Positions 1 through 64,000 of a stretch of DNA of 64,000 nucleotides are shown here, in pieces. The DNA is from Bordetella genomosp. 4 (lineage in GTDB: Bacteria > Pseudomonadota > Gammaproteobacteria > Burkholderiales > Burkholderiaceae_B): assembly GCF_002261185.1 (NCBI RefSeq), contig NZ_NEVQ01000013.1:558001-622000 (forward strand), given 5' to 3'. A program made the translations under genes and the position numbers. The notes beneath the pieces are model-generated. The model did not search any database, was not told the origin of the DNA, and saw only the letters and a program-made list of their open reading frames with translations. How positions within the stretch are numbered: the first letter of the stretch is position 1; each line of letters starts with the position of its first letter.

Positions 1-408
1 ATTGATTCGTTTGTGCCGTCCAACGCGCCCGACGTGCTGGCCGACCCGATTCTGATCGAACAGGTATTGCTCAATCTGCTGAAAAATGGCCTGGAGGCCA
101 TGGACAAGAGCGATTCCGACGAGCTCAAGGTCGCGGTCATTCCGCATGAACAGCACATCGAAGTCGCTGTCGTGGATCGTGGCCATGGCCTGACCGATCC
201 CGAGCGTCTGTTCGAGCCTTTCTTCAGCACCAAGACCCAGGGCCTGGGCATGGGTCTGAATATCTGCCGTACCATTATCGAATCGCACCATGGCCGCCTG
301 TGGGCGGATCCGAATCCCGCCGGCGGTACTATTTTCCGCTTTACACTGCCCTGCGCGGTGCCTGAAAAGCCCGCACAGAACGATCAGCCTGAGGAGTTGC
401 ACGCATGA
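1..408 (+). CDS. Sensor histidine kinase, C-terminal ATPase part (5' end outside window)
   Basis: This is the C-terminal catalytic domain of a two-component sensor kinase; the reading frame is open from base 1, so the sensor and phosphoacceptor parts lie to the left. The HATPase motifs appear in order: an N box (LLNLLKNGLEAM), a G1 box (DRGHG) and a G2 box (GLGMGLNI) after the phrase EPFFSTK. The short acidic tail ends in a TGA that overlaps the ATG of the next gene (ATGA at 405-408), so kinase and regulator are translationally coupled. The partner is a FixJ-type regulator, so a FixL/TtrS-like kinase is the best guess, but the signal cannot be read from this fragment. Confidence 0.9.
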   Translation: MDSFVPSNAPDVLADPILIEQVLLNLLKNGLEAMDKSDSDELKVAVIPHEQHIEVAVVDRGHGLTDPERLFEPFFSTKTQGLGMGLNICRTIIESHHGRLWADPNPAGGTIFRFTLPCAVPEKPAQNDQPEELHA

Positions 409-1031
409 ACACCCCCCCCCAGTCGAGCACGGTATTCATTGTCGATGACGACGAAGCGGTACGCGATTCATTGCGCTGGCTGCTCGAAGCCAACGGTTAT
501 CGCGTGCGCGCTTTCGCCAGTGGCGAGACCTTTCTCGAGGAATATGATCCCAGCCAGATCGGCGTCTTGATCGCCGACGTGCGTATGCCCGGCATGAGCG
601 GCCTCGAGTTGCAAGAGCAACTGCTGGCCCGCAATGCCCCGCTGCCCATCGTGTTCATCACCGGTCACGGCGATGTTCCCATGGCGGTATCGACCATGAA
701 AAAGGGCGCGGTCGATTTTCTGGAAAAACCTTTCAATGAATCGGATCTGCGCGAGATCGTGGCCCGCATGCTCGAGCAAGCGACCCAGCGCATCAGCCAG
801 TTCCAGGCTCAAAAGGACCACGAAGCCATGCTGGCCCGCCTGACCGCGCGCGAGCAGCAGGTATTGGAACGCATCGTCGCCGGCCGTCTGAACAAGCAGA
901 TCGCCGACGATCTGGGCATCAGCATCAAAACGGTGGAAGCGCATCGCGCCAACATCATGGAAAAACTGGAAGTCACCACTGTCGCCGACTTGATGAAAGT
1001 CGCGCTGGCAAAACCCGAGGCACACGCATGA
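405..1031 (+). CDS. FixJ/NarL-type two-component response regulator
   Basis: 208 aa. An N-terminal receiver domain (about residues 8-125) carries the acidic cluster VDDDE, the phospho-acceptor Asp58 in [10 protein letters not shown] and the conserved Lys in LEKPF. A C-terminal LuxR-type helix-turn-helix (about 140-200) reads [12 protein letters not shown]...[18 protein letters not shown]. This receiver plus LuxR-HTH arrangement is typical of FixJ/TtrR. The gene overlaps the kinase upstream and folD downstream by ATGA junctions, so all three are probably on one transcript. The target genes are not evident. Grouping with folD may be only transcriptional. Confidence 0.93.
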
Positions 1032-1912
1032 CCCTGCAGGACCCTTCTACACCCGCCGTCCAAGGCGCACGCATCATTGACGGCACCGCTCTGTCGCAAC
1101 GCATCCGCGAAGAGGTCGCACAACGTGTGCAGGCCCTCGCCGCCAAGGGAACCCGTCCCGGTCTGGCCGTCGTGCTGGTCGGCGAAGACCCCGCCTCGCA
1201 GGTCTATGTACGCAACAAGGTCGCTGCTTGCGAAAAGGCCGGCCTGCACTCGATCAAAGAGCAGTACCCCGCGGACATGACCGAGGCCGATCTGCTGGCC
1301 CGCATTGATGCGCTCAATCGCGACCCGTCGATTCACGGCATTCTGGTTCAGCTGCCGCTGCCGCCGCACATGAACAGCCACAAGGTCATCGAAGCGATCG
1401 CCGCCGAAAAGGACGTGGACGGTTTTCACATCAGCAATGCCGGGCTGCTGATGACAGGCCAGCCCTTGTTTCGCCCCTGCACGCCCTACGGCGTGATGAA
1501 GATGCTGGAATCCGAGGGCGTCACCCTGCGTGGCGCCGAGGCTGTCATCGTGGGCGCCAGCAACATCGTGGGCAAGCCCATGGCCATGTTGCTGCTGCAG
1601 GCCGGCGCCACCATCACGATCTGCAATTCCAAAACCCGTGATCTGGCCGCGCAGACGCGACGTGCGGATGTATTGGTGGTCGCAACGGGTAAGCCAGGCA
1701 TGATCACCGGCGACATGATCAAACCGGGTGCGGTCGTCATCGACGTCGGCATCAACCGCGGCGCCGACGGCAAGCTCTGCGGAGACGTGGATTTTGCTTC
1801 GGCGCGTGAAGTCGCTGGTGCTATCACGCCAGTGCCGGGTGGGGTTGGACCTATGACCATTGCCATGCTGCTGGTGAATACCGTTGAGGCGGCTGAACGA
1901 GCGGCTGCCTGA
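1028..1912 (+). CDS. folD: Bifunctional methylenetetrahydrofolate dehydrogenase/methenyltetrahydrofolate cyclohydrolase FolD
   Basis: 294 aa, close to the usual 280-300. FolD interconverts 5,10-methylene-THF, 5,10-methenyl-THF and 10-formyl-THF with NADP in the cytosol, supplying one-carbon units for purine and formyl-methionine synthesis. Visible family signatures are [14 protein letters not shown] with the catalytic Lys64, [28 protein letters not shown], the Rossmann segment [17 protein letters not shown] and the C-terminal [13 protein letters not shown]. The start ATG overlaps the stop codon of the response regulator. There is no frameshift or missing motif. Confidence 0.98.
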
Positions 1913-1919
1913 TATGTGG

Positions 1920-1959
1920 CAACGATGCCGGGGATCATCATAAATTCCTGGCATCGTTG
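1920..1959. terminator. Hairpin between convergent folD and membrane-protein gene
   Basis: Ten-bp perfect arms (CAACGATGCC at 1920-1929 and its complement at 1950-1959) lie between two convergent genes. There is no long T run on either strand, so a bidirectional terminator is an inference from position. Confidence 0.45.
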
Positions 1960-1976
1960 ACTATCGCCTCAAGTTC

Positions 1977-2453
1977 CTATCGAAATCGGAACCACAACGC
2001 CCACAGCATGAACACGCCGCCCGTCATGAACAGGGCCTGATATCCCCTGACGATGGGCTGCTGATGACGCAAGAACCCTCGCACAGGCTGGCGATCCAGA
2101 TTGGCGGCATTATGCGTGGTGTGAAATTTCGCCATTGCGCTCACACCTCTTTGCGCCAGGGCGGCGAAAAAATTGAGCAGAAAAATCATCAAGACCGCCA
2201 TGTATAGCTTGATGCCGAGCAGCAGTGCCGCTGCCACGCCCGGGGAACCCCGCAGCCCTAAAGACTTGATGCCCTGACCATGTTTCGTGAGCAGGATCGC
2301 CGCTGCACTCAGCACGACATGCACAGCCAGCACCATCAAAAAATGCACAGCCACCGTTTTGAACGGTTTTCTCAGCGTAACGCCAAAGAAATAAGCCAAT
2401 AGCAAAACCGAAGACGTCCCCCACATCAGCGTCTTCACCACAATATCGATCAT
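1977..2453 (-). CDS. Small integral membrane protein of unknown function
   Basis: 158 aa with about four hydrophobic segments: residues 5-22, 30-50, 65-95 (broad) and 135-152. A basic loop precedes the last helix. The ATG at 2453 is preferred over an upstream start at 2549 because AGAGG lies 8 nt before it and the upstream extension is Cys-rich and unlike a membrane protein. It resembles the small CopD-like or DUF-type membrane proteins often found in beta-proteobacteria, but I do not recognise the family with confidence. It is divergent from prlC (146 bp between starts) and convergent with folD. Confidence 0.65.
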   Translation of the reverse strand: MIDIVVKTLMWGTSSVLLLAYFFGVTLRKPFKTVAVHFLMVLAVHVVLSAAAILLTKHGQGIKSLGLRGSPGVAAALLLGIKLYMAVLMIFLLNFFAALAQRGVSAMAKFHTTHNAANLDRQPVRGFLRHQQPIVRGYQALFMTGGVFMLWALWFRFR

Positions 2454-2598
2454 CCCAAACGCCTCTGAACTGCGATAAGCTGTGCAGCACAGAGGGCATT
2501 TTATCGTCGGCGAGTTCCTCCCGCAGGACTGCCCTTGTTTTCCGCACAAACGCCCTCATCTTTATCGCATATCCGTCTCATCCGCAGCGACACCGCAC

Positions 2599-4665
2599 AT
2601 GACTCAAAATCCCCTGCTTGCCCCCGTCTCCGACCTGATCGACTATGCCACCGTGCAGCCCGCGCACATCGTGCCCGCCATCGAAGAACTGCTGGCCGGC
2701 GCGCGACAGGCTGTTGATGCAGCGGCGGATCCGGGCTTGCCGGCCAATTGGGAATCTGTGGTGCAACCGCTGGATACCGCTTCAGAGCGCCTGTGGCGCG
2801 CCTGGTCGGTCGCGGGCCATCTGAATGCCGTGGTCAACACGCCGGAATTGCGCGAGGCCTATAACGCTGCCCTGCCGCTGGTGACTGAGTTTTCGACCTG
2901 GGTGGGCCTGCACGAGGGACTGTACAAGCAATACCAACGCCTGCGTGCCGCCAGCGATTTCGATAGCTGGGATCCAGTGCGGCGCCGGGTGATCGAATTG
3001 GCGTTGCGTGATTTCCGGCTGAGCGGCGTCGAACTGCAAGGCGAAGCGCGCGAGCGCTATGCCGAGATCTCCGACCGCGAGGCGCAGGTGTCGCAAAAAT
3101 TCTCGGAAAACGTTCTCGATTCCATCGACGCCTGGTCGCTGCTCGTCGAGGACGAATCCCGCCTCGCAGGGTTGCCTGCCGATGTGTTGCAGGCCACTCG
3201 CCAGGCTGCTCAGGATGATGGACACGATACCGGCTGGAAACTGACTCTGAAAATGCCGTGCTACCTGCCCGTCATGCAATACGCACGCGACCGCAGCCTG
3301 CGCGAACAGATGTATCGCGCCTATGGCACCGTAGCCTCTGAACAAGGCGACACCCGCTTTGATAATTCCCCCCTGATCGAGGAACTGCTGTCCCTGCGCG
3401 CCGAGGAATCCGGCCTGCTGGGTTTTGGCACCTTTGCCGCGTTGCGCCTGCAAACCCGCATGGCCCGCGATGCCGACGAGGTCACCGGTTTTCTGCGCGA
3501 CCTCGCATCACGTGCCCGCCCCTACGCCGAACGCGACCTGGCAGAGATCAAGGCCTTTGCCGCCAGCGAACTCGGGCTGGCCGAGCTCGAGCCCTGGGAC
3601 ATTCCTTACGCTTCCGAGCGCCTGCGCGAGACGCGCTATGCCTACTCCGAAGACGAGATCAAACAGTACTTCACCGAGCCGCGTGTCCTCGAAGGCCTGT
3701 TCCAGGTCATTGAGTCCCTATTCAGCGTACGCCTGCGCGAAACCGACGTCTCGCGCTGGCACGCCGACGTACGAGGCGTGCGCGTCGAATCGCCCGAGGG
3801 TGCGCTGATCGGCCACCTGTACCTGGACCTCTACGCCCGTGCCGGCAAACAAAGCGGCGCCTGGGTCGACAGTGAGCGCAGCCGCCGCCGTCTAGGCGAT
3901 CATGTCCAGACGCCGGTCGTGTACCTCACCTGCAACTTTGCTCGCCCCGGCGACGGCAAGCCCGCCTTGCTCACCCACGACGACGTCATCACGCTGTTCC
4001 ACGAAACCGGCCATGCCTTGCATGCCTTGCTTTCCGAAGTCGACGAGCCCGGCGCTTCGGCATTCTCCAGCGTCGAATGGGACGCCATCGAACTGCCCTC
4101 GCAGTTCATGGAGAACTTCTGCTGGGAATGGCCCGTCGTACAACGCCTCTCTGCCCACGTCACCAGCGGCGAGGCCCTGCCACGTGCGCTGTACGACAAA
4201 CTCGTCGCCGCCCGCAATTTCCAAAGCGGCATGCAGACCGTGCGTCAAATCGAATTCGCACTATTCGATATGCTGCTGCATAGCCGCACCGACGGCGCGA
4301 CCATCGCGCAGACCATGGACCTGCTACAGCAAGTCCGCAAAGAAGTCGCCGTCTTATTCCCGCCCGCCTGGCACCGCTTCCCCCACGCCTTCTCCCACCT
4401 GTTCGCAGGCGGTTATGGCGCTGGCTACTACAGCTACAAGTGGGCCGAAGTCCTGTCCGCCGACGCCTACGAGGCATTCGAAGAAGCCGCCCAAGCCAAC
4501 GCAAACAGCACGGCGGGCACCCTGGATCCTGTCACCGGCGCACGCTACCGCAAAGAAATCCTCGCCGTTGGCGGCGCCCGTCCCGCAGCGGAATCCTTTG
4601 CCGCCTTCCGCGGCCGCGCCCCACGGATCGACGCCCTGCTGCGCCACAGCGGCATGGCGAACTGA
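2599..4665 (+). CDS. prlC: Oligopeptidase A (M3 family zinc metallopeptidase)
   Basis: 688 aa, matching the roughly 680 aa of Escherichia coli PrlC. It is a cytosolic zinc endopeptidase that degrades oligopeptides, including cleaved signal peptides. The zinc motif HETGH (His468-Glu469...His472) sits in the phrase TLFHETGHALHALL, followed by the family segments SSVEWDAIELPSQFMENF and AGGYGAGYYSYKWAEVLSADAYEAF. The start MTQNPLLAP aligns with PrlC; the frame is open 117 nt further upstream, but that extension is unlike the family. The gene is monocistronic here and convergent with livF. Confidence 0.96.
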   Translation: MTQNPLLAPVSDLIDYATVQPAHIVPAIEELLAGARQAVDAAADPGLPANWESVVQPLDTASERLWRAWSVAGHLNAVVNTPELREAYNAALPLVTEFSTWVGLHEGLYKQYQRLRAASDFDSWDPVRRRVIELALRDFRLSGVELQGEARERYAEISDREAQVSQKFSENVLDSIDAWSLLVEDESRLAGLPADVLQATRQAAQDDGHDTGWKLTLKMPCYLPVMQYARDRSLREQMYRAYGTVASEQGDTRFDNSPLIEELLSLRAEESGLLGFGTFAALRLQTRMARDADEVTGFLRDLASRARPYAERDLAEIKAFAASELGLAELEPWDIPYASERLRETRYAYSEDEIKQYFTEPRVLEGLFQVIESLFSVRLRETDVSRWHADVRGVRVESPEGALIGHLYLDLYARAGKQSGAWVDSERSRRRLGDHVQTPVVYLTCNFARPGDGKPALLTHDDVITLFHETGHALHALLSEVDEPGASAFSSVEWDAIELPSQFMENFCWEWPVVQRLSAHVTSGEALPRALYDKLVAARNFQSGMQTVRQIEFALFDMLLHSRTDGATIAQTMDLLQQVRKEVAVLFPPAWHRFPHAFSHLFAGGYGAGYYSYKWAEVLSADAYEAFEEAAQANANSTAGTLDPVTGARYRKEILAVGGARPAAESFAAFRGRAPRIDALLRHSGMAN

Positions 4666-4683
4666 CCTGCCGCGCTCGTCACA

Positions 4684-4736
4684 TCAGAGAGCCTGAAGAC
4701 CGACGCCGCTTGCAGGCGCATCATAGGGCTCTCTGA
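4684..4736. terminator. Hairpin between convergent prlC and livF
   Basis: Ten-bp complementary arms at 4684-4693 and 4727-4736 lie in the 74-bp gap between convergent stop codons. They lack a strong T run, so the terminator role is inferred from position. Confidence 0.45.
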
Positions 4737-4739
4737 CCG

Positions 4740-5444
4740 TCACGCTCCGAGATAAGCCTTCCGCACTGCATCGTTAACCAGCAAGTTCGCCCCCGTATCC
4801 TGCAGCACGACCTTGCCGTTTTCCAACACGTACCCTCGGTCCGCCACCTGCAGCGCCTTGTTCGCATTCTGCTCGACCAAGAACACCGTCACGCCCTCGG
4901 ACCGTATCGTCCGGATGATCTCAAAGATCTGCGCAATAATCAGCGGCGCCAAGCCCAGCGTAGGCTCATCCAGCAACAGCAACTTAGGCTGCGTCATCAA
5001 CGCCCGCCCAATCGCCAGCATCTGCTGTTCCCCGCCAGACATGGTCCCCGCACGCTGCGAAGCCCGCTCCTTCAGACGAGGGAACAGCTTATACACGTGC
5101 TCGAGCCCCGCCTCGATCGCATGACGGTCAGCGAAAAAGCCCCCCATCATCAGATTTTCCGCCACCGTCAGATCCTTGAACACCCGACGGCCCTCGGGCG
5201 AAATCGCGATCCCGCTACGCATGATGTGATGCGTTTCCTTGTGCGTAATATCCTCGCCCTCGAACGTGATCGTCCCGGAACGCGCCCGAGGATTCCCGCA
5301 CACTGTCATCAACAACGTCGTCTTGCCCGCACCGTTCGCGCCGATCAACGTGACGATCTCACCTTGATTGACCTCGACCGACACGCCGTTCAACGCCTGG
5401 ATCGCACCATAGTAGGTATGAATATTGTCCAGCTTCAGCATCAT
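4740..5444 (-). CDS. livF: Branched-chain amino acid ABC transporter ATPase LivF
   Basis: 234 aa, the usual LivF length. It shows Walker A (GANGAGKTT), the ABC signature (MSGGEQQ) and Walker B (LLLLDEPTLGLAP). Together with LivG it powers uptake of leucine, isoleucine, valine or related amides through LivHM. It is the last gene of the minus-strand liv operon; its ATG overlaps the livG stop (ATGA at 5441-5444). Family members also carry urea, short amides or aromatic acids, so the exact substrate is inferred. Confidence 0.95.
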   Translation of the reverse strand: MMLKLDNIHTYYGAIQALNGVSVEVNQGEIVTLIGANGAGKTTLLMTVCGNPRARSGTITFEGEDITHKETHHIMRSGIAISPEGRRVFKDLTVAENLMMGGFFADRHAIEAGLEHVYKLFPRLKERASQRAGTMSGGEQQMLAIGRALMTQPKLLLLDEPTLGLAPLIIAQIFEIIRTIRSEGVTVFLVEQNANKALQVADRGYVLENGKVVLQDTGANLLVNDAVRKAYLGA

Positions 5445-6208
5445 TCTTCCCCCAGGTACGCTTTGATGACGCGCTCGTCGTTGCGCACCTGATCCGGCGT
5501 GCCCGTCGTAATAGGCTTGCCGTGTTCCATCACCAGAATCCGGTCCGAGATGCCCATGATCAGGCTCATATCGTGCTCGATCAACAACACCGCCACACCG
5601 AACTCGCGACGCAACTGGTCGATCAAATGCTGCAGATCGCGCTTTTCCTGAGGGTTCAGGCCCGCTGCGGGCTCATCCAACATCAACAGACGAGGCTTGG
5701 TGATCATGCAGCGCGCGATCTCCAGACGGCGCTGGTGGCCATAGGCCAGATTGCCCGCCTCGCGGTTGGCGTATTCGCGCAGTCCCATGAAATCCAGCCA
5801 CTGCGCCGCACGCTGCAACGCGTCAGCCTCCGACTGGCGATACGACTTCAGCTTCAACAGCCCAGGCAATAGGCGCGACTCCACCTGCGTGTGCTGCGCA
5901 ACCAACAGGTTTTCCAACACTGTCAGCTGCTTGAACAAGCGCACGTTCTGGAAAGTGCGCACCAACCCATGATGCGCCACCTTGTGGCTGGGCAAACCGG
6001 TGATGGGCTTGCCATCCATGATGATCTCGCCGCCGGTCGGCTTGTAAAAACCGCCCACGCAGTTGAACACAGTCGTCTTGCCCGCGCCATTAGGACCGAT
6101 GATGGCGAAAACCTCATCACGCTTGACCTCGAACCCGACGCTGTCGACGGCCAACAAACCGCCGAACCGCATCGTCAGGCCAGATACTTTCAACAAGGCT
6201 TCACTCAT
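5441..6208 (-). CDS. livG: Branched-chain amino acid ABC transporter ATPase LivG
   Basis: 255 aa. It shows Walker A (GPNGAGKTT), the LivG-typical signature [13 protein letters not shown] in place of LSGGQ, and Walker B ([13 protein letters not shown]), with the His switch in LLIEHDM. It is the second ATPase of the heterodimeric motor. It overlaps livF and livM by 4 bp at each end, indicating coupled translation within one operon. Confidence 0.95.
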
Positions 6209-7440
6209 TTATCCAGCTCCACGTGGGGACGCTTCATGGGCAACAACCCTTGTGGACGCCACATCATCATCAACACCATTACCAGACCGAACATCAGCAT
6301 CCGGTACTCGGCAAACTCGCGCGCCACCTCGGGCAGCACGGTCAATAGAATCGCCGCGAGAATGACGCCCACCTGCGACCCCATCCCGCCCAGCACCACG
6401 ATCGCCAGGATCAATGCCGACTCGATGAAGGTAAAGGATTCCGGGTTCACCATGCCTTGGCGGGCCGCAAAAAAAGCGCCGCCAAAACCGGCAAACATCG
6501 CGCCCAGCGTAAAGGCCGACAGCTTGATCCGCGTCGGGTTCAGCCCCAGCGAACGGCAAGCGATTTCGTCCTCGCGCAGAGCTTCCCAGGCGCGTCCTAC
6601 CGGCATGCGGATCAAGCGCGTCGATACGAACAAGGTCACCAGCGCCAGCGCCAAAGCCATCAAATACAGATAGTTCACCATGTGCTGGTTATCGAACGTC
6701 CAGCCCATCAACTGGTGAAAGGTCTGCGTGCCCTCTTCGCTCGGACGGCGCGCCATCTCAAAGCCAAAGACGGTAGGTTTCGGAATCCCCGAAATCCCAT
6801 CCGGACCGCCCGTGAAGAAATTCAAATTGATCAGCAACAGGCGAATGATTTCCCCAAAGCCCAGCGTCACAATCGCCAGATAATCCCCGCGCAAGCGCAG
6901 CACCGGGAATCCCAGCAGAAAACCGAACAACGCCGCCATGGCGCCGGAGAAAGGCAGCGCCTCCCAAAAGCCCCAGCCGGCCCAGTGATACAGCAAGGCA
7001 TACGTGTACGCGCCCACCGCATAAAAGCCCACAAAGCCTAGATCCAACAGCCCTGCAAAGCCCACCACGATGTTCAGGCCCAAGCCCAGCATCACGTAAA
7101 TCAGCACCAGCGTGGCGATATCCACCGAACTGCGGCCGCTGAAAAACGGCCAGATCACCGCCGCCGCGATCAGCAGGACAAAGATCCATTTACGGCCTTT
7201 GGTCGGTGCCGCCGGTAATACCGGCACGCTGGTTTTCAGGCGCCGGAACGGCACCGCCAACCACGGGCGCAAAAGTTGGAAAACGAACACCACTGCGGCG
7301 GCCAAAGCCACCAGGTCCCAGCGGGATTCCAGATGGGTTTGCGCGCCCTGACGAATCAGTTGCAGCCCAAACACCGGCATCACAATGACAGCCGTCAACA
7401 CGGCCGCCATGAAAGCGTTCTTTATCGTGTTATTAGCCAT
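6205..7440 (-). CDS. livM: Branched-chain amino acid ABC transporter permease LivM
   Basis: 411 aa integral membrane protein with about ten hydrophobic segments. It includes the LivM hallmark run [27 protein letters not shown] and the EAA-like cytoplasmic loop ([20 protein letters not shown]) that contacts the ATPases. An N-terminal extension of roughly 70 residues precedes the core, as in other long LivM proteins. It overlaps livH by 1 bp and livG by 4 bp. Confidence 0.94.
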
Positions 7441-8366
7441 CAGACTTTTTCCACCTCAGGTTTGCCGAGCAGCCCGGTCGGGCGGAACAGCAGAATCAAG
7501 ACCAGCAGCGCAAAAGCCACGATGTCCTTGTACTGCGACGAGATATAGGCTGCCGCCAGCGTCTCTGCCAGCCCCAGCAACACCCCGCCCAGCATCGCGC
7601 CGGGAATGCTGCCGATACCGCCCAGCACCGCCGCCGTGAACGCCTTGATCCCGGCGAGAAAGCCGATGAAGGGATTGAGCTTGCCGACCGTGATAGCGAT
7701 CAACACGCCACCTACCGCCGCCAGCATCGCGCCCAGAACAAAGGTGAAGGAAATCACCCGGTTGGTGTCGATACCCAGCAGATTGGCCATGTGGATGTCT
7801 TGCGAGCAAGCGCGCGATGCACGGCCCATACGCGAGTATTTAATGAACAGCGACAGCGCGATCATCAACAGCACCGTCACCACAATAATCATGATGCGCG
7901 AATACGGCAGCGTGACATCAAAGTTCGTACCCATGTGGAACTGCAGCGATCCTGACACCAGCGACGGCACCGCCATATCGCGTGCGCCCTGGCCCAATGC
8001 GACCCAGTTCTGCAGAAAAATCGACATACCGATAGCGGAAATCAGCGCCACCAGCCGTTGGCTGCCGCGTACCGGCCGATAGGCCACGCGTTCGACACTG
8101 AAGCCATAGATACCGGTCACCACAATCGCCACCAGCAGCATGGCAGCTACGATAAACGGCAGAGGCAAACCGCTGCCTGTGCCGATCGCGGTCAATGTGA
8201 CCAGGCCCACGTAGGCGCCGATCATATAGATCTCGCCGTGAGCAAAGTTGATCATACCGATGATGCCATAGACCATTGTGTAGCCGATGGCGATCAACGC
8301 GTAAATCGCGCCCAGAGACAGACCGTTAAAGATCTGCTGGGTGAGTTGAGGGATAAGGTCTGACAT
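7440..8366 (-). CDS. livH: Branched-chain amino acid ABC transporter permease LivH
   Basis: 308 aa, typical for LivH. It has the signature N-terminus ([33 protein letters not shown]), about eight membrane segments, and an EAA-like loop ([16 protein letters not shown]). It forms the translocation pathway with LivM. It lies 107 bp downstream of the receptor gene, with a stable hairpin in between. Confidence 0.95.
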
Positions 8367-8393
8367 GAATAATTACCTATGCTCCAAATGGCA

Positions 8394-8423
8394 CCGGCCC
8401 CGGTAACAACAACCCGGAGCCGG
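8394..8423 (-). promoter_or_regulatory. Intercistronic hairpin between livJ-type receptor gene and livH
   Basis: Ten-bp arms (8394-8403 and 8414-8423, one G-U pair in the RNA) enclose a 10-nt loop. No T run follows on the minus strand, so this looks like an mRNA-stabilising or partially terminating stem. Such stems commonly leave the receptor in excess over the membrane components. Confidence 0.6.
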
Positions 8424-8473
8424 AAACCTGGGCGTGCGGACAAGCCCTAGCGGATAGCCAGAGCTTCGCGTGT

Positions 8474-9589
8474 TTACAGCTGGGTTTTCTTACCGTCCTT
8501 GTCCCACTTGAATACGGCGAACTCAAAGTCCTTCAGGTCGCCCTTGGCGTCGTATTCGACTTTACCGATACCGGTATCGAACGAATGGCTGTGCATGTAG
8601 TCCGCAACCTTGGCGGGATCTTCGCCCACGGCTTCGATGCTCTTGGCCAGGATTTGCACAGCGGCGTAGGCCGGCATCTGGAACGCGCCGTCCGGATCGC
8701 GCTTGGCGTCCTTGAAGGCCTTCACGATGCCTTCGTTGCCGGGCATCTTGGTAAAGTCAGCCGGCAGCGTGACCAGCAAGCCTTCGATGGCCGGACCGGC
8801 GATTGCCACCAGATCCTGGTTGGCGGTGCCCTCGGGGCCCATGAACTGCACGGTCAGGCCCTGTTCGCGCGACTGGCGCAGCAACAAGCCGAGTTCGGGG
8901 TGATAGCCGCCGAAATAGACCAGATCTACGCCCGCGGATTTGAGCTTGGTGATCACGGCCGAATAGTCGCTATCGCCAACGTTGATGCCCTCGTACAGGG
9001 CGATGTTCACACCCTCTTTTTCCAGAGAGGCCTTCACTTGCGAGGCCACGCCCGAGCCGTAAGTCTGCTTGTCGTGCAGCACGGCGACTTTCTTGGGCTT
9101 GAGCGTTTTTGCGATGTAATTCGCGGCGAACGGGCCTTGCTGGTCATCGCGGCCGATCGTGCGGAAGAAGAAATGCGGCTTGATCGTGTCCGTCACCAGC
9201 GGCGACGTCGCGCCCGGGGTGATGGCAACGATGCCTTCTTGTTCATAGACGTTCACTGCGGGCACTGTAACACCCGAGCACGCGTGCGCCACGGCGAACT
9301 TGGCGCCGGAGTTGACTACGCGGTTCGCGGCAGGCACGGCCTGCTTGGGCTCGCAGCCGTCATCGATCAGGATGGCTTCGAGCTTTTTGCCCTTGACGCC
9401 GCCTTGTGCATTGATGGTTTCAATGGCGGTCAGCGCGCCGGCCTGGATCTGCGTCCCATACTGAGTATTGGGGCCAGTCATGGGCTGGGGCATGCCGATC
9501 TTGATGGTGTCGGCTGCATGGGCAGCGCCAGCCAACAGCAACGAACCCAGGGCCAAAGCGATGGGGTTAACGCGATGCAGAAGCTTCAT
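8474..9589 (-). CDS. livJ: Periplasmic branched-chain amino acid-binding receptor (LivJ/LivK type)
   Basis: 371 aa with a Sec signal peptide (hydrophobic core ALALGSLLLAGAAHA, cleavage after AHA near residue 25). The mature part is a type I periplasmic binding fold with the family segments IKIGMPQPMTGPNTQYG, IDDGCEPKQAVPAANRVV and FFRTIGRDDQQGP. The ATG is preceded by GGAGAA with 7 nt spacing. It is the first gene of the operon. A paralogue with very similar motifs lies at 22133-23260. Confidence 0.94.
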   Translation of the reverse strand: MKLLHRVNPIALALGSLLLAGAAHAADTIKIGMPQPMTGPNTQYGTQIQAGALTAIETINAQGGVKGKKLEAILIDDGCEPKQAVPAANRVVNSGAKFAVAHACSGVTVPAVNVYEQEGIVAITPGATSPLVTDTIKPHFFFRTIGRDDQQGPFAANYIAKTLKPKKVAVLHDKQTYGSGVASQVKASLEKEGVNIALYEGINVGDSDYSAVITKLKSAGVDLVYFGGYHPELGLLLRQSREQGLTVQFMGPEGTANQDLVAIAGPAIEGLLVTLPADFTKMPGNEGIVKAFKDAKRDPDGAFQMPAYAAVQILAKSIEAVGEDPAKVADYMHSHSFDTGIGKVEYDAKGDLKDFEFAVFKWDKDGKKTQL

Positions 9590-9990
9590 TCGATATTCTC
9601 CGGCGATAAGGATGGACAGCGTTGTACGGCTTTGGCATCGACGGGGGATACCCGGCGGCCCCAGACGTGCATTGCCGGCTTCTTGGGCAAAGGTACAGCG
9701 TGGGCGGTATTCTGAAAGCTGCCTGACACCCTGTCACTGCGTGTAATCCCCAATATCGTGTAATGCCACATATTCAGGGACGCATCGCAGCAATCTCGCC
9801 ATGGCGCTCCACCTGTCTGCCGGACATGGCGCACGCAGCCTTTTCATTACCGAATTCCCCCGCTGCCCTGGGAAAAAGAGGCGCGCAAGTATTCATCAGC
9901 TTACTTACGCCAAGCTTGCAAATAATAAATACCCCTGGAAAACACCGACGTCTCACGCCCATATTCCTGGCTGACAGCTACAATCACGCC
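9590..9990. other. Divergent intergenic region between livJ and proC
   Basis: 401 bp between divergent start codons. Apart from the GGAGAA ribosome binding site of livJ at its left end, I see no coding frame I would support and no clear operator or strong sigma-70 boxes. It must hold the promoters of both units. Confidence 0.5.
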
Positions 9991-10824
9991 ATGAATCACG
10001 ACCTCTCTATCGCCTTTATCGGTGGCGGCAACATGGCCACGGCGCTGGCCAGCGGGCTCGCCGGAAAAACCTGCCCTGCTGGCAACCTGCATGTCGTCGA
10101 CCCCAACGCCGACGTACAAAACGCCTGGCGCCAACGCGGCGCGACAGCCGCAGGCGCACCCGACGAGGCACTGCGCGCCTGCAAAGTCTGGCTCTATGCC
10201 GTCAAACCTCAACAACTGCGCGATGTCGTCGCCGCGACACGTCAGTGGTTGCAGCCCGATACCCTCATTATCAGCGTGGCCGCAGGCATCCGCGCTGACA
10301 CCTTGGCCGAGTGGCTGGGCGAGCCCGGCCGGCCCTGGCAGAACCTGGTGCGCTGCATGCCCAATACACCGGCGCTGGTCGGTGCGGGCGTGTCCGGCCT
10401 GGCTGCCCTGCCCGGCGTCGATGATGCGGGCCGTTCCTTGGCCGAAAGCCTGTTGGCCTCGGTAGGTCAGGTCGTATGGGTAGCGGACGATGCCGCCCTG
10501 GACGCGGTCACCGCGCTGTCCGGCAGCGGCCCGGCGTATGTCTTCCTGTTTCTGGAGTCCCTGATTGCAGGCGGCGTGGCCGTCGGCCTCAGCCCTGACC
10601 AGGCACATCAATTGGCCCTGGGCACCCTGGCTGGCGCAACCAAGCTCGCCGAGCAGGCTACCGATTCGCCATCAGTATTGCGCGAACGCGTCACTTCCAA
10701 GGGCGGCACCACTGCCGCTGCATTGCAGGTGTTTGAGCAAGCCGACCTGCGCGGCATCGTGCGCCAGGCTCTCGAAGCCGCCGCGCAGCGCTCGCGAGAG
10801 CTCGCTGACGAGTTCGGCAAATAA
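9991..10824 (+). CDS. proC: Pyrroline-5-carboxylate reductase
   Basis: 277 aa, the normal length. It reduces 1-pyrroline-5-carboxylate to proline with NAD(P)H in the cytosol, the last step of proline synthesis. It shows the N-terminal dinucleotide motif (IGGGNMATAL), VKPQQL, the C-terminal dimer segment ALSGSGPAYVFLFLES and the signature VTSKGGTTAAAL. The start MNHDLS is chosen because it sits directly before the Rossmann strand; the frame is open upstream to 9763, but that extension looks non-coding. No clear Shine-Dalgarno sequence precedes it. Confidence 0.96.
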   Translation: MNHDLSIAFIGGGNMATALASGLAGKTCPAGNLHVVDPNADVQNAWRQRGATAAGAPDEALRACKVWLYAVKPQQLRDVVAATRQWLQPDTLIISVAAGIRADTLAEWLGEPGRPWQNLVRCMPNTPALVGAGVSGLAALPGVDDAGRSLAESLLASVGQVVWVADDAALDAVTALSGSGPAYVFLFLESLIAGGVAVGLSPDQAHQLALGTLAGATKLAEQATDSPSVLRERVTSKGGTTAAALQVFEQADLRGIVRQALEAAAQRSRELADEFGK

Positions 10825-10833
10825 GTCCCGAGG

Positions 10834-10863
10834 GGGTATCTGACATCGCGATGTCAGATACCC
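10834..10863. promoter_or_regulatory. Perfect 30-bp palindrome before the YhhQ-type gene
   Basis: Arms at 10834-10848 and 10849-10863 are exactly complementary with no spacer. The element ends 3 bp before the first possible start codon of the next gene and 10 bp after the proC stop. As RNA it would fold into a long stem over the ribosome binding region; as DNA it could be an operator. No T run follows, so it is not a canonical terminator. Confidence 0.7.
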
Positions 10864-10866
10864 TCC

Positions 10867-11481
10867 ATGCAAGCAATGAACATCAATACCCCTAAGCCTG
10901 GTTTGAGCAGCATCAACCCGGCCCCGCCCACATCCCGCCATTTTCAGGCAATGACGGCCGGCCAGTTCGCCGTGGCCGTCTTTTGCATGGGTCTGATCGT
11001 CGTCGGGTCCAACATCCTCGTCCAGGTACCGCTCAACGACTGGCTGACCTGGGGTGGGCTGTCGTACCCGATCGCGTTTCTGGTGACCGATGTCCTGAAC
11101 CGGCGCTTTGGCCCGAGCGCAGCGCGCCGCGTCGCCTGGGTGGGCTTTGCCCTGGCCCTCGCCGTATCCATCTGGCTGGCCTCTCCCCGTATCGCGCTGG
11201 CCTCGGGGCTGGCCTACATCTGCGCACAATTGGCCGACATCCAGGTCTTTGACCGGCTGCGCGATCAGCGCTGGTGGCGCGCGCCGCTGCTGTCAGGCAC
11301 TGTCGGCGCCCTGCTCGATACCGCGGTGTTTTTCAGCGTAGCCTTTGCCGCGACCGGAACGCCGTGGGTGACCTGGATGCTCGGCGATCTGGCCATCAAA
11401 CTGGTCGTCAACGTCAGCATGCTGGCACCCTTCCGAGCGCTGATGTGGAATCTGGCGCGGCCCGAACCTCTGGATATTTGA
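10867..11481 (+). CDS. YhhQ/VUT-family queuosine-precursor-type transporter
   Basis: 204 aa membrane protein with about six hydrophobic segments. The phrases NILVQVPLNDWLTWGGLSYPIAFLVTDVLNRRFGP and LSGTVGALLDTAVFFSVAF match the DUF165 (YhhQ) family, whose E. coli member imports preQ0/preQ1 for queuosine synthesis. The substrate here is inferred. A second in-frame ATG at 10876 is equally plausible as the start, because neither has a clear Shine-Dalgarno sequence. The palindrome at 10834-10863 overlaps the region where a ribosome binding site would be. Confidence 0.85.
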   Translation: MQAMNINTPKPGLSSINPAPPTSRHFQAMTAGQFAVAVFCMGLIVVGSNILVQVPLNDWLTWGGLSYPIAFLVTDVLNRRFGPSAARRVAWVGFALALAVSIWLASPRIALASGLAYICAQLADIQVFDRLRDQRWWRAPLLSGTVGALLDTAVFFSVAFAATGTPWVTWMLGDLAIKLVVNVSMLAPFRALMWNLARPEPLDI

Positions 11482-11502
11482 CAGCGCCCCTCAGTGGTGT
11501 AA

Positions 11503-11531
11503 AAGTCACAACTCTGTCACATCCCATACAT
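11503..11531 (+). promoter_or_regulatory. Candidate Pho box upstream of ugpB
   Basis: Three 7-bp units spaced 11 bp apart: AAGTCAC (11503), CTGTCAC (11514) and CATACAT (11525). PhoB sites are direct repeats of about CTGTCAT with 11-bp periodicity, and ugp operons are known PhoB targets. The middle unit is near consensus; the outer units match less well. Confidence 0.6.
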
Positions 11532-11600
11532 AAGGTGTCGTGTTCATTGCGGCCCAGTACCCTTGGCCCCCACTACGCACGCAAACCGGAGAACAAATCC

Positions 11601-12914
11601 ATGAGACCGCAACGCCTAGCCCTCACCTTTGCCGCACTAATGACTGCCTTTGCCGCGACCTCGGCATACGCCGCGACGGAAATCCAATTCTGGCACTCGA
11701 TGGAAGGCGCATTGGGTGAGCGCGTCAATGAACTCGTCCAGGAATTCAACAAGAAAAATCCCGACTACAAGGTCAATGCCGTCTACAAAGGCAACTATGG
11801 CGAGTCGATGAACGCCGGCATCGCCGCGTTCCGCGCCGGCAACGCTCCCGACATTCTGCAGGTATTCGAGGTCGGCACGGCCACCATGATGTACGCCAAG
11901 GGCGCCGTCAAGCCGGTGCAGGAGATGTCCGAAGAAGCCGGCGAGCCCTTGGATCCGAAAGCCTTTATCGGCGCGGTGGCAGGCTACTACTCGTCGCAAG
12001 ACGGCAAGCTGATCTCCATGCCGTTCAACAGTTCGACGGTGGTGTTCTACTACAACAAGGACGCCTTCAAGAAAGCCGGCCTCGATCCCGAAAAGCCGCC
12101 CAAGACCTGGGAAGAGCTCGCGGACGCCGGCCAGAAACTGAAGGCCGCCGGCCAGGAATGCGGCTACACCACGTCCTGGCCGTCCTGGGTCCAGCTGGAA
12201 ACGCTGTCGGCCTGGCATAACGTGCCCTACGCCACCAAAGACAACGGCTTTGGCGGCCTGGACGCCCGTCTGGCGATCGACACGCCGCTGCACGTACGCC
12301 ACCTGGAAAACCTGGCCAAGCTCGCCAAAGAAGGCATCTTCATGTACGGCGGCCGCGGCGACCAGCCCAACTCACTGTTCATCGGCGGCAAATGCGCCAT
12401 GATTACGGGTTCCAGCGGTCTGCGCGCCAACATCGCCAAGAACGCCAAATTCGAATTCGGCACCTCGACACTGCCCTACTACGCGGACGTCAAAGGCGCA
12501 CCGCAGAACACCATCATCGGCGGCGCCTCGCTGTGGGTCTTTGCCAAGAAATCGCCCGAGGTCTACAAAGGCGTGACCAAGTTCTTCCATTTCCTGGCCA
12601 GCCCCGAAATCGCTGCCCGCTGGCACCAACAGACCGGCTACGTGCCCGTCACCGTCGCCGCCTACGAGCAAACCAAAAAATCCGGCTACTACGACAAGAA
12701 TCCGGGTACCGAAGTCGGCGTCAAACAGTTGAACGTCCAGACCACGGCGCAATCGCGCGGCCTGCGCCTGGGCTACCTGCCGCAGATCCGTGAAATCGAA
12801 GATCAGGAAATCGAACGCATCGTTTCCGGCAAGACCAGCGCCCAGGATGGCATCAAGACCATGGTCACGCGTGGCAACGAGCTGCTCGAGAAATTCGAAA
12901 AGAGCGTGAAGTAA
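11601..12914 (+). CDS. ugpB: sn-Glycerol-3-phosphate-binding periplasmic protein UgpB
   Basis: 437 aa, matching UgpB. The signal peptide (LALTFAALMTAFAATSAYA) is cleaved near residue 24. The mature protein starts TEIQFWHSMEG and carries UgpB segments such as GNYGESMNAGIAAFRAGNAPDILQVFEVGTATMM, PFNSSTVVFYYNKDAF and a late GYLPQIREIEDQEIERI. The protein captures glycerol-3-phosphate or glycerophosphodiesters in the periplasm for UgpAEC. The start has GGAGAA upstream. A terminator follows the gene, consistent with higher receptor expression. Confidence 0.96.
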   Translation: MRPQRLALTFAALMTAFAATSAYAATEIQFWHSMEGALGERVNELVQEFNKKNPDYKVNAVYKGNYGESMNAGIAAFRAGNAPDILQVFEVGTATMMYAKGAVKPVQEMSEEAGEPLDPKAFIGAVAGYYSSQDGKLISMPFNSSTVVFYYNKDAFKKAGLDPEKPPKTWEELADAGQKLKAAGQECGYTTSWPSWVQLETLSAWHNVPYATKDNGFGGLDARLAIDTPLHVRHLENLAKLAKEGIFMYGGRGDQPNSLFIGGKCAMITGSSGLRANIAKNAKFEFGTSTLPYYADVKGAPQNTIIGGASLWVFAKKSPEVYKGVTKFFHFLASPEIAARWHQQTGYVPVTVAAYEQTKKSGYYDKNPGTEVGVKQLNVQTTAQSRGLRLGYLPQIREIEDQEIERIVSGKTSAQDGIKTMVTRGNELLEKFEKSVK

Positions 12915-12926
12915 AACCCGCTGTCA

Positions 12927-12961
12927 CGGCGGCTTTCATCAGGAGAGCCGCCGCTTTTTTT
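12927..12961 (+). terminator. Rho-independent terminator after ugpB
   Basis: An 8-bp G+C-rich stem (CGGCGGCT at 12927-12934 with its complement at 12946-12953) is followed by GC and an uninterrupted T run. It lies between ugpB and ugpA, so it probably attenuates rather than ends the operon. A weaker hairpin followed by five Ts lies at 12993-13014. Confidence 0.85.
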
Positions 12962-13037
12962 GCGGTGATATGTATTTCCAAATTACATTGATAGGTCTGA
13001 TGACGGACCTTTTTGCTAGCTGACCAGGGCTTGCCTC

Positions 13038-13919
13038 ATGGAAAAACGCGTCGTCTTCCGACACAAGACCCTGCCATACCTGTTACTGGCGCCGCAGATT
13101 GCGGTCACGCTGGTGTTCTTTTTCTGGCCTGCCGGCCAAGCCCTGTGGCAATCGACGCAGTTACAGGATGTCTTCGGTCTATCTACTGAATTCGTAGGCC
13201 TGGACAATTTCGTTGATCTGTTCAACCAGACGGCCTATCTGGAATCTTTCCGGGTCACCGCCGTGTTCTCGGCGCTGGTGGCCTTTGTCGGGCTGGCCGT
13301 TTCCCTCCTGTTGGCCGTCATGGCCGATCGCGTCATCCGCGGTGCAGGCTTGTACAAAACCCTGCTGATCTGGCCCTACGCCGTCGCGCCTGCGGTCGTT
13401 GGCGTGCTGTGGCTGTTCCTCTTTTCCCCATCGGTCGGCATCCTGGCCGTCGCGCTGGGCAAAATGGGCATAGGCTGGAATCCGCGGCTGGACGGCGACC
13501 AGGCCATGATGCTGGTGCTCATTGCCGCTGTCTGGAAACAGATCTCGTACAACTTCCTGTTTTTCCTGGCTGGCCTGCAATCCATTCCGCGCTCGTTGAT
13601 CGAGGCCGCCGCGATCGATGGCGCGTCGCCTACGCGCCGTTTCTGGACCATCGTCTTTCCGCTGCTGTCGCCGACCACGTTCTTTCTGCTGGTCGTCAAC
13701 GTCATCTATGCGTTCTTCGATACGTTTGCGGTGATCGACACCACCACGCAAGGCGGCCCGGGCACGTCCACCTCCATCCTGGTCTACAAAGTCTACAGCG
13801 ATGCTTTCAACGGCCTGGACCTGGGTTCCTCGGCCGCACAGTCCGTCGTGCTGATGGCCATCGTCGTGGCGCTCACCGTCGTGCAGTTCCGCTACATCGA
13901 CCGCAAAGTCCAGTACTGA
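13038..13919 (+). CDS. ugpA: sn-Glycerol-3-phosphate ABC transporter permease UgpA
   Basis: 293 aa with six predicted membrane segments and the EAA loop ([27 protein letters not shown]). The N-terminus ([32 protein letters not shown]) is typical of UgpA. It pairs with UgpE in the inner membrane. The start lies 123 bp after the ugpB stop; the intervening terminator separates receptor from permease expression. Confidence 0.95.
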
Positions 13920-13937
13920 TCAAAAAGGCTACGCATC

Positions 13938-14765
13938 ATGGTTGAACGCCGCCCCTGGCTGGACATCCTCGCTCACATCATCCTGCTGTGCGGGGTGGCG
14001 CTGGTCGCCTTTCCGCTGTATGTGACATTTGTCGCCTCGACCCAGACCGCCCAGGAAGTCGCCGCTGCACCGATGTCGCTGCTGCCCGGCCCGCATTTCG
14101 TCGAGAACTACACGCGCGCGCTGACCAACGCGGGCGTGGGCAGCATGCTGTATGTCAGCTTGATCATGGCGCTGGCCATCTCGCTGGGCAAAATCGCCAT
14201 CTCATTGCTCTCGGCTTTTGCCGTGGTGTATTTCCGCTTTCCGGGGCGCATGTTCTTTTTCTGGATGATCTTCGTCACCCTGATGCTGCCCGTCGAAGTC
14301 CGTATCGCGCCCACCTACAAAGTGGTCGCCGATCTGGGACTGCTCAACAGCTACGCCGGTCTGACGCTGCCGCTCATTGCCTCGGCGACTGCGACGTTCC
14401 TGTTCCGCCAGTTCTTTCTGACCGTGCCCGACGAGCTCGTCGAAGCCGCGCGCATCGACGGCGCCAGCCCGCTGCGATTTTTCCGCGACGTGCTGTTGCC
14501 GCTATCGCGCACGAGCATCGCCGCCCTCTTTGTCATCCAGTTCATCTACGGCTGGAACCAGTACCTCTGGCCACTGCTCATCACCACCCAGGAAGACATG
14601 TACCCCGTGGTCATCGGCATCAAACGCATGATCAGCGGCGGCGACAGCGTCACCGAGTGGAACATCACCATGGCCACCGCGCTATTGGCCATGATCCCGC
14701 CGGTACTGGTCGTGATCCTGATGCAAAAGTGGTTCGTCAAAGGCTTGGTCGACACCGAAAAATAA
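13938..14765 (+). CDS. ugpE: sn-Glycerol-3-phosphate ABC transporter permease UgpE
   Basis: 275 aa with six membrane segments. It has the binding-protein-dependent permease EAA loop ([33 protein letters not shown]) and the UgpE ending [23 protein letters not shown]. It begins 18 bp after the ugpA stop. It is the second permease subunit of UgpBAEC. Confidence 0.95.
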
Positions 14766-14811
14766 CCGTGCCGCCCCTCACCCGGGCAGCCGCTTACGCA
14801 AAGAATATCTC

Positions 14812-15891
14812 ATGGCAACCCTGAGCTTTCGCAACGTCAAGAAAACCTATGCCGGCAACGTCGCCGTCATCCACGGCATCGACGCAGACGTAAAGGACGG
14901 CGAATTCATCGTCATTGTCGGCCCGTCCGGCTGCGGAAAATCCACGCTGATGCGCATGGTCGCCGGCCTGGAGACTGTCACCAGCGGCGAGATCCTGATC
15001 GACAACAAAGTCGTCAATCAACTCGAGCCTGCCGAACGCGACATCGCCATGGTGTTCCAGAACTACGCGCTCTACCCGCACATGAGCGTGTTCGATAACA
15101 TGGCCTACGGCCTGAAAATCCGCAAATTCTCCAAGGACGACATACGCAAACGCGTCGACGCCGCCGCCAAAATCCTGGAGCTCGAAAAGCTGCTGGACCG
15201 CCGCCCGCGGCAATTGTCCGGCGGCCAGCGCCAGCGCGTCGCCATGGGCCGCGCCATCGTGCGCGAACCCAAAGTCTTTCTGTTCGACGAGCCCCTCTCC
15301 AACCTGGACGCCAAACTGCGCGTGGCCATGCGTCTGGAAATCATGAAACTGCATCGGCGCCTGGGCACCACCAGCCTGTACGTCACGCACGATCAAGTCG
15401 AGGCCATGACGCTGGCCCATCGCATGATTGTCATGAACCAGGGCGTGCCCGAGCAGATCGGCACTCCCATGGAGGTCTTCGAAAAGCCCGCCTCCACCTT
15501 TGTCGCAGGCTTCATCGGCTCTCCGCCCATGAACCTGATTACGGTTGCCACCACCGCCGAAGGCAGCGTCCAGACTCAAGACGGCATCGCTCTGCAAATC
15601 CCGGCAGACCAAGTCCCCGCCGCCATACGTGGCCGCCCCGTCATCCTGGGCATACGTCCGGAGCACATCAGTCTCGATAGTCAGGGCATCCCCGCTGAAG
15701 TCGAAATGATCGAAACCCTGGGCTCGGAACAACTCTTGCACGCGCGCTGCGGTCAATCGCCTATCGTCGTCCGCTGTCCCACCAGCCTGTTGGCCGCCAC
15801 GCCGTACAAACCCGGTGACTCCATCCAACTCGGTTCAGACGGCCGCCACGCCCTGCACTGGTTCGACGTGCAGACCGGGCGGCGGATCTGA
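14812..15891 (+). CDS. ugpC: sn-Glycerol-3-phosphate ABC transporter ATPase UgpC
   Basis: 359 aa, the CUT1/MalK-type length. It has Walker A (GPSGCGKST), Q-loop ([12 protein letters not shown]), signature (LSGGQRQR), Walker B ([11 protein letters not shown]) and switch His (VTHDQ), followed by a C-terminal regulatory TOBE domain from about residue 240. It energises UgpAE. No ugpQ phosphodiesterase follows; the next gene is convergent after 35 bp. Confidence 0.96.
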
Positions 15892-15926
15892 CGATGCCGT
15901 GATCCATCGGCGTCCGCCATCAGTCT

Positions 15927-17012
15927 CTAGGCACCGCGAACCGTATGCGCCTGAATCGCTGATGGCATCGGCACGGACCACGTCTCGGACAACTTGTGCA
16001 ACGCCGGCACAATCGTGGGATCCAGGGACACGCCCTGACTGAGCTGCTGTGCCCGCAATGCCAGGCCCCGGTCACCCGGCAATCGCACTGCGTCCACGCC
16101 TGGCCGAGGCAGATTCTCGCGGCACTGCTGTGCCAGCCAATCCATCTGCCGATGAAAGTCTTCTTTGCCACCAAAACCCGTTGTGTCATGCAGCGTCAGA
16201 TACACCGTAGCGCCCCACCCCTCGGCGCCGTCGGCACGGCCATAACCGCCTAAGCCGCCTGTCAGCGCCTCGATCAGCAAAGCCAGGCCATACCCTTTGT
16301 GCCCTGCGGAGATGCCGCCCACGGGCAGGATGGTGCCGGGCGGCTGAGCAAACAAGACTGACGGGTCACGCGTAGGATTGCCCTGCGCATCGATCAACCA
16401 GGCCTCATCGAACTGCCTGCCCTGCTGCGCCAAACGTGCGGACATACCGTTAGTCGTGATCGAAGCGGAGATATCGATCAACAACGGCGATGCTGCAGGG
16501 ATGCCTGCGGCAATAGGATTAGGCGTAAACACGGCCTGAGTGCCGCCAAAAGGCGCCACGCTACGTCCTGCCGGATCGGATGACGCCAGCACGATCAACA
16601 TGTCTTGTTCAACTGCGCGCAACAGATAGCTGGCCAGGCACGCAATATGGTGGCTGCGCCGGATGACCAGGGTTGCCGAACCGAAACGTCGCGCACGCGG
16701 CAGCAATTCATCGATTGCGCGGCACACCAGCCAGGGGCCCGGCAAGCGCCGGCCGTCCCACAATACCGCCGCTTCTTTGTCGGACAGGACCTCCGGCTCG
16801 CCGTCATTGGTCATGCGGCCTTGCTGCAGTTCCGCTGCATAGGGGGCCAACAACGCCAGGCCATGCGTCGTATGTCCCAGTAAATCGCCCTCCACCAATA
16901 CCTCGGCCACGGTAGCCGCGATATCTGTACGCATCCCGGCCTGCACCAACACCCGCTCGGCAAACTCCCGTAGCGCGCCAGCTGCATAAACCCCAATTTC
17001 ATCACGACTCAT
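15927..17012 (-). CDS. Malate/L-lactate dehydrogenase family (Ldh_2) oxidoreductase
   Basis: 361 aa. This NAD(P)-dependent family (YlbC, AllD, ComC) oxidises 2-hydroxy acids such as malate, lactate, ureidoglycolate or sulfolactate. Visible hallmarks are GDLLGHTTHGL near the N-terminus, the IRRSHHIACLASYLL helix, FTPNPIAAGIP, and SAGHKGYGLALLIEALTGGL. The ATG at 17012 is chosen because AAGGAG lies 9 nt upstream and the start overlaps the tctA stop (ATGA). The gene belongs to the tct operon, so its substrate probably derives from what TctABC imports. Confidence 0.9.
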   Translation of the reverse strand: MSRDEIGVYAAGALREFAERVLVQAGMRTDIAATVAEVLVEGDLLGHTTHGLALLAPYAAELQQGRMTNDGEPEVLSDKEAAVLWDGRRLPGPWLVCRAIDELLPRARRFGSATLVIRRSHHIACLASYLLRAVEQDMLIVLASSDPAGRSVAPFGGTQAVFTPNPIAAGIPAASPLLIDISASITTNGMSARLAQQGRQFDEAWLIDAQGNPTRDPSVLFAQPPGTILPVGGISAGHKGYGLALLIEALTGGLGGYGRADGAEGWGATVYLTLHDTTGFGGKEDFHRQMDWLAQQCRENLPRPGVDAVRLPGDRGLALRAQQLSQGVSLDPTIVPALHKLSETWSVPMPSAIQAHTVRGA

Positions 17013-18517
17013 GCCGTCACGCTCCTTTTCTGCATCGACATGCGATATACGCCTTTGCACAGCGGTATCAACCACACCAGGATTGCCAGGACACCCAGGC
17101 CGCACGCAATCGGACGGCTGAAGAAAGCCCAGAAATTCCCATCGGCCTTGATCATCGAGAAAACGAAATGCTCTTCGAGCATGCCGCCCAGCACCACTCC
17201 CAGCACAGCAGGTGCAATCGGAAAGTCGTTCTCCTCCATCAGATATGCCAGCACGCCCATCACCAACATCACCAGCACATCGAACACGCTGTTATTGATC
17301 GCAAAAGTCCCCACGATGCAGAACAGCAGAATGATGGGCATCAACACATTACGCGGCACATTCAGCACCTGCTTGGCCGTCTTTACCGCCAGATAGCCCA
17401 AGGGCAACATGATGATGTTCGCCAACACGAACACAGTGAAAACCGCATACATCTCGACCGGGCTGTTGGTGAAAATCATTGGGCCTGGCGTCATGTTTTT
17501 CATATACAGCACACCGATCACGATAGCCGTAATCGAATCTCCCGGAATCCCGAACACCAACGCGGGGATCCACGCGCCGGCCAATGCGGAATTATTGGCG
17601 GCCCCGGCCTCGACGATTCCTTCTACATGGCCTGTGCCGAATTTCGCTGGCTCGCGCGAAAAACGTTTGCTCACGCCATACGACATCCAGGCGGCGATGT
17701 CGGCCCCAGCCCCCGGCAGAATACCCACCACGGTTCCCAGCACGCTGCCGCGTGCGACACTGGCAGGATACTTGCGCATCAATCCGCCCATTCCCGTGAA
17801 AATATTCCCGATGCGCCCTTTTATATCCACCGGTCGCTGACTGATATCCGTGGCATAACGCAGCACCTCGGACACCGCAAACATCCCCACCATCATCGGC
17901 AACAGCGTCACGCCATTGAGCATGTCATCATTGCCGAACGTGAAACGCGGGTACGCCGCGGGATTGTTCATCCCAACACAGGCCAGCAACAACCCGATCA
18001 ACAACGACACAAAACCACGCAGCGTGCTCGATGGAGAAATGAATATCGCACACGACAGGCCCAGCACCACCAGCCAGAAAAACTCGTACGACGTGAAATT
18101 CAGCGCAAAATCGGCCAGCATCGGTGCGCACGTAATCAACACGAACGTGCCGAACAGTCCGCCTATGCACGAGAACACGATACTCGCGCCCAACGCCTGA
18201 TCGGCCAGGCCTCGCCGCGTCATGCTGTAGGCCTCGTCGGTATAAGCCGCCGACGACGGCGTGCCCGGTATGCGCAGCAAACACCCCGGAATATCCCCGG
18301 ACGTGATCGCCATCGCCGTGGCCGTCACCATCATCGCGATGGCCGGGATCGGGTCCATGAAAAACGTGATGGGCACCAGCAACGCGACGGCCATCGTCGC
18401 GCTCAGGCCGGGCACTGCCCCCACGAACAGACCGAATATCGCAGACAGCAAAATCACGCCCAGCACAAACGGGTCGGCTACCTGCAGCAATGCCTGATAG
18501 ATATGTTCAGATGCCAT
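17009..18517 (-). CDS. tctA: Tripartite tricarboxylate transporter large permease TctA
   Basis: 502 aa with about twelve membrane segments. It contains the TctA hallmarks GLFVGAVPGLSATMAVALLVPITF, SGDIPGCLLRIPGTPSSAAYTDEAY, GILPGAGADIAAWMSYGVSKRFS and ALVFGIPGDSITAIVIGVLYMKNMTPGP. It forms the transport channel driven by the ion gradient. The start MASEHIYQALL follows the tctB stop by 4 bp. Confidence 0.96.
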   Translation of the reverse strand: MASEHIYQALLQVADPFVLGVILLSAIFGLFVGAVPGLSATMAVALLVPITFFMDPIPAIAMMVTATAMAITSGDIPGCLLRIPGTPSSAAYTDEAYSMTRRGLADQALGASIVFSCIGGLFGTFVLITCAPMLADFALNFTSYEFFWLVVLGLSCAIFISPSSTLRGFVSLLIGLLLACVGMNNPAAYPRFTFGNDDMLNGVTLLPMMVGMFAVSEVLRYATDISQRPVDIKGRIGNIFTGMGGLMRKYPASVARGSVLGTVVGILPGAGADIAAWMSYGVSKRFSREPAKFGTGHVEGIVEAGAANNSALAGAWIPALVFGIPGDSITAIVIGVLYMKNMTPGPMIFTNSPVEMYAVFTVFVLANIIMLPLGYLAVKTAKQVLNVPRNVLMPIILLFCIVGTFAINNSVFDVLVMLVMGVLAYLMEENDFPIAPAVLGVVLGGMLEEHFVFSMIKADGNFWAFFSRPIACGLGVLAILVWLIPLCKGVYRMSMQKRSVTA

Positions 18518-18521
18518 GATG

Positions 18522-18998
18522 TCACCATGCCAACGGTTCGAGCAGACCCCACGGCAATGGCACGTGCAGCACACTGTAGAACATCACATGAATCACGAGC
18601 GAGACGGCCACCGAGACAATCAACGCGCGCATCCAGCGCACGCCAAACAGGCGTTGCATCACCAGCAGCAGCAAAAAGGAACACAGCAAGAATCCCAGCC
18701 AGTCCGCCGCCATGAAATAAAACACCAGCGAAATCGGCACCATCAGAAAACGCAGCACCGCCATCGGATCCCGCAACCACGCGGGCCAGCCTTTGCGCGC
18801 GGCACCTGCGCGGCGCGCACGCCATCCCTGGATCACCAACAACACGGAACAAATAAACAGGCCTATGGAAATCAGCGTCGGAAACAGACTCGCGCCAAAA
18901 TGCTGGCCAGGTATCACGGGAAAAGTGCGCGCAGCGGCGAAAACCAATACAGAGAAAACGCCCAGCACAATCCCAATTCGAATATCGTCGAATTTCAT
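18522..18998 (-). CDS. tctB: Tripartite tricarboxylate transporter small permease TctB
   Basis: 158 aa with four hydrophobic segments, the standard TctB topology. The N-terminus MKFDDIRIGIVLGVFSVLVFAAARTFP and the segment GQHFGASLFPTLISIGL are family-typical. It is an accessory membrane subunit required by TctA. It lies between tctC (79 bp upstream) and tctA. Confidence 0.93.
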   Translation of the reverse strand: MKFDDIRIGIVLGVFSVLVFAAARTFPVIPGQHFGASLFPTLISIGLFICSVLLVIQGWRARRAGAARKGWPAWLRDPMAVLRFLMVPISLVFYFMAADWLGFLLCSFLLLLVMQRLFGVRWMRALIVSVAVSLVIHVMFYSVLHVPLPWGLLEPLAW

Positions 18999-19077
18999 GG
19001 GACCTCTACGAAATGAGGGTTCGACACCCCGACCGGCATAGCGGCCGGGGAATGCGATGCGGCAACGATGCCAATGG

Positions 19078-20052
19078 CTACTGCGGTGCGGGACGCGCCA
19101 TGCCAATCGCGGAAATCACTTGCCCGAAATCATCCATCGAACGTTGCATGAAGGCGCCGTACTCCGCGCCGCCGGCCCAGCCGATGCCAAAGCCGCGCTG
19201 CTTCATGAAATCCTGGAATTCCTTGCTGTGATTGATCTTGTCGAGCGCCTGCACCATCCGCTTGGTAACATCGTCGGGCAGGCCCTTGGGACCTGCGATG
19301 CCGCGCCACACGCCGATTTTCCAATCCACGCCGATCGACTCTTTCAGCGTCGGCACATCGGGATACAGGGCCTCGCGCTTGTCGGCCATCACCGCCAATG
19401 GTTTCGCTTTACCAGCGTCGATCATCGGACGCGCCTCGGGCAAGGAAGTCGGCACGATGTCGATACCTCCGGAGGCCAATTCCAACATGGCCGGCGCCGC
19501 GCCGTTAGATGGCACAAAGGGGACTGCCGCCGGATCCAGGCCTGCGGTCTTGAGCAAACCGGCAATCGCAATGTGCCAGATACCGCCCTGGCCAGTGCCT
19601 GATGCCTTGAGCTTGCCGGGATTCGCCTTGATCGCCTCCATCAGATCGCCCATCGTTTTGTACGAAGACGAGGCGCTGACAGAAACCGCAGCGGGGTCCA
19701 CGTTCATCAACCCGAGCGGCGTATAGTCCGCTGGCGACAGAGACGTCAAGCCCAGATGCTTCATCATCGCAATCTCGACCGTCAACATGCCCAACGTGTA
19801 GCCATCAGGCCGGGCCTTGGCAATCGCTGCATGTCCTACGACGCCGTTACCGCCCGTGCGATTGACGACGTTGACGGGTTGGCCCAATTCCTTTTCCAGC
19901 AGCGAGGCGATGATGCGCGCCGTGGCATCGGTGCCTCCTCCTGCGCCCCACGCCACATACATCGTGATAGGCCTTTCAGGCCAATCCGCGTATGCCAGCG
20001 GAGAAAAAGCGCATAGCGCTAACGCCCATCCAAGCAAGCGGTGTTTCCTCAT
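19078..20052 (-). CDS. tctC: Tripartite tricarboxylate transporter receptor (Bug/TctC family)
   Basis: 324 aa. A signal peptide (LGWALALCAFSPLAYA) is cleaved near residue 22. The mature start DWPERPITMYVAWGAGGGTDATARIIASLLEKELGQPVNVVNRTGGNG is characteristic of Bug receptors, which bind carboxylates in a Venus-flytrap fold in the periplasm. As first gene of tctCBA-dehydrogenase it sets the substrate of the system. The ligand cannot be read from sequence; a 2-hydroxy acid would suit the dehydrogenase. Confidence 0.94.
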   Translation of the reverse strand: MRKHRLLGWALALCAFSPLAYADWPERPITMYVAWGAGGGTDATARIIASLLEKELGQPVNVVNRTGGNGVVGHAAIAKARPDGYTLGMLTVEIAMMKHLGLTSLSPADYTPLGLMNVDPAAVSVSASSSYKTMGDLMEAIKANPGKLKASGTGQGGIWHIAIAGLLKTAGLDPAAVPFVPSNGAAPAMLELASGGIDIVPTSLPEARPMIDAGKAKPLAVMADKREALYPDVPTLKESIGVDWKIGVWRGIAGPKGLPDDVTKRMVQALDKINHSKEFQDFMKQRGFGIGWAGGAEYGAFMQRSMDDFGQVISAIGMARPAPQ

Positions 20053-20322
20053 CGTATTGTCTCCAGGTCCTTCGTGGAATGCCCGGCGGATGCCGGATCC
20101 GGTCAGCTACGATAGGGGCGCAATGTGTACTTGCACCCTCGTTTTGAAATAACAACAGACGCTCTGTGATAGTGTGAAACCATCTTAATTGATCGTTATT
20201 AGCAGAGCAATCGACGATTCGACTATCGGGTTATCCCGGTGAGGGTTTTGTTATTGGCTGGATCGATTGGGTTGAATTTCGTTGGCGGTTTAGATGGGCG
20301 TAGGGTGTGTGTGCTTATGGAC

Positions 20323-20486
20323 GTCGAGCCGAGGCAATCGGGCCGTGCGGGCTTCACAAAGCCGGTCCGGCGCGCGGGCGCCGGACACCGTGTTCGCTCG
20401 CTTCGTCCGGCCCCTTCGGGCCTCCCTTCAGCCTCCGCTCCACTCGGCTTTGAGGCGCCCGCACGGCCCGATTGCCTCGGCTCGAC
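20323..20486 (+). repeat. 30-bp perfect inverted repeat with 104-nt loop (copy A)
   Basis: Arm 20323-20352 is exactly complementary to 20457-20486, both starting or ending at the GTCGAG/CTCGAC boundary. Inside, CAAAGCCG (20357) pairs with CGGCTTTG (20445), extending the stem beyond a 4/4 internal loop. Confidence 0.92.
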
Positions 20487-20581
20487 TCGCAGTAATTCAA
20501 GCTCATCACATCGCTGGCACGATTTTCTTGCTTGGCGTTTTTTTGTAGCCCTGTTGGCAAAGAGAAAGATCTTGCGGTGCT

Positions 20582-20616
20582 GCTATTCGCGCGTGCCCTG
20601 CACACGCGCGAATAGC
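20582..20616 (+). repeat. 14-bp hairpin of repeat copy A
   Basis: Perfect stem 20582-20595 with 20603-20616 and a 7-nt loop. The base of the stem (GCTATTC/GAATAGC) is shared with copy B, while the apical 7 bp differ but remain paired. Confidence 0.9.
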
Positions 20617-20790
20617 GATCGGTCCGGGCATGCGGCGGGGTGGCATGGTGCCAGTTTGGAAGATCTGCTTGGCTAGAGTTGATGCATGCGGCGATGATGC
20701 GTAGCGCATCTCTGGGTATAACGAAATCGTAGCTCGAGAGATCTTCTGTTCATCCCCGATGCCAAAGCCTTCGCATGCAGATTATGAACG

Positions 20791-20826
20791 CTATTCATGG
20801 CCGCGCCCGTAGGCGGCCATGAATAG
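20791..20826 (-). repeat. 14-bp hairpin of repeat copy B
   Basis: Perfect stem 20791-20804 with 20813-20826 and an 8-nt loop. It is separated from the 30-bp inverted repeat by exactly 95 nt, as in copy A. Confidence 0.9.
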
Positions 20827-20921
20827 CAGCCCTGCAAGATCTTCATCCTTGCAAACGCCAGTTCCTACGAAGCCTACGTAGACCAGTCGTGCCAGCGGCG
20901 AGGGAATCAGAGATGCTGCGA

Positions 20922-21073
20922 GTCGAGGCGGGGCAGTGACCGTGTTGGCGCGCCTCGGAGTCGAGCGAGGGAAACCGAAGGAGCGTAGCGACGAGGTTGA
21001 CAAAGCGGTGTCGGCCGCGCAGGCGGCCGACCGACTCCGTGAAGCGCCAACACGGTCACTGCCCCGCCTCGAC
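20922..21073 (-). repeat. 30-bp perfect inverted repeat with 92-nt loop (copy B)
   Basis: Arm 20922-20951 is exactly complementary to 21044-21073. The arm sequence differs from copy A at many positions yet pairs perfectly with its own partner, so the differences are compensated. Confidence 0.92.
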
Positions 21074-21208
21074 GTCCAATAGCACTCGCCCCCCCATCCT
21101 GCCCACACTGCAACGCTCAGCGCCCCCCTTCAGCAGGCCATCCAAACCAGCCACAACTGAAAACCTGAACGACTAAACACACGGTTATTCAAACCCGACT
21201 ACTCAATA

Positions 21209-21808
21209 TCAAGGCAACGCCACAGACTCCTGCACCCGCGAGACGCGAGGCAATGGCGCAGCGACACGCCAGATGGCTCGACGGCGCAGCGCGGTGAGCA
21301 ATTTCAAACCGTGAGGCCAATCCCCAAAGCCGCTCTCTGTGTTGATATGTCCCGCACCGGAGAGAACCTCGAAACGACTTCCCCACGCCGACGCGAACTG
21401 CCGGGCGCGGTCCAACCGGCAGTACGGATCATCATCGCTGGCGACAACAACAGATTGGAATGGCAGCGAATGCAGCGGCACCGGCCCAAATGCCCGTAGG
21501 CAATCCGGCGCACTGTGGCGTTCAACATCAGCCGGCGCCACCAACAAAGCACCCGCGACCTTGGCTCGCAATGGAACCGGCAGGCTCACGGATGCCAGGC
21601 ATCCCAGGCTATGGGCGATCAGCAGCACAGGACACGCCGCACGGTCCACGTAGGCAGCCACCGTCGCATGCCAGACCGCCGGATCGGGATTGTCCCAATC
21701 AGGCGGCTGCACGCGCTGCGCATGTGGTAAACAATGCGCCCAGCGCGTCTGCCAATGGCCGGGGCCGGAATCTTTCCAGCCCGGAACGATAATCGGTTGG
21801 AATCTCAT
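21209..21808 (-). CDS. Alpha/beta hydrolase of the RBBP9/YdeN family
   Basis: 199 aa, typical of this short serine-hydrolase family. The N-terminus VPGWKDSGPGHWQTRWAHCLP matches the family. The likely catalytic triad is Ser in AHSLGC, Asp in ASDDDPYC and His in GAGHINTESGFGDWPHG. The start MRFQPII is preferred because it opens at the first beta strand; the frame is open to 21898, but that extension is not family-like. The substrate is unknown. It lies alone between the repeat pair and a divergent amino acid receptor gene. Confidence 0.88.
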   Translation of the reverse strand: MRFQPIIVPGWKDSGPGHWQTRWAHCLPHAQRVQPPDWDNPDPAVWHATVAAYVDRAACPVLLIAHSLGCLASVSLPVPLRAKVAGALLVAPADVERHSAPDCLRAFGPVPLHSLPFQSVVVASDDDPYCRLDRARQFASAWGSRFEVLSGAGHINTESGFGDWPHGLKLLTALRRRAIWRVAAPLPRVSRVQESVALP

Positions 21809-22132
21809 GGCGGATATGATGCCGCGCAGCCTTATGATGGCAAACGAATAAATTGTCTTTTGTATATATGCGGATTTGCATATAGCGCCGACTGCCATCG
21901 TCTATCGGGCTCAGTATCCAATTTTGCCGGCACGGTAGTGCGGGCGCGAAGTGACTGCAGACCGACCATTCGCGTTGATACGGGATTTCCCTGCCCTGCG
22001 CAAGGCCATTTACGCCCCCGTTTTCACCTCAAACCGGTGCTTGTTTCAGGTATGCTTGCCCTGCACCGAGCGGGTGCATAGACACGATCAGCCCCCGCCC
22101 GAATACGAAATATGAAGCCAAGGAGATCCCTC
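21809..22132. other. Divergent intergenic region
   Basis: 324 bp between the hydrolase and the orphan receptor start codons. It holds the AAGGAG ribosome binding site of the receptor at 22120-22125. No further coding frame, operator or repeat stands out. Confidence 0.5.
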
Positions 22133-23260
22133 ATGAAACAAACATTCCGCCTCAGCCCGGTACTGGCTGCGCTGGGCATCGCGGCAGGCCTCACGGTATC
22201 TGCTGGCGTACAGGCAGAGAGCATCAAAATTGGCGTTGTCGGTCCGACCACGGGCCCCGTGACCCAATACGGCGCCATGGTGCGCGAGGGGGTCGATACG
22301 GCCGTCGAGATGATCAACGCTGCCGGCGGCGTGGATGGCAAAAAATTGGAAACCGTCGTCATCGACGATGGCTGCGAGCCCAAGCAAGGGCCGGTCGCAG
22401 CCAACCGCGTCGTCAATGACGAAATCGGTTTTGTCGTTGGCCACGTCTGCTCGGGCGCCACGATCGCGGCGGCCGACGTCTACAACAATGAGGGCGTGGT
22501 GATGGTGACGCCCTCGGCCACGGCCCCTGCCCTGACCGACGGCAAAGGCTACGAGTTCATTTTCCGCACCATAGGCCGCGACGACCAACAAGGCCCCGCC
22601 GCAGCGAAATTCATTCTGAATACGCTCAAACCCAAAACCGTCGCGGTTTTGCACGACAAACAATCCTATGGCCAGGGTATCGCCACCGCCGTTAAAAACG
22701 ATCTGGAAAAAGCCGGCACAAAAGTCGCGGTCTTCGAGGGTATCAACGCGGGCGACAGCGACTATTCTGCCGTCATCACCAAACTGAAATCCAATAATGT
22801 GGATTTCGTCTATTACGGTGGTTATCACCCCGAAATGGGCTTGTTGCTGCGCCAGGCCGCCGAACAAGGCGTCAAGGCCAAATTCATGGGCCCCGAGGGT
22901 GTCGGCAATCCGGACATCAACGCCATTGCCGGACCTGCTGCCGAAGGCATGTTGCTGACCTTGCCCGCCGATTTCACGCAAAACCCGGCCAACGCCGATA
23001 TCGTCAAAGCGTTCGAAAGCAAAAAGCGCAACGCCAGTGGCGCATTCCAATTGACCGCCTACGCCGCCACTCAGGTCATTGCCGACGGCATCAAGGGCGC
23101 GGGCAGCACCGATCCGACCAAGGTCGCTCAGTACCTGCACGCCAATACCTTCGAAACTCCCATCGGCAAAACGTCATGGAACAAACAAGGCGATCTGAAC
23201 GAATTCGAATTCCAGGTCTTTACCTGGCACAAGGACGGCAGCAAGACCGCCTATAAGTAA
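22133..23260 (+). CDS. Orphan branched-chain amino acid-type ABC receptor (LivJ/LivK paralogue)
   Basis: 375 aa. A signal peptide (LSPVLAALGIAAGLTVSAGVQA) precedes a type I periplasmic binding protein. It shares long motifs with the receptor at 8474-9589, including VIDDGCEPKQGPVAANRVV, RTIGRDDQQGP, VAVLHDKQSYGQG and YYGGYHPEMGLLLRQ. The ATG at 22133 has AAGGAG 7 nt upstream, better than the in-frame ATG at 22112. No permease or ATPase genes are attached and a terminator follows, so it probably feeds the LivHMGF transporter with a different ligand range. Confidence 0.93.
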   Translation: MKQTFRLSPVLAALGIAAGLTVSAGVQAESIKIGVVGPTTGPVTQYGAMVREGVDTAVEMINAAGGVDGKKLETVVIDDGCEPKQGPVAANRVVNDEIGFVVGHVCSGATIAAADVYNNEGVVMVTPSATAPALTDGKGYEFIFRTIGRDDQQGPAAAKFILNTLKPKTVAVLHDKQSYGQGIATAVKNDLEKAGTKVAVFEGINAGDSDYSAVITKLKSNNVDFVYYGGYHPEMGLLLRQAAEQGVKAKFMGPEGVGNPDINAIAGPAAEGMLLTLPADFTQNPANADIVKAFESKKRNASGAFQLTAYAATQVIADGIKGAGSTDPTKVAQYLHANTFETPIGKTSWNKQGDLNEFEFQVFTWHKDGSKTAYK

Positions 23261-23330
23261 TATCGCTCGGTCGCCGTCGGGTAACTCAAGCGTTCATTAG
23301 TATCAAAAACCCGGATATCCGGGTCACACA

Positions 23331-23360
23331 AACGGGGCTCCGAAAGCCCCGTTTTGCTTT
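23331..23360 (+). terminator. Rho-independent terminator after the orphan receptor
   Basis: AACGGGGCT at 23331-23339 pairs with 23345-23353 and is followed by TTTTGCTTT. A separate perfect 16-bp palindrome sits at 23309-23324. Confidence 0.88.
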
Positions 23361-23966
23361 ATTTCCGTACAATTTCCCCAGTCTTGACAATTATTTTCAA
23401 AGTTTCGTGTAGAAACCACACCACGAAACAAGAAATGTCTAACCGGCCATGAACTATAATTAGCCGCTGGTTTAGTTACATAATTTTCATTTAATTAATA
23501 ACAAATGCAGCAATTACCGGCTAGATAGCAGAGAGGATTTTCGCGTATTTCCCGAGAAATAGCTCTTTTCGTGTACACGATGCCGACGATAAGCGGGCCA
23601 ATTGTATCTATATTTTTCCGTATATCGTCTTACGATCTTGCAGACACAATATAAACAGTAAAATTTGCGAACTCGAACTCTACGGATACTCCCTTCATAA
23701 TGGCCGAGCCTCTTTTTTATGGCACAGGTATCAGTATGTCAGCGGTTTGCCCTGCCTTGAGAAGCAGCGGGCACGCCGTCTTCCACATCATCGCAGATAG
23801 TCTGGCTTTACCCGTCGGATAATCGGCGCGGCTTGGGCGACTACTGGCAGGCGCAGCCAGTATGTCCAGTGCCTCGTGGGCTGGTGTAATCGGTTGTGCG
23901 GCTACTGGTTGCCAGCAGAACAAAATCAAAAGGCTCTCAAGAGCTGTTGTTGAAGGAATTTCATTC
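23361..23966 (+). promoter_or_regulatory. AT-rich region upstream of the polyketide synthase
   Basis: 606 bp without a supportable gene and visibly richer in A+T than its neighbours. It contains an inverted repeat GTTTCGTG-N12-CACGAAAC (23402-23429) located 25 bp before a perfect TATAAT (23455-23460), a TTGACA (23393-23398), and a CGTGTACACG palindrome (23570-23579). The spacing of TTGACA and TATAAT is too wide for one promoter. The PKS ribosome binding site (AAGGA) lies at 23953-23957. Confidence 0.5.
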
Positions 23967-26900
23967 ATGGCAAAACGTGTTGCCGTCGTAGGGCTCTCGT
24001 TCCGGTTTCCGCAAACGGATACCGAGCGATATTGGAATGACCTGATGGCCGGACGCGATCTGGTCACCCAAGTTGACGCCAGCCGTTGGCAGCAAGACGC
24101 CTATCTGCATCCCGCCAAGGACCACCCCGGCACTGCCTACACCTTCTCTGCTGGATCCCTGGGGGATATTTCCGGTTTTGACGCGCACTTTTTTGGCATC
24201 TCGCCGCGCGAAGCTTCTCTGATGGACCCGCAGCAACGCATGTTGCTGGAATTGTGCTGGGAAGCCATCGAAAGCGCTGGCATACCACCCTCGCGCATGC
24301 GCGGCAGCGACTGCGGGGTCTATATCGGCATCGCCAGCGCCGATTATTCATATCGCCTTTCCGACGACATGGGGGCCGTCGACGCATCGATGGCCACGGG
24401 CAACACGTCCAGTATCGCGGCCAACCGCCTGTCGTACCTGTTCGATCTGCACGGCCCCAGCATGGCCGTGGACACCGCATGCTCGTCGGCGCTGGTCGCC
24501 GTGCACCAGGCCTGCCGCGCCATCATGACCGGCGAAACCACGCAGGCCATCGCGGGCGGCATCAGCTTGCATTTGCACCCCTATGGCTTCATCACGTTTT
24601 CCAAGGCCTCGATGTTGTCGCCCGAAGGGCGCTGCAAGGTTTTCGATGCCTCGGGTGACGGCTACGTCCGATCCGAGGGTGGCGGCCTGTTTTTGCTGAA
24701 AGATTACGACCAGGCTGTCGCCGACCGCAATCACATCCTGGCCGTCATTGCGGGCAGCGCCGTCAACACCGACGGCCGCAAATCGGGCCTGACCGTGCCC
24801 AACGCCAATGCTCAGATTTCGCTGATGCAGCAGGTGTACGAACGCGCGGGCATCGACATCGCCGACATTGACTATCTGGAGGCTCACGGCACAGGCACCG
24901 CCGTGGGCGACCCGATCGAGACGCGCGCCATCGGCGCGGCGCTGGGTCAGCCTCGCGGCACGGGCAAACCCCTGACCATCGGCTCGGTCAAGAGCAACCT
25001 GGGCCACCTCGAGGCCGCCTCGGGCGTGGCCGGCCTGGTCAAGGCCATCTACAGCCTGCAACATCGCGTCGTGCCCGCCACCATCGGCATCAAGACGCTG
25101 AACCCGGCCATCGAGTTCGACAACTGGAATATTTCGGTTGCCACGGAGAACTACGCCCTGCCCGCCAGCGGCACGCTGACCATCGGCGTGAACTCGTTCG
25201 GTTTTGGCGGCGCCAACGCCCACGTCATTCTGCAAAGCGCGCCTGAAGCCGATAACGATCCGGCCGACAAGCTGGCCAACACCGCAGCCGTGCCCGTGAT
25301 CGTGTCCGGCAAAACGCCCGAGGCGCTCAAGGCCGCGGCTCGCGACCTGGCAGGCGTGCTGCAGAGCCAGCCCGGACGCGCGCTGTATGACGTGGCCTAC
25401 CACGCCGCCATGCGCCGCGAATGGCATGCCGAGCGTGCTGTCGTCTACGGCACCGACAGCGAACAAGTCGCGCAGGCCTTGAGCCAGTTTGCCGAGGGCG
25501 ACGCCCCTCGGTACAGCGTGGCATCCGGCAGCGCCGTGCCCGACGCCCAAGGCGCAGTGTTCGTCTATTCCGGTAACGGGTCGCAGTGGGACGGCATGGG
25601 CCGCCAACTGCTGGCCGATCCGGTCTTTGCCGAAGCGGTCCACGAAATCGATACGCTGTTCGCCCCCCTGGCGGGTTATCGCCTGGGTGACGAGCTCGCA
25701 CGCACCGACAGCGCCAATCAATATGCACGCACCGAGGTCGCGCAGCCGGCCTTGTTCGCGATCCAGGTAGGCATCACCCGCATGCTCGCGCAGCGCGGCA
25801 TCCTGCCGACCGGCGTCATCGGCCATAGCGTCGGCGAAGTCGCTGCCGCATGGGCCTGCGGCGCGTTGACCCTGGCCGACGCGGTTCAGGTCATATTCCA
25901 TCGCAGCCGGCTGCAAGGCAGCACCAAGGGCCACGGCTGCATGACTGCCGTCGGGATAGACGGAGGCGCTGCCCTCGCCCTGTTGACCGAGCTGCAGCTC
26001 ACCAACGCCGTATGTGTGGCGGGCTACAACAGCGCACGCGGCGCCACGCTGGCTGGCGATCCGGCTGCCTTGGCGGCCGTCGAGGCTGCTCTGGCCGAGC
26101 GCAAGGTTTTCTACAAGCGCCTGGACCTGGACTACGCATTTCACAGCGCTGCCATGGACCCCATCCAGGCCGACCTGCAGCAGGCCCTGGCCGGCTTGAC
26201 ACCCAAGGCCGGCCACACGCCCTTCTATTCATCCGTAGACGGCAAGCTGCTGGACGGCAAGAAACTCGGCGCAGACTATTGGTGGCGCAACGTCCGTGAA
26301 CCGGTACGTTTTCACCAGGCCATCGACGCCCTGGTCGAGCGAGGCGACAACGTCTACATCGAAGTCGGCCCGCATCCGGTGCTGCGCTCATACGTCAACG
26401 ATGGCCTGAACAGCGCCGAACGCAAAGGCCGTGTCCTGTTGACCGCCAGCCGCGGCAATGACGATCCCGCCCGCATTCACGACACCGCTGGCCAGGCCAT
26501 CCTGAGCGGCGCGCAAATCGACTGGCAGGACCTGTTCCCCTGGGAAGGCCGCCACGTCATCATGCCCGCCTACCCCTGGCAACGCGAGCGCTACTGGCAC
26601 CCGGCCACCGCCGACTCGCTCGGCCAGTTGCAGCGCGCCAAGGTCCATCCCCTGCTGGGATATCCGCTCAGCCAGCACGAAGGCATCTGGGAAAACCAGC
26701 TCGATACGAGGCTGTATTCCTGGCTGGCCGACCACATCGTAGGCGACGCGACGGTATTCCCGGGCAGCGGATTTGCCGAGATTGCCCTGGCCGCAGCACA
26801 GCAATGGCAACCGGCGCCCTGGCTGGAAATCGAAGAGCTCGAGATCCGCGCCCCGCTGCTGCTGGCCCCCTCGCCGTCCAAACGTACCCGCGTGACGGTC

Positions 26901-29900
26901 GATACCTCCGACGGCAGCTTGCGGATCCAAGCAAAAGACGTGGGCAGCCCCGAACCCTGGACCCTGCATGCCACGGCCCGGGTGCTGCGTGAGGCCAGCG
27001 ACGCCCTGATTACCGGTGCCCCTGTGCGCGCGCTGGAACGTCCATACGACTTCAATACCGACAGTCATGCGCTGCTGACTCGTGCAGTAGGACTCGATTA
27101 CGGCGACGCCTTCCGCGCCGTACATCACGGCTGGAAAGAATCCGACGATACCGTACTGGCTGTGTTGCAGCCTGCCGCGGTCCTGCAAGACCAGTTGTCA
27201 CGCAGCCTGTTGCATCCGGCGCTGCTTGACTGCACGTTCCAGTTGATCATCCAACTGTTGCGCGATGACCCGGCCATGGGCCAAGGCGTCGCCTTCGTGC
27301 CCGCCAAAATCGGACGCATGGCCGTACGCTCAGAGACAGACGTGCCGCATTTCGTGCGCGCCCGCCTCTTGCGCCGCGCCCCGCATTCGCTGACGGCCGA
27401 ATTCGACATCTACAACGCCGAGGGCGAACAAATCGCCGCCGTGCGCGAAGCCCGATTCAAGAGCATCCGTCTCTCGAAAGCGACCGGCGACACGCTGGAT
27501 TTCGTCGACGACGCGGGCGTGCCTCGTCCGCATGTCCTGGATCCACGCAGCCGCATCAGTGCGCTGGATGCAGGCGCAGCCTCCGACGCCTGGGCGAGCG
27601 TGGCGGCCGGTGCCGCTCAGGACCAGACACATACGCGTTACGCTCACGAAATCGAGCCTTTGCTCGATAGCCTGTGCGACCATTTCTTTGTCCGGGCGCT
27701 GACGGCATTGGCGCCCAACGGCCACCATCTGTACAACGATGCTGTCGAACGTTGCCGCCAGGCTTCGCCCGACTCCGCTGCCTTGCTGGACCATCTGTTG
27801 GCGCGGGCTACCGATACAGGACTGCTGGAGCGCTCACCGTCGGGCTGGGGCATCCCTGTCCAGGAAGACAACGCCCCCGATGTCATCGACATCTGGAACA
27901 GCCTGCTGCGCGAATACCCCGATTATGCGCACATCGTGCACGCCGTCGGCCGTGTCGGCCTGCATCTGGGCCGGCTCTTGCAGGGTCAAGTCACATTGGA
28001 CAGCGTCTGCCCCGCTGACGCCTCGCCCAGCGCGCTGACGCATCAGATCCTGGGCACCGAGGCTCGCGAACGCATCGGCGCCGCCTTGCAGACCTTGCTG
28101 ACCCAGGCGCAAGGCCAACTGCCAGCCGGTGCCCGGTTGAACGTACTGGAAATCAGCGCCTACGCGCCGGCTTTTGCGGTGCACTGCTGCACCACGCTGG
28201 ATTTCGACGTGGCGGACTACCGCTACGTGTCCACCCAGCAATCCGCCGTCGACAACGCGCAACGTCTGCTCGATGCGTATCCTGACGCCTCGTGCGGCCT
28301 GATCGAGGGCGCGCCGCAAGCCAACGAGTCCGGTTATTACGACCTGATCGTGCTGCATGCCGATGCCAGCAGCCCCGACGACGCCCTGCGGTCGTTGGAA
28401 TATGCCCGTGCGCATTTGAAGACCGGCGGCACCTTGTTGCTGCTTGGCCATCATCCCGTTGCGTGGCTGGATTTCGTGGCAGGTGCGCAAGCCACATGGT
28501 GGACGCCGGCGGACGCCGAGGGACTGCAAGCCTCATGCCAGTATCCCGCCCGCCTGTGGCAGGACATGCTGACACAGCAGGGCTATACCTGCGGCCCGGT
28601 CCTGGAATTCGTGTCCGAGTCCTTGTCGGGTCCGTATCTGCTGAGCGCCGTTGCCACAACAGCATCCGCCGTCGCCCAGCCTGCGGCTGCCGCAGCGCAA
28701 ACTGCTTCCCAACCCGAACAGCCGGGCTGGCTGGTGCTCATCGGATCCCGAGACACCGACGCCACGCTGGCCCAGGCCATCACCACGGCCCTGAATGCGG
28801 CAGGCCATCGCACGCTGATCCAACGCGAGGTGGATGACGCCCATCTGGACGCGCTGCTGGCGCAAGCCACCAGCCAGTTGGGCACCATCCACGGCGTCAT
28901 CCATCTGGACGGTCTGATTCCGAGCGCGGCCAGCCACACCACGGAGCTGCAAACCCAAGTCCGCCGTTGTGCTCTGGCCGCCTCTATCGCCCAGGCGCTC
29001 GAACGCAGTAATAGCAAAGCCACCCTCTGGCTCATCACCGTCGGCGCCGCGCAGCATCTGGCCACGCCCGACGCCGCCTCCACGGGCCTGAACGACACGA
29101 CGCTGTGGGGCTATGGCCGCACGATGATGAACGAGGCGGCCAACTACGGCGTACGCCTGCTGGATTTGCCGCATGCCGAGCCCACTGAGGTGTTGATCGA
29201 CGCCCTGGTGCGCGAGCTATGCCACCCTGATGCCGAGCAAGAGGCCGCCCTGACGGCCAATGGCGAGCGTTACGCGCCCCGCCTGCATACTCTGCCCCGC
29301 CCATCCAATGCCGCTGCGCTGGATCACACCGCCGACCAGATCAGCCTGGGCTTTGAGTTCCCAGGGCAACTGCGCAACCTGCGCTGGCAGGCCGGCCCGG
29401 CGGCCGAACTGGCCGACGACCAGCTGGAAATCGAAGTCCACGCCACAGGCCTGAATTTCCGCGACGTGATGTACGCGCTGGGCCTGCTGTCGGACGAAGC
29501 CATCGAAAACGGCTTTGCCGGCCCCACCCTCGGCCTGGAATTCGCAGGCACCGTGCGACGCGTGGGCCCGCAGGCCGAAGGCGGCTATCAACCCGGAGAC
29601 GCCGTCGTAGGCTTTGGCCCGGCCAGCTTCTCCAACCGCGTCTTTACGAAGGCCAGCGCCATCGCCCACATCCCCGAAGGCATCTCCTTCGAGGCGGCGG
29701 CGACGATTCCCAGTACTTTCTTTACCGTCTACTACGCGCTGCACCATCTGGCTCAGCTCGAAGAAGGCGAAAAGGTCCTGATCCATGGCGCGGCAGGCGG
29801 CGTCGGCATTGCCGCCATCCAGTTTGCGCAAGCCCGCGGCGCCGAGATCTACGCCACCGCCGGCTCTGAAGAAAAACGCGACTTCCTGCGCCTGATGGGC

Positions 29901-31607
29901 GTGCAGCACATCTACGACTCGCGTTCGCTGGCCTATGCCGACGACATCCTGGCTGATACCCAGGGCCAAGGCGTAGACGTGGTCCTGAACTCCCTGGCCG
30001 GCGAAGCCGTCAACCGCAACCTGCGTGTCCTGAAACCCTTTGGCCGGTTCCTCGAACTGGGCAAACGCGATTTCTACGAAAACACCCGCATCGGCCTGCG
30101 CCCATTCCGCAACAACATCAGCTACTTCGGCATCGACGCCGACCAACTGATGCACGAGCGCCCCGCCCTGACCCGCCGCCTGTTCGGCGAAATGATGGCG
30201 CTCTTTGCCCAGGGCGTGCTGCATCCTCTGCCCTATCAGGAATTCGACGCCAACGACATTGTCGACGCCTTCCGCTACATGCAGCAGGCGCGCCAGATCG
30301 GCAAAATCGTCATCACGTACCGCAACGGTATCCGCCACACGCACACGGCCGCCGCGACGACCGATGCCGCCGCACTGACCCTGCCCGAACAGGCCACCTA
30401 CCTGATCACTGGCGGTCTCAGCGGCTTTGGCCTGCGCACCGCGCAATGGCTGGCCGACAAAGGCGCGCGTCATCTGGCGCTGGTCAGCCGCAGCGGCCCT
30501 GCGTCCGAGACGGCACAACAAGCCATCGCCGAGCTGCAAGCTCGCGGCGTCACCGTCCATGCCGCGCCTTGCGACGTCACCGATGCACAGGCCGTCAACG
30601 ATCTGGTCGCGCATATCCAGGGCACCATGCCGCCACTGAAAGGCATTGTGCACGCCGCCATGGTCATCGACGACGGCCTCATCCGCAACGCGACCGCCGA
30701 ACAAATCGAGCGTGTGCTGGCCCCCAAAGTCCTGGGCGGGCAGCATCTGGATGCCGCCACACAGGACCTGACGCTGGATTTCTTTGTCATGTTCTCGTCG
30801 GGCACCACGCTGTTCGGCAACCCGGGGCAAGCCAACTACGTTGCCGCCAACATGTGGCTGGAGGGCCTGGCCCGCCAGCGCCGCGCCCAAGGCCGTCCGG
30901 CCACCTGCGTACGCTGGGGCGCCATCGACGACGTCGGTTACCTGGCGCGCAACAAGAAAATCAAGGATGCCTTGCAGAGCCGCATGGGTGGCGCAGCACT
31001 GGCCTCCGACGCAGCGCTGCACGCGTTGGAAGACATGCTGCTGGCCAACGCCAGCGGCCTGGGCGTCCTGGAACTGGACTGGCGCGCCCTGCGGCGGTTC
31101 CTGCCCAGCGCCAATACGCCTAAATTCAGCGTCCTGGCCCGCCGCAGCAGCGACAGCGGCGACGACGACGGCGACGCCCGCGACATCTCGCATCTGCTGG
31201 CCACCATGGACGACGCTGCCTTGCATCCGGTATTCGTCGAGATGCTCAAGACCGAAGTCAGCGAAATCCTGCGCGTATCTGCCGACAAGATCGATCCCGA
31301 CGTCTCGGTCTACGACATGGGTCTCGACTCCCTCATGGGCGTCGAGCTGGTCGTCGCGCTGGAAAACCGGTTTGGCATCCGCCTGCCGGTCATGGCGCTC
31401 AACGAAAGCCCCACCTTGTCCAAGCTGGCTGGCCGCTTGATCCAACTGCTGCGCGGCGAGGGCGACCATGCCGAACAGGACACGGTATTGGCCCAAGTCG
31501 AGCAGGTGGTCTCACAACACACCGACGAAGTCCCGGCCGAAGCCATGGCCAAATTCGCCGATGAACTAAAATCAGGGAACATCAACAGCAAACGCATGAT
31601 CCACTGA
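23967..31607 (+). CDS. Iterative fully reducing type I polyketide synthase (KS-AT-DH-MT*-ER-KR-ACP)
   Basis: 2546 aa, one complete module. The ketosynthase (about 1-425) has Cys172 in DTACSS, His307 in EAHGTGT and His347 in NLGHLEA. The acyltransferase (about 530-815) has Ser621 in GHSVGE and a YAFHS motif, both suggesting malonyl-CoA. The dehydratase (about 895-1170) has His923 and Asp1088 (HPALLDC). Residues 1215-1565 resemble a C-methyltransferase lacking the glycine-rich SAM motif (LEISAYAP), followed by a structural KR-like segment. The enoylreductase (about 1795-2120) has HGAAGGVG. The ketoreductase (about 2140-2375) has Ser2278, Tyr2291 and a B-type IDD motif. The carrier protein (about 2415-2500) has Ser2455 in GLDSLMG. 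There is no thioesterase, and a 60-residue tail follows the carrier. ATG 23967 (AAGGA upstream) is preferred over 23862. Release is probably by the next gene. Confidence 0.96.
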   Translation: MAKRVAVVGLSFRFPQTDTERYWNDLMAGRDLVTQVDASRWQQDAYLHPAKDHPGTAYTFSAGSLGDISGFDAHFFGISPREASLMDPQQRMLLELCWEAIESAGIPPSRMRGSDCGVYIGIASADYSYRLSDDMGAVDASMATGNTSSIAANRLSYLFDLHGPSMAVDTACSSALVAVHQACRAIMTGETTQAIAGGISLHLHPYGFITFSKASMLSPEGRCKVFDASGDGYVRSEGGGLFLLKDYDQAVADRNHILAVIAGSAVNTDGRKSGLTVPNANAQISLMQQVYERAGIDIADIDYLEAHGTGTAVGDPIETRAIGAALGQPRGTGKPLTIGSVKSNLGHLEAASGVAGLVKAIYSLQHRVVPATIGIKTLNPAIEFDNWNISVATENYALPASGTLTIGVNSFGFGGANAHVILQSAPEADNDPADKLANTAAVPVIVSGKTPEALKAAARDLAGVLQSQPGRALYDVAYHAAMRREWHAERAVVYGTDSEQVAQALSQFAEGDAPRYSVASGSAVPDAQGAVFVYSGNGSQWDGMGRQLLADPVFAEAVHEIDTLFAPLAGYRLGDELARTDSANQYARTEVAQPALFAIQVGITRMLAQRGILPTGVIGHSVGEVAAAWACGALTLADAVQVIFHRSRLQGSTKGHGCMTAVGIDGGAALALLTELQLTNAVCVAGYNSARGATLAGDPAALAAVEAALAERKVFYKRLDLDYAFHSAAMDPIQADLQQALAGLTPKAGHTPFYSSVDGKLLDGKKLGADYWWRNVREPVRFHQAIDALVERGDNVYIEVGPHPVLRSYVNDGLNSAERKGRVLLTASRGNDDPARIHDTAGQAILSGAQIDWQDLFPWEGRHVIMPAYPWQRERYWHPATADSLGQLQRAKVHPLLGYPLSQHEGIWENQLDTRLYSWLADHIVGDATVFPGSGFAEIALAAAQQWQPAPWLEIEELEIRAPLLLAPSPSKRTRVTVDTSDGSLRIQAKDVGSPEPWTLHATARVLREASDALITGAPVRALERPYDFNTDSHALLTRAVGLDYGDAFRAVHHGWKESDDTVLAVLQPAAVLQDQLSRSLLHPALLDCTFQLIIQLLRDDPAMGQGVAFVPAKIGRMAVRSETDVPHFVRARLLRRAPHSLTAEFDIYNAEGEQIAAVREARFKSIRLSKATGDTLDFVDDAGVPRPHVLDPRSRISALDAGAASDAWASVAAGAAQDQTHTRYAHEIEPLLDSLCDHFFVRALTALAPNGHHLYNDAVERCRQASPDSAALLDHLLARATDTGLLERSPSGWGIPVQEDNAPDVIDIWNSLLREYPDYAHIVHAVGRVGLHLGRLLQGQVTLDSVCPADASPSALTHQILGTEARERIGAALQTLLTQAQGQLPAGARLNVLEISAYAPAFAVHCCTTLDFDVADYRYVSTQQSAVDNAQRLLDAYPDASCGLIEGAPQANESGYYDLIVLHADASSPDDALRSLEYARAHLKTGGTLLLLGHHPVAWLDFVAGAQATWWTPADAEGLQASCQYPARLWQDMLTQQGYTCGPVLEFVSESLSGPYLLSAVATTASAVAQPAAAAAQTASQPEQPGWLVLIGSRDTDATLAQAITTALNAAGHRTLIQREVDDAHLDALLAQATSQLGTIHGVIHLDGLIPSAASHTTELQTQVRRCALAASIAQALERSNSKATLWLITVGAAQHLATPDAASTGLNDTTLWGYGRTMMNEAANYGVRLLDLPHAEPTEVLIDALVRELCHPDAEQEAALTANGERYAPRLHTLPRPSNAAALDHTADQISLGFEFPGQLRNLRWQAGPAAELADDQLEIEVHATGLNFRDVMYALGLLSDEAIENGFAGPTLGLEFAGTVRRVGPQAEGGYQPGDAVVGFGPASFSNRVFTKASAIAHIPEGISFEAAATIPSTFFTVYYALHHLAQLEEGEKVLIHGAAGGVGIAAIQFAQARGAEIYATAGSEEKRDFLRLMGVQHIYDSRSLAYADDILADTQGQGVDVVLNSLAGEAVNRNLRVLKPFGRFLELGKRDFYENTRIGLRPFRNNISYFGIDADQLMHERPALTRRLFGEMMALFAQGVLHPLPYQEFDANDIVDAFRYMQQARQIGKIVITYRNGIRHTHTAAATTDAAALTLPEQATYLITGGLSGFGLRTAQWLADKGARHLALVSRSGPASETAQQAIAELQARGVTVHAAPCDVTDAQAVNDLVAHIQGTMPPLKGIVHAAMVIDDGLIRNATAEQIERVLAPKVLGGQHLDAATQDLTLDFFVMFSSGTTLFGNPGQANYVAANMWLEGLARQRRAQGRPATCVRWGAIDDVGYLARNKKIKDALQSRMGGAALASDAALHALEDMLLANASGLGVLELDWRALRRFLPSANTPKFSVLARRSSDSGDDDGDARDISHLLATMDDAALHPVFVEMLKTEVSEILRVSADKIDPDVSVYDMGLDSLMGVELVVALENRFGIRLPVMALNESPTLSKLAGRLIQLLRGEGDHAEQDTVLAQVEQVVSQHTDEVPAEAMAKFADELKSGNINSKRMIH

Positions 31608-31609
31608 CC

Positions 31610-32968
31610 GTGAGCCTCACTAAAAAAGGCCTGCCCGGCCTATCAGCCAGCATCAAAGACAAGCTGATCCAGCAAGCCCTGGAACGCAAGCTGCGCCAAG
31701 CCGGGCAAGAGCCGCCGTCGCGGACGCTATTCCAATCGTCCGCGCGCAAAAACGCCATTCCCGAAGAGTTCTATCGATTCGATCTGCACCCGGGATACCG
31801 TCAGCTGCAAATCATGAACGAAGGCGCCGCCCGCATGGGCGTGCGCAGCCCATTTTTCAAGCTGCACGAAGGCACCGCCGGGGCCGACACCCAGATTGGC
31901 GGCAAGTCCTACATCAACTACGCCAGCTACAACTACCTCGGCATGTCCGGCGACCCGGTGGTCCAGGCTGCCGCACGCCAGGCCATGGAGCGCTACGGCA
32001 CCTCCGTATCCGCCAGCCGGCTGGTGTCGGGCGAACGCCCCGTCCATCGAGAGCTCGAGCGGGCCCTCGCCGATATCTACGAGGTCGACGAGGCCGTCGC
32101 ATTCGTCAGCGGCCACGCGACCAATGTATCCACGATCGGATATCTGTTCGGACCGCGCGACCTGATCCTGCACGACGAGTTCATCCACAACAGCATCCTG
32201 CAGGGCGCGCAGCTGTCGGGCGCACGCCGCCTGTCCTTTCCCCATAACGACTGGGCAGCGCTGGACGACATCCTGACCCAGCAACGCCATCAGTTCGAAC
32301 GCGTCCTCATCGTGCTCGAAGGCATCTACAGCATGGACGGCGACTACCCCGACCTGCCCCGCTTCGTCGAGATCAAACGCCGCCATAAAGCCTTTTTGAT
32401 GGTGGACGAGGCGCATTCGCTAGGTGTCATGGGCAAACGCGGCTACGGCATTCGCGAACACTTTGGCCTGGCCGGCAAAGACGTAGACATCTGGATGGGC
32501 ACGCTCAGCAAAACGCTGGCAGGCTGCGGCGGCTACATTGCGGGCGAACATGCCCTCATCGAACACCTGAAATTCCTGGCGCCGGGTTTTCTATACAGCG
32601 TGGGCATGCCCCCCAGCGTCGCCGCCGCGTCGCTGGCCGCGTTGCGCCGCATGCAAGACCTGCCAGAACGCGTCGCCACGATGCAGGCGCGTGGCCGTTA
32701 TTTCCTCGAAACCGCACAGGCCGCCGGCATCGACACCGGCAGCAGTACAGGTTATGCGGTGGTGCCTGCCATCACCGCCAGTTCGTTAAAAGCCGCGCGC
32801 CTATCCGCATCGCTATTCGAACAAGGCATCAACGTACAGCCCATCCTGTATCCCGCCGTACCTGAAAAATCCGCGCGCTTGCGATTCTTTATCTCGTGCC
32901 TGCATACCGAAGCACAATTGACGCGTACGGTTGCGGCGTTGAGTGCGTTGTTGCAGAACGGGCATTAA
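31610..32968 (+). CDS. PLP-dependent alpha-oxoamine synthase paired with the PKS
   Basis: 452 aa. The core resembles 8-amino-7-oxononanoate synthase and serine palmitoyltransferase: YNYLGMSGDP, SASRLVSGERPVH, the cofactor motif MVDEAHSLGVMGKRG, and the PLP lysine Lys301 in TLSKTLAGCGGY. These enzymes join an acyl thioester and an amino acid with loss of CO2. A Lys/Gln-rich helical extension of about 60 residues precedes the core, longer than in BioF. The GTG start lies 2 bp after the PKS stop with no clear Shine-Dalgarno sequence, indicating coupling. Fungal Fum1/Fum8-type pairs work this way, with the enzyme releasing the polyketide. Amino acid choice cannot be read. Confidence 0.92.
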   Translation: MSLTKKGLPGLSASIKDKLIQQALERKLRQAGQEPPSRTLFQSSARKNAIPEEFYRFDLHPGYRQLQIMNEGAARMGVRSPFFKLHEGTAGADTQIGGKSYINYASYNYLGMSGDPVVQAAARQAMERYGTSVSASRLVSGERPVHRELERALADIYEVDEAVAFVSGHATNVSTIGYLFGPRDLILHDEFIHNSILQGAQLSGARRLSFPHNDWAALDDILTQQRHQFERVLIVLEGIYSMDGDYPDLPRFVEIKRRHKAFLMVDEAHSLGVMGKRGYGIREHFGLAGKDVDIWMGTLSKTLAGCGGYIAGEHALIEHLKFLAPGFLYSVGMPPSVAAASLAALRRMQDLPERVATMQARGRYFLETAQAAGIDTGSSTGYAVVPAITASSLKAARLSASLFEQGINVQPILYPAVPEKSARLRFFISCLHTEAQLTRTVAALSALLQNGH

Positions 32969-32993
32969 CGCTGACCGTCATGGCCGCGGCACG

Positions 32994-33896
32994 TCAGTCG
33001 CAGCCCTGAATCAACTGCGAATCCAGCAAAGCCTCGCGCGCCATGTCTGCAATGCTTTCCGATATACGTATGTCGCCGATGAGCGGGAACGACGCATAAA
33101 TAGCCAGTGGCGGCACCGGCCGGTCAACCGTCAGGATATCGATGCTGTCATCGGCCAACTCGCGCTCCAGGATGGCTCGCGGCAAAATAGCGACTGCCGT
33201 GCCGGACACGACCAGACGCACCATGACTGCCAATGAATTGCACGAATTGATCCGTGGAGGCGAAACGCGTGCGCCAGCGAACCACGACATATTCAGTGCA
33301 TGCAACGCAGACGGCGCCGGCACCGTCAGCACGGGCATGCGGGCAATATCGGCCGCTGTCAGAGGCGCAGTCTGGTTGACCTTTCCCTTTGCCGCGACCC
33401 AGCACATTTCAGAATCACCCAACAACACATCGCGGATATGCGGGTGAGCGCCGGGATCGGTGGAAATGGCGAAATCCAATCCCCCCGCACACAACCTGCC
33501 ACGCAAAATAGAGCCGACATCGACGCTCAGCTCCACCTGCAACGACGGATAGCGCTCGCTGAGTGCGGCGAGAAAAGCCCCTAATCCAGACAGCGCAGCG
33601 GACTCATTCGTGCCCAAGCGCAGCAGGCCGCGCATAGGCACGACGTCCTCGGTCAACACATCGTCGGCGAGCTTGAGCAGCTGCGTCGCCTTATTCAGAA
33701 ACGATGCGCCTTTGGGCGTGAGGGCCGCGCCCTTTGCGTCGCGCTCGAAAAGCCGGTAGCCCACGACGCTTTCGAGTTCGTGAATACGCGTAGATACCGT
33801 CGGCTGCGTCAAATGCAGATGCCGGGAGGCTGCATGGAAACTCTTTAGCCGGGCAACCCAGTAAAAAGTTTCTATCTGGGTTAGGGAAATCATCAT
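32994..33896 (-). CDS. LysR-family transcriptional regulator
   Basis: 300 aa. An N-terminal winged helix (about 5-64: ETFYWVARLKSFHAASRHLHLTQPTVSTRIHELESVVGYRLFER) is followed by a two-lobed effector domain (about 90-295). It is divergent from the ten-gene operon beginning at 34027 and so is its likely regulator, with the effector probably a pathway acid. An 8-bp inverted repeat (TTTCTATC 33869 with GATAGAAA 33897) brackets its start codon. A second ATG at 33893 is possible. It is convergent with the alpha-oxoamine synthase. Confidence 0.93.
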   Translation of the reverse strand: MMISLTQIETFYWVARLKSFHAASRHLHLTQPTVSTRIHELESVVGYRLFERDAKGAALTPKGASFLNKATQLLKLADDVLTEDVVPMRGLLRLGTNESAALSGLGAFLAALSERYPSLQVELSVDVGSILRGRLCAGGLDFAISTDPGAHPHIRDVLLGDSEMCWVAAKGKVNQTAPLTAADIARMPVLTVPAPSALHALNMSWFAGARVSPPRINSCNSLAVMVRLVVSGTAVAILPRAILERELADDSIDILTVDRPVPPLAIYASFPLIGDIRISESIADMAREALLDSQLIQGCD

Positions 33897-34026
33897 GATA
33901 GAAATTGACCGCAGCCCACATAGGATTTTTGATTACCCACGCACCTGGCATGCCATATAGGATGGAAGTGGCAGTGACATAAAAGTGTACCAAAGCGGTC
34001 ACAACATAGATTCCGGGGAAAAAAGC

Positions 34027-34758
34027 ATGCTTCCAAAGCGTATCGGTATTCTCATTCCGTCGACCAACACATCCGTCGAAGCCGATTTTCAGCGGCTGCT
34101 ATCTGATGCAGTAACCGTGCACAGCGAACGTTTGTACATTCCTGACGGCACCATGACCGAGACATCGCTGGACCTGATGAATCGGGATCTGCAGGAAAAA
34201 GCCGCGCTGCTGGCCACTGCAAAGATAGACGTCATCGCCTACGCTTGCACCTCAGGCAGCTTTTATCGCGGCGCAGATTGGGACGAGCAGGTCACGAACA
34301 CCATCGAGCAACGCACCGGCATCCCGTGCGTGACTACCAGCACTGCGGTATCAAAAGCGTTCCAGTCGTTGAACGTGCGCTCCATCTCGGTCATGACCCC
34401 CTACCCCGATTGGACCAACCAGAAACTCGCCGAGTACTACATCGCACATGGCATGGACGTCAAAGGCGTCCACGGCGATGCGCGTGCTGCCGCAAACGGT
34501 CATCGTGCCATCAACGATCAAGATCCCGCGGAAATCGCGCAGTTTGCGCTCGAACATTTCGACGGCGGCGCCCAGGCCTTGTTTTGCTCGTGCACCGCTT
34601 GGCGGTCGCTGGAATGCATACAGACGCTAGAGGCCTCATTGAACGTGCCCGTCGTTACGTCAAACCAGGCCACGATATGGGCCGCTTTACACGCCATCGA
34701 CAGTCTCGAACAGGCAACGCCGACAGGCCGTTTATTCTCGGAGCATCCCGTCCAATGA
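34027..34758 (+). CDS. Maleate isomerase/arylmalonate decarboxylase-type enzyme (Asp/Glu racemase superfamily)
   Basis: 243 aa. It begins KRIGILIPSTNTSVEADF, as in maleate cis-trans isomerases. It carries two likely catalytic cysteines, Cys74 (YACTSGSFY) and Cys189 (CSCTAW), the latter in the family's second-lobe position. It probably isomerises, racemises or decarboxylates a small dicarboxylate. The start at 34027 follows GGGGA with 8-nt spacing and is preferred over 33985. Its stop overlaps the next start (ATGA). It is the first gene of a ten-gene operon ending in 5-oxoprolinase. Confidence 0.88.
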   Translation: MLPKRIGILIPSTNTSVEADFQRLLSDAVTVHSERLYIPDGTMTETSLDLMNRDLQEKAALLATAKIDVIAYACTSGSFYRGADWDEQVTNTIEQRTGIPCVTTSTAVSKAFQSLNVRSISVMTPYPDWTNQKLAEYYIAHGMDVKGVHGDARAAANGHRAINDQDPAEIAQFALEHFDGGAQALFCSCTAWRSLECIQTLEASLNVPVVTSNQATIWAALHAIDSLEQATPTGRLFSEHPVQ

Positions 34759-35570
34759 CTTCCACCGATACGCAATCTCAACTGCCGCCATGGGCCGCCA
34801 CACCAGCAGGTGTACGCTCGCAAGCACGCCAGGGCTTGTTCAACGGCAACACCAGCGGCATGGCGCCGGGCTATGGCCAGAGCAATCTGGTGATTCTGCC
34901 CAAAAGCTGGGCCGAGGATTTCTATGGTTACTGCCAAGCCAACCCCACGCCCTGCCCCTTGATCGGGATGACTCAACCCGGTGATCCCGCTGTGCCCATG
35001 CTGGGCACTGACATCGATCTCAGAACCGACCTGCCGCGCTACCGCGTCTGGCGCGATGGACAGCTCGTGGATGAAATCGATGATGTGTCCTCCTTGTGGC
35101 AAGACGATTTCGTGGGCTTTGTGCTGGGATGCTCCTTGTCATTTGAGTACGCCCTGGAACAAGCAGGCCTGCGCGTCAGGCATGTGGACGAAGGCAAAAT
35201 CGTCCCGATGTATCACAGTTCGATCCAGACCAGGCGCGTCGGCGCATTCCATGGGCCTATGGTGGTATCGATGCGGCCTTATACGCCTGAAGAGGCCCGA
35301 ATCGCATACGAGGTTTGCGCCCGCCTGCCCGGCGCACATGGCGCGCCCATACATATGGGCAATCCCGCCGAGATCGGCATCGCCGATGTCCATCACCCCG
35401 ACGAAGGCGAGCCCACTGACATCCTGCCCGGCGAAGTCCCCGTATTCTGGGGCTGCGGCGTCACGCCACAGGCTGCTGCGCTACTCGCCAAACCCCCGAT
35501 CCTGATTACTCACGCCCCAGGGCACATGCTGATCGGCGATGTCCCGGTCGAACATTTACGTTTGATCTAG
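34755..35570 (+). CDS. DUF1445 family protein (YcsI type; putative hydro-lyase/D-glutamate cyclase-related)
   Basis: 271 aa. Family segments include LPPWAATPAGVRSQARQG, FYGYCQANPTPCPLIG, FVLGCSLSFEYALEQAG and ITHAPGHMLIGDVP. DUF1445 also occurs in the eukaryotic D-glutamate cyclase that makes 5-oxo-D-proline, and bacterial members often sit beside 5-oxoprolinase genes. The 5-oxoprolinase at the end of this operon fits that theme. The precise reaction remains inference. The start overlaps the previous stop codon. Confidence 0.85.
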   Translation: MTSTDTQSQLPPWAATPAGVRSQARQGLFNGNTSGMAPGYGQSNLVILPKSWAEDFYGYCQANPTPCPLIGMTQPGDPAVPMLGTDIDLRTDLPRYRVWRDGQLVDEIDDVSSLWQDDFVGFVLGCSLSFEYALEQAGLRVRHVDEGKIVPMYHSSIQTRRVGAFHGPMVVSMRPYTPEEARIAYEVCARLPGAHGAPIHMGNPAEIGIADVHHPDEGEPTDILPGEVPVFWGCGVTPQAAALLAKPPILITHAPGHMLIGDVPVEHLRLI

Positions 35571-35661
35571 ATTGCACACGGGCCCCTGGGCTCCTGCTGT
35601 TATTCACCTAGTTCCGCCGCCGCGCCTTGCGCACGCGGTCACACAACAGAGGGCTGACAAC

Positions 35662-36780
35662 ATGAAGCAGATCCATAAACAACTTCTTTCCGCCGTAGCG
35701 GTGCTGGTCACCGCAGTCGCTGCCACAACCGTGCGCGCACAGACCGATACCAAGGCAGAACTGCTTTCTCTTGCACAGGAAATGAAGCCCTTTTCCATGC
35801 GCGTGCTGGGACCGCCTGTAGGCACGGCGGAATGGGTATTCGTCGTCAAGCCCTTCTGGAGCGAAACCGTCAAGGAGCTGGGCGCTGGCAAAGTCACCGC
35901 AACACTTAACAGCGTCACCGACATCAACGCCCAACCATCAGATGCCCTGCAACTCATTTCTCAGGGCACTTTCGACATGGCCAACATGGTAGCCAACTAT
36001 GGTTCGGGCGATGTGCCGACCCTGGACGGCTTCGATCTGGCCGGAGTAGCCACCTCAGTAGACACCATCAAGAAGGTCCTGGCCGCCTACGAGCCAGCTG
36101 CCGAAGCTGCGCTGCAAAAGCGCTACCGCCTCAATCTGCTGGGTGCAGGCATGTCCGGCGCGCAGACCTTTTTCTGCAGGGGCGACATCAAAACCATTGA
36201 CGACCTGAAAGGCAAAAAAGTGCGCGTCAGCTCGAGCACACTATCCGAGCTGGTACAAGGCCTGGGCGCCGCGCCTGTCACGATGGCTTTCGGCGAACTG
36301 GTCCCAGCGCTGCAGCGCGGTGTCATCGATTGCGTGATCACGGGCACCATGTCCGGCAATACCGCAAAGCTCTACGAAGTCTCCGACACCATGTTCACGC
36401 TGATCGCAGGCTGGGCCCCCACCATCCAGGTCATCAACACCAAGAGCCTGGCCAAACTGGACGAGACCCAACGCGCATGGCTGACCAAAGCGATAGATTA
36501 TTACTACCGCAACATCAGCGACACCATCCAGGCCAAGAACGTACAGGAAGGCATCTGGTGCAACACCGCCGACAAACGCTGCACGATGATCGGTAAAGCC
36601 GGCGTCACGCCGGGCAATATGAAACTAGTCGAACCCAGCAAAGAAGACCTGGCCAAAGTACGCGAAGTCGTTCAGCAGAAAGTACTGCCCCAATATGGCA
36701 AGGCATGCGGCAAAGACTGCGCCACGGCCTGGAACGACACCGTCGGCAAGGTCGTCGACATGACGATTCCCGCACCGTAA
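35662..36780 (+). CDS. TRAP transporter periplasmic receptor (DctP family)
   Basis: 372 aa. A signal peptide (LLSAVAVLVTAVAATTVRA, cleaved near residue 26) precedes a DctP-like receptor. It has the family phrase KGKKVRVSSSTLSELVQGLGAAPVTMAFGELVPALQRGVIDCVITGT, with the conserved Arg in KVRV that usually grips the substrate carboxylate. Four Cys lie in the C-terminal part (CNTADKRC and CGKDC), possibly disulfides. The start MKQIHKQ is preferred over 35572. It delivers a carboxylate to the QM permease encoded next. Confidence 0.92.
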   Translation: MKQIHKQLLSAVAVLVTAVAATTVRAQTDTKAELLSLAQEMKPFSMRVLGPPVGTAEWVFVVKPFWSETVKELGAGKVTATLNSVTDINAQPSDALQLISQGTFDMANMVANYGSGDVPTLDGFDLAGVATSVDTIKKVLAAYEPAAEAALQKRYRLNLLGAGMSGAQTFFCRGDIKTIDDLKGKKVRVSSSTLSELVQGLGAAPVTMAFGELVPALQRGVIDCVITGTMSGNTAKLYEVSDTMFTLIAGWAPTIQVINTKSLAKLDETQRAWLTKAIDYYYRNISDTIQAKNVQEGIWCNTADKRCTMIGKAGVTPGNMKLVEPSKEDLAKVREVVQQKVLPQYGKACGKDCATAWNDTVGKVVDMTIPAP

Positions 36781-36846
36781 TCCAACCTACACGCTGCCCG
36801 CCAGTCCCTGAGGTACGCGGGACAGGCGGGCAGCACGGGAGAAAAC

Positions 36847-37407
36847 ATGTCCTATCTCACCAGTGCCCGAATGCTGTTCGAGCGCCTGTCTTGCATGGCA
36901 GCCTTGGCTGGACTCTACGTCCTGTTCGCCACGACGCTGTTAGTCAGCGCCGACGTCTTGGTTCGCAAAGTATTTGGCGTCGCCTTCGTCGGCGCCGACG
37001 AGCTTGGCGGCTATGCACTTGCCCTGGCTACCAGTTGGGCCTTGTCATACGCTTTTTTCCAAGGCAGCCACATACGAGTGAATGTTCTGCACATGACGCT
37101 GCCGCCACGCGCCAAAGCCTGGCTTGACGTATTGGCCGTGCTGACGACAGTCGTCTTGATCGGCATCCTGACATGGCAGATATGGGTTCTTGCGTTCGAC
37201 TCATGGACGTTTGATGCAGTATCAAACACACCGTTGCGCGTACCTATGTGGATACCTCAATTCATTTTCCTGGCTGGCGTTCTGCTCTTTCTGATTTCCG
37301 CGGTACTGGTACTGCTGGAGAGCCTCGGCCTCGCCCTGCAAGGCAAGTATGAAGAAACCATCGCACTCGTAGAAGAGGACGAGCAGGCTGGGGAGTACAC
37401 ACTATGA
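36847..37407 (+). CDS. TRAP transporter small permease (DctQ)
   Basis: 186 aa with four membrane segments and the DctQ signature around ADVLVRKVFGVAFVGADELGGYALALATSWALSYAF. It supports the DctM channel. Its stop overlaps the dctM start (ATGA), and it follows the receptor by 66 bp. Confidence 0.92.
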   Translation: MSYLTSARMLFERLSCMAALAGLYVLFATTLLVSADVLVRKVFGVAFVGADELGGYALALATSWALSYAFFQGSHIRVNVLHMTLPPRAKAWLDVLAVLTTVVLIGILTWQIWVLAFDSWTFDAVSNTPLRVPMWIPQFIFLAGVLLFLISAVLVLLESLGLALQGKYEETIALVEEDEQAGEYTL

Positions 37408-38678
37408 CGATCGGCATTGCCTTCATCGTGGGCGCATTCATTCTTTTCCTTGCGGGCCTGCCCATTTTTTCAGTCATCGGCCTGGGCGCGCTCGCTGTCG
37501 GGCTGATCTCTCCGGCCCCCATCGTAGATTCACTCGGCATGACAGCCTGGGCCCAGTCGCAAAACTATGTGCTGATCTCGGTGCCCTTATTCATCATGCT
37601 GGGCGAGATCTTCGTGCGCAGCGGGATTGCCGGTGAAATGTACGATGCCGTCGCGCCATGGCTGAACAGGATGCCGGGTCGATTGATGCAAACCAATGTC
37701 GCCACCAGCGCCATCTTTGCTGCGACCTCGGGTTCCAGCCTCGCCACCGCTGCCACCATCGGCTCGATCGCCGTCCCCCAGATCAAACTGCATGGCTATA
37801 ACGAGCGGCTGTTTCTGGGCAGCATTGCTGCAGGCGGCACGCTGGGGATCCTGATTCCGCCCTCCATCAACCTGATCGTCTACGGCAGCATTACCAACAC
37901 CTCCATTCCCGAGCTCTATCTGGCCGGCATTGTGCCGGGCCTGATCCTGACTGCACTGTTCATGCTGGTGACAACCATCCTGTGCATCCTACGCCCGGAA
38001 TGGAGCGGCAAGCCGATCGAGACCGACTGGAACATGCGCATTGCCACGCTGCCCAAACTGCTGCCGCCTCTGGGATTGTTTCTGGTCGTGGTGGGCTCCA
38101 TTTATGCAGGCATTGCCACGCCGACCGAGGCCGCTGCGCTCGGTGTCATTGCGACCGTCGTTCTGGCACTCGTCAGGGGCCGCATGTCTTTCAGCATTCT
38201 GAACTCCGCGCTATTTGCCACGGCGAAGACCAATGCCATTCTGATGATCATCATCATCTTTGCCGCCTTGCTGAATTTTGCGCTGGGCATGATCGGTTTT
38301 TCGCGCCTGCTCGAGAGCTTTGTGCTCGACCTGAATCTCAGCACCTATGCGCTGGTCCTGCTGGTCGTGCTCATCTACCTGATCCTGGGCTGCTTTCTGG
38401 AGGGCCTGTCGCTGACGGTCCTGACCGTACCCGTACTCGCCCCCATCATGGCCAAACTGGGCTTTGATCCCGTCTGGTTCGGCATCATGGTGATCCTCGT
38501 CACCGAGGCCGGCCTCATCACGCCGCCCGTCGGCATGAACTGCTACGTCGTACAGGCAACGCGCGGACGCGGCTCGCTCATGGACGTGTTCATCGGCGTG
38601 TCGCCCTATTTGCTCGCACTGCTGACCTTGGTCGGAATCATCATCGTCTGGCCCGAAGTCGCTCTCTGGTATCGCTAG
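37404..38678 (+). CDS. TRAP transporter large permease (DctM)
   Basis: 424 aa with about twelve membrane segments. DctM hallmarks are FATSGSSLATAATIGSIAVPQ, GGTLGILIPPSINLIVYGSITNTSI and YAGIATPTEAAALGV. It is the sodium-coupled symport subunit in the inner membrane. It lies in the middle of the ten-gene catabolic operon, so the transported compound is probably the operon's substrate. Confidence 0.95.
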   Translation: MTIGIAFIVGAFILFLAGLPIFSVIGLGALAVGLISPAPIVDSLGMTAWAQSQNYVLISVPLFIMLGEIFVRSGIAGEMYDAVAPWLNRMPGRLMQTNVATSAIFAATSGSSLATAATIGSIAVPQIKLHGYNERLFLGSIAAGGTLGILIPPSINLIVYGSITNTSIPELYLAGIVPGLILTALFMLVTTILCILRPEWSGKPIETDWNMRIATLPKLLPPLGLFLVVVGSIYAGIATPTEAAALGVIATVVLALVRGRMSFSILNSALFATAKTNAILMIIIIFAALLNFALGMIGFSRLLESFVLDLNLSTYALVLLVVLIYLILGCFLEGLSLTVLTVPVLAPIMAKLGFDPVWFGIMVILVTEAGLITPPVGMNCYVVQATRGRGSLMDVFIGVSPYLLALLTLVGIIIVWPEVALWYR

Positions 38679-38747
38679 ACCGCCGCCTTATCAAAGCTCA
38701 GCCGAACCGAACATCGGCTCCCATACCTGAATCTGGAGACTGTTCTC

Positions 38748-39416
38748 ATGTACCTGTTGAAATCGCTTCCCGAACCCATCGCCGCCGAACGTATTGACCT
38801 GCTCAGCCGCGCCGAGCCAGCCACGATCGGCCATTTTCTGCACACGGGTTTCATGGATAGCGGCATCCGCGCCATGCTGCCGCCCAAACGTATTGCCGGC
38901 ACTGCCGTGACCGTGCGCTACCCCGGCCCCGATGGCGCGATGGCGCATTACGCCGTGGGTCAGGCCCGTCCAGGCGATATTCTGGTCATCGACCGCTGCG
39001 GCGATCAGCGCCACGCCAGCCTCGGCGGCGCACTGGCCTACGCCGCTCGCGCAGCCGGGGTCGCAGGCATCATCGTGGACGGCGTCGTCACCGATATCGA
39101 GGAATTGCGACGCTATGGCCTGCCGGTCTGGTCGCGGGGACTCACCACCATTACCGTAAAAACGTTGGGCATAGGCGGAGAATTCTGCATCCCCGTGTCC
39201 TGCGGCGGCGTAGCCGTATCCCCCGGGGACGCCATACTGGCCGACGAAAACGGTGTGCTCGTCCTGCGGCCCGAGCTGATCGAATATGCCGCCAACAAAG
39301 CCATCGGATTGCAAACCGCGGAAAAACAAACCTTGCAACGGGTAGACGCCGGCGAGAAATACCCTGATATTCTCGGTACCTCGGCAATCATCGCACAACA
39401 CTTGGCGCAGCATTGA
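38748..39416 (+). CDS. RraA-like/4-hydroxy-4-methyl-2-oxoglutarate aldolase-family protein
   Basis: 222 aa. It has the RraA-family fold motifs GTAVTVRYPGPDGAMAHYAV, PGDILVIDRCGDQRHASLGGALAYAAR, and GIIVDGVVTDIEELRRYGLPVWSRG. In the aldolases the last motif reads RD, with Arg binding the substrate carboxylate and Asp binding the metal; here the Arg is replaced by Thr while the Asp remains. It may therefore act on a different substrate or not be an aldolase. Confidence 0.85.
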   Translation: MYLLKSLPEPIAAERIDLLSRAEPATIGHFLHTGFMDSGIRAMLPPKRIAGTAVTVRYPGPDGAMAHYAVGQARPGDILVIDRCGDQRHASLGGALAYAARAAGVAGIIVDGVVTDIEELRRYGLPVWSRGLTTITVKTLGIGGEFCIPVSCGGVAVSPGDAILADENGVLVLRPELIEYAANKAIGLQTAEKQTLQRVDAGEKYPDILGTSAIIAQHLAQH

Positions 39417-39432
39417 ACAGGGAAACCGTGCA

Positions 39433-40833
39433 ATGTCATTACCCAATCCGTTCACGACCGTCACCGAACTCTCTGCCCAGCTCGAGGCAGGCACGCTATC
39501 ATCCGCAACCCTGGTAGAGCACTATCTGCAGCGCATCGCAGACCAGGACGACCGCCTGCACGCGTTTGTCGATACCTATGCGCAAGAAGCCCTACAGCTC
39601 GCACAAAGCGCAGACCTCGCCCGCCAGGCGGGCAGTGCCCTCGGTCCATTGCACGGCATTCCCATCGCCCTCAAAGACCTGATCGAGATCGAAGGACGTA
39701 TCACCATGGGAGGCTGCGCCGCCAACCGGGATCGCCGCAGCCCTGTCACGGCGGCCCTCGTGCACCGCCTTCGGCAACAAGGGATGATCATCCTGGGCAA
39801 AACGCACACCGTCGAGTTTGCCACTGGCGGATGGGGTACCAACACTCGCCTGGGGACACCACTGAACCCCTGGGATCTGGACGTGCCGCGCACGCCCGGC
39901 GGATCGAGCAGCGGCTCGGGTGTGGCCGTCGCGGCGGGCCTGGCGCCGTGGGCCATCGGCACCGACACAGGCGGATCCGTGCGACTGCCCGCCTCCTGGT
40001 GCAATCTGACCGCCCTGAAAGTCTGCACCGGACGCATCAGTACCGAGGGCGTACTGCCGCTGAGCACCACACTGGACACCCCGGGCCCCATGACTCGTAC
40101 AGTGGGCGATGCACGCCTGCTCTACCACGCGTTACGAGAGCACGACGATTGCGGCCGCGCCAGCAGCCCCCACCATGCACAACGTATCGTGCAGGCACGA
40201 CGGCACAACGGCCTGAAAGGACTGCGCCTGGCCCGCCTGCCAGACAGCGAGCGCGCCGTTGCAACGGCAGAAGTCCTGGCCGCCTATGATGCCTCTCTCG
40301 AGGTGTTGCGCGCAGCCGGTGCCGACATCGTGGACATCACACTGCCCTATGGCTTTGCCGAAGTTGCCGAGTTCAATAGCCTGATCATGAATGCCGAGGG
40401 CTATAGTTTCTACGCCGAACTCGTCGACGATCCCTCTCAACCCCTGGACGAGGACGTGCGCCCCCGTTTGCTGAAAGGCAGCACTGTGCGCGCCGCAGAT
40501 TATCTGAATGCACTACGGCGCCGGCAAGCCATGCAGCGCGAACTCGAACCCATTTTCGAGCAGGTCGATGCCCTGCTGACCCCTACCACTGCCACCGCGC
40601 CATTGCCGCTGACGGGAGTCGACCAGAACTCCACCCCCGCCTATTACACGCGGTTTGCCAACTTCTTCAATCTAGCGGCCTTGGCTGTACCGAACGGCGC
40701 TACACAACACGGTCTGCCGCTGTCACTGCAGATCATCGGCCGTCCTTACAGCGAAGAAAGCATCCTCGACATCGGCGAAATCTATCAATCCCGTACACAG
40801 TGGCATCTGCGCACGCCAACGTTGCCCCAATGA
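39433..40833 (+). CDS. Amidase signature family amidase
   Basis: 466 aa. The Ser-cisSer-Lys triad is visible: Lys81 (IALKDLIEIEG), Ser158 in GGSSSGSG and Ser182 in GTDTGGSVR, with family-standard spacing. It hydrolyses an amide bond in the cytosol. The setting suggests opening of a lactam or side-chain amide in the pathway feeding or following 5-oxoprolinase. It starts 16 bp after the RraA-like gene and ends 6 bp before pxpB. GatA is excluded by length and lack of gatBC. Confidence 0.92.
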   Translation: MSLPNPFTTVTELSAQLEAGTLSSATLVEHYLQRIADQDDRLHAFVDTYAQEALQLAQSADLARQAGSALGPLHGIPIALKDLIEIEGRITMGGCAANRDRRSPVTAALVHRLRQQGMIILGKTHTVEFATGGWGTNTRLGTPLNPWDLDVPRTPGGSSSGSGVAVAAGLAPWAIGTDTGGSVRLPASWCNLTALKVCTGRISTEGVLPLSTTLDTPGPMTRTVGDARLLYHALREHDDCGRASSPHHAQRIVQARRHNGLKGLRLARLPDSERAVATAEVLAAYDASLEVLRAAGADIVDITLPYGFAEVAEFNSLIMNAEGYSFYAELVDDPSQPLDEDVRPRLLKGSTVRAADYLNALRRRQAMQRELEPIFEQVDALLTPTTATAPLPLTGVDQNSTPAYYTRFANFFNLAALAVPNGATQHGLPLSLQIIGRPYSEESILDIGEIYQSRTQWHLRTPTLPQ

Positions 40834-40839
40834 CCGCAC

Positions 40840-41517
40840 ATGACCCGTCCTGCCGCTAAACCGATCTGCTCCAGGCAAGGCGAATACGCCATCCTGTGCG
40901 ACCTCGGCATTCCCACCTCATCTACCGCGGACCTCACCGTGCAGCAGAAAGTCTGGGGCATGTCCGCCTGCCTATCGGCTCGCGAAGACGTGCTCGAAGT
41001 CGTGCCCGGCATGAACAACCTGCTGGTGATTTTCCGCAGCATCCAGCACGACTTCGATGCCTGCCAGGCTTTCATCCACGACGCTTGGGAAACGGCCGGG
41101 GCCAGCGCAGCCCCCGGCCGTCAGATTATCGTGCCGGTGGTATACGGCGGACAGGATGGAGAAGATCTCGGCCTCGTGGCGCGTCACTCTGGATTGACGA
41201 CCCGAGACTATATCGACCTGCATGCGCAGGGTACCTATGTCGTCTATGCCTTGGGCAGCCAACCGGGATTCGCTTATCTAGGCGGCCTGGACCCCCGCCT
41301 GGCCGTGCCACGACGCGACGTACCCAGGCCTCGTGTGGAGGCCGGATCCGTCATCGTAGGCGGCAGCCAAGCTGCCATCCTTTCCCGCACCACACCGTGT
41401 GGTTGGCACATCATCGGCAAGACGGCGCTCAACTGCTTTGATCATACGCAGGAGCGTCCCGCCCTGTTCACGCCCGGGGATACCGTATGCTTTGAAATCC
41501 AGGAGGTCCTGCCATGA
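40840..41517 (+). CDS. pxpB: 5-Oxoprolinase subunit PxpB
   Basis: 225 aa. Motifs of the KipI/PxpB (allophanate hydrolase subunit 1-like) family include IIVPVVYGGQDGEDLGLVA, YVVYALGSQPGFAYLGGLDPRLAVPRRDVPR and GSVIVGGSQAAILSRTTPCGWHIIG. With PxpA and PxpC it cleaves 5-oxoproline to glutamate at the expense of ATP. It overlaps pxpC by 4 bp. Confidence 0.92.
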   Translation: MTRPAAKPICSRQGEYAILCDLGIPTSSTADLTVQQKVWGMSACLSAREDVLEVVPGMNNLLVIFRSIQHDFDACQAFIHDAWETAGASAAPGRQIIVPVVYGGQDGEDLGLVARHSGLTTRDYIDLHAQGTYVVYALGSQPGFAYLGGLDPRLAVPRRDVPRPRVEAGSVIVGGSQAAILSRTTPCGWHIIGKTALNCFDHTQERPALFTPGDTVCFEIQEVLP

Positions 41518-42524
41518 TTGAAATCAATCAGGCCGGCTTCTATACATCGGTGCAAGACCTGGGCCGCAAATCCTGGCGCCATCTCGGCGTCGGCTTGAGC
41601 GGCGCCATGGATCCCGTGGCGTTGTCAGTCGCGAATCTGATGCTGGGCAATGCCATTGACGCAGCGGGCCTGGAGATCACGATGGGCCATGCATGCGTGA
41701 CCTTTCACACCGACACTGAAATCGCGCTATCAGGCGCCACCGTCGAGGCTACCCTCGACGGTCGGTCATTACCCAACTGGTGGGCGCTGAGCGTGCGGGC
41801 CGGTCAGCAATTGAGATTGGGTGCAGTCAACGCCGGCGTGCGCAGCTATCTGGCGTTTCGCGGCGGATTGGCGGTGCCCTCCGTAATGGGGTCTGCCTCC
41901 ACCGATCTGAAAGGCGGATATGGCGGGATGCAAGGCCGTGCGCTCAAGAACGGCGACATGCTGGACCTCTGCCCCATGCCGGCCCTCACGCGCCGCAATA
42001 CGGGCTTTGGCTTGCCGGTCATGCAACGCGCGCCCTACGCGCACCAGGGAGACCGTGCGGACCAGACCACCCCGGACGGCGAGACCGTCGTTCCGCTGGT
42101 GCATATTCTGCCGGCAGCGCAATGGCCGGACCTGACCCCAGCCGCACAGCAGCAATTAGTGAACGCCACCTGGCAAGTTTCCCCCCAAAGCAACCGCGTC
42201 GGCTGCCGGTTGGAAGGCCCCACCTTGCCAATGCAGAGACGGCATGAAATGCGCTCCCATGGCATCATGCCTGGCGTAGTGCAGTTGCCTCCCGCAGGCC
42301 TGCCCATCGTCCAACTCTGCGATGGCAACACCAGCGGCGGCTATCCCGTCATCGCCACCGTGATCGAGGCAGACTTGCACATGTTCGCGCAACTGCGCCC
42401 CGGCACGCCCGTGCGGTTTGCCCTCTGCGATATCGCCTATGCTGCGGCGATCACCACCCGCCATCAGAAATTCCTGGACGACATCGCGCTGCGTTGCGAG
42501 TTGACGCGCCGACGCTTTCACTGA
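41514..42524 (+). CDS. pxpC: 5-Oxoprolinase subunit PxpC
   Basis: 336 aa. It belongs to the KipA/PxpC (biotin-dependent carboxyltransferase-like) family: IEINQAGFYTSVQDLGRKSWRHLGVGLSGAMDPVALSVANLMLGN, SYLAFRGGLAVPSVMGSASTDLKGG and SNRVGCRLEGP. It forms the catalytic complex with PxpB, while PxpA supplies the third subunit. It overlaps pxpB and lies 8 bp before pxpA. Confidence 0.93.
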   Translation: MIEINQAGFYTSVQDLGRKSWRHLGVGLSGAMDPVALSVANLMLGNAIDAAGLEITMGHACVTFHTDTEIALSGATVEATLDGRSLPNWWALSVRAGQQLRLGAVNAGVRSYLAFRGGLAVPSVMGSASTDLKGGYGGMQGRALKNGDMLDLCPMPALTRRNTGFGLPVMQRAPYAHQGDRADQTTPDGETVVPLVHILPAAQWPDLTPAAQQQLVNATWQVSPQSNRVGCRLEGPTLPMQRRHEMRSHGIMPGVVQLPPAGLPIVQLCDGNTSGGYPVIATVIEADLHMFAQLRPGTPVRFALCDIAYAAAITTRHQKFLDDIALRCELTRRRFH

Positions 42525-42532
42525 AACCCATT

Positions 42533-43291
42533 ATGAAAACCATCGACATCAATTCCGACCTGGGCGAAGGCTATGGCGACTATGCCAAGGCCGACGACGC
42601 TGCGATTCTGGGCCTCATCACATCGGCTAACGTCGCCTGCGGCTTTCATGCTGGCGACTACATGACGATGCATCAGACGGCAGTGCTGGCAAACAAGAAC
42701 GGCGTCCGCATAGGCGCCCATGTCGGCTATCCAGACATCCAGGGCTTTGGACGCCGCCATATCGCCTATACCCCCAAGGAACTCGAGCTGATGACCATCT
42801 ATCAGCTCGGTGCGCTGCGCGCCATCGCAGAACACGCTGGATCCCGGCTCACCCATGCCAATTTTCACGGGGCGCTGGGCAATCTGTCTTTTGTCGACGA
42901 GGACGTTTCCCTTGCCACATTGAGCGCGGTAAAGGCCTTTGACCCGACGCTCAAATTCGTCGCCCTGCCCCACACCGCTGCATACCGGGTGGCGCAGAAA
43001 CTGGGCATCGACATCGTCGCATCATTCCTGGCCGACCGTGCCTACACGCCCGACGGCGTCCTCGTCAGCCGCAAAACGCCAGGCGCAGTGATCCATGATC
43101 CGGCCGTGATCCGCGAACGGGTGCAACGCGTATTGCAGGACGGCAAAGTCCGCGCCATCGACGGAACGGAGCTCGACATGCCTGTAGACTCCATCCTCGT
43201 GCACAGCGACACACCGGACTCTATCGAAATCGCCCGCACCATACGCCAAGCTGCGCAGGATATTGGCTATCCGATCGCGGCTTTTGCCTGA
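42533..43291 (+). CDS. pxpA: 5-Oxoprolinase subunit PxpA (LamB/YcsF family)
   Basis: 252 aa, typical. The N-terminus MKTIDINSDLGEGYGDYAKADDAAIL and the segments ANVACGFHAGDYMTMHQT, IGAHVGYPDIQGFGRR and ADRAYTPDGVLVSRKTPGAVI are diagnostic. The start is set at MKTIDINSD, 8 bp after the pxpC stop. It is the last gene of the ten-gene operon. The gene order B-C-A completes a 5-oxoprolinase. Confidence 0.95.
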   Translation: MKTIDINSDLGEGYGDYAKADDAAILGLITSANVACGFHAGDYMTMHQTAVLANKNGVRIGAHVGYPDIQGFGRRHIAYTPKELELMTIYQLGALRAIAEHAGSRLTHANFHGALGNLSFVDEDVSLATLSAVKAFDPTLKFVALPHTAAYRVAQKLGIDIVASFLADRAYTPDGVLVSRKTPGAVIHDPAVIRERVQRVLQDGKVRAIDGTELDMPVDSILVHSDTPDSIEIARTIRQAAQDIGYPIAAFA

Positions 43292-43334
43292 CTACGAGCG
43301 TCACAAATGGCTCGCTGCATGACCGAATCTTCTG

Positions 43335-43634
43335 TCACGCGCGCAGCAATGCCCGCACAGCCACATCAGGAACGCTCGCTACGATCTTCAAAAGCGCAAC
43401 AGCAGGGCCCGTCGGATTGCGATGGCCTTGTTCCCAGTTTTGCAGTGTACGAACGCTGACCTGAATTGCCTTGGCGAACTCGGCCTGAGACAAATGGGTT
43501 TTCTCACGCGTCGCCTTTACATCGATCACATCGACCTTGAACACGCGCGACGGCTTCATCGCGCCTTTACGAATGGCAGCCGCCTGCTTCAGACTGGTTT
43601 GCAAATCGTCAAATACAGCGTTGTCCTTCTTCAT
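43335..43634 (-). CDS. Helix-turn-helix antitoxin of a HigBA-type module
   Basis: 99 aa. The C-terminal half is an XRE-type helix-turn-helix (REKTHLSQAEFAKAIQVSVRTLQNWEQGHRNPTGPAVALLKIV), typical of HigA/NadS-like antitoxins. It follows the toxin gene by 2 bp. In this toxin-first arrangement the antitoxin usually neutralises the toxin and represses the operon, here probably through the palindrome at 43955-43975. Confidence 0.88.
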   Translation of the reverse strand: MKKDNAVFDDLQTSLKQAAAIRKGAMKPSRVFKVDVIDVKATREKTHLSQAEFAKAIQVSVRTLQNWEQGHRNPTGPAVALLKIVASVPDVAVRALLRA

Positions 43635-43636
43635 TT

Positions 43637-43948
43637 TTACAGCTCCTTGACTAATTCGCGCAGCACTGCAATTTCGCCGGAGGTCAAATTAGCCTGCTTA
43701 GACTTTGGGTAGGCGGCCAACATATAGATTTGGTGGGCTTCACTAATCCAGTAATAAATAACTCGGATTCCACCGCTCTTGCCCACGCCTTGCCGCCCAT
43801 AACGCAGTTTCCGTATGCCGCCCCCGCCGCGGATCAGGTCTCCCTTCTCGGGATTCTCGATGAGCAAACTCTGTAGCCCGGCGTATTCCTCATCTGACAA
43901 CAACGCGGTAATCAACCTCGTGAAAACTGGGGTTTCGATAAATTCCAT
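43637..43948 (-). CDS. RelE/HigB-family toxin
   Basis: 103 aa. The fold signature of the phage-derived Gp49/HigB2-RelE group is present: IENPEKGDLIRGGGGIRKLRYGRQGVGKSGGIRVIYYW and a basic segment near the end (YPKSKQANLTSGEIAVLRELV). Such proteins are ribosome-associated mRNA endonucleases. It is first in the operon, preceded by a palindromic operator. Confidence 0.88.
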   Translation of the reverse strand: MEFIETPVFTRLITALLSDEEYAGLQSLLIENPEKGDLIRGGGGIRKLRYGRQGVGKSGGIRVIYYWISEAHQIYMLAAYPKSKQANLTSGEIAVLRELVKEL

Positions 43949-43954
43949 TTAATT

Positions 43955-43975
43955 ATATACGTCAATGACGTATAT
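43955..43975. promoter_or_regulatory. Palindromic operator of the toxin-antitoxin operon
   Basis: Perfect 21-bp palindrome: arms ATATACGTCA (43955-43964) and TGACGTATAT (43966-43975) around one central base. It lies 6 bp upstream of the toxin start codon, the expected place for autoregulation by the antitoxin. Confidence 0.75.
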
Positions 43976-44018
43976 TCCAATCCACATCAAGTTAGACCTA
44001 TCGGCCGCCGATTTCTTT

Positions 44019-44091
44019 ACTATCGACCTAACCCTCGCCTGCCGGAAGCCACAGTGAATCCCTATGTCTATGCGTAGTTGCCGTAACGGAA
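44019..44091 (+). repeat. 73-bp intergenic repeat, copy 1
   Basis: It aligns without gaps to 57076-57149 at roughly two thirds identity, with conserved islands ACTATCGAYCTAA, CGGAAG, CAGTGAA and TATGTCYATRCG. It lies between the toxin-antitoxin module and the LacI gene. Function unknown. Confidence 0.5.
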
Positions 44092-44169
44092 ATCGCACGA
44101 TGCTCGACAACTCCGTCCCTACGCGCCTGACGCGTCATGTACCGCCGTTTGTGTAGCGCATCATCACGT

Positions 44170-44197
44170 TGCTAGCGCTACCATGTTAGCGCCATCA
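44170..44197 (+). promoter_or_regulatory. Two tandem LacI-type operators before the regulator gene
   Basis: Adjacent 14-mers TGCTAGCGCTACCA (44170-44183) and TGTTAGCGCCATCA (44184-44197) match the pattern TGNTAGCGCNANCA of the operators at 45346-45387. They suggest autoregulation. Confidence 0.65.
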
Positions 44198-44267
44198 AAT
44201 CACGCATTAGGAACGCCAATCATCGGCCTGGCTGATAGAATGCGCATACTCTGTCATTGGCCCGATC

Positions 44268-45299
44268 ATGAAAGTCAAAAAAACGAGAGAACAAAAAGCC
44301 GGCGGCGCAGTCACCATGTTCGACGTCGCCGAATATGCCGGCGTATCGCCGCAAACGGTTTCACGCGTCGTCGCGAATTCCTCTCTCGTCGCTGACAAGA
44401 CTCGCCGCCGGGTCGAGGCTGCGATCCAGGCGCTGCGATACATCCCCAATGCCGCTGCCCGGAGTCTGGCGTCGGCATCAAGCCGCGTCGTTGCGGTCAT
44501 CATTCCGACATTGTCCAGTTCCGCCTTCGCCGCCGAAGTCAAAGGCGTGATCGACACGCTGGAGCCCCACAAAATCTCGGTCATCATTGGCAATACCGAG
44601 TATTCCGCCGAGCGCGAGGAATCCCTGGTGCGCAGCCTGCTCGAACGACGCCCCATGGGCATCATCCTCACGGGCCTGCAGCATAGCGAAAAGGTACGAA
44701 CGCTGCTGCAGCAAAGCGGCGTGACCGTCATCGAAACCTGGGACACCGACGGCGATCCGATCGACATGGCGGTCGGCTTTTCCAACTTCACGGCCGGCTA
44801 CGATGTGGGCCGCCTGCTCTGCCAGCGCGGCAGCAAGCGGATCGCGTTTGTCGGCGGGTCGAGTTCCCAGGACTCTCGCGCACAAAGCCGCTATCTGGGC
44901 CTGTGCAAGGCCGTCAAAAAAGCCAGACTGCCCAATGTCTATCGCGTAGAACTGCAACTGCCCATGAGCAGCGCCGATGGCGTGCGAGGACTCGACGAAG
45001 TCCTGCGCAATGCGCCTGAGACAGATGCAATCTTCTTTTCAGCCGACACCATGGCGCTCGCCGCGATCCTGGAATGCAACCGACGCGGCATCAAGGTTCC
45101 GGATCAGCTCGCCATCTGCGGATTCGGCGACTATGAGCTGGCGACGATGGTTTCGCCTTCCTTGACCACAGTCCGCACCCGGCCCGAGGAAATGGGCGCT
45201 ACCGCTGCACAAATGTTGCTCGCTCGAGCTGACGGCGCAGACAACCTCGAGTCGACCATACGCCTCGACCACCAGTTGATACAGCGCGAGAGCGCCTGA
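44268..45299 (+). CDS. LacI-family transcriptional regulator
   Basis: 343 aa. The N-terminal LacI helix-turn-helix (about residues 17-70: TMFDVAEYAGVSPQTVSRVVANSSLVADKTRRRVEAAIQALRYIPNAAARSLAS) is followed by a periplasmic-binding-like effector domain. The sequence is closest in style to the GntR/IdnR gluconate branch. It lies 111 bp upstream of the CoA-transferase operon on the same strand. Both its own upstream region and that operon carry matching tandem operators, so it probably represses itself and the operon until an intermediate binds. Confidence 0.93.
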   Translation: MKVKKTREQKAGGAVTMFDVAEYAGVSPQTVSRVVANSSLVADKTRRRVEAAIQALRYIPNAAARSLASASSRVVAVIIPTLSSSAFAAEVKGVIDTLEPHKISVIIGNTEYSAEREESLVRSLLERRPMGIILTGLQHSEKVRTLLQQSGVTVIETWDTDGDPIDMAVGFSNFTAGYDVGRLLCQRGSKRIAFVGGSSSQDSRAQSRYLGLCKAVKKARLPNVYRVELQLPMSSADGVRGLDEVLRNAPETDAIFFSADTMALAAILECNRRGIKVPDQLAICGFGDYELATMVSPSLTTVRTRPEEMGATAAQMLLARADGADNLESTIRLDHQLIQRESA

Positions 45300-45343
45300 T
45301 CACCCTGTAAATGCAAACCAGGGAAAACCCTGATTCGAAATGA

Positions 45344-45389
45344 ATTGATAGCGCAAACATGATAGCGCTATCATGTTTGCGCTATCAAT
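45344..45389 (+). promoter_or_regulatory. 46-bp perfect palindrome made of three tandem LacI-type operators
   Basis: Every base pairs around the centre at 45366/45367. It contains three abutting 14-mers: TGATAGCGCAAACA (45346), the symmetric TGATAGCGCTATCA (45360) and TGTTTGCGCTATCA (45374). It lies 21 bp before the CoA-transferase start codon and should be the main operator of the operon. Confidence 0.85.
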
Positions 45390-45410
45390 CCTCTCAGGTG
45401 TCGTACTTTC

Positions 45411-46622
45411 ATGTCGGAACAAGCTGCTAAATCCATCCTCTCGGGCTATACGGTCGTAGACTGCACTATTGCCATGGCAGGCCCCTTTGCCACCCAACGT
45501 CTTGGCGACCTCGGCGCTGACGTCATCAAGGTCGAGCCTACCAATGGCGAATGGCAACGGCACACGCCCGCCGGCGGCGCCACGGGCAACAAGATCAACG
45601 CATCCTTTCTGTCTCTGAACCGCAATAAACGCTCGCTTGCGGTGAACCTCAAAGACGAGGCGGGACACGCGATTCTGCTCGACCTCGTCAAATCCGCCGA
45701 CGTCTTTGTGCAGAACTATCGGCCCGGCGTGGCCAAGCGGCTGGGTGTCGACTACGAATCATTGTCGAAACTCAATCCCTCGCTGATCTATGTATCGATG
45801 TCAGGCTATGGCGAGGACGGCCCCTACGCCCATCGGCCAGGCCAGGACTTGTTGCTGCAGGGGATGTCAGGCGCCATGCTGTCGACGGGACGCGAAGGCG
45901 ATGCCCCCTCCCCCGCGGGCCAATATCTCGTAGACGCGGTCGCAGCATCGACGGCCTTTGAGGCCGTACTGGCCGCGCTTTTGCATCGCGAAAGAACCGG
46001 CGAAGGACAACTGGTCACCGTGAACATGCTGGATGCCATCACGACTCTGCAAATGCAGGAGCTGGCAGTATTCATGCAGGGTGGCCTGCCGCAGAAACGC
46101 TCCAACGAACCTCACGCACACGTTTATATCCGTGCGCCCTACGGCGCGTTCCCGACCCAAGACGGATTCGTCATCGTGGCTATGCCCTCGCTGAAAACGT
46201 TCGGCGAAGTCATCGGCGAACCGACCTTTGTCGAGATGAACGATTCGACCGACCCATGGACCTATCGCGACGAAATCTACGCGCGCACCAGAACCCGCCT
46301 CAAAGCGAAAACCACCGCCGAATGGCTGGCGCTATTCGATGCCCATGGCATCTGGGCCGGCCCGGTATATGGATACGGGGACTTGCTCAAAGACCCCCAG
46401 ATCGCACACAACGGAACCTTCATCGAATACGATCATCCGACAGAAGGCCGCGTCAAAGCGCCTGGATTCCCTTATAAGTTCTCAAAGACGCCCGCCTCGG
46501 TGACACGCGGCGCGCCTCTGGTCGGACAACACACTCGTGCGGTGCTGGCTGGACTGGGCTACAGCGAAACGCAGATCGCGCAGCTCCTGGAAAAACACGT
46601 TATCGCCGAAACGGTGAACTAG
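45411..46622 (+). CDS. CaiB/BaiF family III CoA-transferase
   Basis: 403 aa, the standard length. Family signatures include VVDCTIAMAGPFATQRLGDLGADVIKVE, NRNKRSLAVNLK, VQNYRPGVAKRLGVDY, and GQYLVDAVAASTAFEAVLAAL with the Asp predicted to carry the acyl anhydride. It activates a carboxylic acid by CoA transfer. It is the first gene of an operon with an MFS carboxylate transporter, a MaoC hydratase and an FAH-family enzyme, consistent with CoA-dependent breakdown of an organic acid. Confidence 0.93.
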   Translation: MSEQAAKSILSGYTVVDCTIAMAGPFATQRLGDLGADVIKVEPTNGEWQRHTPAGGATGNKINASFLSLNRNKRSLAVNLKDEAGHAILLDLVKSADVFVQNYRPGVAKRLGVDYESLSKLNPSLIYVSMSGYGEDGPYAHRPGQDLLLQGMSGAMLSTGREGDAPSPAGQYLVDAVAASTAFEAVLAALLHRERTGEGQLVTVNMLDAITTLQMQELAVFMQGGLPQKRSNEPHAHVYIRAPYGAFPTQDGFVIVAMPSLKTFGEVIGEPTFVEMNDSTDPWTYRDEIYARTRTRLKAKTTAEWLALFDAHGIWAGPVYGYGDLLKDPQIAHNGTFIEYDHPTEGRVKAPGFPYKFSKTPASVTRGAPLVGQHTRAVLAGLGYSETQIAQLLEKHVIAETVN

Positions 46623-47759
46623 ATGTCCGAGCTTGCCATTAATGGTCTCACGTGGGATCACCCTCGCGGATTTACCGCCCTGGACGCGGCCTCCAGACTC
46701 CCCCAGGCGCAGGCACTGCATCTGCGTTGGCGCACGCAACCGCTGGAGGGATTCGAATCCCATCCTTTGCGCGAGCTGTGCGACCAGTACGACTTGGTGG
46801 TGATCGATCATCCGCATATCGGCGAAGCAGTACAGGAGCAATGCCTGTGGCCGCTGGAGGATCTGTTTGCCCCAGACGAGCTGCGTGCGTGGGCGGCACA
46901 ATCTGTCGGCCTCAGCTATGCCTCGTATTCCTGGCAAGGGAAACAATGGGCCATCCCCCTGGATGCAGCCACACAAGTTGCCGCCGCACGGACGGATCTG
47001 ATCGACAGGTCCATGCCTGTCACCTGGCAGGACGTCGTGCAACTGTCGTCACAAGGCGGCGTGTGCCTGTCCGTTGCGGGGCCGCACGCCTTATTGAGTT
47101 TCTGCTCGATGATGGCCGCTCATGGGGCACCCGCCGAGGTCGATCCAGACCGCCCTTATTTCGTCAAGGAAAGCGTGGCGCTGGACGTCCTCGACATCAT
47201 GGCGACGCTGTATGGCCGAATGCCGAAATCGGTCCATACCCTGAATCCGATCGGCATCCTCGAACTGATGGCCAATCACGATGAGGTGCGATATTGCCCA
47301 TTGGTCTACGGCTATGTGAATTATTCGATGCCAAGGGCCGGCCGGAAAATCGTCACATTCCATGACGCGCCCATCCTCGCCGCTGGCGGGCGCCGTGGGT
47401 CTACCTTGGGCGGTACAGGCATCGCATTGAGCAAGAGATCAAAGCCGTCCAAAGCACTGCTGGACCACCTGCGCCATCTCATGGCCGAGCATACACAAGT
47501 CTCGTTCATTCCCGCACACGAAGGGCAACCCAGTCATCGAACGGCATGGACCAGCCCAGACGTGAATGCCGCATCGAATAATTTCTATCAGAACACACTG
47601 CAGACAATGGAAGACGCCTATGTCCGTCCACGCTGTCCGGGGTATATCGAGTTTCAGACTCGAGCCTCGGCGGCGATACGTGCTGCGCTCGCCGATCAGA
47701 CAGCGCATCGGCAGCTCATTGCAGAACTGAACCGGGAATTCACGCGGCTATCGCATTAA
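46623..47759 (+). CDS. Family 1 solute-binding-protein-like protein without signal peptide
   Basis: 378 aa. Its pattern resembles sugar ABC receptors of family 1: YDLVVIDHPHIGEAVQEQCLWPLEDLF near the start, SYSWQGKQWAIPLDAATQVAAARTDLI, then GGTGIALSKRSKPSKALLDHLRHLMAEHTQ. There is no hydrophobic leader or lipobox, and no ABC permease or ATPase is nearby. The ATG directly abuts the CoA-transferase stop (no gap), so an exported longer form is unlikely. It may be a cytosolic ligand-binding or carrier-like protein for the pathway; the function is unknown. Confidence 0.75.
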   Translation: MSELAINGLTWDHPRGFTALDAASRLPQAQALHLRWRTQPLEGFESHPLRELCDQYDLVVIDHPHIGEAVQEQCLWPLEDLFAPDELRAWAAQSVGLSYASYSWQGKQWAIPLDAATQVAAARTDLIDRSMPVTWQDVVQLSSQGGVCLSVAGPHALLSFCSMMAAHGAPAEVDPDRPYFVKESVALDVLDIMATLYGRMPKSVHTLNPIGILELMANHDEVRYCPLVYGYVNYSMPRAGRKIVTFHDAPILAAGGRRGSTLGGTGIALSKRSKPSKALLDHLRHLMAEHTQVSFIPAHEGQPSHRTAWTSPDVNAASNNFYQNTLQTMEDAYVRPRCPGYIEFQTRASAAIRAALADQTAHRQLIAELNREFTRLSH

Positions 47760-47839
47760 CCGCCCGTCGCGCACGCAATAGAAATACCGGGCATCGTCCG
47801 CCTGGTATTACTCATACCTATCCCCATAAGGAGAAGACA

Positions 47840-49198
47840 GTGACCCAGCAGAACGCTATTCTGCCAACCCATTCGGGACAAGATTCCCGAGCCCACGAAA
47901 GCTCGGCCCTGTCCGATGCCAATGCGCGCAACTTGCGCAAGGCGACGACCTCGGCCGTGATCGGCACCGCGCTCGAGTGGTACGACTTTTACATCTACGC
48001 GACAGCGGCCGCGTTGATTTTCAATCGGCTCTTCTTTCCTGAGCTCTCGTCCTTCATGGGCACGCTGGCCGCCTTTGGCACTTATGCGGTGGGCTTTCTT
48101 GCACGGCCCCTGGGCGGCGTGGTGTTTGGCCGGATGGGTGACCTGTACGGCCGCAAGAAAGTATTGGTCGTCACATTGGTGTTGATGGGTGTCGCCACCA
48201 TGGCCGTGGGATTCCTGCCCACCTATCATTCCATCGGCATCCTCGCCCCGATCTGCCTGATCGTGCTGCGCATTCTCCAAGGCCTGGCCGCAGGCGCAGA
48301 ATATGGCGGCGCCGTCACGCTGGCGGCCGAATGCGCGCCGGCGGAAAAACGCGGGTTTTATGCCAGCCTGCCGACCTTGGGCGTATGTCTGGGCACCTTG
48401 CTATCGGCCGGCGTGTTCTTTCTGCTCAACAATGTCATGTCGGAAGACGATTTCATCGGCTATGGCTGGCGCATCCCCTTCCTGCTCAGCATATTCGCCA
48501 TCATCGCCGGCGTATATATCCGCAAACAGGTGAATGAGTCTCCCGTATTCGAGCAGCTCAAAAAGACACGCAACGTCACCAAGAGCCCGATGAAAGACAT
48601 GTTCCGTGACGCGGGACAAAAGTTCTGGATCGCCTTTGCCACGCGTTTCGCTGAAAACGTGTCGGGATACTTTTTCCAAGTCTGGACGCTCGCCTACATC
48701 ACCAAGCAATTGGCCGTATCCAGGAGCGTGGGTTTGGCCGGCGTCCTGCTGGGCGCCAGCCTCGGGATACTGACCATTCCCTTTTTCGGATGGCTGTCGG
48801 ATCGCGTGGGCAGAAAACCCGTGTACCTGTTCGGCTCACTGCTGTTCGGCCTGGGAACCCTGCCCTATTTCTGGCTGCTGAATTCCGGCAGTGATGCCGT
48901 GGTCATTGCCACGATCGCCATCGCGATCGGATTCTCGAACTACGCGATGCTGTCCGTCCAAGGCGCCTATTTCAATGAGCTCTTCAACGCGCGTACCCGC
49001 TTTACCGCTATTTCCACCGTACGCGAAATTTCCGCCGTATTTGCAGGCGGCATCGCGCCCTTTATCTGCACAGCACTGCTCGAGGCGGGCGACGGCGCCT
49101 ATACCTATGTCGCGATATACGCCATCGCCATGGCTGTCATCACCACGATAGGGTTGCTCGTCAGCCCAGAGACTCGTGGACGGTCGTTGTCCGATTGA
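47840..49198 (+). CDS. MFS transporter of the metabolite:H+ symporter (MHS) family
   Basis: 452 aa with twelve membrane segments. The MHS-typical start GTALEWYDFYIYATAAALIFNRLFFP and the loop GFLARPLGGVVFGRMGDLYGRKKVLV are present. Relatives (ShiA, KgtP, ProP, CitA) import organic acids or betaines with protons. The start is a GTG preceded by AAGGAGA. It probably imports the acid that the operon degrades. Confidence 0.93.
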   Translation: MTQQNAILPTHSGQDSRAHESSALSDANARNLRKATTSAVIGTALEWYDFYIYATAAALIFNRLFFPELSSFMGTLAAFGTYAVGFLARPLGGVVFGRMGDLYGRKKVLVVTLVLMGVATMAVGFLPTYHSIGILAPICLIVLRILQGLAAGAEYGGAVTLAAECAPAEKRGFYASLPTLGVCLGTLLSAGVFFLLNNVMSEDDFIGYGWRIPFLLSIFAIIAGVYIRKQVNESPVFEQLKKTRNVTKSPMKDMFRDAGQKFWIAFATRFAENVSGYFFQVWTLAYITKQLAVSRSVGLAGVLLGASLGILTIPFFGWLSDRVGRKPVYLFGSLLFGLGTLPYFWLLNSGSDAVVIATIAIAIGFSNYAMLSVQGAYFNELFNARTRFTAISTVREISAVFAGGIAPFICTALLEAGDGAYTYVAIYAIAMAVITTIGLLVSPETRGRSLSD

Positions 49199-49231
49199 GC
49201 TTTTCCGCCCTATTTTTTAGTAGTCATCCCT

Positions 49232-49678
49232 ATGCATACCACTCAACTGAACAAATTTGACGATCTGTCGGTGGGCGACTCGTTCAAGACGCCCGGAATC
49301 ACCATCAGCGAAAGCCAGATCCTGGGATTCGCAGGATTGACGGGCGATTTCATGCCTCACCACGTCGACGAAAAATTCGCCACTGATCTCGGCTTTCGAG
49401 GCAGGCTTGCACACGGACTGCTGGTGCTCAGCCTCGTCGATGGCTTAAAGAATCGCTCGCTCGTGCAATTTGACGTGATCGCTGCACTCAACTGGGAATC
49501 ATGGCGTTTTGTCGGCCCCGTGTTTGTCGGCGATCGCATCGAGGCCGAGCTCACTGTGTCGGCAAAGAGGCTGACAACTTCGGGCAAGCGCGGCATCGTC
49601 ACGCTGGACATCAAAGTCAAGAACCAGCACGGCGAGATCGTGCAAGAAGGCAGCAACCAACTGATGCTGGCCGTTTGA
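49232..49678 (+). CDS. MaoC-like hot-dog dehydratase
   Basis: 148 aa. The hydratase-2 motif GLTGDFMPHHVDEKFATDLGFRGRLAHGLLVLSLVDG is intact, including the Asp/His pair of the active site. Such single-domain proteins hydrate or dehydrate short acyl-CoA esters. It lies 33 bp after the transporter gene and should act after the CoA-transferase. Confidence 0.9.
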   Translation: MHTTQLNKFDDLSVGDSFKTPGITISESQILGFAGLTGDFMPHHVDEKFATDLGFRGRLAHGLLVLSLVDGLKNRSLVQFDVIAALNWESWRFVGPVFVGDRIEAELTVSAKRLTTSGKRGIVTLDIKVKNQHGEIVQEGSNQLMLAV

Positions 49679-49733
49679 CAACAAACGTCAGCTGCAATCG
49701 GACGCGATCAAACCCATCGAGAACAATTCAACA

Positions 49734-50906
49734 ATGAATGCGAGAAACATACACGCCGGCCTGCCCACCGATCTGGATCGTGCATTGCTGGTCGGCAGAG
49801 TCTGGCGCAAAACGCCCTCCTTCGAGGGCCCCTGCGTCGTCCTGGTCCGTCAGGGAAAAATGCTGGACATCACCCACATCGCTGCCACATCGGCCGATCT
49901 TTTCGACAAACCGGATCTCGCCGCGTTATTGAATCAATGCGACGGCGACGAATTGGGGGATGCTGCCGACATCCTGGCCAGCCAACTGCACGACGAACCG
50001 CCAGCATTGAAACTGTTGGCCCCTTGCGACGTACAGGCCATCAAGGCCTGCGGTGTCACCTTTGCCGTCAGCCTGATCGAGCGCGTCATCGAAGAACAAG
50101 CCGGTGGCGACGCCAGCCGTGCGCAGGATGTGCGCGCATCCATTCAACAGCTCATCGGTGCCGATCTATCGCAGATCATCCCTGGCTCCGACGCCGCCAT
50201 CCGCCTGAAGGCCGAGCTGCAAAAGCGCGGCCTATGGTCCCAATACCTGGAAGTCGGGATCGGGCCCGACGCCGAGGTCTTCACCAAGGCGCAGCCCATG
50301 TCGTCTGTCGCGTTCGGCGACGAGGTGGGCTTGCTGCCTGCCTCGAATTGGAATAATCCCGAGCCCGAAGTCGTACTGGCGGCCAATGCCCACGGCGTCG
50401 CCGTCGGCGCCACGCTGGGCAACGATGTCAATCTGCGCGACATCGAAGGGCGTTCGGCATTGCTGCTGGGTAAATGCAAAGACAATAATGCGTCGTGCGC
50501 GATTGGTCCCTTCGTCCGGATATTCGACGAGCACTTCACGATCGATACGGTACGCACATTGTCGGTCAGGCTGCGTATCGAAGGGGAAGACAAATTTGAG
50601 TTGGATGGCGTCAGCCACATGCAATCGATCAGCCGTGACCCTCTTGACTTGCTCGCCCAGACATATGGCGCACACCATCAATATCCCGATGGCTTCATGC
50701 TGTTTCTCGGAACGATGTTCTCCCCCGTCAAGGATCGAGACCAAACCGGAGGAGGATTCACGCATCACCTAGGCGACATCGTAACCATCTCGACTGACTC
50801 CCTCGGGGCGCTAGTGAATCGAGTTGGCTTGTGCACCGAGATAGCGCCCTGGCAATTCGGCACGCGCGCACTGTACCGGAATCTGGCCCAGCGCGGCTTG
50901 GTGTAG
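49734..50906 (+). CDS. Fumarylacetoacetate hydrolase-family protein
   Basis: 390 aa. The C-terminal FAH domain (about 170-390) shows FGDEVGLLPASNWNNPEPEVVLAANAHGVAVGATLGNDVNLRDIEGRSALLLGKCKDNNASCAIGPFVRI, with the acidic metal ligands of the family. The N-terminal 150 residues form a separate domain, as in the longer sugar-acid and keto-acid FAH members. The reaction may be hydrolysis of a C-C bond, dehydration or isomerisation. It is the last gene of the LacI-controlled operon. Confidence 0.88.
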   Translation: MNARNIHAGLPTDLDRALLVGRVWRKTPSFEGPCVVLVRQGKMLDITHIAATSADLFDKPDLAALLNQCDGDELGDAADILASQLHDEPPALKLLAPCDVQAIKACGVTFAVSLIERVIEEQAGGDASRAQDVRASIQQLIGADLSQIIPGSDAAIRLKAELQKRGLWSQYLEVGIGPDAEVFTKAQPMSSVAFGDEVGLLPASNWNNPEPEVVLAANAHGVAVGATLGNDVNLRDIEGRSALLLGKCKDNNASCAIGPFVRIFDEHFTIDTVRTLSVRLRIEGEDKFELDGVSHMQSISRDPLDLLAQTYGAHHQYPDGFMLFLGTMFSPVKDRDQTGGGFTHHLGDIVTISTDSLGALVNRVGLCTEIAPWQFGTRALYRNLAQRGLV

Positions 50907-50960
50907 ACGGCCGCCGACTCCACCATGAGGAAACAGCAGCGCCCACACTCGCCGCCTGGC

Positions 50961-52568
50961 CTACGCCCGCCCCTGATGCGGACGATTGAACGCCAGAAAA
51001 TGGCGCACCACAGGCGGCTGCTCTCCTTGATGGAAACGCAGGACCTCTCCTTGAACGTCGGCGTCCGCCTTGGACACCCGCCTATGCTGGCGCAAATGCT
51101 CGGCCCACGACTCGACGTGGAACCATTCGAGCATCAGTTCGGGATTGGCAGAGTCCTCTGCCACGCCCCACGCATAGGCGCCATCGCGGCGGCGTTCTGC
51201 CGACAGCCGTGCCAAGGCCTTGAGAAAATCCGCACGATCCGCAGGTGCAATGCGGTACTCGATCTGGATCAGCACCGGCCCGCGGTCATGTTCGATAGGG
51301 GCAGCGGTCAGTGGCTCGGGCCAATGATTCGACGGCACCAAGTCGGCCTCGCCCGCTGGCAGCTTGATACGGTGCGCGATCAGGCCAACCACCACGAGCC
51401 CCGCCGCGCCGGTCAACAGCGCTATAGGTACCGACGTCCATTGCGCGACCGCGCCCCAGCTCAGGCTGCCCACGGTCATCGCGCCGTTGAACACAGTCAG
51501 GTACACCGCCAATGAACGCCCACGCACCCAGTTCGGCAAGATCGCCTGCGCCACCCCGTTGAGCGTCGTCAACGCAGTGATCCAAGCCATCCCTAGCACC
51601 AGCAACGCAGCCACCGCAGCCCATTGCGGCGGCGCGAAAGACAGGAACGTCATCACCGCCGCCGTGACCAACGCCGCCGCCAACAGCAATCCATCCGCAT
51701 CCAGACGCGCACGCAGGCTCGGCATGACGACCGCGCCGCCGATCGCGCCCAAACCGACCGCTCCAAGCAAAATGCCATAAAAACCGGCGCCGCCGCCCAA
51801 CAACTGGCGTGCGACCAAAGGCAGCAAAGCCCAGATCGAACTGGCGAGCGCGAAAAACAAGAACGCCCGAATCAACACCACATGCAACTCGCGGCTGGCG
51901 CGGACATAGCGCAATCCGGCACGAAAAGCCCCCACGAAACGCTCGGATAGCTCATCGTCTACCGCCTGCGGGCGGCGCCACCACAGCAACGCGGCGACCA
52001 CGAACACATAGCTGATCACATCCACGCCATAGGTGAAGGCCGCCCCGAAACTGGCCAGAATCAGCCCTCCCAGTGCGGGGCCAACCGCACGCGCGATATT
52101 GATGCCCAGCGAATTGAGCGCCACCGCGCTCTTGAGATCTTTCTTTTGAACCAGCTCAGGAACGATGGCCTGCCAAGTCGGCCCCATCAACGCCGCACCG
52201 ACACCCCCCAGAAACGTCAAGGCCACCAGGGACGCCACCGATTGCAGACCCGCAGCCGACAACAGCATCAGGGTGACACTGACACCTGCCAACAGGAACT
52301 GGATACCGACCAGAAACTTGCGCCGATCCAGAACATCGGCCAGCACGCCCGCTGGAATTGCCAACAAAAACACAGGCAACGTGGCCGCAGCCTGCACCAT
52401 CGCCACCGCGGTGGGCGATGAAGACAAGTCAGTCATCAACCACGCGCTGGCGACATCACGCACGAAACTGCCGGTGTTGCCTATGACCGTGGCCACCCAC
52501 AACACCGCAAACAGCGTCTGCCGCAGCGGCGCAAAGCTGCCTGATGGGGATTCATCCGTATGCGTCAT
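50961..52568 (-). CDS. MFS transporter with C-terminal alpha/beta-barrel domain (MFS_3/TSE type)
   Basis: 535 aa. Residues 1-425 form a twelve-helix MFS exporter-like core (LFAVLWVATVIGNTGSFVRDVASAWLMT, DVLDRRKFLVG, GPTWQAIVPELV). The last 105 residues are soluble and look like an ABM-type ferredoxin-like domain (IQIEYRIAPADRADFLKALARLSAERRRDGA). This fusion is known in the 'transmembrane secretion effector' family. The start overlaps the doxX-like stop (ATGA). Confidence 0.9.
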   Translation of the reverse strand: MTHTDESPSGSFAPLRQTLFAVLWVATVIGNTGSFVRDVASAWLMTDLSSSPTAVAMVQAAATLPVFLLAIPAGVLADVLDRRKFLVGIQFLLAGVSVTLMLLSAAGLQSVASLVALTFLGGVGAALMGPTWQAIVPELVQKKDLKSAVALNSLGINIARAVGPALGGLILASFGAAFTYGVDVISYVFVVAALLWWRRPQAVDDELSERFVGAFRAGLRYVRASRELHVVLIRAFLFFALASSIWALLPLVARQLLGGGAGFYGILLGAVGLGAIGGAVVMPSLRARLDADGLLLAAALVTAAVMTFLSFAPPQWAAVAALLVLGMAWITALTTLNGVAQAILPNWVRGRSLAVYLTVFNGAMTVGSLSWGAVAQWTSVPIALLTGAAGLVVVGLIAHRIKLPAGEADLVPSNHWPEPLTAAPIEHDRGPVLIQIEYRIAPADRADFLKALARLSAERRRDGAYAWGVAEDSANPELMLEWFHVESWAEHLRQHRRVSKADADVQGEVLRFHQGEQPPVVRHFLAFNRPHQGRA

Positions 52569-53008
52569 GCCCGCCGATCCCTCAAATCCAGCCAGGCCAC
52601 CAGCAGAAAGCCGCCAACCAAGCCCACGTGTTCAAAAAACGAATTAGCGGCCATGAAACGCGCTTGCCCGGCCGGCAATTCCCAAAACCGCAGGGCCATG
52701 CCGGTCGCCAGCACCGTAAACCCTGCCAGAGCCAGCGCCCCCAGCCACCGTAGCCGGCCTGTGAGAATCATCAGGGAAGCGCCCAGTTCAAGCACTATCA
52801 CCGCCCCCGCAAACAGCGGGGCCGGCGACAGGCCAAAATGGTTCATCTCGTCGATAGCTCCCGAAAAATCGGTGAGCTTCACGAGTCCGCCTTGCAGATA
52901 AGCCGCGCACAAGGCCAGATAAGCGACAAAGCGTGCAGCACGGCTCCCAAATATCGGCCGGACAGCGGCAGTCAGCGCGTGATCCGTCGCAGCATCAGGT
53001 GCAGGCAT
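52565..53008 (-). CDS. DoxX-family membrane protein
   Basis: 147 aa with four membrane segments. The DoxX pattern is visible in YLALCAAYLQGGLVKLTDFSGAIDEMNHFGLSPAPLFAGAVIVLELGASLMI and the conserved FFEHVGLVGGFLLVA near the end. Its role is unknown; relatives occur with oxidoreductases and redox stress genes. The ATG at 53008 lies 23 bp after the amidohydrolase stop, and the gene is coupled to the downstream MFS gene. Confidence 0.85.
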   Translation of the reverse strand: MPAPDAATDHALTAAVRPIFGSRAARFVAYLALCAAYLQGGLVKLTDFSGAIDEMNHFGLSPAPLFAGAVIVLELGASLMILTGRLRWLGALALAGFTVLATGMALRFWELPAGQARFMAANSFFEHVGLVGGFLLVAWLDLRDRRA

Positions 53009-53031
53009 GGAGGGTCCCTTTTCCACGACGG

Positions 53032-55053
53032 TCAGACGGCCCAGCACGAGCAGCCCAGCGCACCGAAAAAGCCCTTCAGATCCGATACAGGCGCTTTCGA
53101 TGCCCAGGCATTCGCATGGTCGTGTCCATGCAAGCCGCACGCACTGGCGCAACCACAACCTGCCACCGCCTGATAGCGCCGGTATGACGAAGACGACAGC
53201 GAGTTCTTGCCTGCGCCCTCGGGGTCCCCCCAGGCCGCATAGCCGCCAAACAAGCGCGTGGGCGACCAGTCGGGCATTGCGGGCGGCAACGGATTATCGT
53301 CGTGCTGGGCAAACTCGCCCTCGCCATACACCACCCTTCCGCCCACGACGGTCAGGTGCGACGTCAAAAACGAGATCTCATCCTCGGGCACGCTGAAGAA
53401 ATCCTTGCTCGGCACAATAAAGTCTGCCAACTGACCGACCGAAATCCGGCCGCGCTTGCCTTCCTCGTTGGAAAACCAGGCCACATTCTCCGTCCACATG
53501 CGCAATGCCGTCTCACGATCCAGCAAATTGCGTTGGGGATACATCTGCGTGCCGCCCAAGGTCTTGCCCGTGATCATCCACGACAACGACACCCAAGGGT
53601 TATACGAGGCAACGCGCGTAGCATCTGTGCCAGCCGACACCTTGACACCCTTTTCCAGAATACGCTTGACCGGCGGCGAGGCTTCGGCCGCCTTTGCGCC
53701 ATAGCGTTCGATGAAATACTCGCCCTGGTAGGCCATACGATGCTGCACGGCGATACCACCGCCCAGCGCCGCAATACGGTCAATGGACTTGTCGGAAATC
53801 GTCTCCGCATGGTCAAAGAACCAGTTGATTCCCTCTAACGGAGTATCCCGGTTGACCTTTTCAAACACATCCAGCGCGCGCGAGATCGTTTCGTCATATG
53901 TCGCGTGCAAACGCCATGGCCATTTGTTCTGTACCAATACGCGTACGACTTCTTCGAGCTCGCTTTCCATCTGCGGCGGCATATCCGGGCGCTCGACACG
54001 GAAATCCTCGAAATCGGCAGCCGAATAGACCAGCATTTCCCCTGCCCCATTGTGGCGGAAATAGTCATCGCCCTGCTTGTACTTGACCGACTTGGTCCAG
54101 TTCAGAAAATCTTCCTTCTCCTGCTTGGGCTTCTGCGTAAACAGGTTATAGGCCAGGCGCACCGTGATCTGGTTGGCATCGGCCAGTTTCTGGATGACTT
54201 CGTAGTCCTCGGGATAGTTCTGAAAACCGCCGCCCGCATCGATCACCCCCGTGACGCCCAGTCGATTCAGTTCGCGCATGAAATGGCGCGTCGAATTGAT
54301 CTGATAGTCCAGCGGCAGCTTGGGGCCTTTGGCCAGCGTGGAATAGAGAATCGTGGCGTTGGGTTTTGCCAGCAGCAAACCCGTGGGGTTCCCATTGGCA
54401 TCACGCACGATCTGCCCGCCCAACGGATCCGGCGTATCTTTGGTGTAGCCCACCGCACGCAACGCCGCCCCATTGAGCAGCGCACGGTCATACAGATGCA
54501 ACAGAAAGACCGGCGTATCAGGCGCGATCGCGTTGATCTCGTCTATCGTCGGCAGGCGTTTCTCGACGAATTGCTGCTCGGTGAACCCGCCCACTACACG
54601 CACCCATTGCGGCGCAGGCGTGATGGCCACCTGGCGCTTGAGCATCTCCAGCGCGTCGGCCAGCGAACGCACGCCATCCCAGCGCAGCTCCATGTTGTAG
54701 TTCAAACCGCCACGCACCACGTGCGTGTGGTTATCGAACAGCCCGGGCAGCACATGGCGGCGTTTCAAGTCGATCAGGCGGGTATTCGATCCCGCCAGCC
54801 GTGTGACCTCTTCGTTGGTGCCCACCGCGACAAAACGGCCAGACTTGATCGCGACGGCGCTGACCACCGGTTTGGCACGATCCAGCGTCGTGATCTGGCC
54901 GTTATGGAAAATGATGTCAGGACTAGCATCGGACACGGTCGACGTTCCTTTCCGGAGTGCCTCGGCCGCCGCATTGCGGCCCAATGCGCCATTGAACGCT
55001 GCTGTGGCAGCCAGCGTGGTGGCCGCGCCGAGAATTTTTCGACGAGTTGTCAT
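53032..55053 (-). CDS. Tat-exported YtcJ-like amidohydrolase
   Basis: 673 aa. The N-terminus TTRRKILGAATTLAATAAF is a twin-arginine signal. The amidohydrolase (Amidohydro_3/YtcJ) core has the metal motif HxH in LPGLFDNHTHVV, later His residues in LHATYDE and FDHAE, and the final Asp in SAGTDATR. The last 35 residues form an unusual Cys/His-rich tail (CGC...C...HGHDH...CSC). The start at 55053 is chosen for the Tat motif; the frame is open to 55116. It probably hydrolyses an amide or ester in the periplasm. Confidence 0.9.
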   Translation of the reverse strand: MTTRRKILGAATTLAATAAFNGALGRNAAAEALRKGTSTVSDASPDIIFHNGQITTLDRAKPVVSAVAIKSGRFVAVGTNEEVTRLAGSNTRLIDLKRRHVLPGLFDNHTHVVRGGLNYNMELRWDGVRSLADALEMLKRQVAITPAPQWVRVVGGFTEQQFVEKRLPTIDEINAIAPDTPVFLLHLYDRALLNGAALRAVGYTKDTPDPLGGQIVRDANGNPTGLLLAKPNATILYSTLAKGPKLPLDYQINSTRHFMRELNRLGVTGVIDAGGGFQNYPEDYEVIQKLADANQITVRLAYNLFTQKPKQEKEDFLNWTKSVKYKQGDDYFRHNGAGEMLVYSAADFEDFRVERPDMPPQMESELEEVVRVLVQNKWPWRLHATYDETISRALDVFEKVNRDTPLEGINWFFDHAETISDKSIDRIAALGGGIAVQHRMAYQGEYFIERYGAKAAEASPPVKRILEKGVKVSAGTDATRVASYNPWVSLSWMITGKTLGGTQMYPQRNLLDRETALRMWTENVAWFSNEEGKRGRISVGQLADFIVPSKDFFSVPEDEISFLTSHLTVVGGRVVYGEGEFAQHDDNPLPPAMPDWSPTRLFGGYAAWGDPEGAGKNSLSSSSYRRYQAVAGCGCASACGLHGHDHANAWASKAPVSDLKGFFGALGCSCWAV

Positions 55054-55167
55054 TGTCACGCTTTTCTCCTCGTTGTGGAGCTTTTCTTGAGGCCGCCGAT
55101 GAACGCCGGCAGACATAGCTGCGCCCCAGACCGCGCGGGCCCGGGGCTACTCTTGGCCAGATTCAGA

Positions 55168-55857
55168 TTATTTGGCCGGATTCGGGCCAATACGCTCGCC
55201 GTGCTTCACACGCTCCGGGGCCTTGTGCACCATCGTATAGGCGTAGTCTACGCCCATGCCATAAGCGCCCGAGTGTTCTTTGACTATCTCCATCACCGCA
55301 TCGTACGTATCACGGCGGGCCCAGTCGCGCTGCCATTCCAGCAACACCTGTTGCCACGTCACAGGCACAATACCCGCCTGAACCATGCGGTCCATCGCGT
55401 ATTTATGCGCATCGACCGACGTGCCTCCCGACGCGTCGCTCACCATGTAAATCTCATAGTCCGTGTCATGCAGGCACGACAGTGCGAACGTCGTATTGCA
55501 CACTTCGGTCCACAGACCTGAGACTACGATTTTCTTGCGGCCTTGCGCTGCATGTGCAGCCAACGCATCACGCACATTCTGATCGTCCCACGAGTTCATC
55601 GACGTGCGCTCGAGGATCGGATGATCCGGAAAAACGGCCAACAACTCGGGATATGTAAAACCGGAAAAGCTTTCCGTTTCGACGGTGGTGATGGTGGCTG
55701 GAATATCGAACACTTTCGCGGCTTTAGCCAAGCCAACGACATTGTTCTTTAACACTTGGCGATCGATCGACTGGACACCGAAGGCCATCTGCGGCTGCTG
55801 GTCGATGAAGATGATCTGGCTATTCTGGGGGGTCAGGACTTCGAGATACTTGGACAT
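55168..55857 (-). CDS. Isochorismatase-family hydrolase (YcaC-like)
   Basis: 229 aa. The cysteine hydrolase triad is visible as Asp19 (FIDQQPQMAFGV), a Lys in GRKKIVVSG and Cys120 (GLWTEVCNTTFAL). Homologues of the YcaC group are of uncertain substrate; others cleave carbamoyl or amide bonds. The start MSKYLEV is preferred over 55998. It is first in the minus-strand operon with the amidohydrolase, DoxX and MFS genes, opposite a LysR gene. Confidence 0.9.
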   Translation of the reverse strand: MSKYLEVLTPQNSQIIFIDQQPQMAFGVQSIDRQVLKNNVVGLAKAAKVFDIPATITTVETESFSGFTYPELLAVFPDHPILERTSMNSWDDQNVRDALAAHAAQGRKKIVVSGLWTEVCNTTFALSCLHDTDYEIYMVSDASGGTSVDAHKYAMDRMVQAGIVPVTWQQVLLEWQRDWARRDTYDAVMEIVKEHSGAYGMGVDYAYTMVHKAPERVKHGERIGPNPAK

Positions 55858-55941
55858 CGCATTGCTCCCTACAGTGATGATCGAATAAAGTGCCGCAGCG
55901 CAGCAGTGTAGGGCTCGATAGATGTCATCAGAAGAGCCAAA

Positions 55942-55962
55942 TTGGAAATGCATCCTTTCCAA
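55942..55962. promoter_or_regulatory. Candidate LysR operator in the divergent promoter region
   Basis: TTGGAAA (55942-55948) and TTTCCAA (55956-55962) form a 21-bp interrupted palindrome between the isochorismatase and LysR start codons. The size fits a LysR-type box. Confidence 0.55.
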
Positions 55963-56136
55963 AATTGAGGTGGACGCGTCATTGCGCCAAGGGCGCATTC
56001 CTCACACGCGCCAGGAACAGCCTCGTAGCGAGCCGTCAATAGATCCCTGCCAGCCAGGCAAACAGGCTGCGACGCATTGCCGCCAGCACCATGCGGTCAG
56101 TAGAATCCAGCACAACACACTCATTCGCCCGTCCCC

Positions 56137-57063
56137 ATGAACAGACTGCCAGATCTCGAAGCCTGGGCCATCTTTGCCAAGGTTGCCGAAACAGGATCCT
56201 TTGCCCGCGCCGCCAACGAGTTCACCTTGTCACAAGCCACGGTGTCCAAAGCCATCACGCGCCTGGAAGCACGCATGAAAACCATGCTGTTTCACCGCAC
56301 CTCCCGCCGCATGAGCTTGACCGAGAGCGGGCTGGCTGCGCTGGAGCGCGCCACCCGCATTCTCGAGGAAGGCGAGGCCGTCGAAGCCGACCTGGCCGAA
56401 CAGGCCACCGCCCTGCGCGGCCTGGTCCGCGTCACCGCCCCGATGTCCTTCGGGCTCTCACATCTGGCGCCCGTCCTGCCTCCATTCATGCAGGCCCACC
56501 CCGATGTGAGTCTGGACATCGAATTCAGCGACGAACAAAAGGACCTCGTTGCGAACCGGTTCGACGTCGCCGTGCGCATTTCTGCTCTGTCCGATTCCAG
56601 CCTACTGGCCAAACGCCTGTGCAACGTGCGCATCCTGCTGGTGGGCTCGCCCGGCTATTTCGAGCGTCATGGCCGGCCACAGCACCCGAGCGAACTCGTT
56701 GACCACCGCGCCCTGCAATATGCCTATTCGCGCAACGGCCCGAGCTGGCGATTCCGGCATGAGCGAGACGGCGAATTCAGCCAGACGATGCACACTCCCT
56801 TGCGCGTCAACAACGCCGAAGCCCTGACGCATGCGCTGACAGCCGGTCTCGGCCTGGCGCTACAGCCGGAATTCCTGGTCTGGCAGGATATTGAGGCAGG
56901 CCGGCTGGAGACCGTGATGGATGAATGGGAGGTCGAACCCATTGCTCTGCACATTCTGACCCCGCCCGGACGCAAACGCCCTGCCCGTGTGCAGGCTTTC
57001 ATCGATTATCTGGCGCAATGCTACGCCAGTCAGCCGTGGGCTCGGCGGGATGGTGAAACCTGA
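56137..57063 (+). CDS. LysR-family transcriptional regulator
   Basis: 308 aa. The winged helix (about 6-65: LEAWAIFAKVAETGSFARAANEFTLSQATVSKAITRLEARMKTMLFHRTSRRMSLTESG) is followed by an effector domain of the CrgA/DmlR group (VTAPMSFGLSHLAPVLPPFMQAHPDVSLDIEFSD). It is divergent from the isochorismatase-amidohydrolase operon, its probable target. Confidence 0.93.
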   Translation: MNRLPDLEAWAIFAKVAETGSFARAANEFTLSQATVSKAITRLEARMKTMLFHRTSRRMSLTESGLAALERATRILEEGEAVEADLAEQATALRGLVRVTAPMSFGLSHLAPVLPPFMQAHPDVSLDIEFSDEQKDLVANRFDVAVRISALSDSSLLAKRLCNVRILLVGSPGYFERHGRPQHPSELVDHRALQYAYSRNGPSWRFRHERDGEFSQTMHTPLRVNNAEALTHALTAGLGLALQPEFLVWQDIEAGRLETVMDEWEVEPIALHILTPPGRKRPARVQAFIDYLAQCYASQPWARRDGET

Positions 57064-57075
57064 GCGAGCCTATCC

Positions 57076-57149
57076 ACTATCGATCTAAGGACACGCTATC
57101 GGAAGATGCAGTGAACGTTTATGTCCATACGCAATTGCCGCATGGTGAA
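57076..57149 (+). repeat. 73-bp intergenic repeat, copy 2
   Basis: Partner of 44019-44091 (see there). It begins 13 bp after the LysR stop and lies between two convergent genes. Confidence 0.5.
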
Positions 57150-57162
57150 TAGACCGTCACGC

Positions 57163-58116
57163 CTATTGCACCTGCAGATTCGACTCCTTGACCAGGTCGC
57201 CCCACTTTTTGGCTTCCGCCTGCAGAAACTCTGATGCCTGCGTTGGACTGTTCGCCACCAGGTCTACCCCGTCACGCGCCAGCAGCTCTTTCATCGCCGG
57301 CGTATTCAGCGCCGTGCGCGACGCTGCGTTCAGCTTGTCGATGACCGCTGGCGGTGTTCCCGCCGGGGCCACCAGCACGAACCAATTGCGGGCCTCGAAG
57401 CCTGGCAGGGTTTCCGCCACGGTCGGTACATCCGGCAAAATGCTCATCCGTTTTGCGCCCGTGGTGGCCAGCAGCCGCAGCTTTCCCGAACGTACATGCA
57501 CCAATGAAGACGCGGGATTATCGATCATCAGATCCACCTCGCCGCTGATCAGGTCGACAAAGGCAGCGCCGGCCCCTTTGTACGGAATCTTCGTGAAAGC
57601 CACGCCGCCTTGCTTGGCCAGCATTGCCGTGGCCAGCGCCTGAATTCCGGTGCTCGCGGACAAGGCGAAATTGATCTTGTCTGACTGCTTGGCCTGAGCC
57701 AACACGTCCTGCAGAGACTCGGCCTTGAACTTGTTGCTGGCCACCAGCACTTGCGGCGCGGCCGCCATGATCATCACCGGACTGAAATCCTTGATCGGGT
57801 CATACGGAACCTGCGGATAGAACGCGGGTGTCGTACCAAAAGCCGCCGAGCTCAACAACACGGTATAACCATCGGCCGCAGACCGGGCAACATCGATGGC
57901 GCCGATCTGGCCGGTATTGCTGGCCTTGTTTTCGACCACGATGCTCTGTCCGAGAATCTCGCCCAGCTCCTTTGCGAACGGCCGCGCCAGCGTATCCACG
58001 CCACCACCGGCCGCAAAAGGAACCACGATGCGTATCGCCTTGTCGGGAAATTCCGCCTGGGCTGCGCTGCCCATCAACAACGCAGCCATCATGGCCCCGA
58101 TGATTTTCTTTTTCAC
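57163..58116 (-). CDS. Bug-family (TctC-like) periplasmic receptor
   Basis: 317 aa. A signal peptide (IIGAMMAALLMGSAAQA) precedes the Bug signature EFPDKAIRIVVPFAAGGGVDTLARPFAKELGEILGQSIVVENKASNTGQIGAIDVARS. The start is taken as GTG at 58116, because AGGAGA lies 8 nt upstream and the signal peptide begins there; an ATG at 58200 would sit inside the upstream gene. It follows the MmgE/PrpD gene by 10 bp. No tctAB genes are attached, so it may work with another TctAB or serve in sensing. Confidence 0.9.
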   Translation of the reverse strand: MKKKIIGAMMAALLMGSAAQAEFPDKAIRIVVPFAAGGGVDTLARPFAKELGEILGQSIVVENKASNTGQIGAIDVARSAADGYTVLLSSAAFGTTPAFYPQVPYDPIKDFSPVMIMAAAPQVLVASNKFKAESLQDVLAQAKQSDKINFALSASTGIQALATAMLAKQGGVAFTKIPYKGAGAAFVDLISGEVDLMIDNPASSLVHVRSGKLRLLATTGAKRMSILPDVPTVAETLPGFEARNWFVLVAPAGTPPAVIDKLNAASRTALNTPAMKELLARDGVDLVANSPTQASEFLQAEAKKWGDLVKESNLQVQ

Positions 58117-58126
58117 GCAGTGTCTC

Positions 58127-59509
58127 CTATTTACGAGTGGCGGCCAGGCGCATAGGCAACGCGGCATCGGCAGCCGTCTCCAATGACCAGACCGAATCAA
58201 TCAAGCGATCGGCATTCACATCCACGCCGGCATAACGCACGAGGTCACGCAGTTTCTGCTCGATCGCGTCGTCCTCCAGCGGACGAGCCAACGACCCACG
58301 CGGCGCAGTGATTTCACGCAGCAACGCCGCGCCGTCGTTGAACTCAACGCGCACCTTGACCGCGTCAACCGACATCGCGGCATCATCGTTGAACGCCAGC
58401 CGTGCACCCAGCGTGCGCAGAACAGGATCCGCCACTGCCTCATCAGAAAACTCAGCGAGACCGGCGCGACCTCGTACCAATGCCACTGCCACAGCGTGCT
58501 GCGCGCACACTTGAGACTGTCGCCCGCTGGTGATACCGGGACGATCCGTCCGTTGGCGCAACAAAGGATGCCCCGTCAGTTCGATACGGGAAATACCGCG
58601 CCATCCCTCATTCTGAATACGAGGATCCGACGACAGCTCCAGGCAAGCATCGATGACCGGATTCAACACCACGCCGCAGGGATACGGCTTGTAGGCGTTA
58701 TTCAACAATTCCCAGCTGCCCCCGAGCCCCTCTGTCATCGCATTCAGGCGCGGCGCGTCGCTGACGACTCTCAAGAACCCGCGCTCCCCTTCCAACGGCA
58801 ACGCCGGCCCATCAAAACCATCAGCAGCCAAAAGAGCCGACAACAGCCCATTTCGCGCGGCATTTCCCACACTGACACTCTTGGCCCCGGTACCCAGCGC
58901 CTCCACCAGTCCACCCGCCTGCACGGCCGCAATACCCAGCGCATGAACGTTCTGCCGCGCATCCAAGCCCAGTGTCTTCGCCGCTGCCAGCCCCGCGCCA
59001 AACACCCCGCACGTCGAGGTGATATGCCAGCCACGCGCATAGTGTTCGGGCGAGATCGAATTACCGATACGGCAAGCCACCTCAACACCCAGCACAAAAG
59101 CATGCAGCAATTCCTGCCCACTCATGGGCCGCGTCTCGGCCAAGGCGAACAACACCGGCGCAATCGGCGACGAGGGATGAATAATGGTCGGATGATGGGT
59201 ATCGTCAAAATCGAACACATTCGCCGCCATCGCGTTCAACGCAGCAGCGCTCAACACATCCACGCGATCAGGCCGGCCCGCCAGGCTCGCCTGCGGCCCC
59301 GCCGAAAATCGCGCATACGTACGCACCGCAATATCCAGCGACGGCGTACGTGCCGCAGAGATCGCCACGGCGAAAAAATTCAAAATCGCCCGTCGTGCGG
59401 CATGCCGCACCTCTGCCGGTACATCCTCCCATCGCGACGCCGCAACGAAACGCGATAGTTCGATAGAGGGGGAAATCGCATCGGAAACAGCGGGTTGATT
59501 CATTGTCAT
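58127..59509 (-). CDS. MmgE/PrpD-family protein (2-methylcitrate dehydratase-like)
   Basis: 460 aa, the usual size. Family segments include AANVFDFDDTHHPTIIHPSSPIAPVLFALAE, ARGWHITSTCGVFGAGLAAAKTLGLD, YKPYPCGVVLNPVIDACLEL and GRQSQVCAQHAVAVALVRGRAG. Characterised members dehydrate 2-methylcitrate, decarboxylate cis-aconitate or isomerise tricarboxylate-like acids. The ATG at 59509 overlaps the TRAP permease stop (ATGA); MNQPAV at 59503 is an alternative. Its substrate is presumably the acid imported by the adjoining TRAP system. Confidence 0.92.
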   Translation of the reverse strand: MTMNQPAVSDAISPSIELSRFVAASRWEDVPAEVRHAARRAILNFFAVAISAARTPSLDIAVRTYARFSAGPQASLAGRPDRVDVLSAAALNAMAANVFDFDDTHHPTIIHPSSPIAPVLFALAETRPMSGQELLHAFVLGVEVACRIGNSISPEHYARGWHITSTCGVFGAGLAAAKTLGLDARQNVHALGIAAVQAGGLVEALGTGAKSVSVGNAARNGLLSALLAADGFDGPALPLEGERGFLRVVSDAPRLNAMTEGLGGSWELLNNAYKPYPCGVVLNPVIDACLELSSDPRIQNEGWRGISRIELTGHPLLRQRTDRPGITSGRQSQVCAQHAVAVALVRGRAGLAEFSDEAVADPVLRTLGARLAFNDDAAMSVDAVKVRVEFNDGAALLREITAPRGSLARPLEDDAIEQKLRDLVRYAGVDVNADRLIDSVWSLETAADAALPMRLAATRK

Positions 59510-61602
59510 TTCACTTGTTGGGGGAGCCACATGACGATCTGCGGAAAGGCATAAATCAGGCACAAGAAGAGCAGAATCATCAGCACGAACGGCAACGCGC
59601 CGCGGATGATGTCGCCGAATCGGGCCTTATCATTCATGCTGCGCAACACGAACAGCACCATGCCGACAGGCGGCGTGATCAGGCCCACCTCGATCATCAA
59701 CACCAGAAACACACCGAACCAGATCGGATCCAGCCCGAGCGCCATAGCGATCGGATAGGTCACCGGCAGCGTCATCAGCATCATCGCGATCGACTCTACG
59801 AACATGCCCAGGACCAGATAAATCAACACCATCGCTCCCATCACGAGGACGGGCGAGAAATCGGCCCCCTGAATGAGATTGACGACTTCGCGCGGCAACC
59901 TCAGATAGTCGAACACCCAACTGAAGATGCCCGCCCCCACCACGATCAGCAGCAACAAGGCGGTGACCTTCGCCGAGTCATAGGCGATCTCCATCAGCGC
60001 GCGCCAATTGAGTTTGCCGCGCAACCAGCACAGCACGAACGCACTGACGGCGCCGATGGCGGCAGCCTCGGTCGGTGTGGCGATCCCCGCATACATAGAG
60101 CCCAGCACCGCGCCGATGATGGCCACGAACGGCACCATGCCGCGCGAGGCCGAGAGCTTTTCACGCATGGTGTATGCACGCGCAGGCGGAGCCGATCCCG
60201 GCACCGTCAGCGCCCATACCAGCGCACCCAGCATAAAGACGCCCATCAACAACAAGCCCGGAATCATCCCGGCGAGAAACAAGTGAGTCACCGAGGCCCC
60301 CACCGTCGTCCCATAAATAATCATCGGAATACTGGGTGGAATCAGAATGCCCAACGTAGCGCCCGCCGCTGCGACCCCATACGTCAGTCGCGGGCTATAG
60401 CCGCGCTCGATCATGTCCGGGCAGGCGACCTTTCCCAACGTCGCCGCCGTGGCGAGACTGGACCCCGACACCGCCGCAAAGATCGCCGAAGCCCCCGCAG
60501 AGGCATGCGCCAGGCCGCCCGGCGCGCGGCCGAACCAGCGCACCAACGCGTCAAACATGCCGGACGTAATCCCACTACGCAGCAACAGCCCGCCCATAAA
60601 AATAAACATGGGAACGGCCGTCAACGTAAAAGTATTCGTACTGCTCCAGGCCCGCTCGGCCAGCAGCGAAAGCTGAGGGCGCGACAACAAAAAATACACG
60701 CCCAGCAACCCCACCATCCCCAACGCCACACCGATACGTACGCCGAGAAACAGAAACACCATCATGCTGGCCACCAACAGCGCAGCCACCCATCCCAACG
60801 ACTGCCCGCGCGCCAAGGCATACAAGGCGGCGCAGCCGCCGATGAGAATCAAGGACTGCACCAGCGTAGCCGTGCCGCTCCACGCCCAGATCGCAATGAT
60901 GAACGCCACGGCGATCACCGCCATCCCCCAATCGATCCGGCTGCCTGCAATAAGCACAGGATTAGACCCCAGGCCGACGAGCGCGAGCACCATCACGGCC
61001 AACGCAATCGGCGCCAGCCAACGGCGCCCATGCTCCGCGGGCGGACGCAAACGATAGATATCGACCAGAATCGACAAGCAGAAAGTCAACATGCCCAGCG
61101 ACACTGACAACTGCGGCATCCATTGCGGCGTCGACAACAAGCCCCAATCCCGCGTGTCATTCACATACTCGCGAAAATTAAAGCTGGCCATCTGCCATCC
61201 CAGCACCACACTGAACAGCAAAGCCAGCCATTGCCCCAGCAGTTCCAGTTGCACCCGCGCCGATGAGGACACGCGATCAATCCAGAGTTCTACTTGCACG
61301 TGCGCATTCGCCGACTGCGCCGCGGCCAGCCCAAAAAAAACCGTCGCCACCAACAGATACCCCGAGATTTCCGTGGCCCACGCGGTCGGCGAATTAAAGA
61401 CGTAACGGGAAAAGATCTCGTAGCACATCGACAGCGCCATCAACAGCAACGCTGCCGTCGCGAGCGATCCAGCACAGCGGGTGATACCCACCATTGCCCG
61501 AATCAGGCTGAAGTCCGCGCTGCCACCCAATGGATAAGGCGACGCCCCTGGCGATATGACGCCCTCTGCCGGCGCCTGCATCGGCATATCAATGCTGCTC
61601 AT
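59506..61602 (-). CDS. Fused TRAP transporter permease (DctQM)
   Basis: 698 aa. Residues 30-190 are a DctQ-type small subunit (MALSMCYEIFSRYVFNSPTAWATEISGYLLVATVFFGLAAA), followed by about 90 residues of extra membrane helices. A DctM large subunit then runs from about residue 270 (AAVSGSSLATAATLGKVACPD, GATLGILIPPSIPMIIYGTT, YAGIATPTEAAAIGA). Such Q-M fusions are a known TRAP subtype. It is first in an operon with the MmgE/PrpD and Bug genes and divergent from a TRAP receptor gene. Confidence 0.94.
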   Translation of the reverse strand: MSSIDMPMQAPAEGVISPGASPYPLGGSADFSLIRAMVGITRCAGSLATAALLLMALSMCYEIFSRYVFNSPTAWATEISGYLLVATVFFGLAAAQSANAHVQVELWIDRVSSSARVQLELLGQWLALLFSVVLGWQMASFNFREYVNDTRDWGLLSTPQWMPQLSVSLGMLTFCLSILVDIYRLRPPAEHGRRWLAPIALAVMVLALVGLGSNPVLIAGSRIDWGMAVIAVAFIIAIWAWSGTATLVQSLILIGGCAALYALARGQSLGWVAALLVASMMVFLFLGVRIGVALGMVGLLGVYFLLSRPQLSLLAERAWSSTNTFTLTAVPMFIFMGGLLLRSGITSGMFDALVRWFGRAPGGLAHASAGASAIFAAVSGSSLATAATLGKVACPDMIERGYSPRLTYGVAAAGATLGILIPPSIPMIIYGTTVGASVTHLFLAGMIPGLLLMGVFMLGALVWALTVPGSAPPARAYTMREKLSASRGMVPFVAIIGAVLGSMYAGIATPTEAAAIGAVSAFVLCWLRGKLNWRALMEIAYDSAKVTALLLLIVVGAGIFSWVFDYLRLPREVVNLIQGADFSPVLVMGAMVLIYLVLGMFVESIAMMLMTLPVTYPIAMALGLDPIWFGVFLVLMIEVGLITPPVGMVLFVLRSMNDKARFGDIIRGALPFVLMILLFLCLIYAFPQIVMWLPQQVK

Positions 61603-61694
61603 GCTTGTCTCCTCGACGCTGTGCGCGCGATGGTGTTTTCCCTGATCGATATCGACCGCCAGAGAATTGCTACGACGATATTATAGGCATATTG

Positions 61695-61712
61695 TATGAT
61701 CGAATGATCATA
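61695..61712. promoter_or_regulatory. Palindrome in the divergent TRAP promoter region
   Basis: TATGATC (61695-61701) and GATCATA (61706-61712) form an interrupted palindrome in an A+T-rich stretch between the permease and receptor starts. It could be the operator of the GntR regulator at 62858. Confidence 0.5.
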
Positions 61713-61752
61713 ATTTCACACAGCGCACCGCGCATCATCCAGGAGGAGCAAC

Positions 61753-62790
61753 ATGAATCACCCCTCTCGCCCGCCCTCGCGGCTACGGTCACTAGTGCTC
61801 TCGGCGGCCATGGGCGCCACCCTATGGGCTGCCAGCGTTCAGGCACAGACCTATGACCTGACCATGGCTGTCATCACTTCACCAGGCGACGGTTACTCCA
61901 TTCTCACCGCGTCAGTTCCCGACCGCGTCGCCAAAGCCACCGGCGGCAAGGTCAAGGTCACCGTCAGCGACTCATTGGTGCCGCCCGCCCAAATGGCGAC
62001 CGCTGTACGCGAAGGCCGCGTGGACATGAGCGCGGCCCTGCACACCTATCTGGCGGCCGACGAGCCGCGCATGGGCATCTTTAACCTGCCGGGGCTCATC
62101 AACGACATCAAAGAGTACAAGCAGGTCTGCGACGCCTTCTGGTGCGAAGACACCCGCAAAATCTGGAAAGACAAATGGAATGCCATCGTGCTTGCCGAGG
62201 GCACCTGGTGCACTCAACAGCTGTTTTCCAAGGACCCCATCCATAAAATCGAGGATTTCAAGGGCAAACGCCTGCGCGTGCACAATCCCCAGACCGCCGA
62301 AGTCGTCAACGCCCTGGGCGGCAAGCCGGTCGCCATGCCCACCACTGAGATTTTCCCGGCGCTAGAGCGTGGCGTCATCGATGGCCTGTTTATCTCTATG
62401 TGCGTAGGCGGATCGCTGGAATTCTGGCGCATCGCCAGGAACGTCCAGAACTGGAGCCTCGGCCCAATCAACGGCTGGGCCATACTCGTCAACCCCGACA
62501 GCTGGGAAAAACTGCCGCCCGACGTCCAGAAACAAGTCCAAAGCGCCATGGACGGCGTGCAACACGACGCCTTTACCCAATACGACCAGTTTGTCGCCAA
62601 TGCGCGCCAGGCGATGGAAAAGAACGGCGTGACCTTCTGGGTCGCACCGGATGAAGAAAGGGCTAAACTAATGCAGCCGCAATATATAGGATCCGCGTAC
62701 GATGCTTGGAACAAACGTGCCCAGCAAGTTGGATTCGATGGCCCTGCCTACCTGGACCGTGTTCGAAAGGTATTAGGCAAAACGCAATAA
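61753..62790 (+). CDS. TRAP transporter periplasmic receptor (DctP family)
   Basis: 345 aa. A signal peptide (LRSLVLSAAMGATLWAASVQA, cleaved near residue 31) is preceded by AGGAGG at 6-9 nt. The receptor signature FKGKRLRVHNPQTAEVVNALGGKPVAMPTTEIFPALERGVIDGLF is present, with the carboxylate-binding Arg. It presumably serves the fused QM permease encoded divergently. Confidence 0.93.
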   Translation: MNHPSRPPSRLRSLVLSAAMGATLWAASVQAQTYDLTMAVITSPGDGYSILTASVPDRVAKATGGKVKVTVSDSLVPPAQMATAVREGRVDMSAALHTYLAADEPRMGIFNLPGLINDIKEYKQVCDAFWCEDTRKIWKDKWNAIVLAEGTWCTQQLFSKDPIHKIEDFKGKRLRVHNPQTAEVVNALGGKPVAMPTTEIFPALERGVIDGLFISMCVGGSLEFWRIARNVQNWSLGPINGWAILVNPDSWEKLPPDVQKQVQSAMDGVQHDAFTQYDQFVANARQAMEKNGVTFWVAPDEERAKLMQPQYIGSAYDAWNKRAQQVGFDGPAYLDRVRKVLGKTQ

Positions 62791-62857
62791 TCGACGGGCG
62801 CACCCAACGGTATCCGGGGCGCTCGAACATGCCCTGGATACCTTTTGCATTACGCCC

Positions 62858-63565
62858 ATGACTGCCCACGTAGAGCCACAAGACGATTTCAAGGTCCAAC
62901 GCGTCGCTTCAGTACTGAGGCACAGCGTGACAGAGAACATTCGCAACGCCATCCTGGTCGGGCGGTTCCGGCCCGGTGAACGATTACCCGAGCGTGACCT
63001 GTGCGAGATGACCGGCGTGAGCCGGACTTTGGTCCGCGAGGCCTTGCGCCAGCTGGAATCCGAAGGCCTGATTCTCGTCATTCCTCACCGCGGTCCAGTC
63101 GTCGCCCGCCTCTCGCCTGAACAAGCGCGCGGCATCTACCAAGTCCGCGAAGAACTCGAAGGCCTGGCCTGTGAGCTTTTCGCCGAGCACGCCACGCAAG
63201 CGCAACTGACGGCGCTGCGCAAAGCACTCGAAGCGCTGAAACGCACCCTGCCCAAGGGTACCGCCCTCCAACAATTAGCTGCGAAAAACGCCTTTTATCA
63301 GCAATTGCTGGATGGCGCCGGCAACGAGGCGCTGACCAACAGCCTGCATCTGCTGAACTCTCGCGTCATGCTGCTGCGCTCGACATCAATCCAGGCGCCT
63401 GGACGCTCCAAGCACAGCATCGCCGAGTTGACCGAGCTGCTGCAGGCACTAGAAGCGCGTGACGGCAAGGCCGCCCGCGCAGCGGCGCGACGTCACGTAC
63501 GCAATGCCGCCGACGTCGCGATCAAAATCCTGCAGGAATCGCTACAGTCCGAGAGCGCGGACTAA
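62858..63565 (+). CDS. GntR-family (FadR subfamily) transcriptional regulator
   Basis: 235 aa. The N-terminal winged helix is clear (GRFRPGERLPERDLCEMTGVSRTLVREALRQLESEGLILVIPHRGPVVARL). A C-terminal all-helical FCD effector domain follows (about 95-225: QVREELEGLACELFAEHA). It lies 67 bp after the TRAP receptor gene and probably controls both arms of the TRAP-MmgE locus. Confidence 0.93.
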   Translation: MTAHVEPQDDFKVQRVASVLRHSVTENIRNAILVGRFRPGERLPERDLCEMTGVSRTLVREALRQLESEGLILVIPHRGPVVARLSPEQARGIYQVREELEGLACELFAEHATQAQLTALRKALEALKRTLPKGTALQQLAAKNAFYQQLLDGAGNEALTNSLHLLNSRVMLLRSTSIQAPGRSKHSIAELTELLQALEARDGKAARAAARRHVRNAADVAIKILQESLQSESAD

Positions 63566-63638
63566 CCAAGCGGATTAACAGAGCCTATACCGTTCAGGGT
63601 CCACGGACGATGATCGCCCTAAAAACCGCTGGCGCCAC

Positions 63639-64000
63639 TCAACGAGCCGCCGACTTTCCAAAGGGATCCGCATTCACCGGGGTATCCACGGTATACGGCA
63701 GGGCTTCAGGCAGCCCCGCGAGACTGCGCATCAAGGGATAAATAGCGCTGTAGTCCTGCCCGCCCCTGCCCTGCGCCCGCGCCGCGGTATACGACTGATA
63801 CGCGGCGCTACCCATCGGCACGCACGCACGGCTGCGCGATGCCAACTCCAGGGCCAGACCCAGGTCTTTATGCGCGAGATCGACCTGAAAACCCGCCGAC
63901 AGGTCACCCCGCAGCACCTTGTTCGGATACGTGATATTCATGTGGCCCTGGCCCGCGATAGTCCCGCGCATCACCTGCAACGCCAGCTCCACACTCAGCC
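63639..64000 (-). CDS. Beta-hydroxyacid dehydrogenase, C-terminal part (start outside window)
   Basis: The frame is open to the right edge of the window, so the N-terminal NAD-binding domain lies beyond base 64000. The visible 119 residues are the C-terminal helical domain of the 3-hydroxyisobutyrate dehydrogenase/tartronate semialdehyde reductase family, with the hallmark GFQVDLAHKDLGLALELA and a final HIBADH-like PLMRSLAG. The exact substrate cannot be assigned. Confidence 0.88.
   Translation of the reverse strand, partial: LSVELALQVMRGTIAGQGHMNITYPNKVLRGDLSAGFQVDLAHKDLGLALELASRSRACVPMGSAAYQSYTAARAQGRGGQDYSAIYPLMRSLAGLPEALPYTVDTPVNADPFGKSAAR

Follow-up and report, generated by a model that had tools for sequence, protein, structure and literature searches.

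A dispersed, dyad-symmetric noncoding element of Bordetella-group bacteria and its possible role in blocking transcription from both sides where genes converge

Introduction

Rho-dependent terminators combine a stable hairpin with C-rich, G-poor RNA at gene ends and leave trimmed, hairpin-protected 3' ends, a C/A-rich, G-poor RNA tail being a known loading site of the termination factor Rho. MITEs and Correia-type elements are short noncoding elements with terminal inverted repeats that occur in many copies. Among extragenic palindromes, the GTAG- and CGTC-tagged REP sequences and BIMEs are often organised as head-to-head dimers or heterodimers and lie mostly between convergent or unidirectional genes; according to their description, REPs measure 20-40 bp with stems of 5-13 bp, the CGTC families have a stem of 8-9 bp following an unpaired CGTC tag and no assigned transposase, and the GTAG families are associated with the RAYT (Y1) transposase (PMC3733652). 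Two further repeats are relevant here: the Bor repeats of Bordetella, which are palindromic, simple stem-loops of 26-30 bp near genes (PMC1590033), and BRE, a Beta-proteobacterial repeat element of ~90 bp with VNTR-like tandem copies, some of them within coding sequences (PMC3110155).

Here we describe an element located in what we refer to as the window, i.e. the whole analysed stretch of 64,000 nucleotides from Bordetella genomosp. 4. The element is composite, noncoding and dyad-symmetric, and is one copy of a repeat dispersed in Bordetella-group bacteria. Its two halves are oriented tail to tail, each of ~330 nt and laid out as a skewed flank, a branched hairpin of ~165 nt with arms of ~30 pairs (P1), a linker of ~95 nt with conserved islands, and a second, small hairpin (P4). 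Like REP and BIME sequences it is an extragenic palindrome with a convergent-gene location, and CGTC is present at the foot of P1. Unlike the described REPs, however, it has halves of ~330 nt, long arms, inner branches within P1, a second hairpin and skewed flanks; its CGTC is partly paired, whereas the REP tag is unpaired; and, in contrast to the GTAG families, zero Y1_Tnp matches were found in the genome of the window (G000), and likewise zero in two carriers, G003 and G007. With the Bor repeats it shares being palindromic and near genes in Bordetella, but it is far from a simple stem-loop of 26-30 bp, and with BRE it shares being a multicopy intergenic repeat in Bordetella, but BRE is ~90 bp and VNTR-like. 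Unlike MITEs and Correia-type elements, no target-site duplication or related transposon was found, and the multi-helix interior is conserved across genera. Unlike Rho-dependent terminators, which it resembles as judged from sequence alone, the element would be two-way, is homogenised between copies and resides on a dispersed repeat. The nearest described repeats (REP/BIME, Bor and BRE) differ from the element in size and build, and among the papers listed by the literature searches there was no published description of it.

Results

A sequence-only reading of this locus had described two diverged, inverted copies, A and B, of a long structured repeat. We find instead that A and B each form one half of a single dyad element (Table 1), a composite found dozens of times in the genome; that the two form a unit, and that this unit is mostly located between convergent genes, had been overlooked. 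The inverted repeats themselves were recovered, with arms of 42 nt that are 93% complementary and include 30 perfect base pairs, enclosing loops of 104 nt in A and 92 nt in B, as were the small hairpins, and the alignment of A with the reverse of B confirmed the islands TCGCAG, CGCTGGCACGA and AAGATCTTGC along with the order of parts. The spacer, claimed to be exactly 95 nt, has that length in A and 94-95 nt in B, depending on the counting of a 15th pair, and the leader thought to be shared dissolves, as common sequence ends ~12-18 nt out and further out composition alone is common. The structure outperforms shuffled sequence, with folding z scores of -8.3 (A) and -12.2 (B) and none of 100 shuffles matching the native fold in either half. 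The element is delimited by GACGTCGAG-type inverted ends plus ~12 semi-conserved bases; such ends are present at both sides of intact group 1 copies and are off by one or a few bases in the group 2 variants, so the element has terminal inverted repeats as MITEs do. A gene finder placed zero genes within any of 21 copies, and no coding gene was detected in the element.

Table 1. Layout of the composite element and its immediate surroundings, in window positions.
Feature	Position	Strand	Basis
Whole composite (dyad): half A (+), centre, half B (-)	20319..21077	.	Outer boundaries of the R1 covariance model matches, 20319 and 21077; 19 such +/- pairs genome-wide
Left skewed flank, G/T-rich reading inward, G+T 0.78; final ~12 nt semi-conserved among copies	20259..20318	+	Composition, conserved positions
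Half A P1 domain, large branched hairpin	20319..20494	+	R1 152.5 bits; RNA folding
Half A P1 5' arm, 30 perfect pairs	20323..20352	+	Inverted-repeat search
Half A P2 inner hairpin, GTCCGGCGC-GCGG-GCGCCGGAC	20365..20386	+	Folding; covariation (helix 2)
Half A P1 3' arm	20457..20486	+	Inverted-repeat search
Half A 95-nt linker, islands TCGCAG, CGCTGGCACGA, AAGATCTTGC	20487..20581	+	A / reverse-B alignment
Half A P4 small hairpin	20582..20616	+	Inverted repeat; covariation
Half A tail with GCATGCG	20617..20638	+	Sequence
Centre between halves; mostly ~0-320 bp among copies, occasionally longer	20639..20779	.	Copy comparison
Half B P4 small hairpin, minus-strand loop C-TACG-G	20790..20827	-	Inverted repeat
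Half B linker, islands as in half A	20828..20921	-	Alignment
Half B P1 domain; arms 20922-20951 and 21044-21073	20914..21077	-	R1 176.2 bits; folding
Right skewed flank, plus strand C/A-rich and G-poor, G/T-rich reading inward	21078..21137	-	Composition
Flanking gene, 3' end toward half B	21209..21898	-	ORF; DNA match in 8/8 relatives

A DNA search of G000 (5.53 Mb in 23 contigs) with half A returned dozens of copies, many with an opposite B-type half a few hundred bases on. The covariance model R1, which covers the P1 domain and was built from 33 halves, yielded 110 matches in this genome at E <= 1e-5, of which 75 score >= 90 bits; the remaining 35 are below 60 bits and mostly fall on the opposite strand of the same places. 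Nineteen +/- pairs with a span of 759-879 bp account for 38 of the 75 halves. The other 37 are unpaired, 18 of them no more than 700 bp from where a contig ends, a pattern that assembly breaks at near-identical repeats would produce, and some retain a partial partner (L055, L056). At one place in this genome (C21:103491-105697) two halves lie ~2 kb apart, possibly with another insertion within the element.

Further copies in relatives, whose absence would have spoken against the sequence-only reading, are present: the DNA search was positive in seven of the eight other genomes of the genus, and in 11 of 41 genomes including G000. The one genome of the genus with zero DNA-search matches is G004, and the element therefore seems dispensable. 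At E <= 1e-3, with 18 candidates scored per genome, R1 detected the element in at least 27 of 151 genomes of the family (G000 included) and in at least 10 of 43 genera. Four single-contig genomes, with 150 candidates each, gave 17, 14, 8 and 15 matches at E <= 1e-5, one of which is a reverse-strand duplicate; other genera are undercounted here, since the model was built on this genus. A broader model, R3, was positive in four of 349 genomes from the order, namely G000 and three others of its family, with no match outside the family in this rather insensitive screen (E <= 1e-6, 8 candidates per genome). Among named genomes the core DNA pattern occurs in six stretches, from two Bordetella petrii strains and B. 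genomosp. 2; a shorter P1 variant, of ~120 rather than 165 nt, was observed in B. petrii-group genomes (L129, L130, L145). A phage or plasmid origin was rejected, as 50,697 phage and 72,556 plasmid records failed to yield a match at E 1e-5, and a search of the IMG/VR viral contigs with one exact core pattern gave no match. Rfam returned none at gathering score, the best being 44.5 bits versus the 137 needed (miRNA precursor models, E 5e-6), which we read as a long-hairpin artefact.

We then considered the gene context of 38 loci of G000, taken from the DNA-search list, 17 of the genus and 23 of other genera, the latter two sets fetched from matches and picked mostly for being paired; further R1 halves were left unscored. 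Loci truncated at a contig end were excluded (12 of the 38 in G000, and L077 and L084 of the 17), and the second site of L130 was omitted too. Neighbours were tallied by hand from a simple codon-usage gene finder, except that at the window locus a hydrolase ORF that it missed was taken from the ORF list. Of the 64 scored loci, 48 are convergent, 12 codirectional and 4 divergent, the convergent share being 21/26 in G000, 13/15 in the same genus and 14/23 in other genera. The sole background, 50 element-free adjacent gene pairs of the window, comprises 8 convergent, 36 codirectional and 6 divergent pairs, and comparison with the scored loci gives Fisher p = 2e-10. In convergent gaps, each half has the same orientation as the gene running into it.

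The window copy is an exception to the convergent setting, with a history. The gene whose 3' end points at half B we take to be alpha/beta-hydrolase-like, and in G006 and G004, the two relatives tested, this hydrolase faces the gene that in the window occupies 14812-15891, presumably ABC-transporter-like. Four minus-strand genes (15927-19962), which we assume to be TctC/TctA/TctB-like plus dehydrogenase-like, now separate that gene from the element, an apparent insertion adjoining it. Elsewhere in the window, an open reading frame of 2,581 residues on the plus strand (23862-31607) is, we presume, a type I polyketide synthase.

The ~60 nt outside each half are G/T-rich when read inward, a skew that fades with distance and is seen in all three taxonomic groups examined. 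The sequence of the flanks is unrelated between copies, and composition is what they have in common. From stop codon to element, the sense strand of 42 flanks contains G 0.38, T 0.33, C 0.15 and A 0.14, compared with G 0.30, T 0.19, C 0.29 and A 0.22 in 11 element-free convergent gaps. A mutational origin from incoming transcription was set aside because the skew is present without an incoming gene (G+T 0.73 in 16 hand-picked flanks, a set that left out the flanks of L050, L055 and L075 and the second half of L079), and replication-strand skew was set aside because the sign reverses between the two flanks. RNA leaving the element would carry the flank as a C/A-rich, G-poor tail, on composition alone congruent with the C-rich, G-poor RNA region of Rho-dependent terminators. 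For intrinsic terminators, i.e. a short GC hairpin with a T run, one was found versus 1.3 expected, outside the halves.

The hairpin arms vary in sequence and stay complementary, with few wobble pairs, and one-sided changes to standard pairs are rare. In 33 P1 domains 95.4% of cells are paired and 334 cells changed on both sides, versus 100 in shuffles; in 38 P4 domains the corresponding figures are 95.5% and 176 versus 55. Covariation amounts to 0.525 for P1 and 0.869 for P4, against 0.15 and 0.17 when shuffled, and the signal is lost on a one-column slide of the partner. The number of pair types was not above that of the shuffles (35/500 as high for P1, 363/500 for P4), and the both-side changes of P4 did not pass the shuffle control (31/500 as high). 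Kinship among alignment rows can inflate the shuffle test.

In 41 halves, 552 of 574 P4 pairs are Watson-Crick and 2 are G-U. The residual non-Watson-Crick cells of P1, collected from 92 distinct halves, are A-C in 68, G-U in 12 and other in 55 of 2,739 ungapped cells, and those of P4 (found in ~74 of the 92 halves by hand count) are A-C in 13, G-U in 6 and other in 11 of 1,063. Counted by copy, P1 displays an A-C excess in 39 and a G-U excess in 6 (sign test). The asymmetry suggests that wobble is tolerated on the outward-reading strand; one invariant P1 U-G pair (33/33), a wobble solely on the inward-reading strand, speaks against this notion.

Copies within G000 differ by ~4-8% outside the stems, and their arm changes occur mostly on both sides together. 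Summed over four copy groups, 47 cells are both-sided and 24 one-sided, 12 of the 24 stemming from one C-C consensus position, and the changed cells are not independent events; P1 of the second subfamily shows solely one-sided changes (4 cells). Because independent single mutations should leave more intermediates, it is likely that a DNA-level process, either hairpin-templated copying or whole-hairpin exchange between copies, drives the paired arm changes. With near wobble-free stems, this mismatch pattern and double changes at low divergence, covariation is weakened as an argument for RNA, and alone it is no proof of RNA function.

Eight of 17 element loci in the other genomes of the genus have a flanking gene in common with an element locus of G000, three of them (L078, L079, L129) matching on both sides. 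Three of the eight are the same site seen in different genomes, so that the distinct shared sites number six; the chance figure of 2.5e-6 assumes 6% occupancy and treats the three one-site loci as independent. Where a site is shared, the halves of G000 show just 57-73% identity to those of the other genome, whereas the best paralogues of 15 compared G000 halves reach 92-97%, and paralogues being closer than shared-site copies denotes concerted evolution or overwriting. Other shared-site pairs are 91% (G003/G008), 82% (G002/G003), 77% (G002/G006) and 62% (G002/G005) identical. The sequence-only reading had also raised a recombination or chromosome-organising site, and on these comparisons copies appear to exchange sequence.

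At the L048 site the element is present in G000 and G007, a gap of ~90-130 bp without it in G001 and G004, and other short palindromic repeats in G003 and G008. R1 does give weak scores on the G008 stretch (36.1 bits) and on L163 of G005 (33.3 bits), which we read as cross-hits to those short palindromes. At the L026 site no element was found in any of seven relatives, the highest R1 score, from a single one of them, being 20.5 bits (E 0.004). Short palindromic repeats of the GGTGTCTGACACC / GGTGTCAGACACC type, distinct from the element, occur at the same gene 3' ends in relatives (L157, L160-L163, L168, L169); they are possibly related to the published Bor repeats.

The sequence-only reading had also proposed a palindromic element mobilised in trans. 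Terminal inverted repeats are present, whereas no target-site duplication was detected at the boundaries tested (exact repeats of 3-9 bp sought at offsets 0-21 in 19 intact G000 loci; at best 2/19, at 3 bp), and mobilisation by RAYT was rejected in the absence of a Y1 transposase from G000. One Y1_Tnp match is present in G004, the genome with no DNA-search match. In G070, two pairs spanning 2.8 and 3.8 kb (L127, 2822-5405; L128, 2584-3777) have Mutator/IS256-type transposase genes inside (Pfam Transposase_mut), one of which seems split by another in L127. We judge these genes to be probable later insertions rather than cargo. The P1 domains of L129 are 1.5 kb apart, with repeated sequence and repetitive ORFs only between them.

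Discussion

Our preferred reading, to which we assign a probability of roughly 40%, is that the element may serve as a bidirectional transcription barrier between converging genes. A polymerase running out of one gene would transcribe the near half in its sense orientation before traversing the far half in reverse, the emerging RNA ending with P4', P1' and a C/A-rich, G-poor tail of 60-100 nt just ahead of the opposite gene. Read-through would then stop at the tail of the far half via Rho instead of proceeding antisense into the neighbour, the giant hairpin would shield the trimmed 3' end, and the mirror process would operate from the other direction. The perfect arms would be re-made as units at the DNA level, through hairpin-templated copying or exchange of whole hairpins, with copies spreading or overwriting one another by recombination. 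A more specific form of this idea, in which the hairpins self-repair, the arms changing together by hairpin-templated copying with the fold kept and the copies evolving in concert as two-way insulators, we regard as unlikely.

The convergent placement (48/64 versus 8/50) argues for a barrier, as do the conserved pairing of P1 and P4, the flanks that are skewed also where no gene comes in, and the excess of A-C over G-U mismatches, with wobble apparently tolerated on the outward-reading strand. The centre, which shrinks to ~11 bp in L082, points in the same direction, internal promoters being unneeded. Against a barrier speak the 16 of 64 loci that are non-convergent, including the divergent ones, and the lower convergent share in other genera; the 75 halves in G000 versus 8-17 matches in the four single-contig genomes, as in a selfish expansion; G004, which does without a DNA match; and the failed shuffle controls for pair types in P1 and P4 and for both-side changes in P4. 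C-UACG-G is a stable RNA loop, and its presence on the inward strand of some P4 hairpins also counts against the barrier.

The main rival is a selfish palindromic element, non-autonomous and behaving like a MITE or a REP, that is mobilised in trans or spread by recombination and survives between gene 3' ends, where harm would be least. It accounts for the placement and the copy-number swings nearly as well as the barrier does, and we consider it a serious possibility, if short of probable. The element is dispersed and noncoding with terminal inverted repeats, its copy number differs between species, and the L048 site is filled in some genomes and a mere gap in others, all as a selfish repeat would have it. 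On the other hand, exact target-site duplications at the tested boundaries and a Y1 transposase in G000, G003 and G007 are missing, no coding partner with the same ends was seen, the G070 transposases looking like later insertions, and element-specific skewed flanks of unrelated sequence are unexpected from simple insertion.

Convergent gaps are the meeting place of positive supercoils, and the palindromes might instead act as DNA, forming cruciforms or binding protein, and thereby absorb supercoils between converging units or organise the chromosome. The almost wobble-free stems and the arms that often change together at low divergence are congruent with such a site, but the strand asymmetry of the mismatches is not predicted by it, and long conserved islands and a branched P1 exceed the needs of a cruciform, which renders this option improbable. 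Outward transcription from the centre by two divergent noncoding RNA genes, akin to the noncoding RNA gene of the sequence-only reading, would explain the conserved structure, the islands and the outward wobble preference, but is very improbable given promoter-like sites at chance level (1 found, outside the element, versus 0.5 expected), no Rfam match at gathering score, and a centre of variable length that in L082, with ~11 bp between aligned halves, leaves no room for divergent promoters.

Conclusion

The stems constitute a natural test of how long palindromes stay perfect, and a caution against taking covariation as proof of RNA function. Should the hairpins be self-repairing, perfect covariation can come from DNA mechanics and not from RNA selection. 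If the element is a recombining or mobile two-way terminator, as in the barrier reading, a dispersed repeat would be serving its host by keeping converging transcripts separate, and the function of extragenic palindromic repeats would become directly testable.
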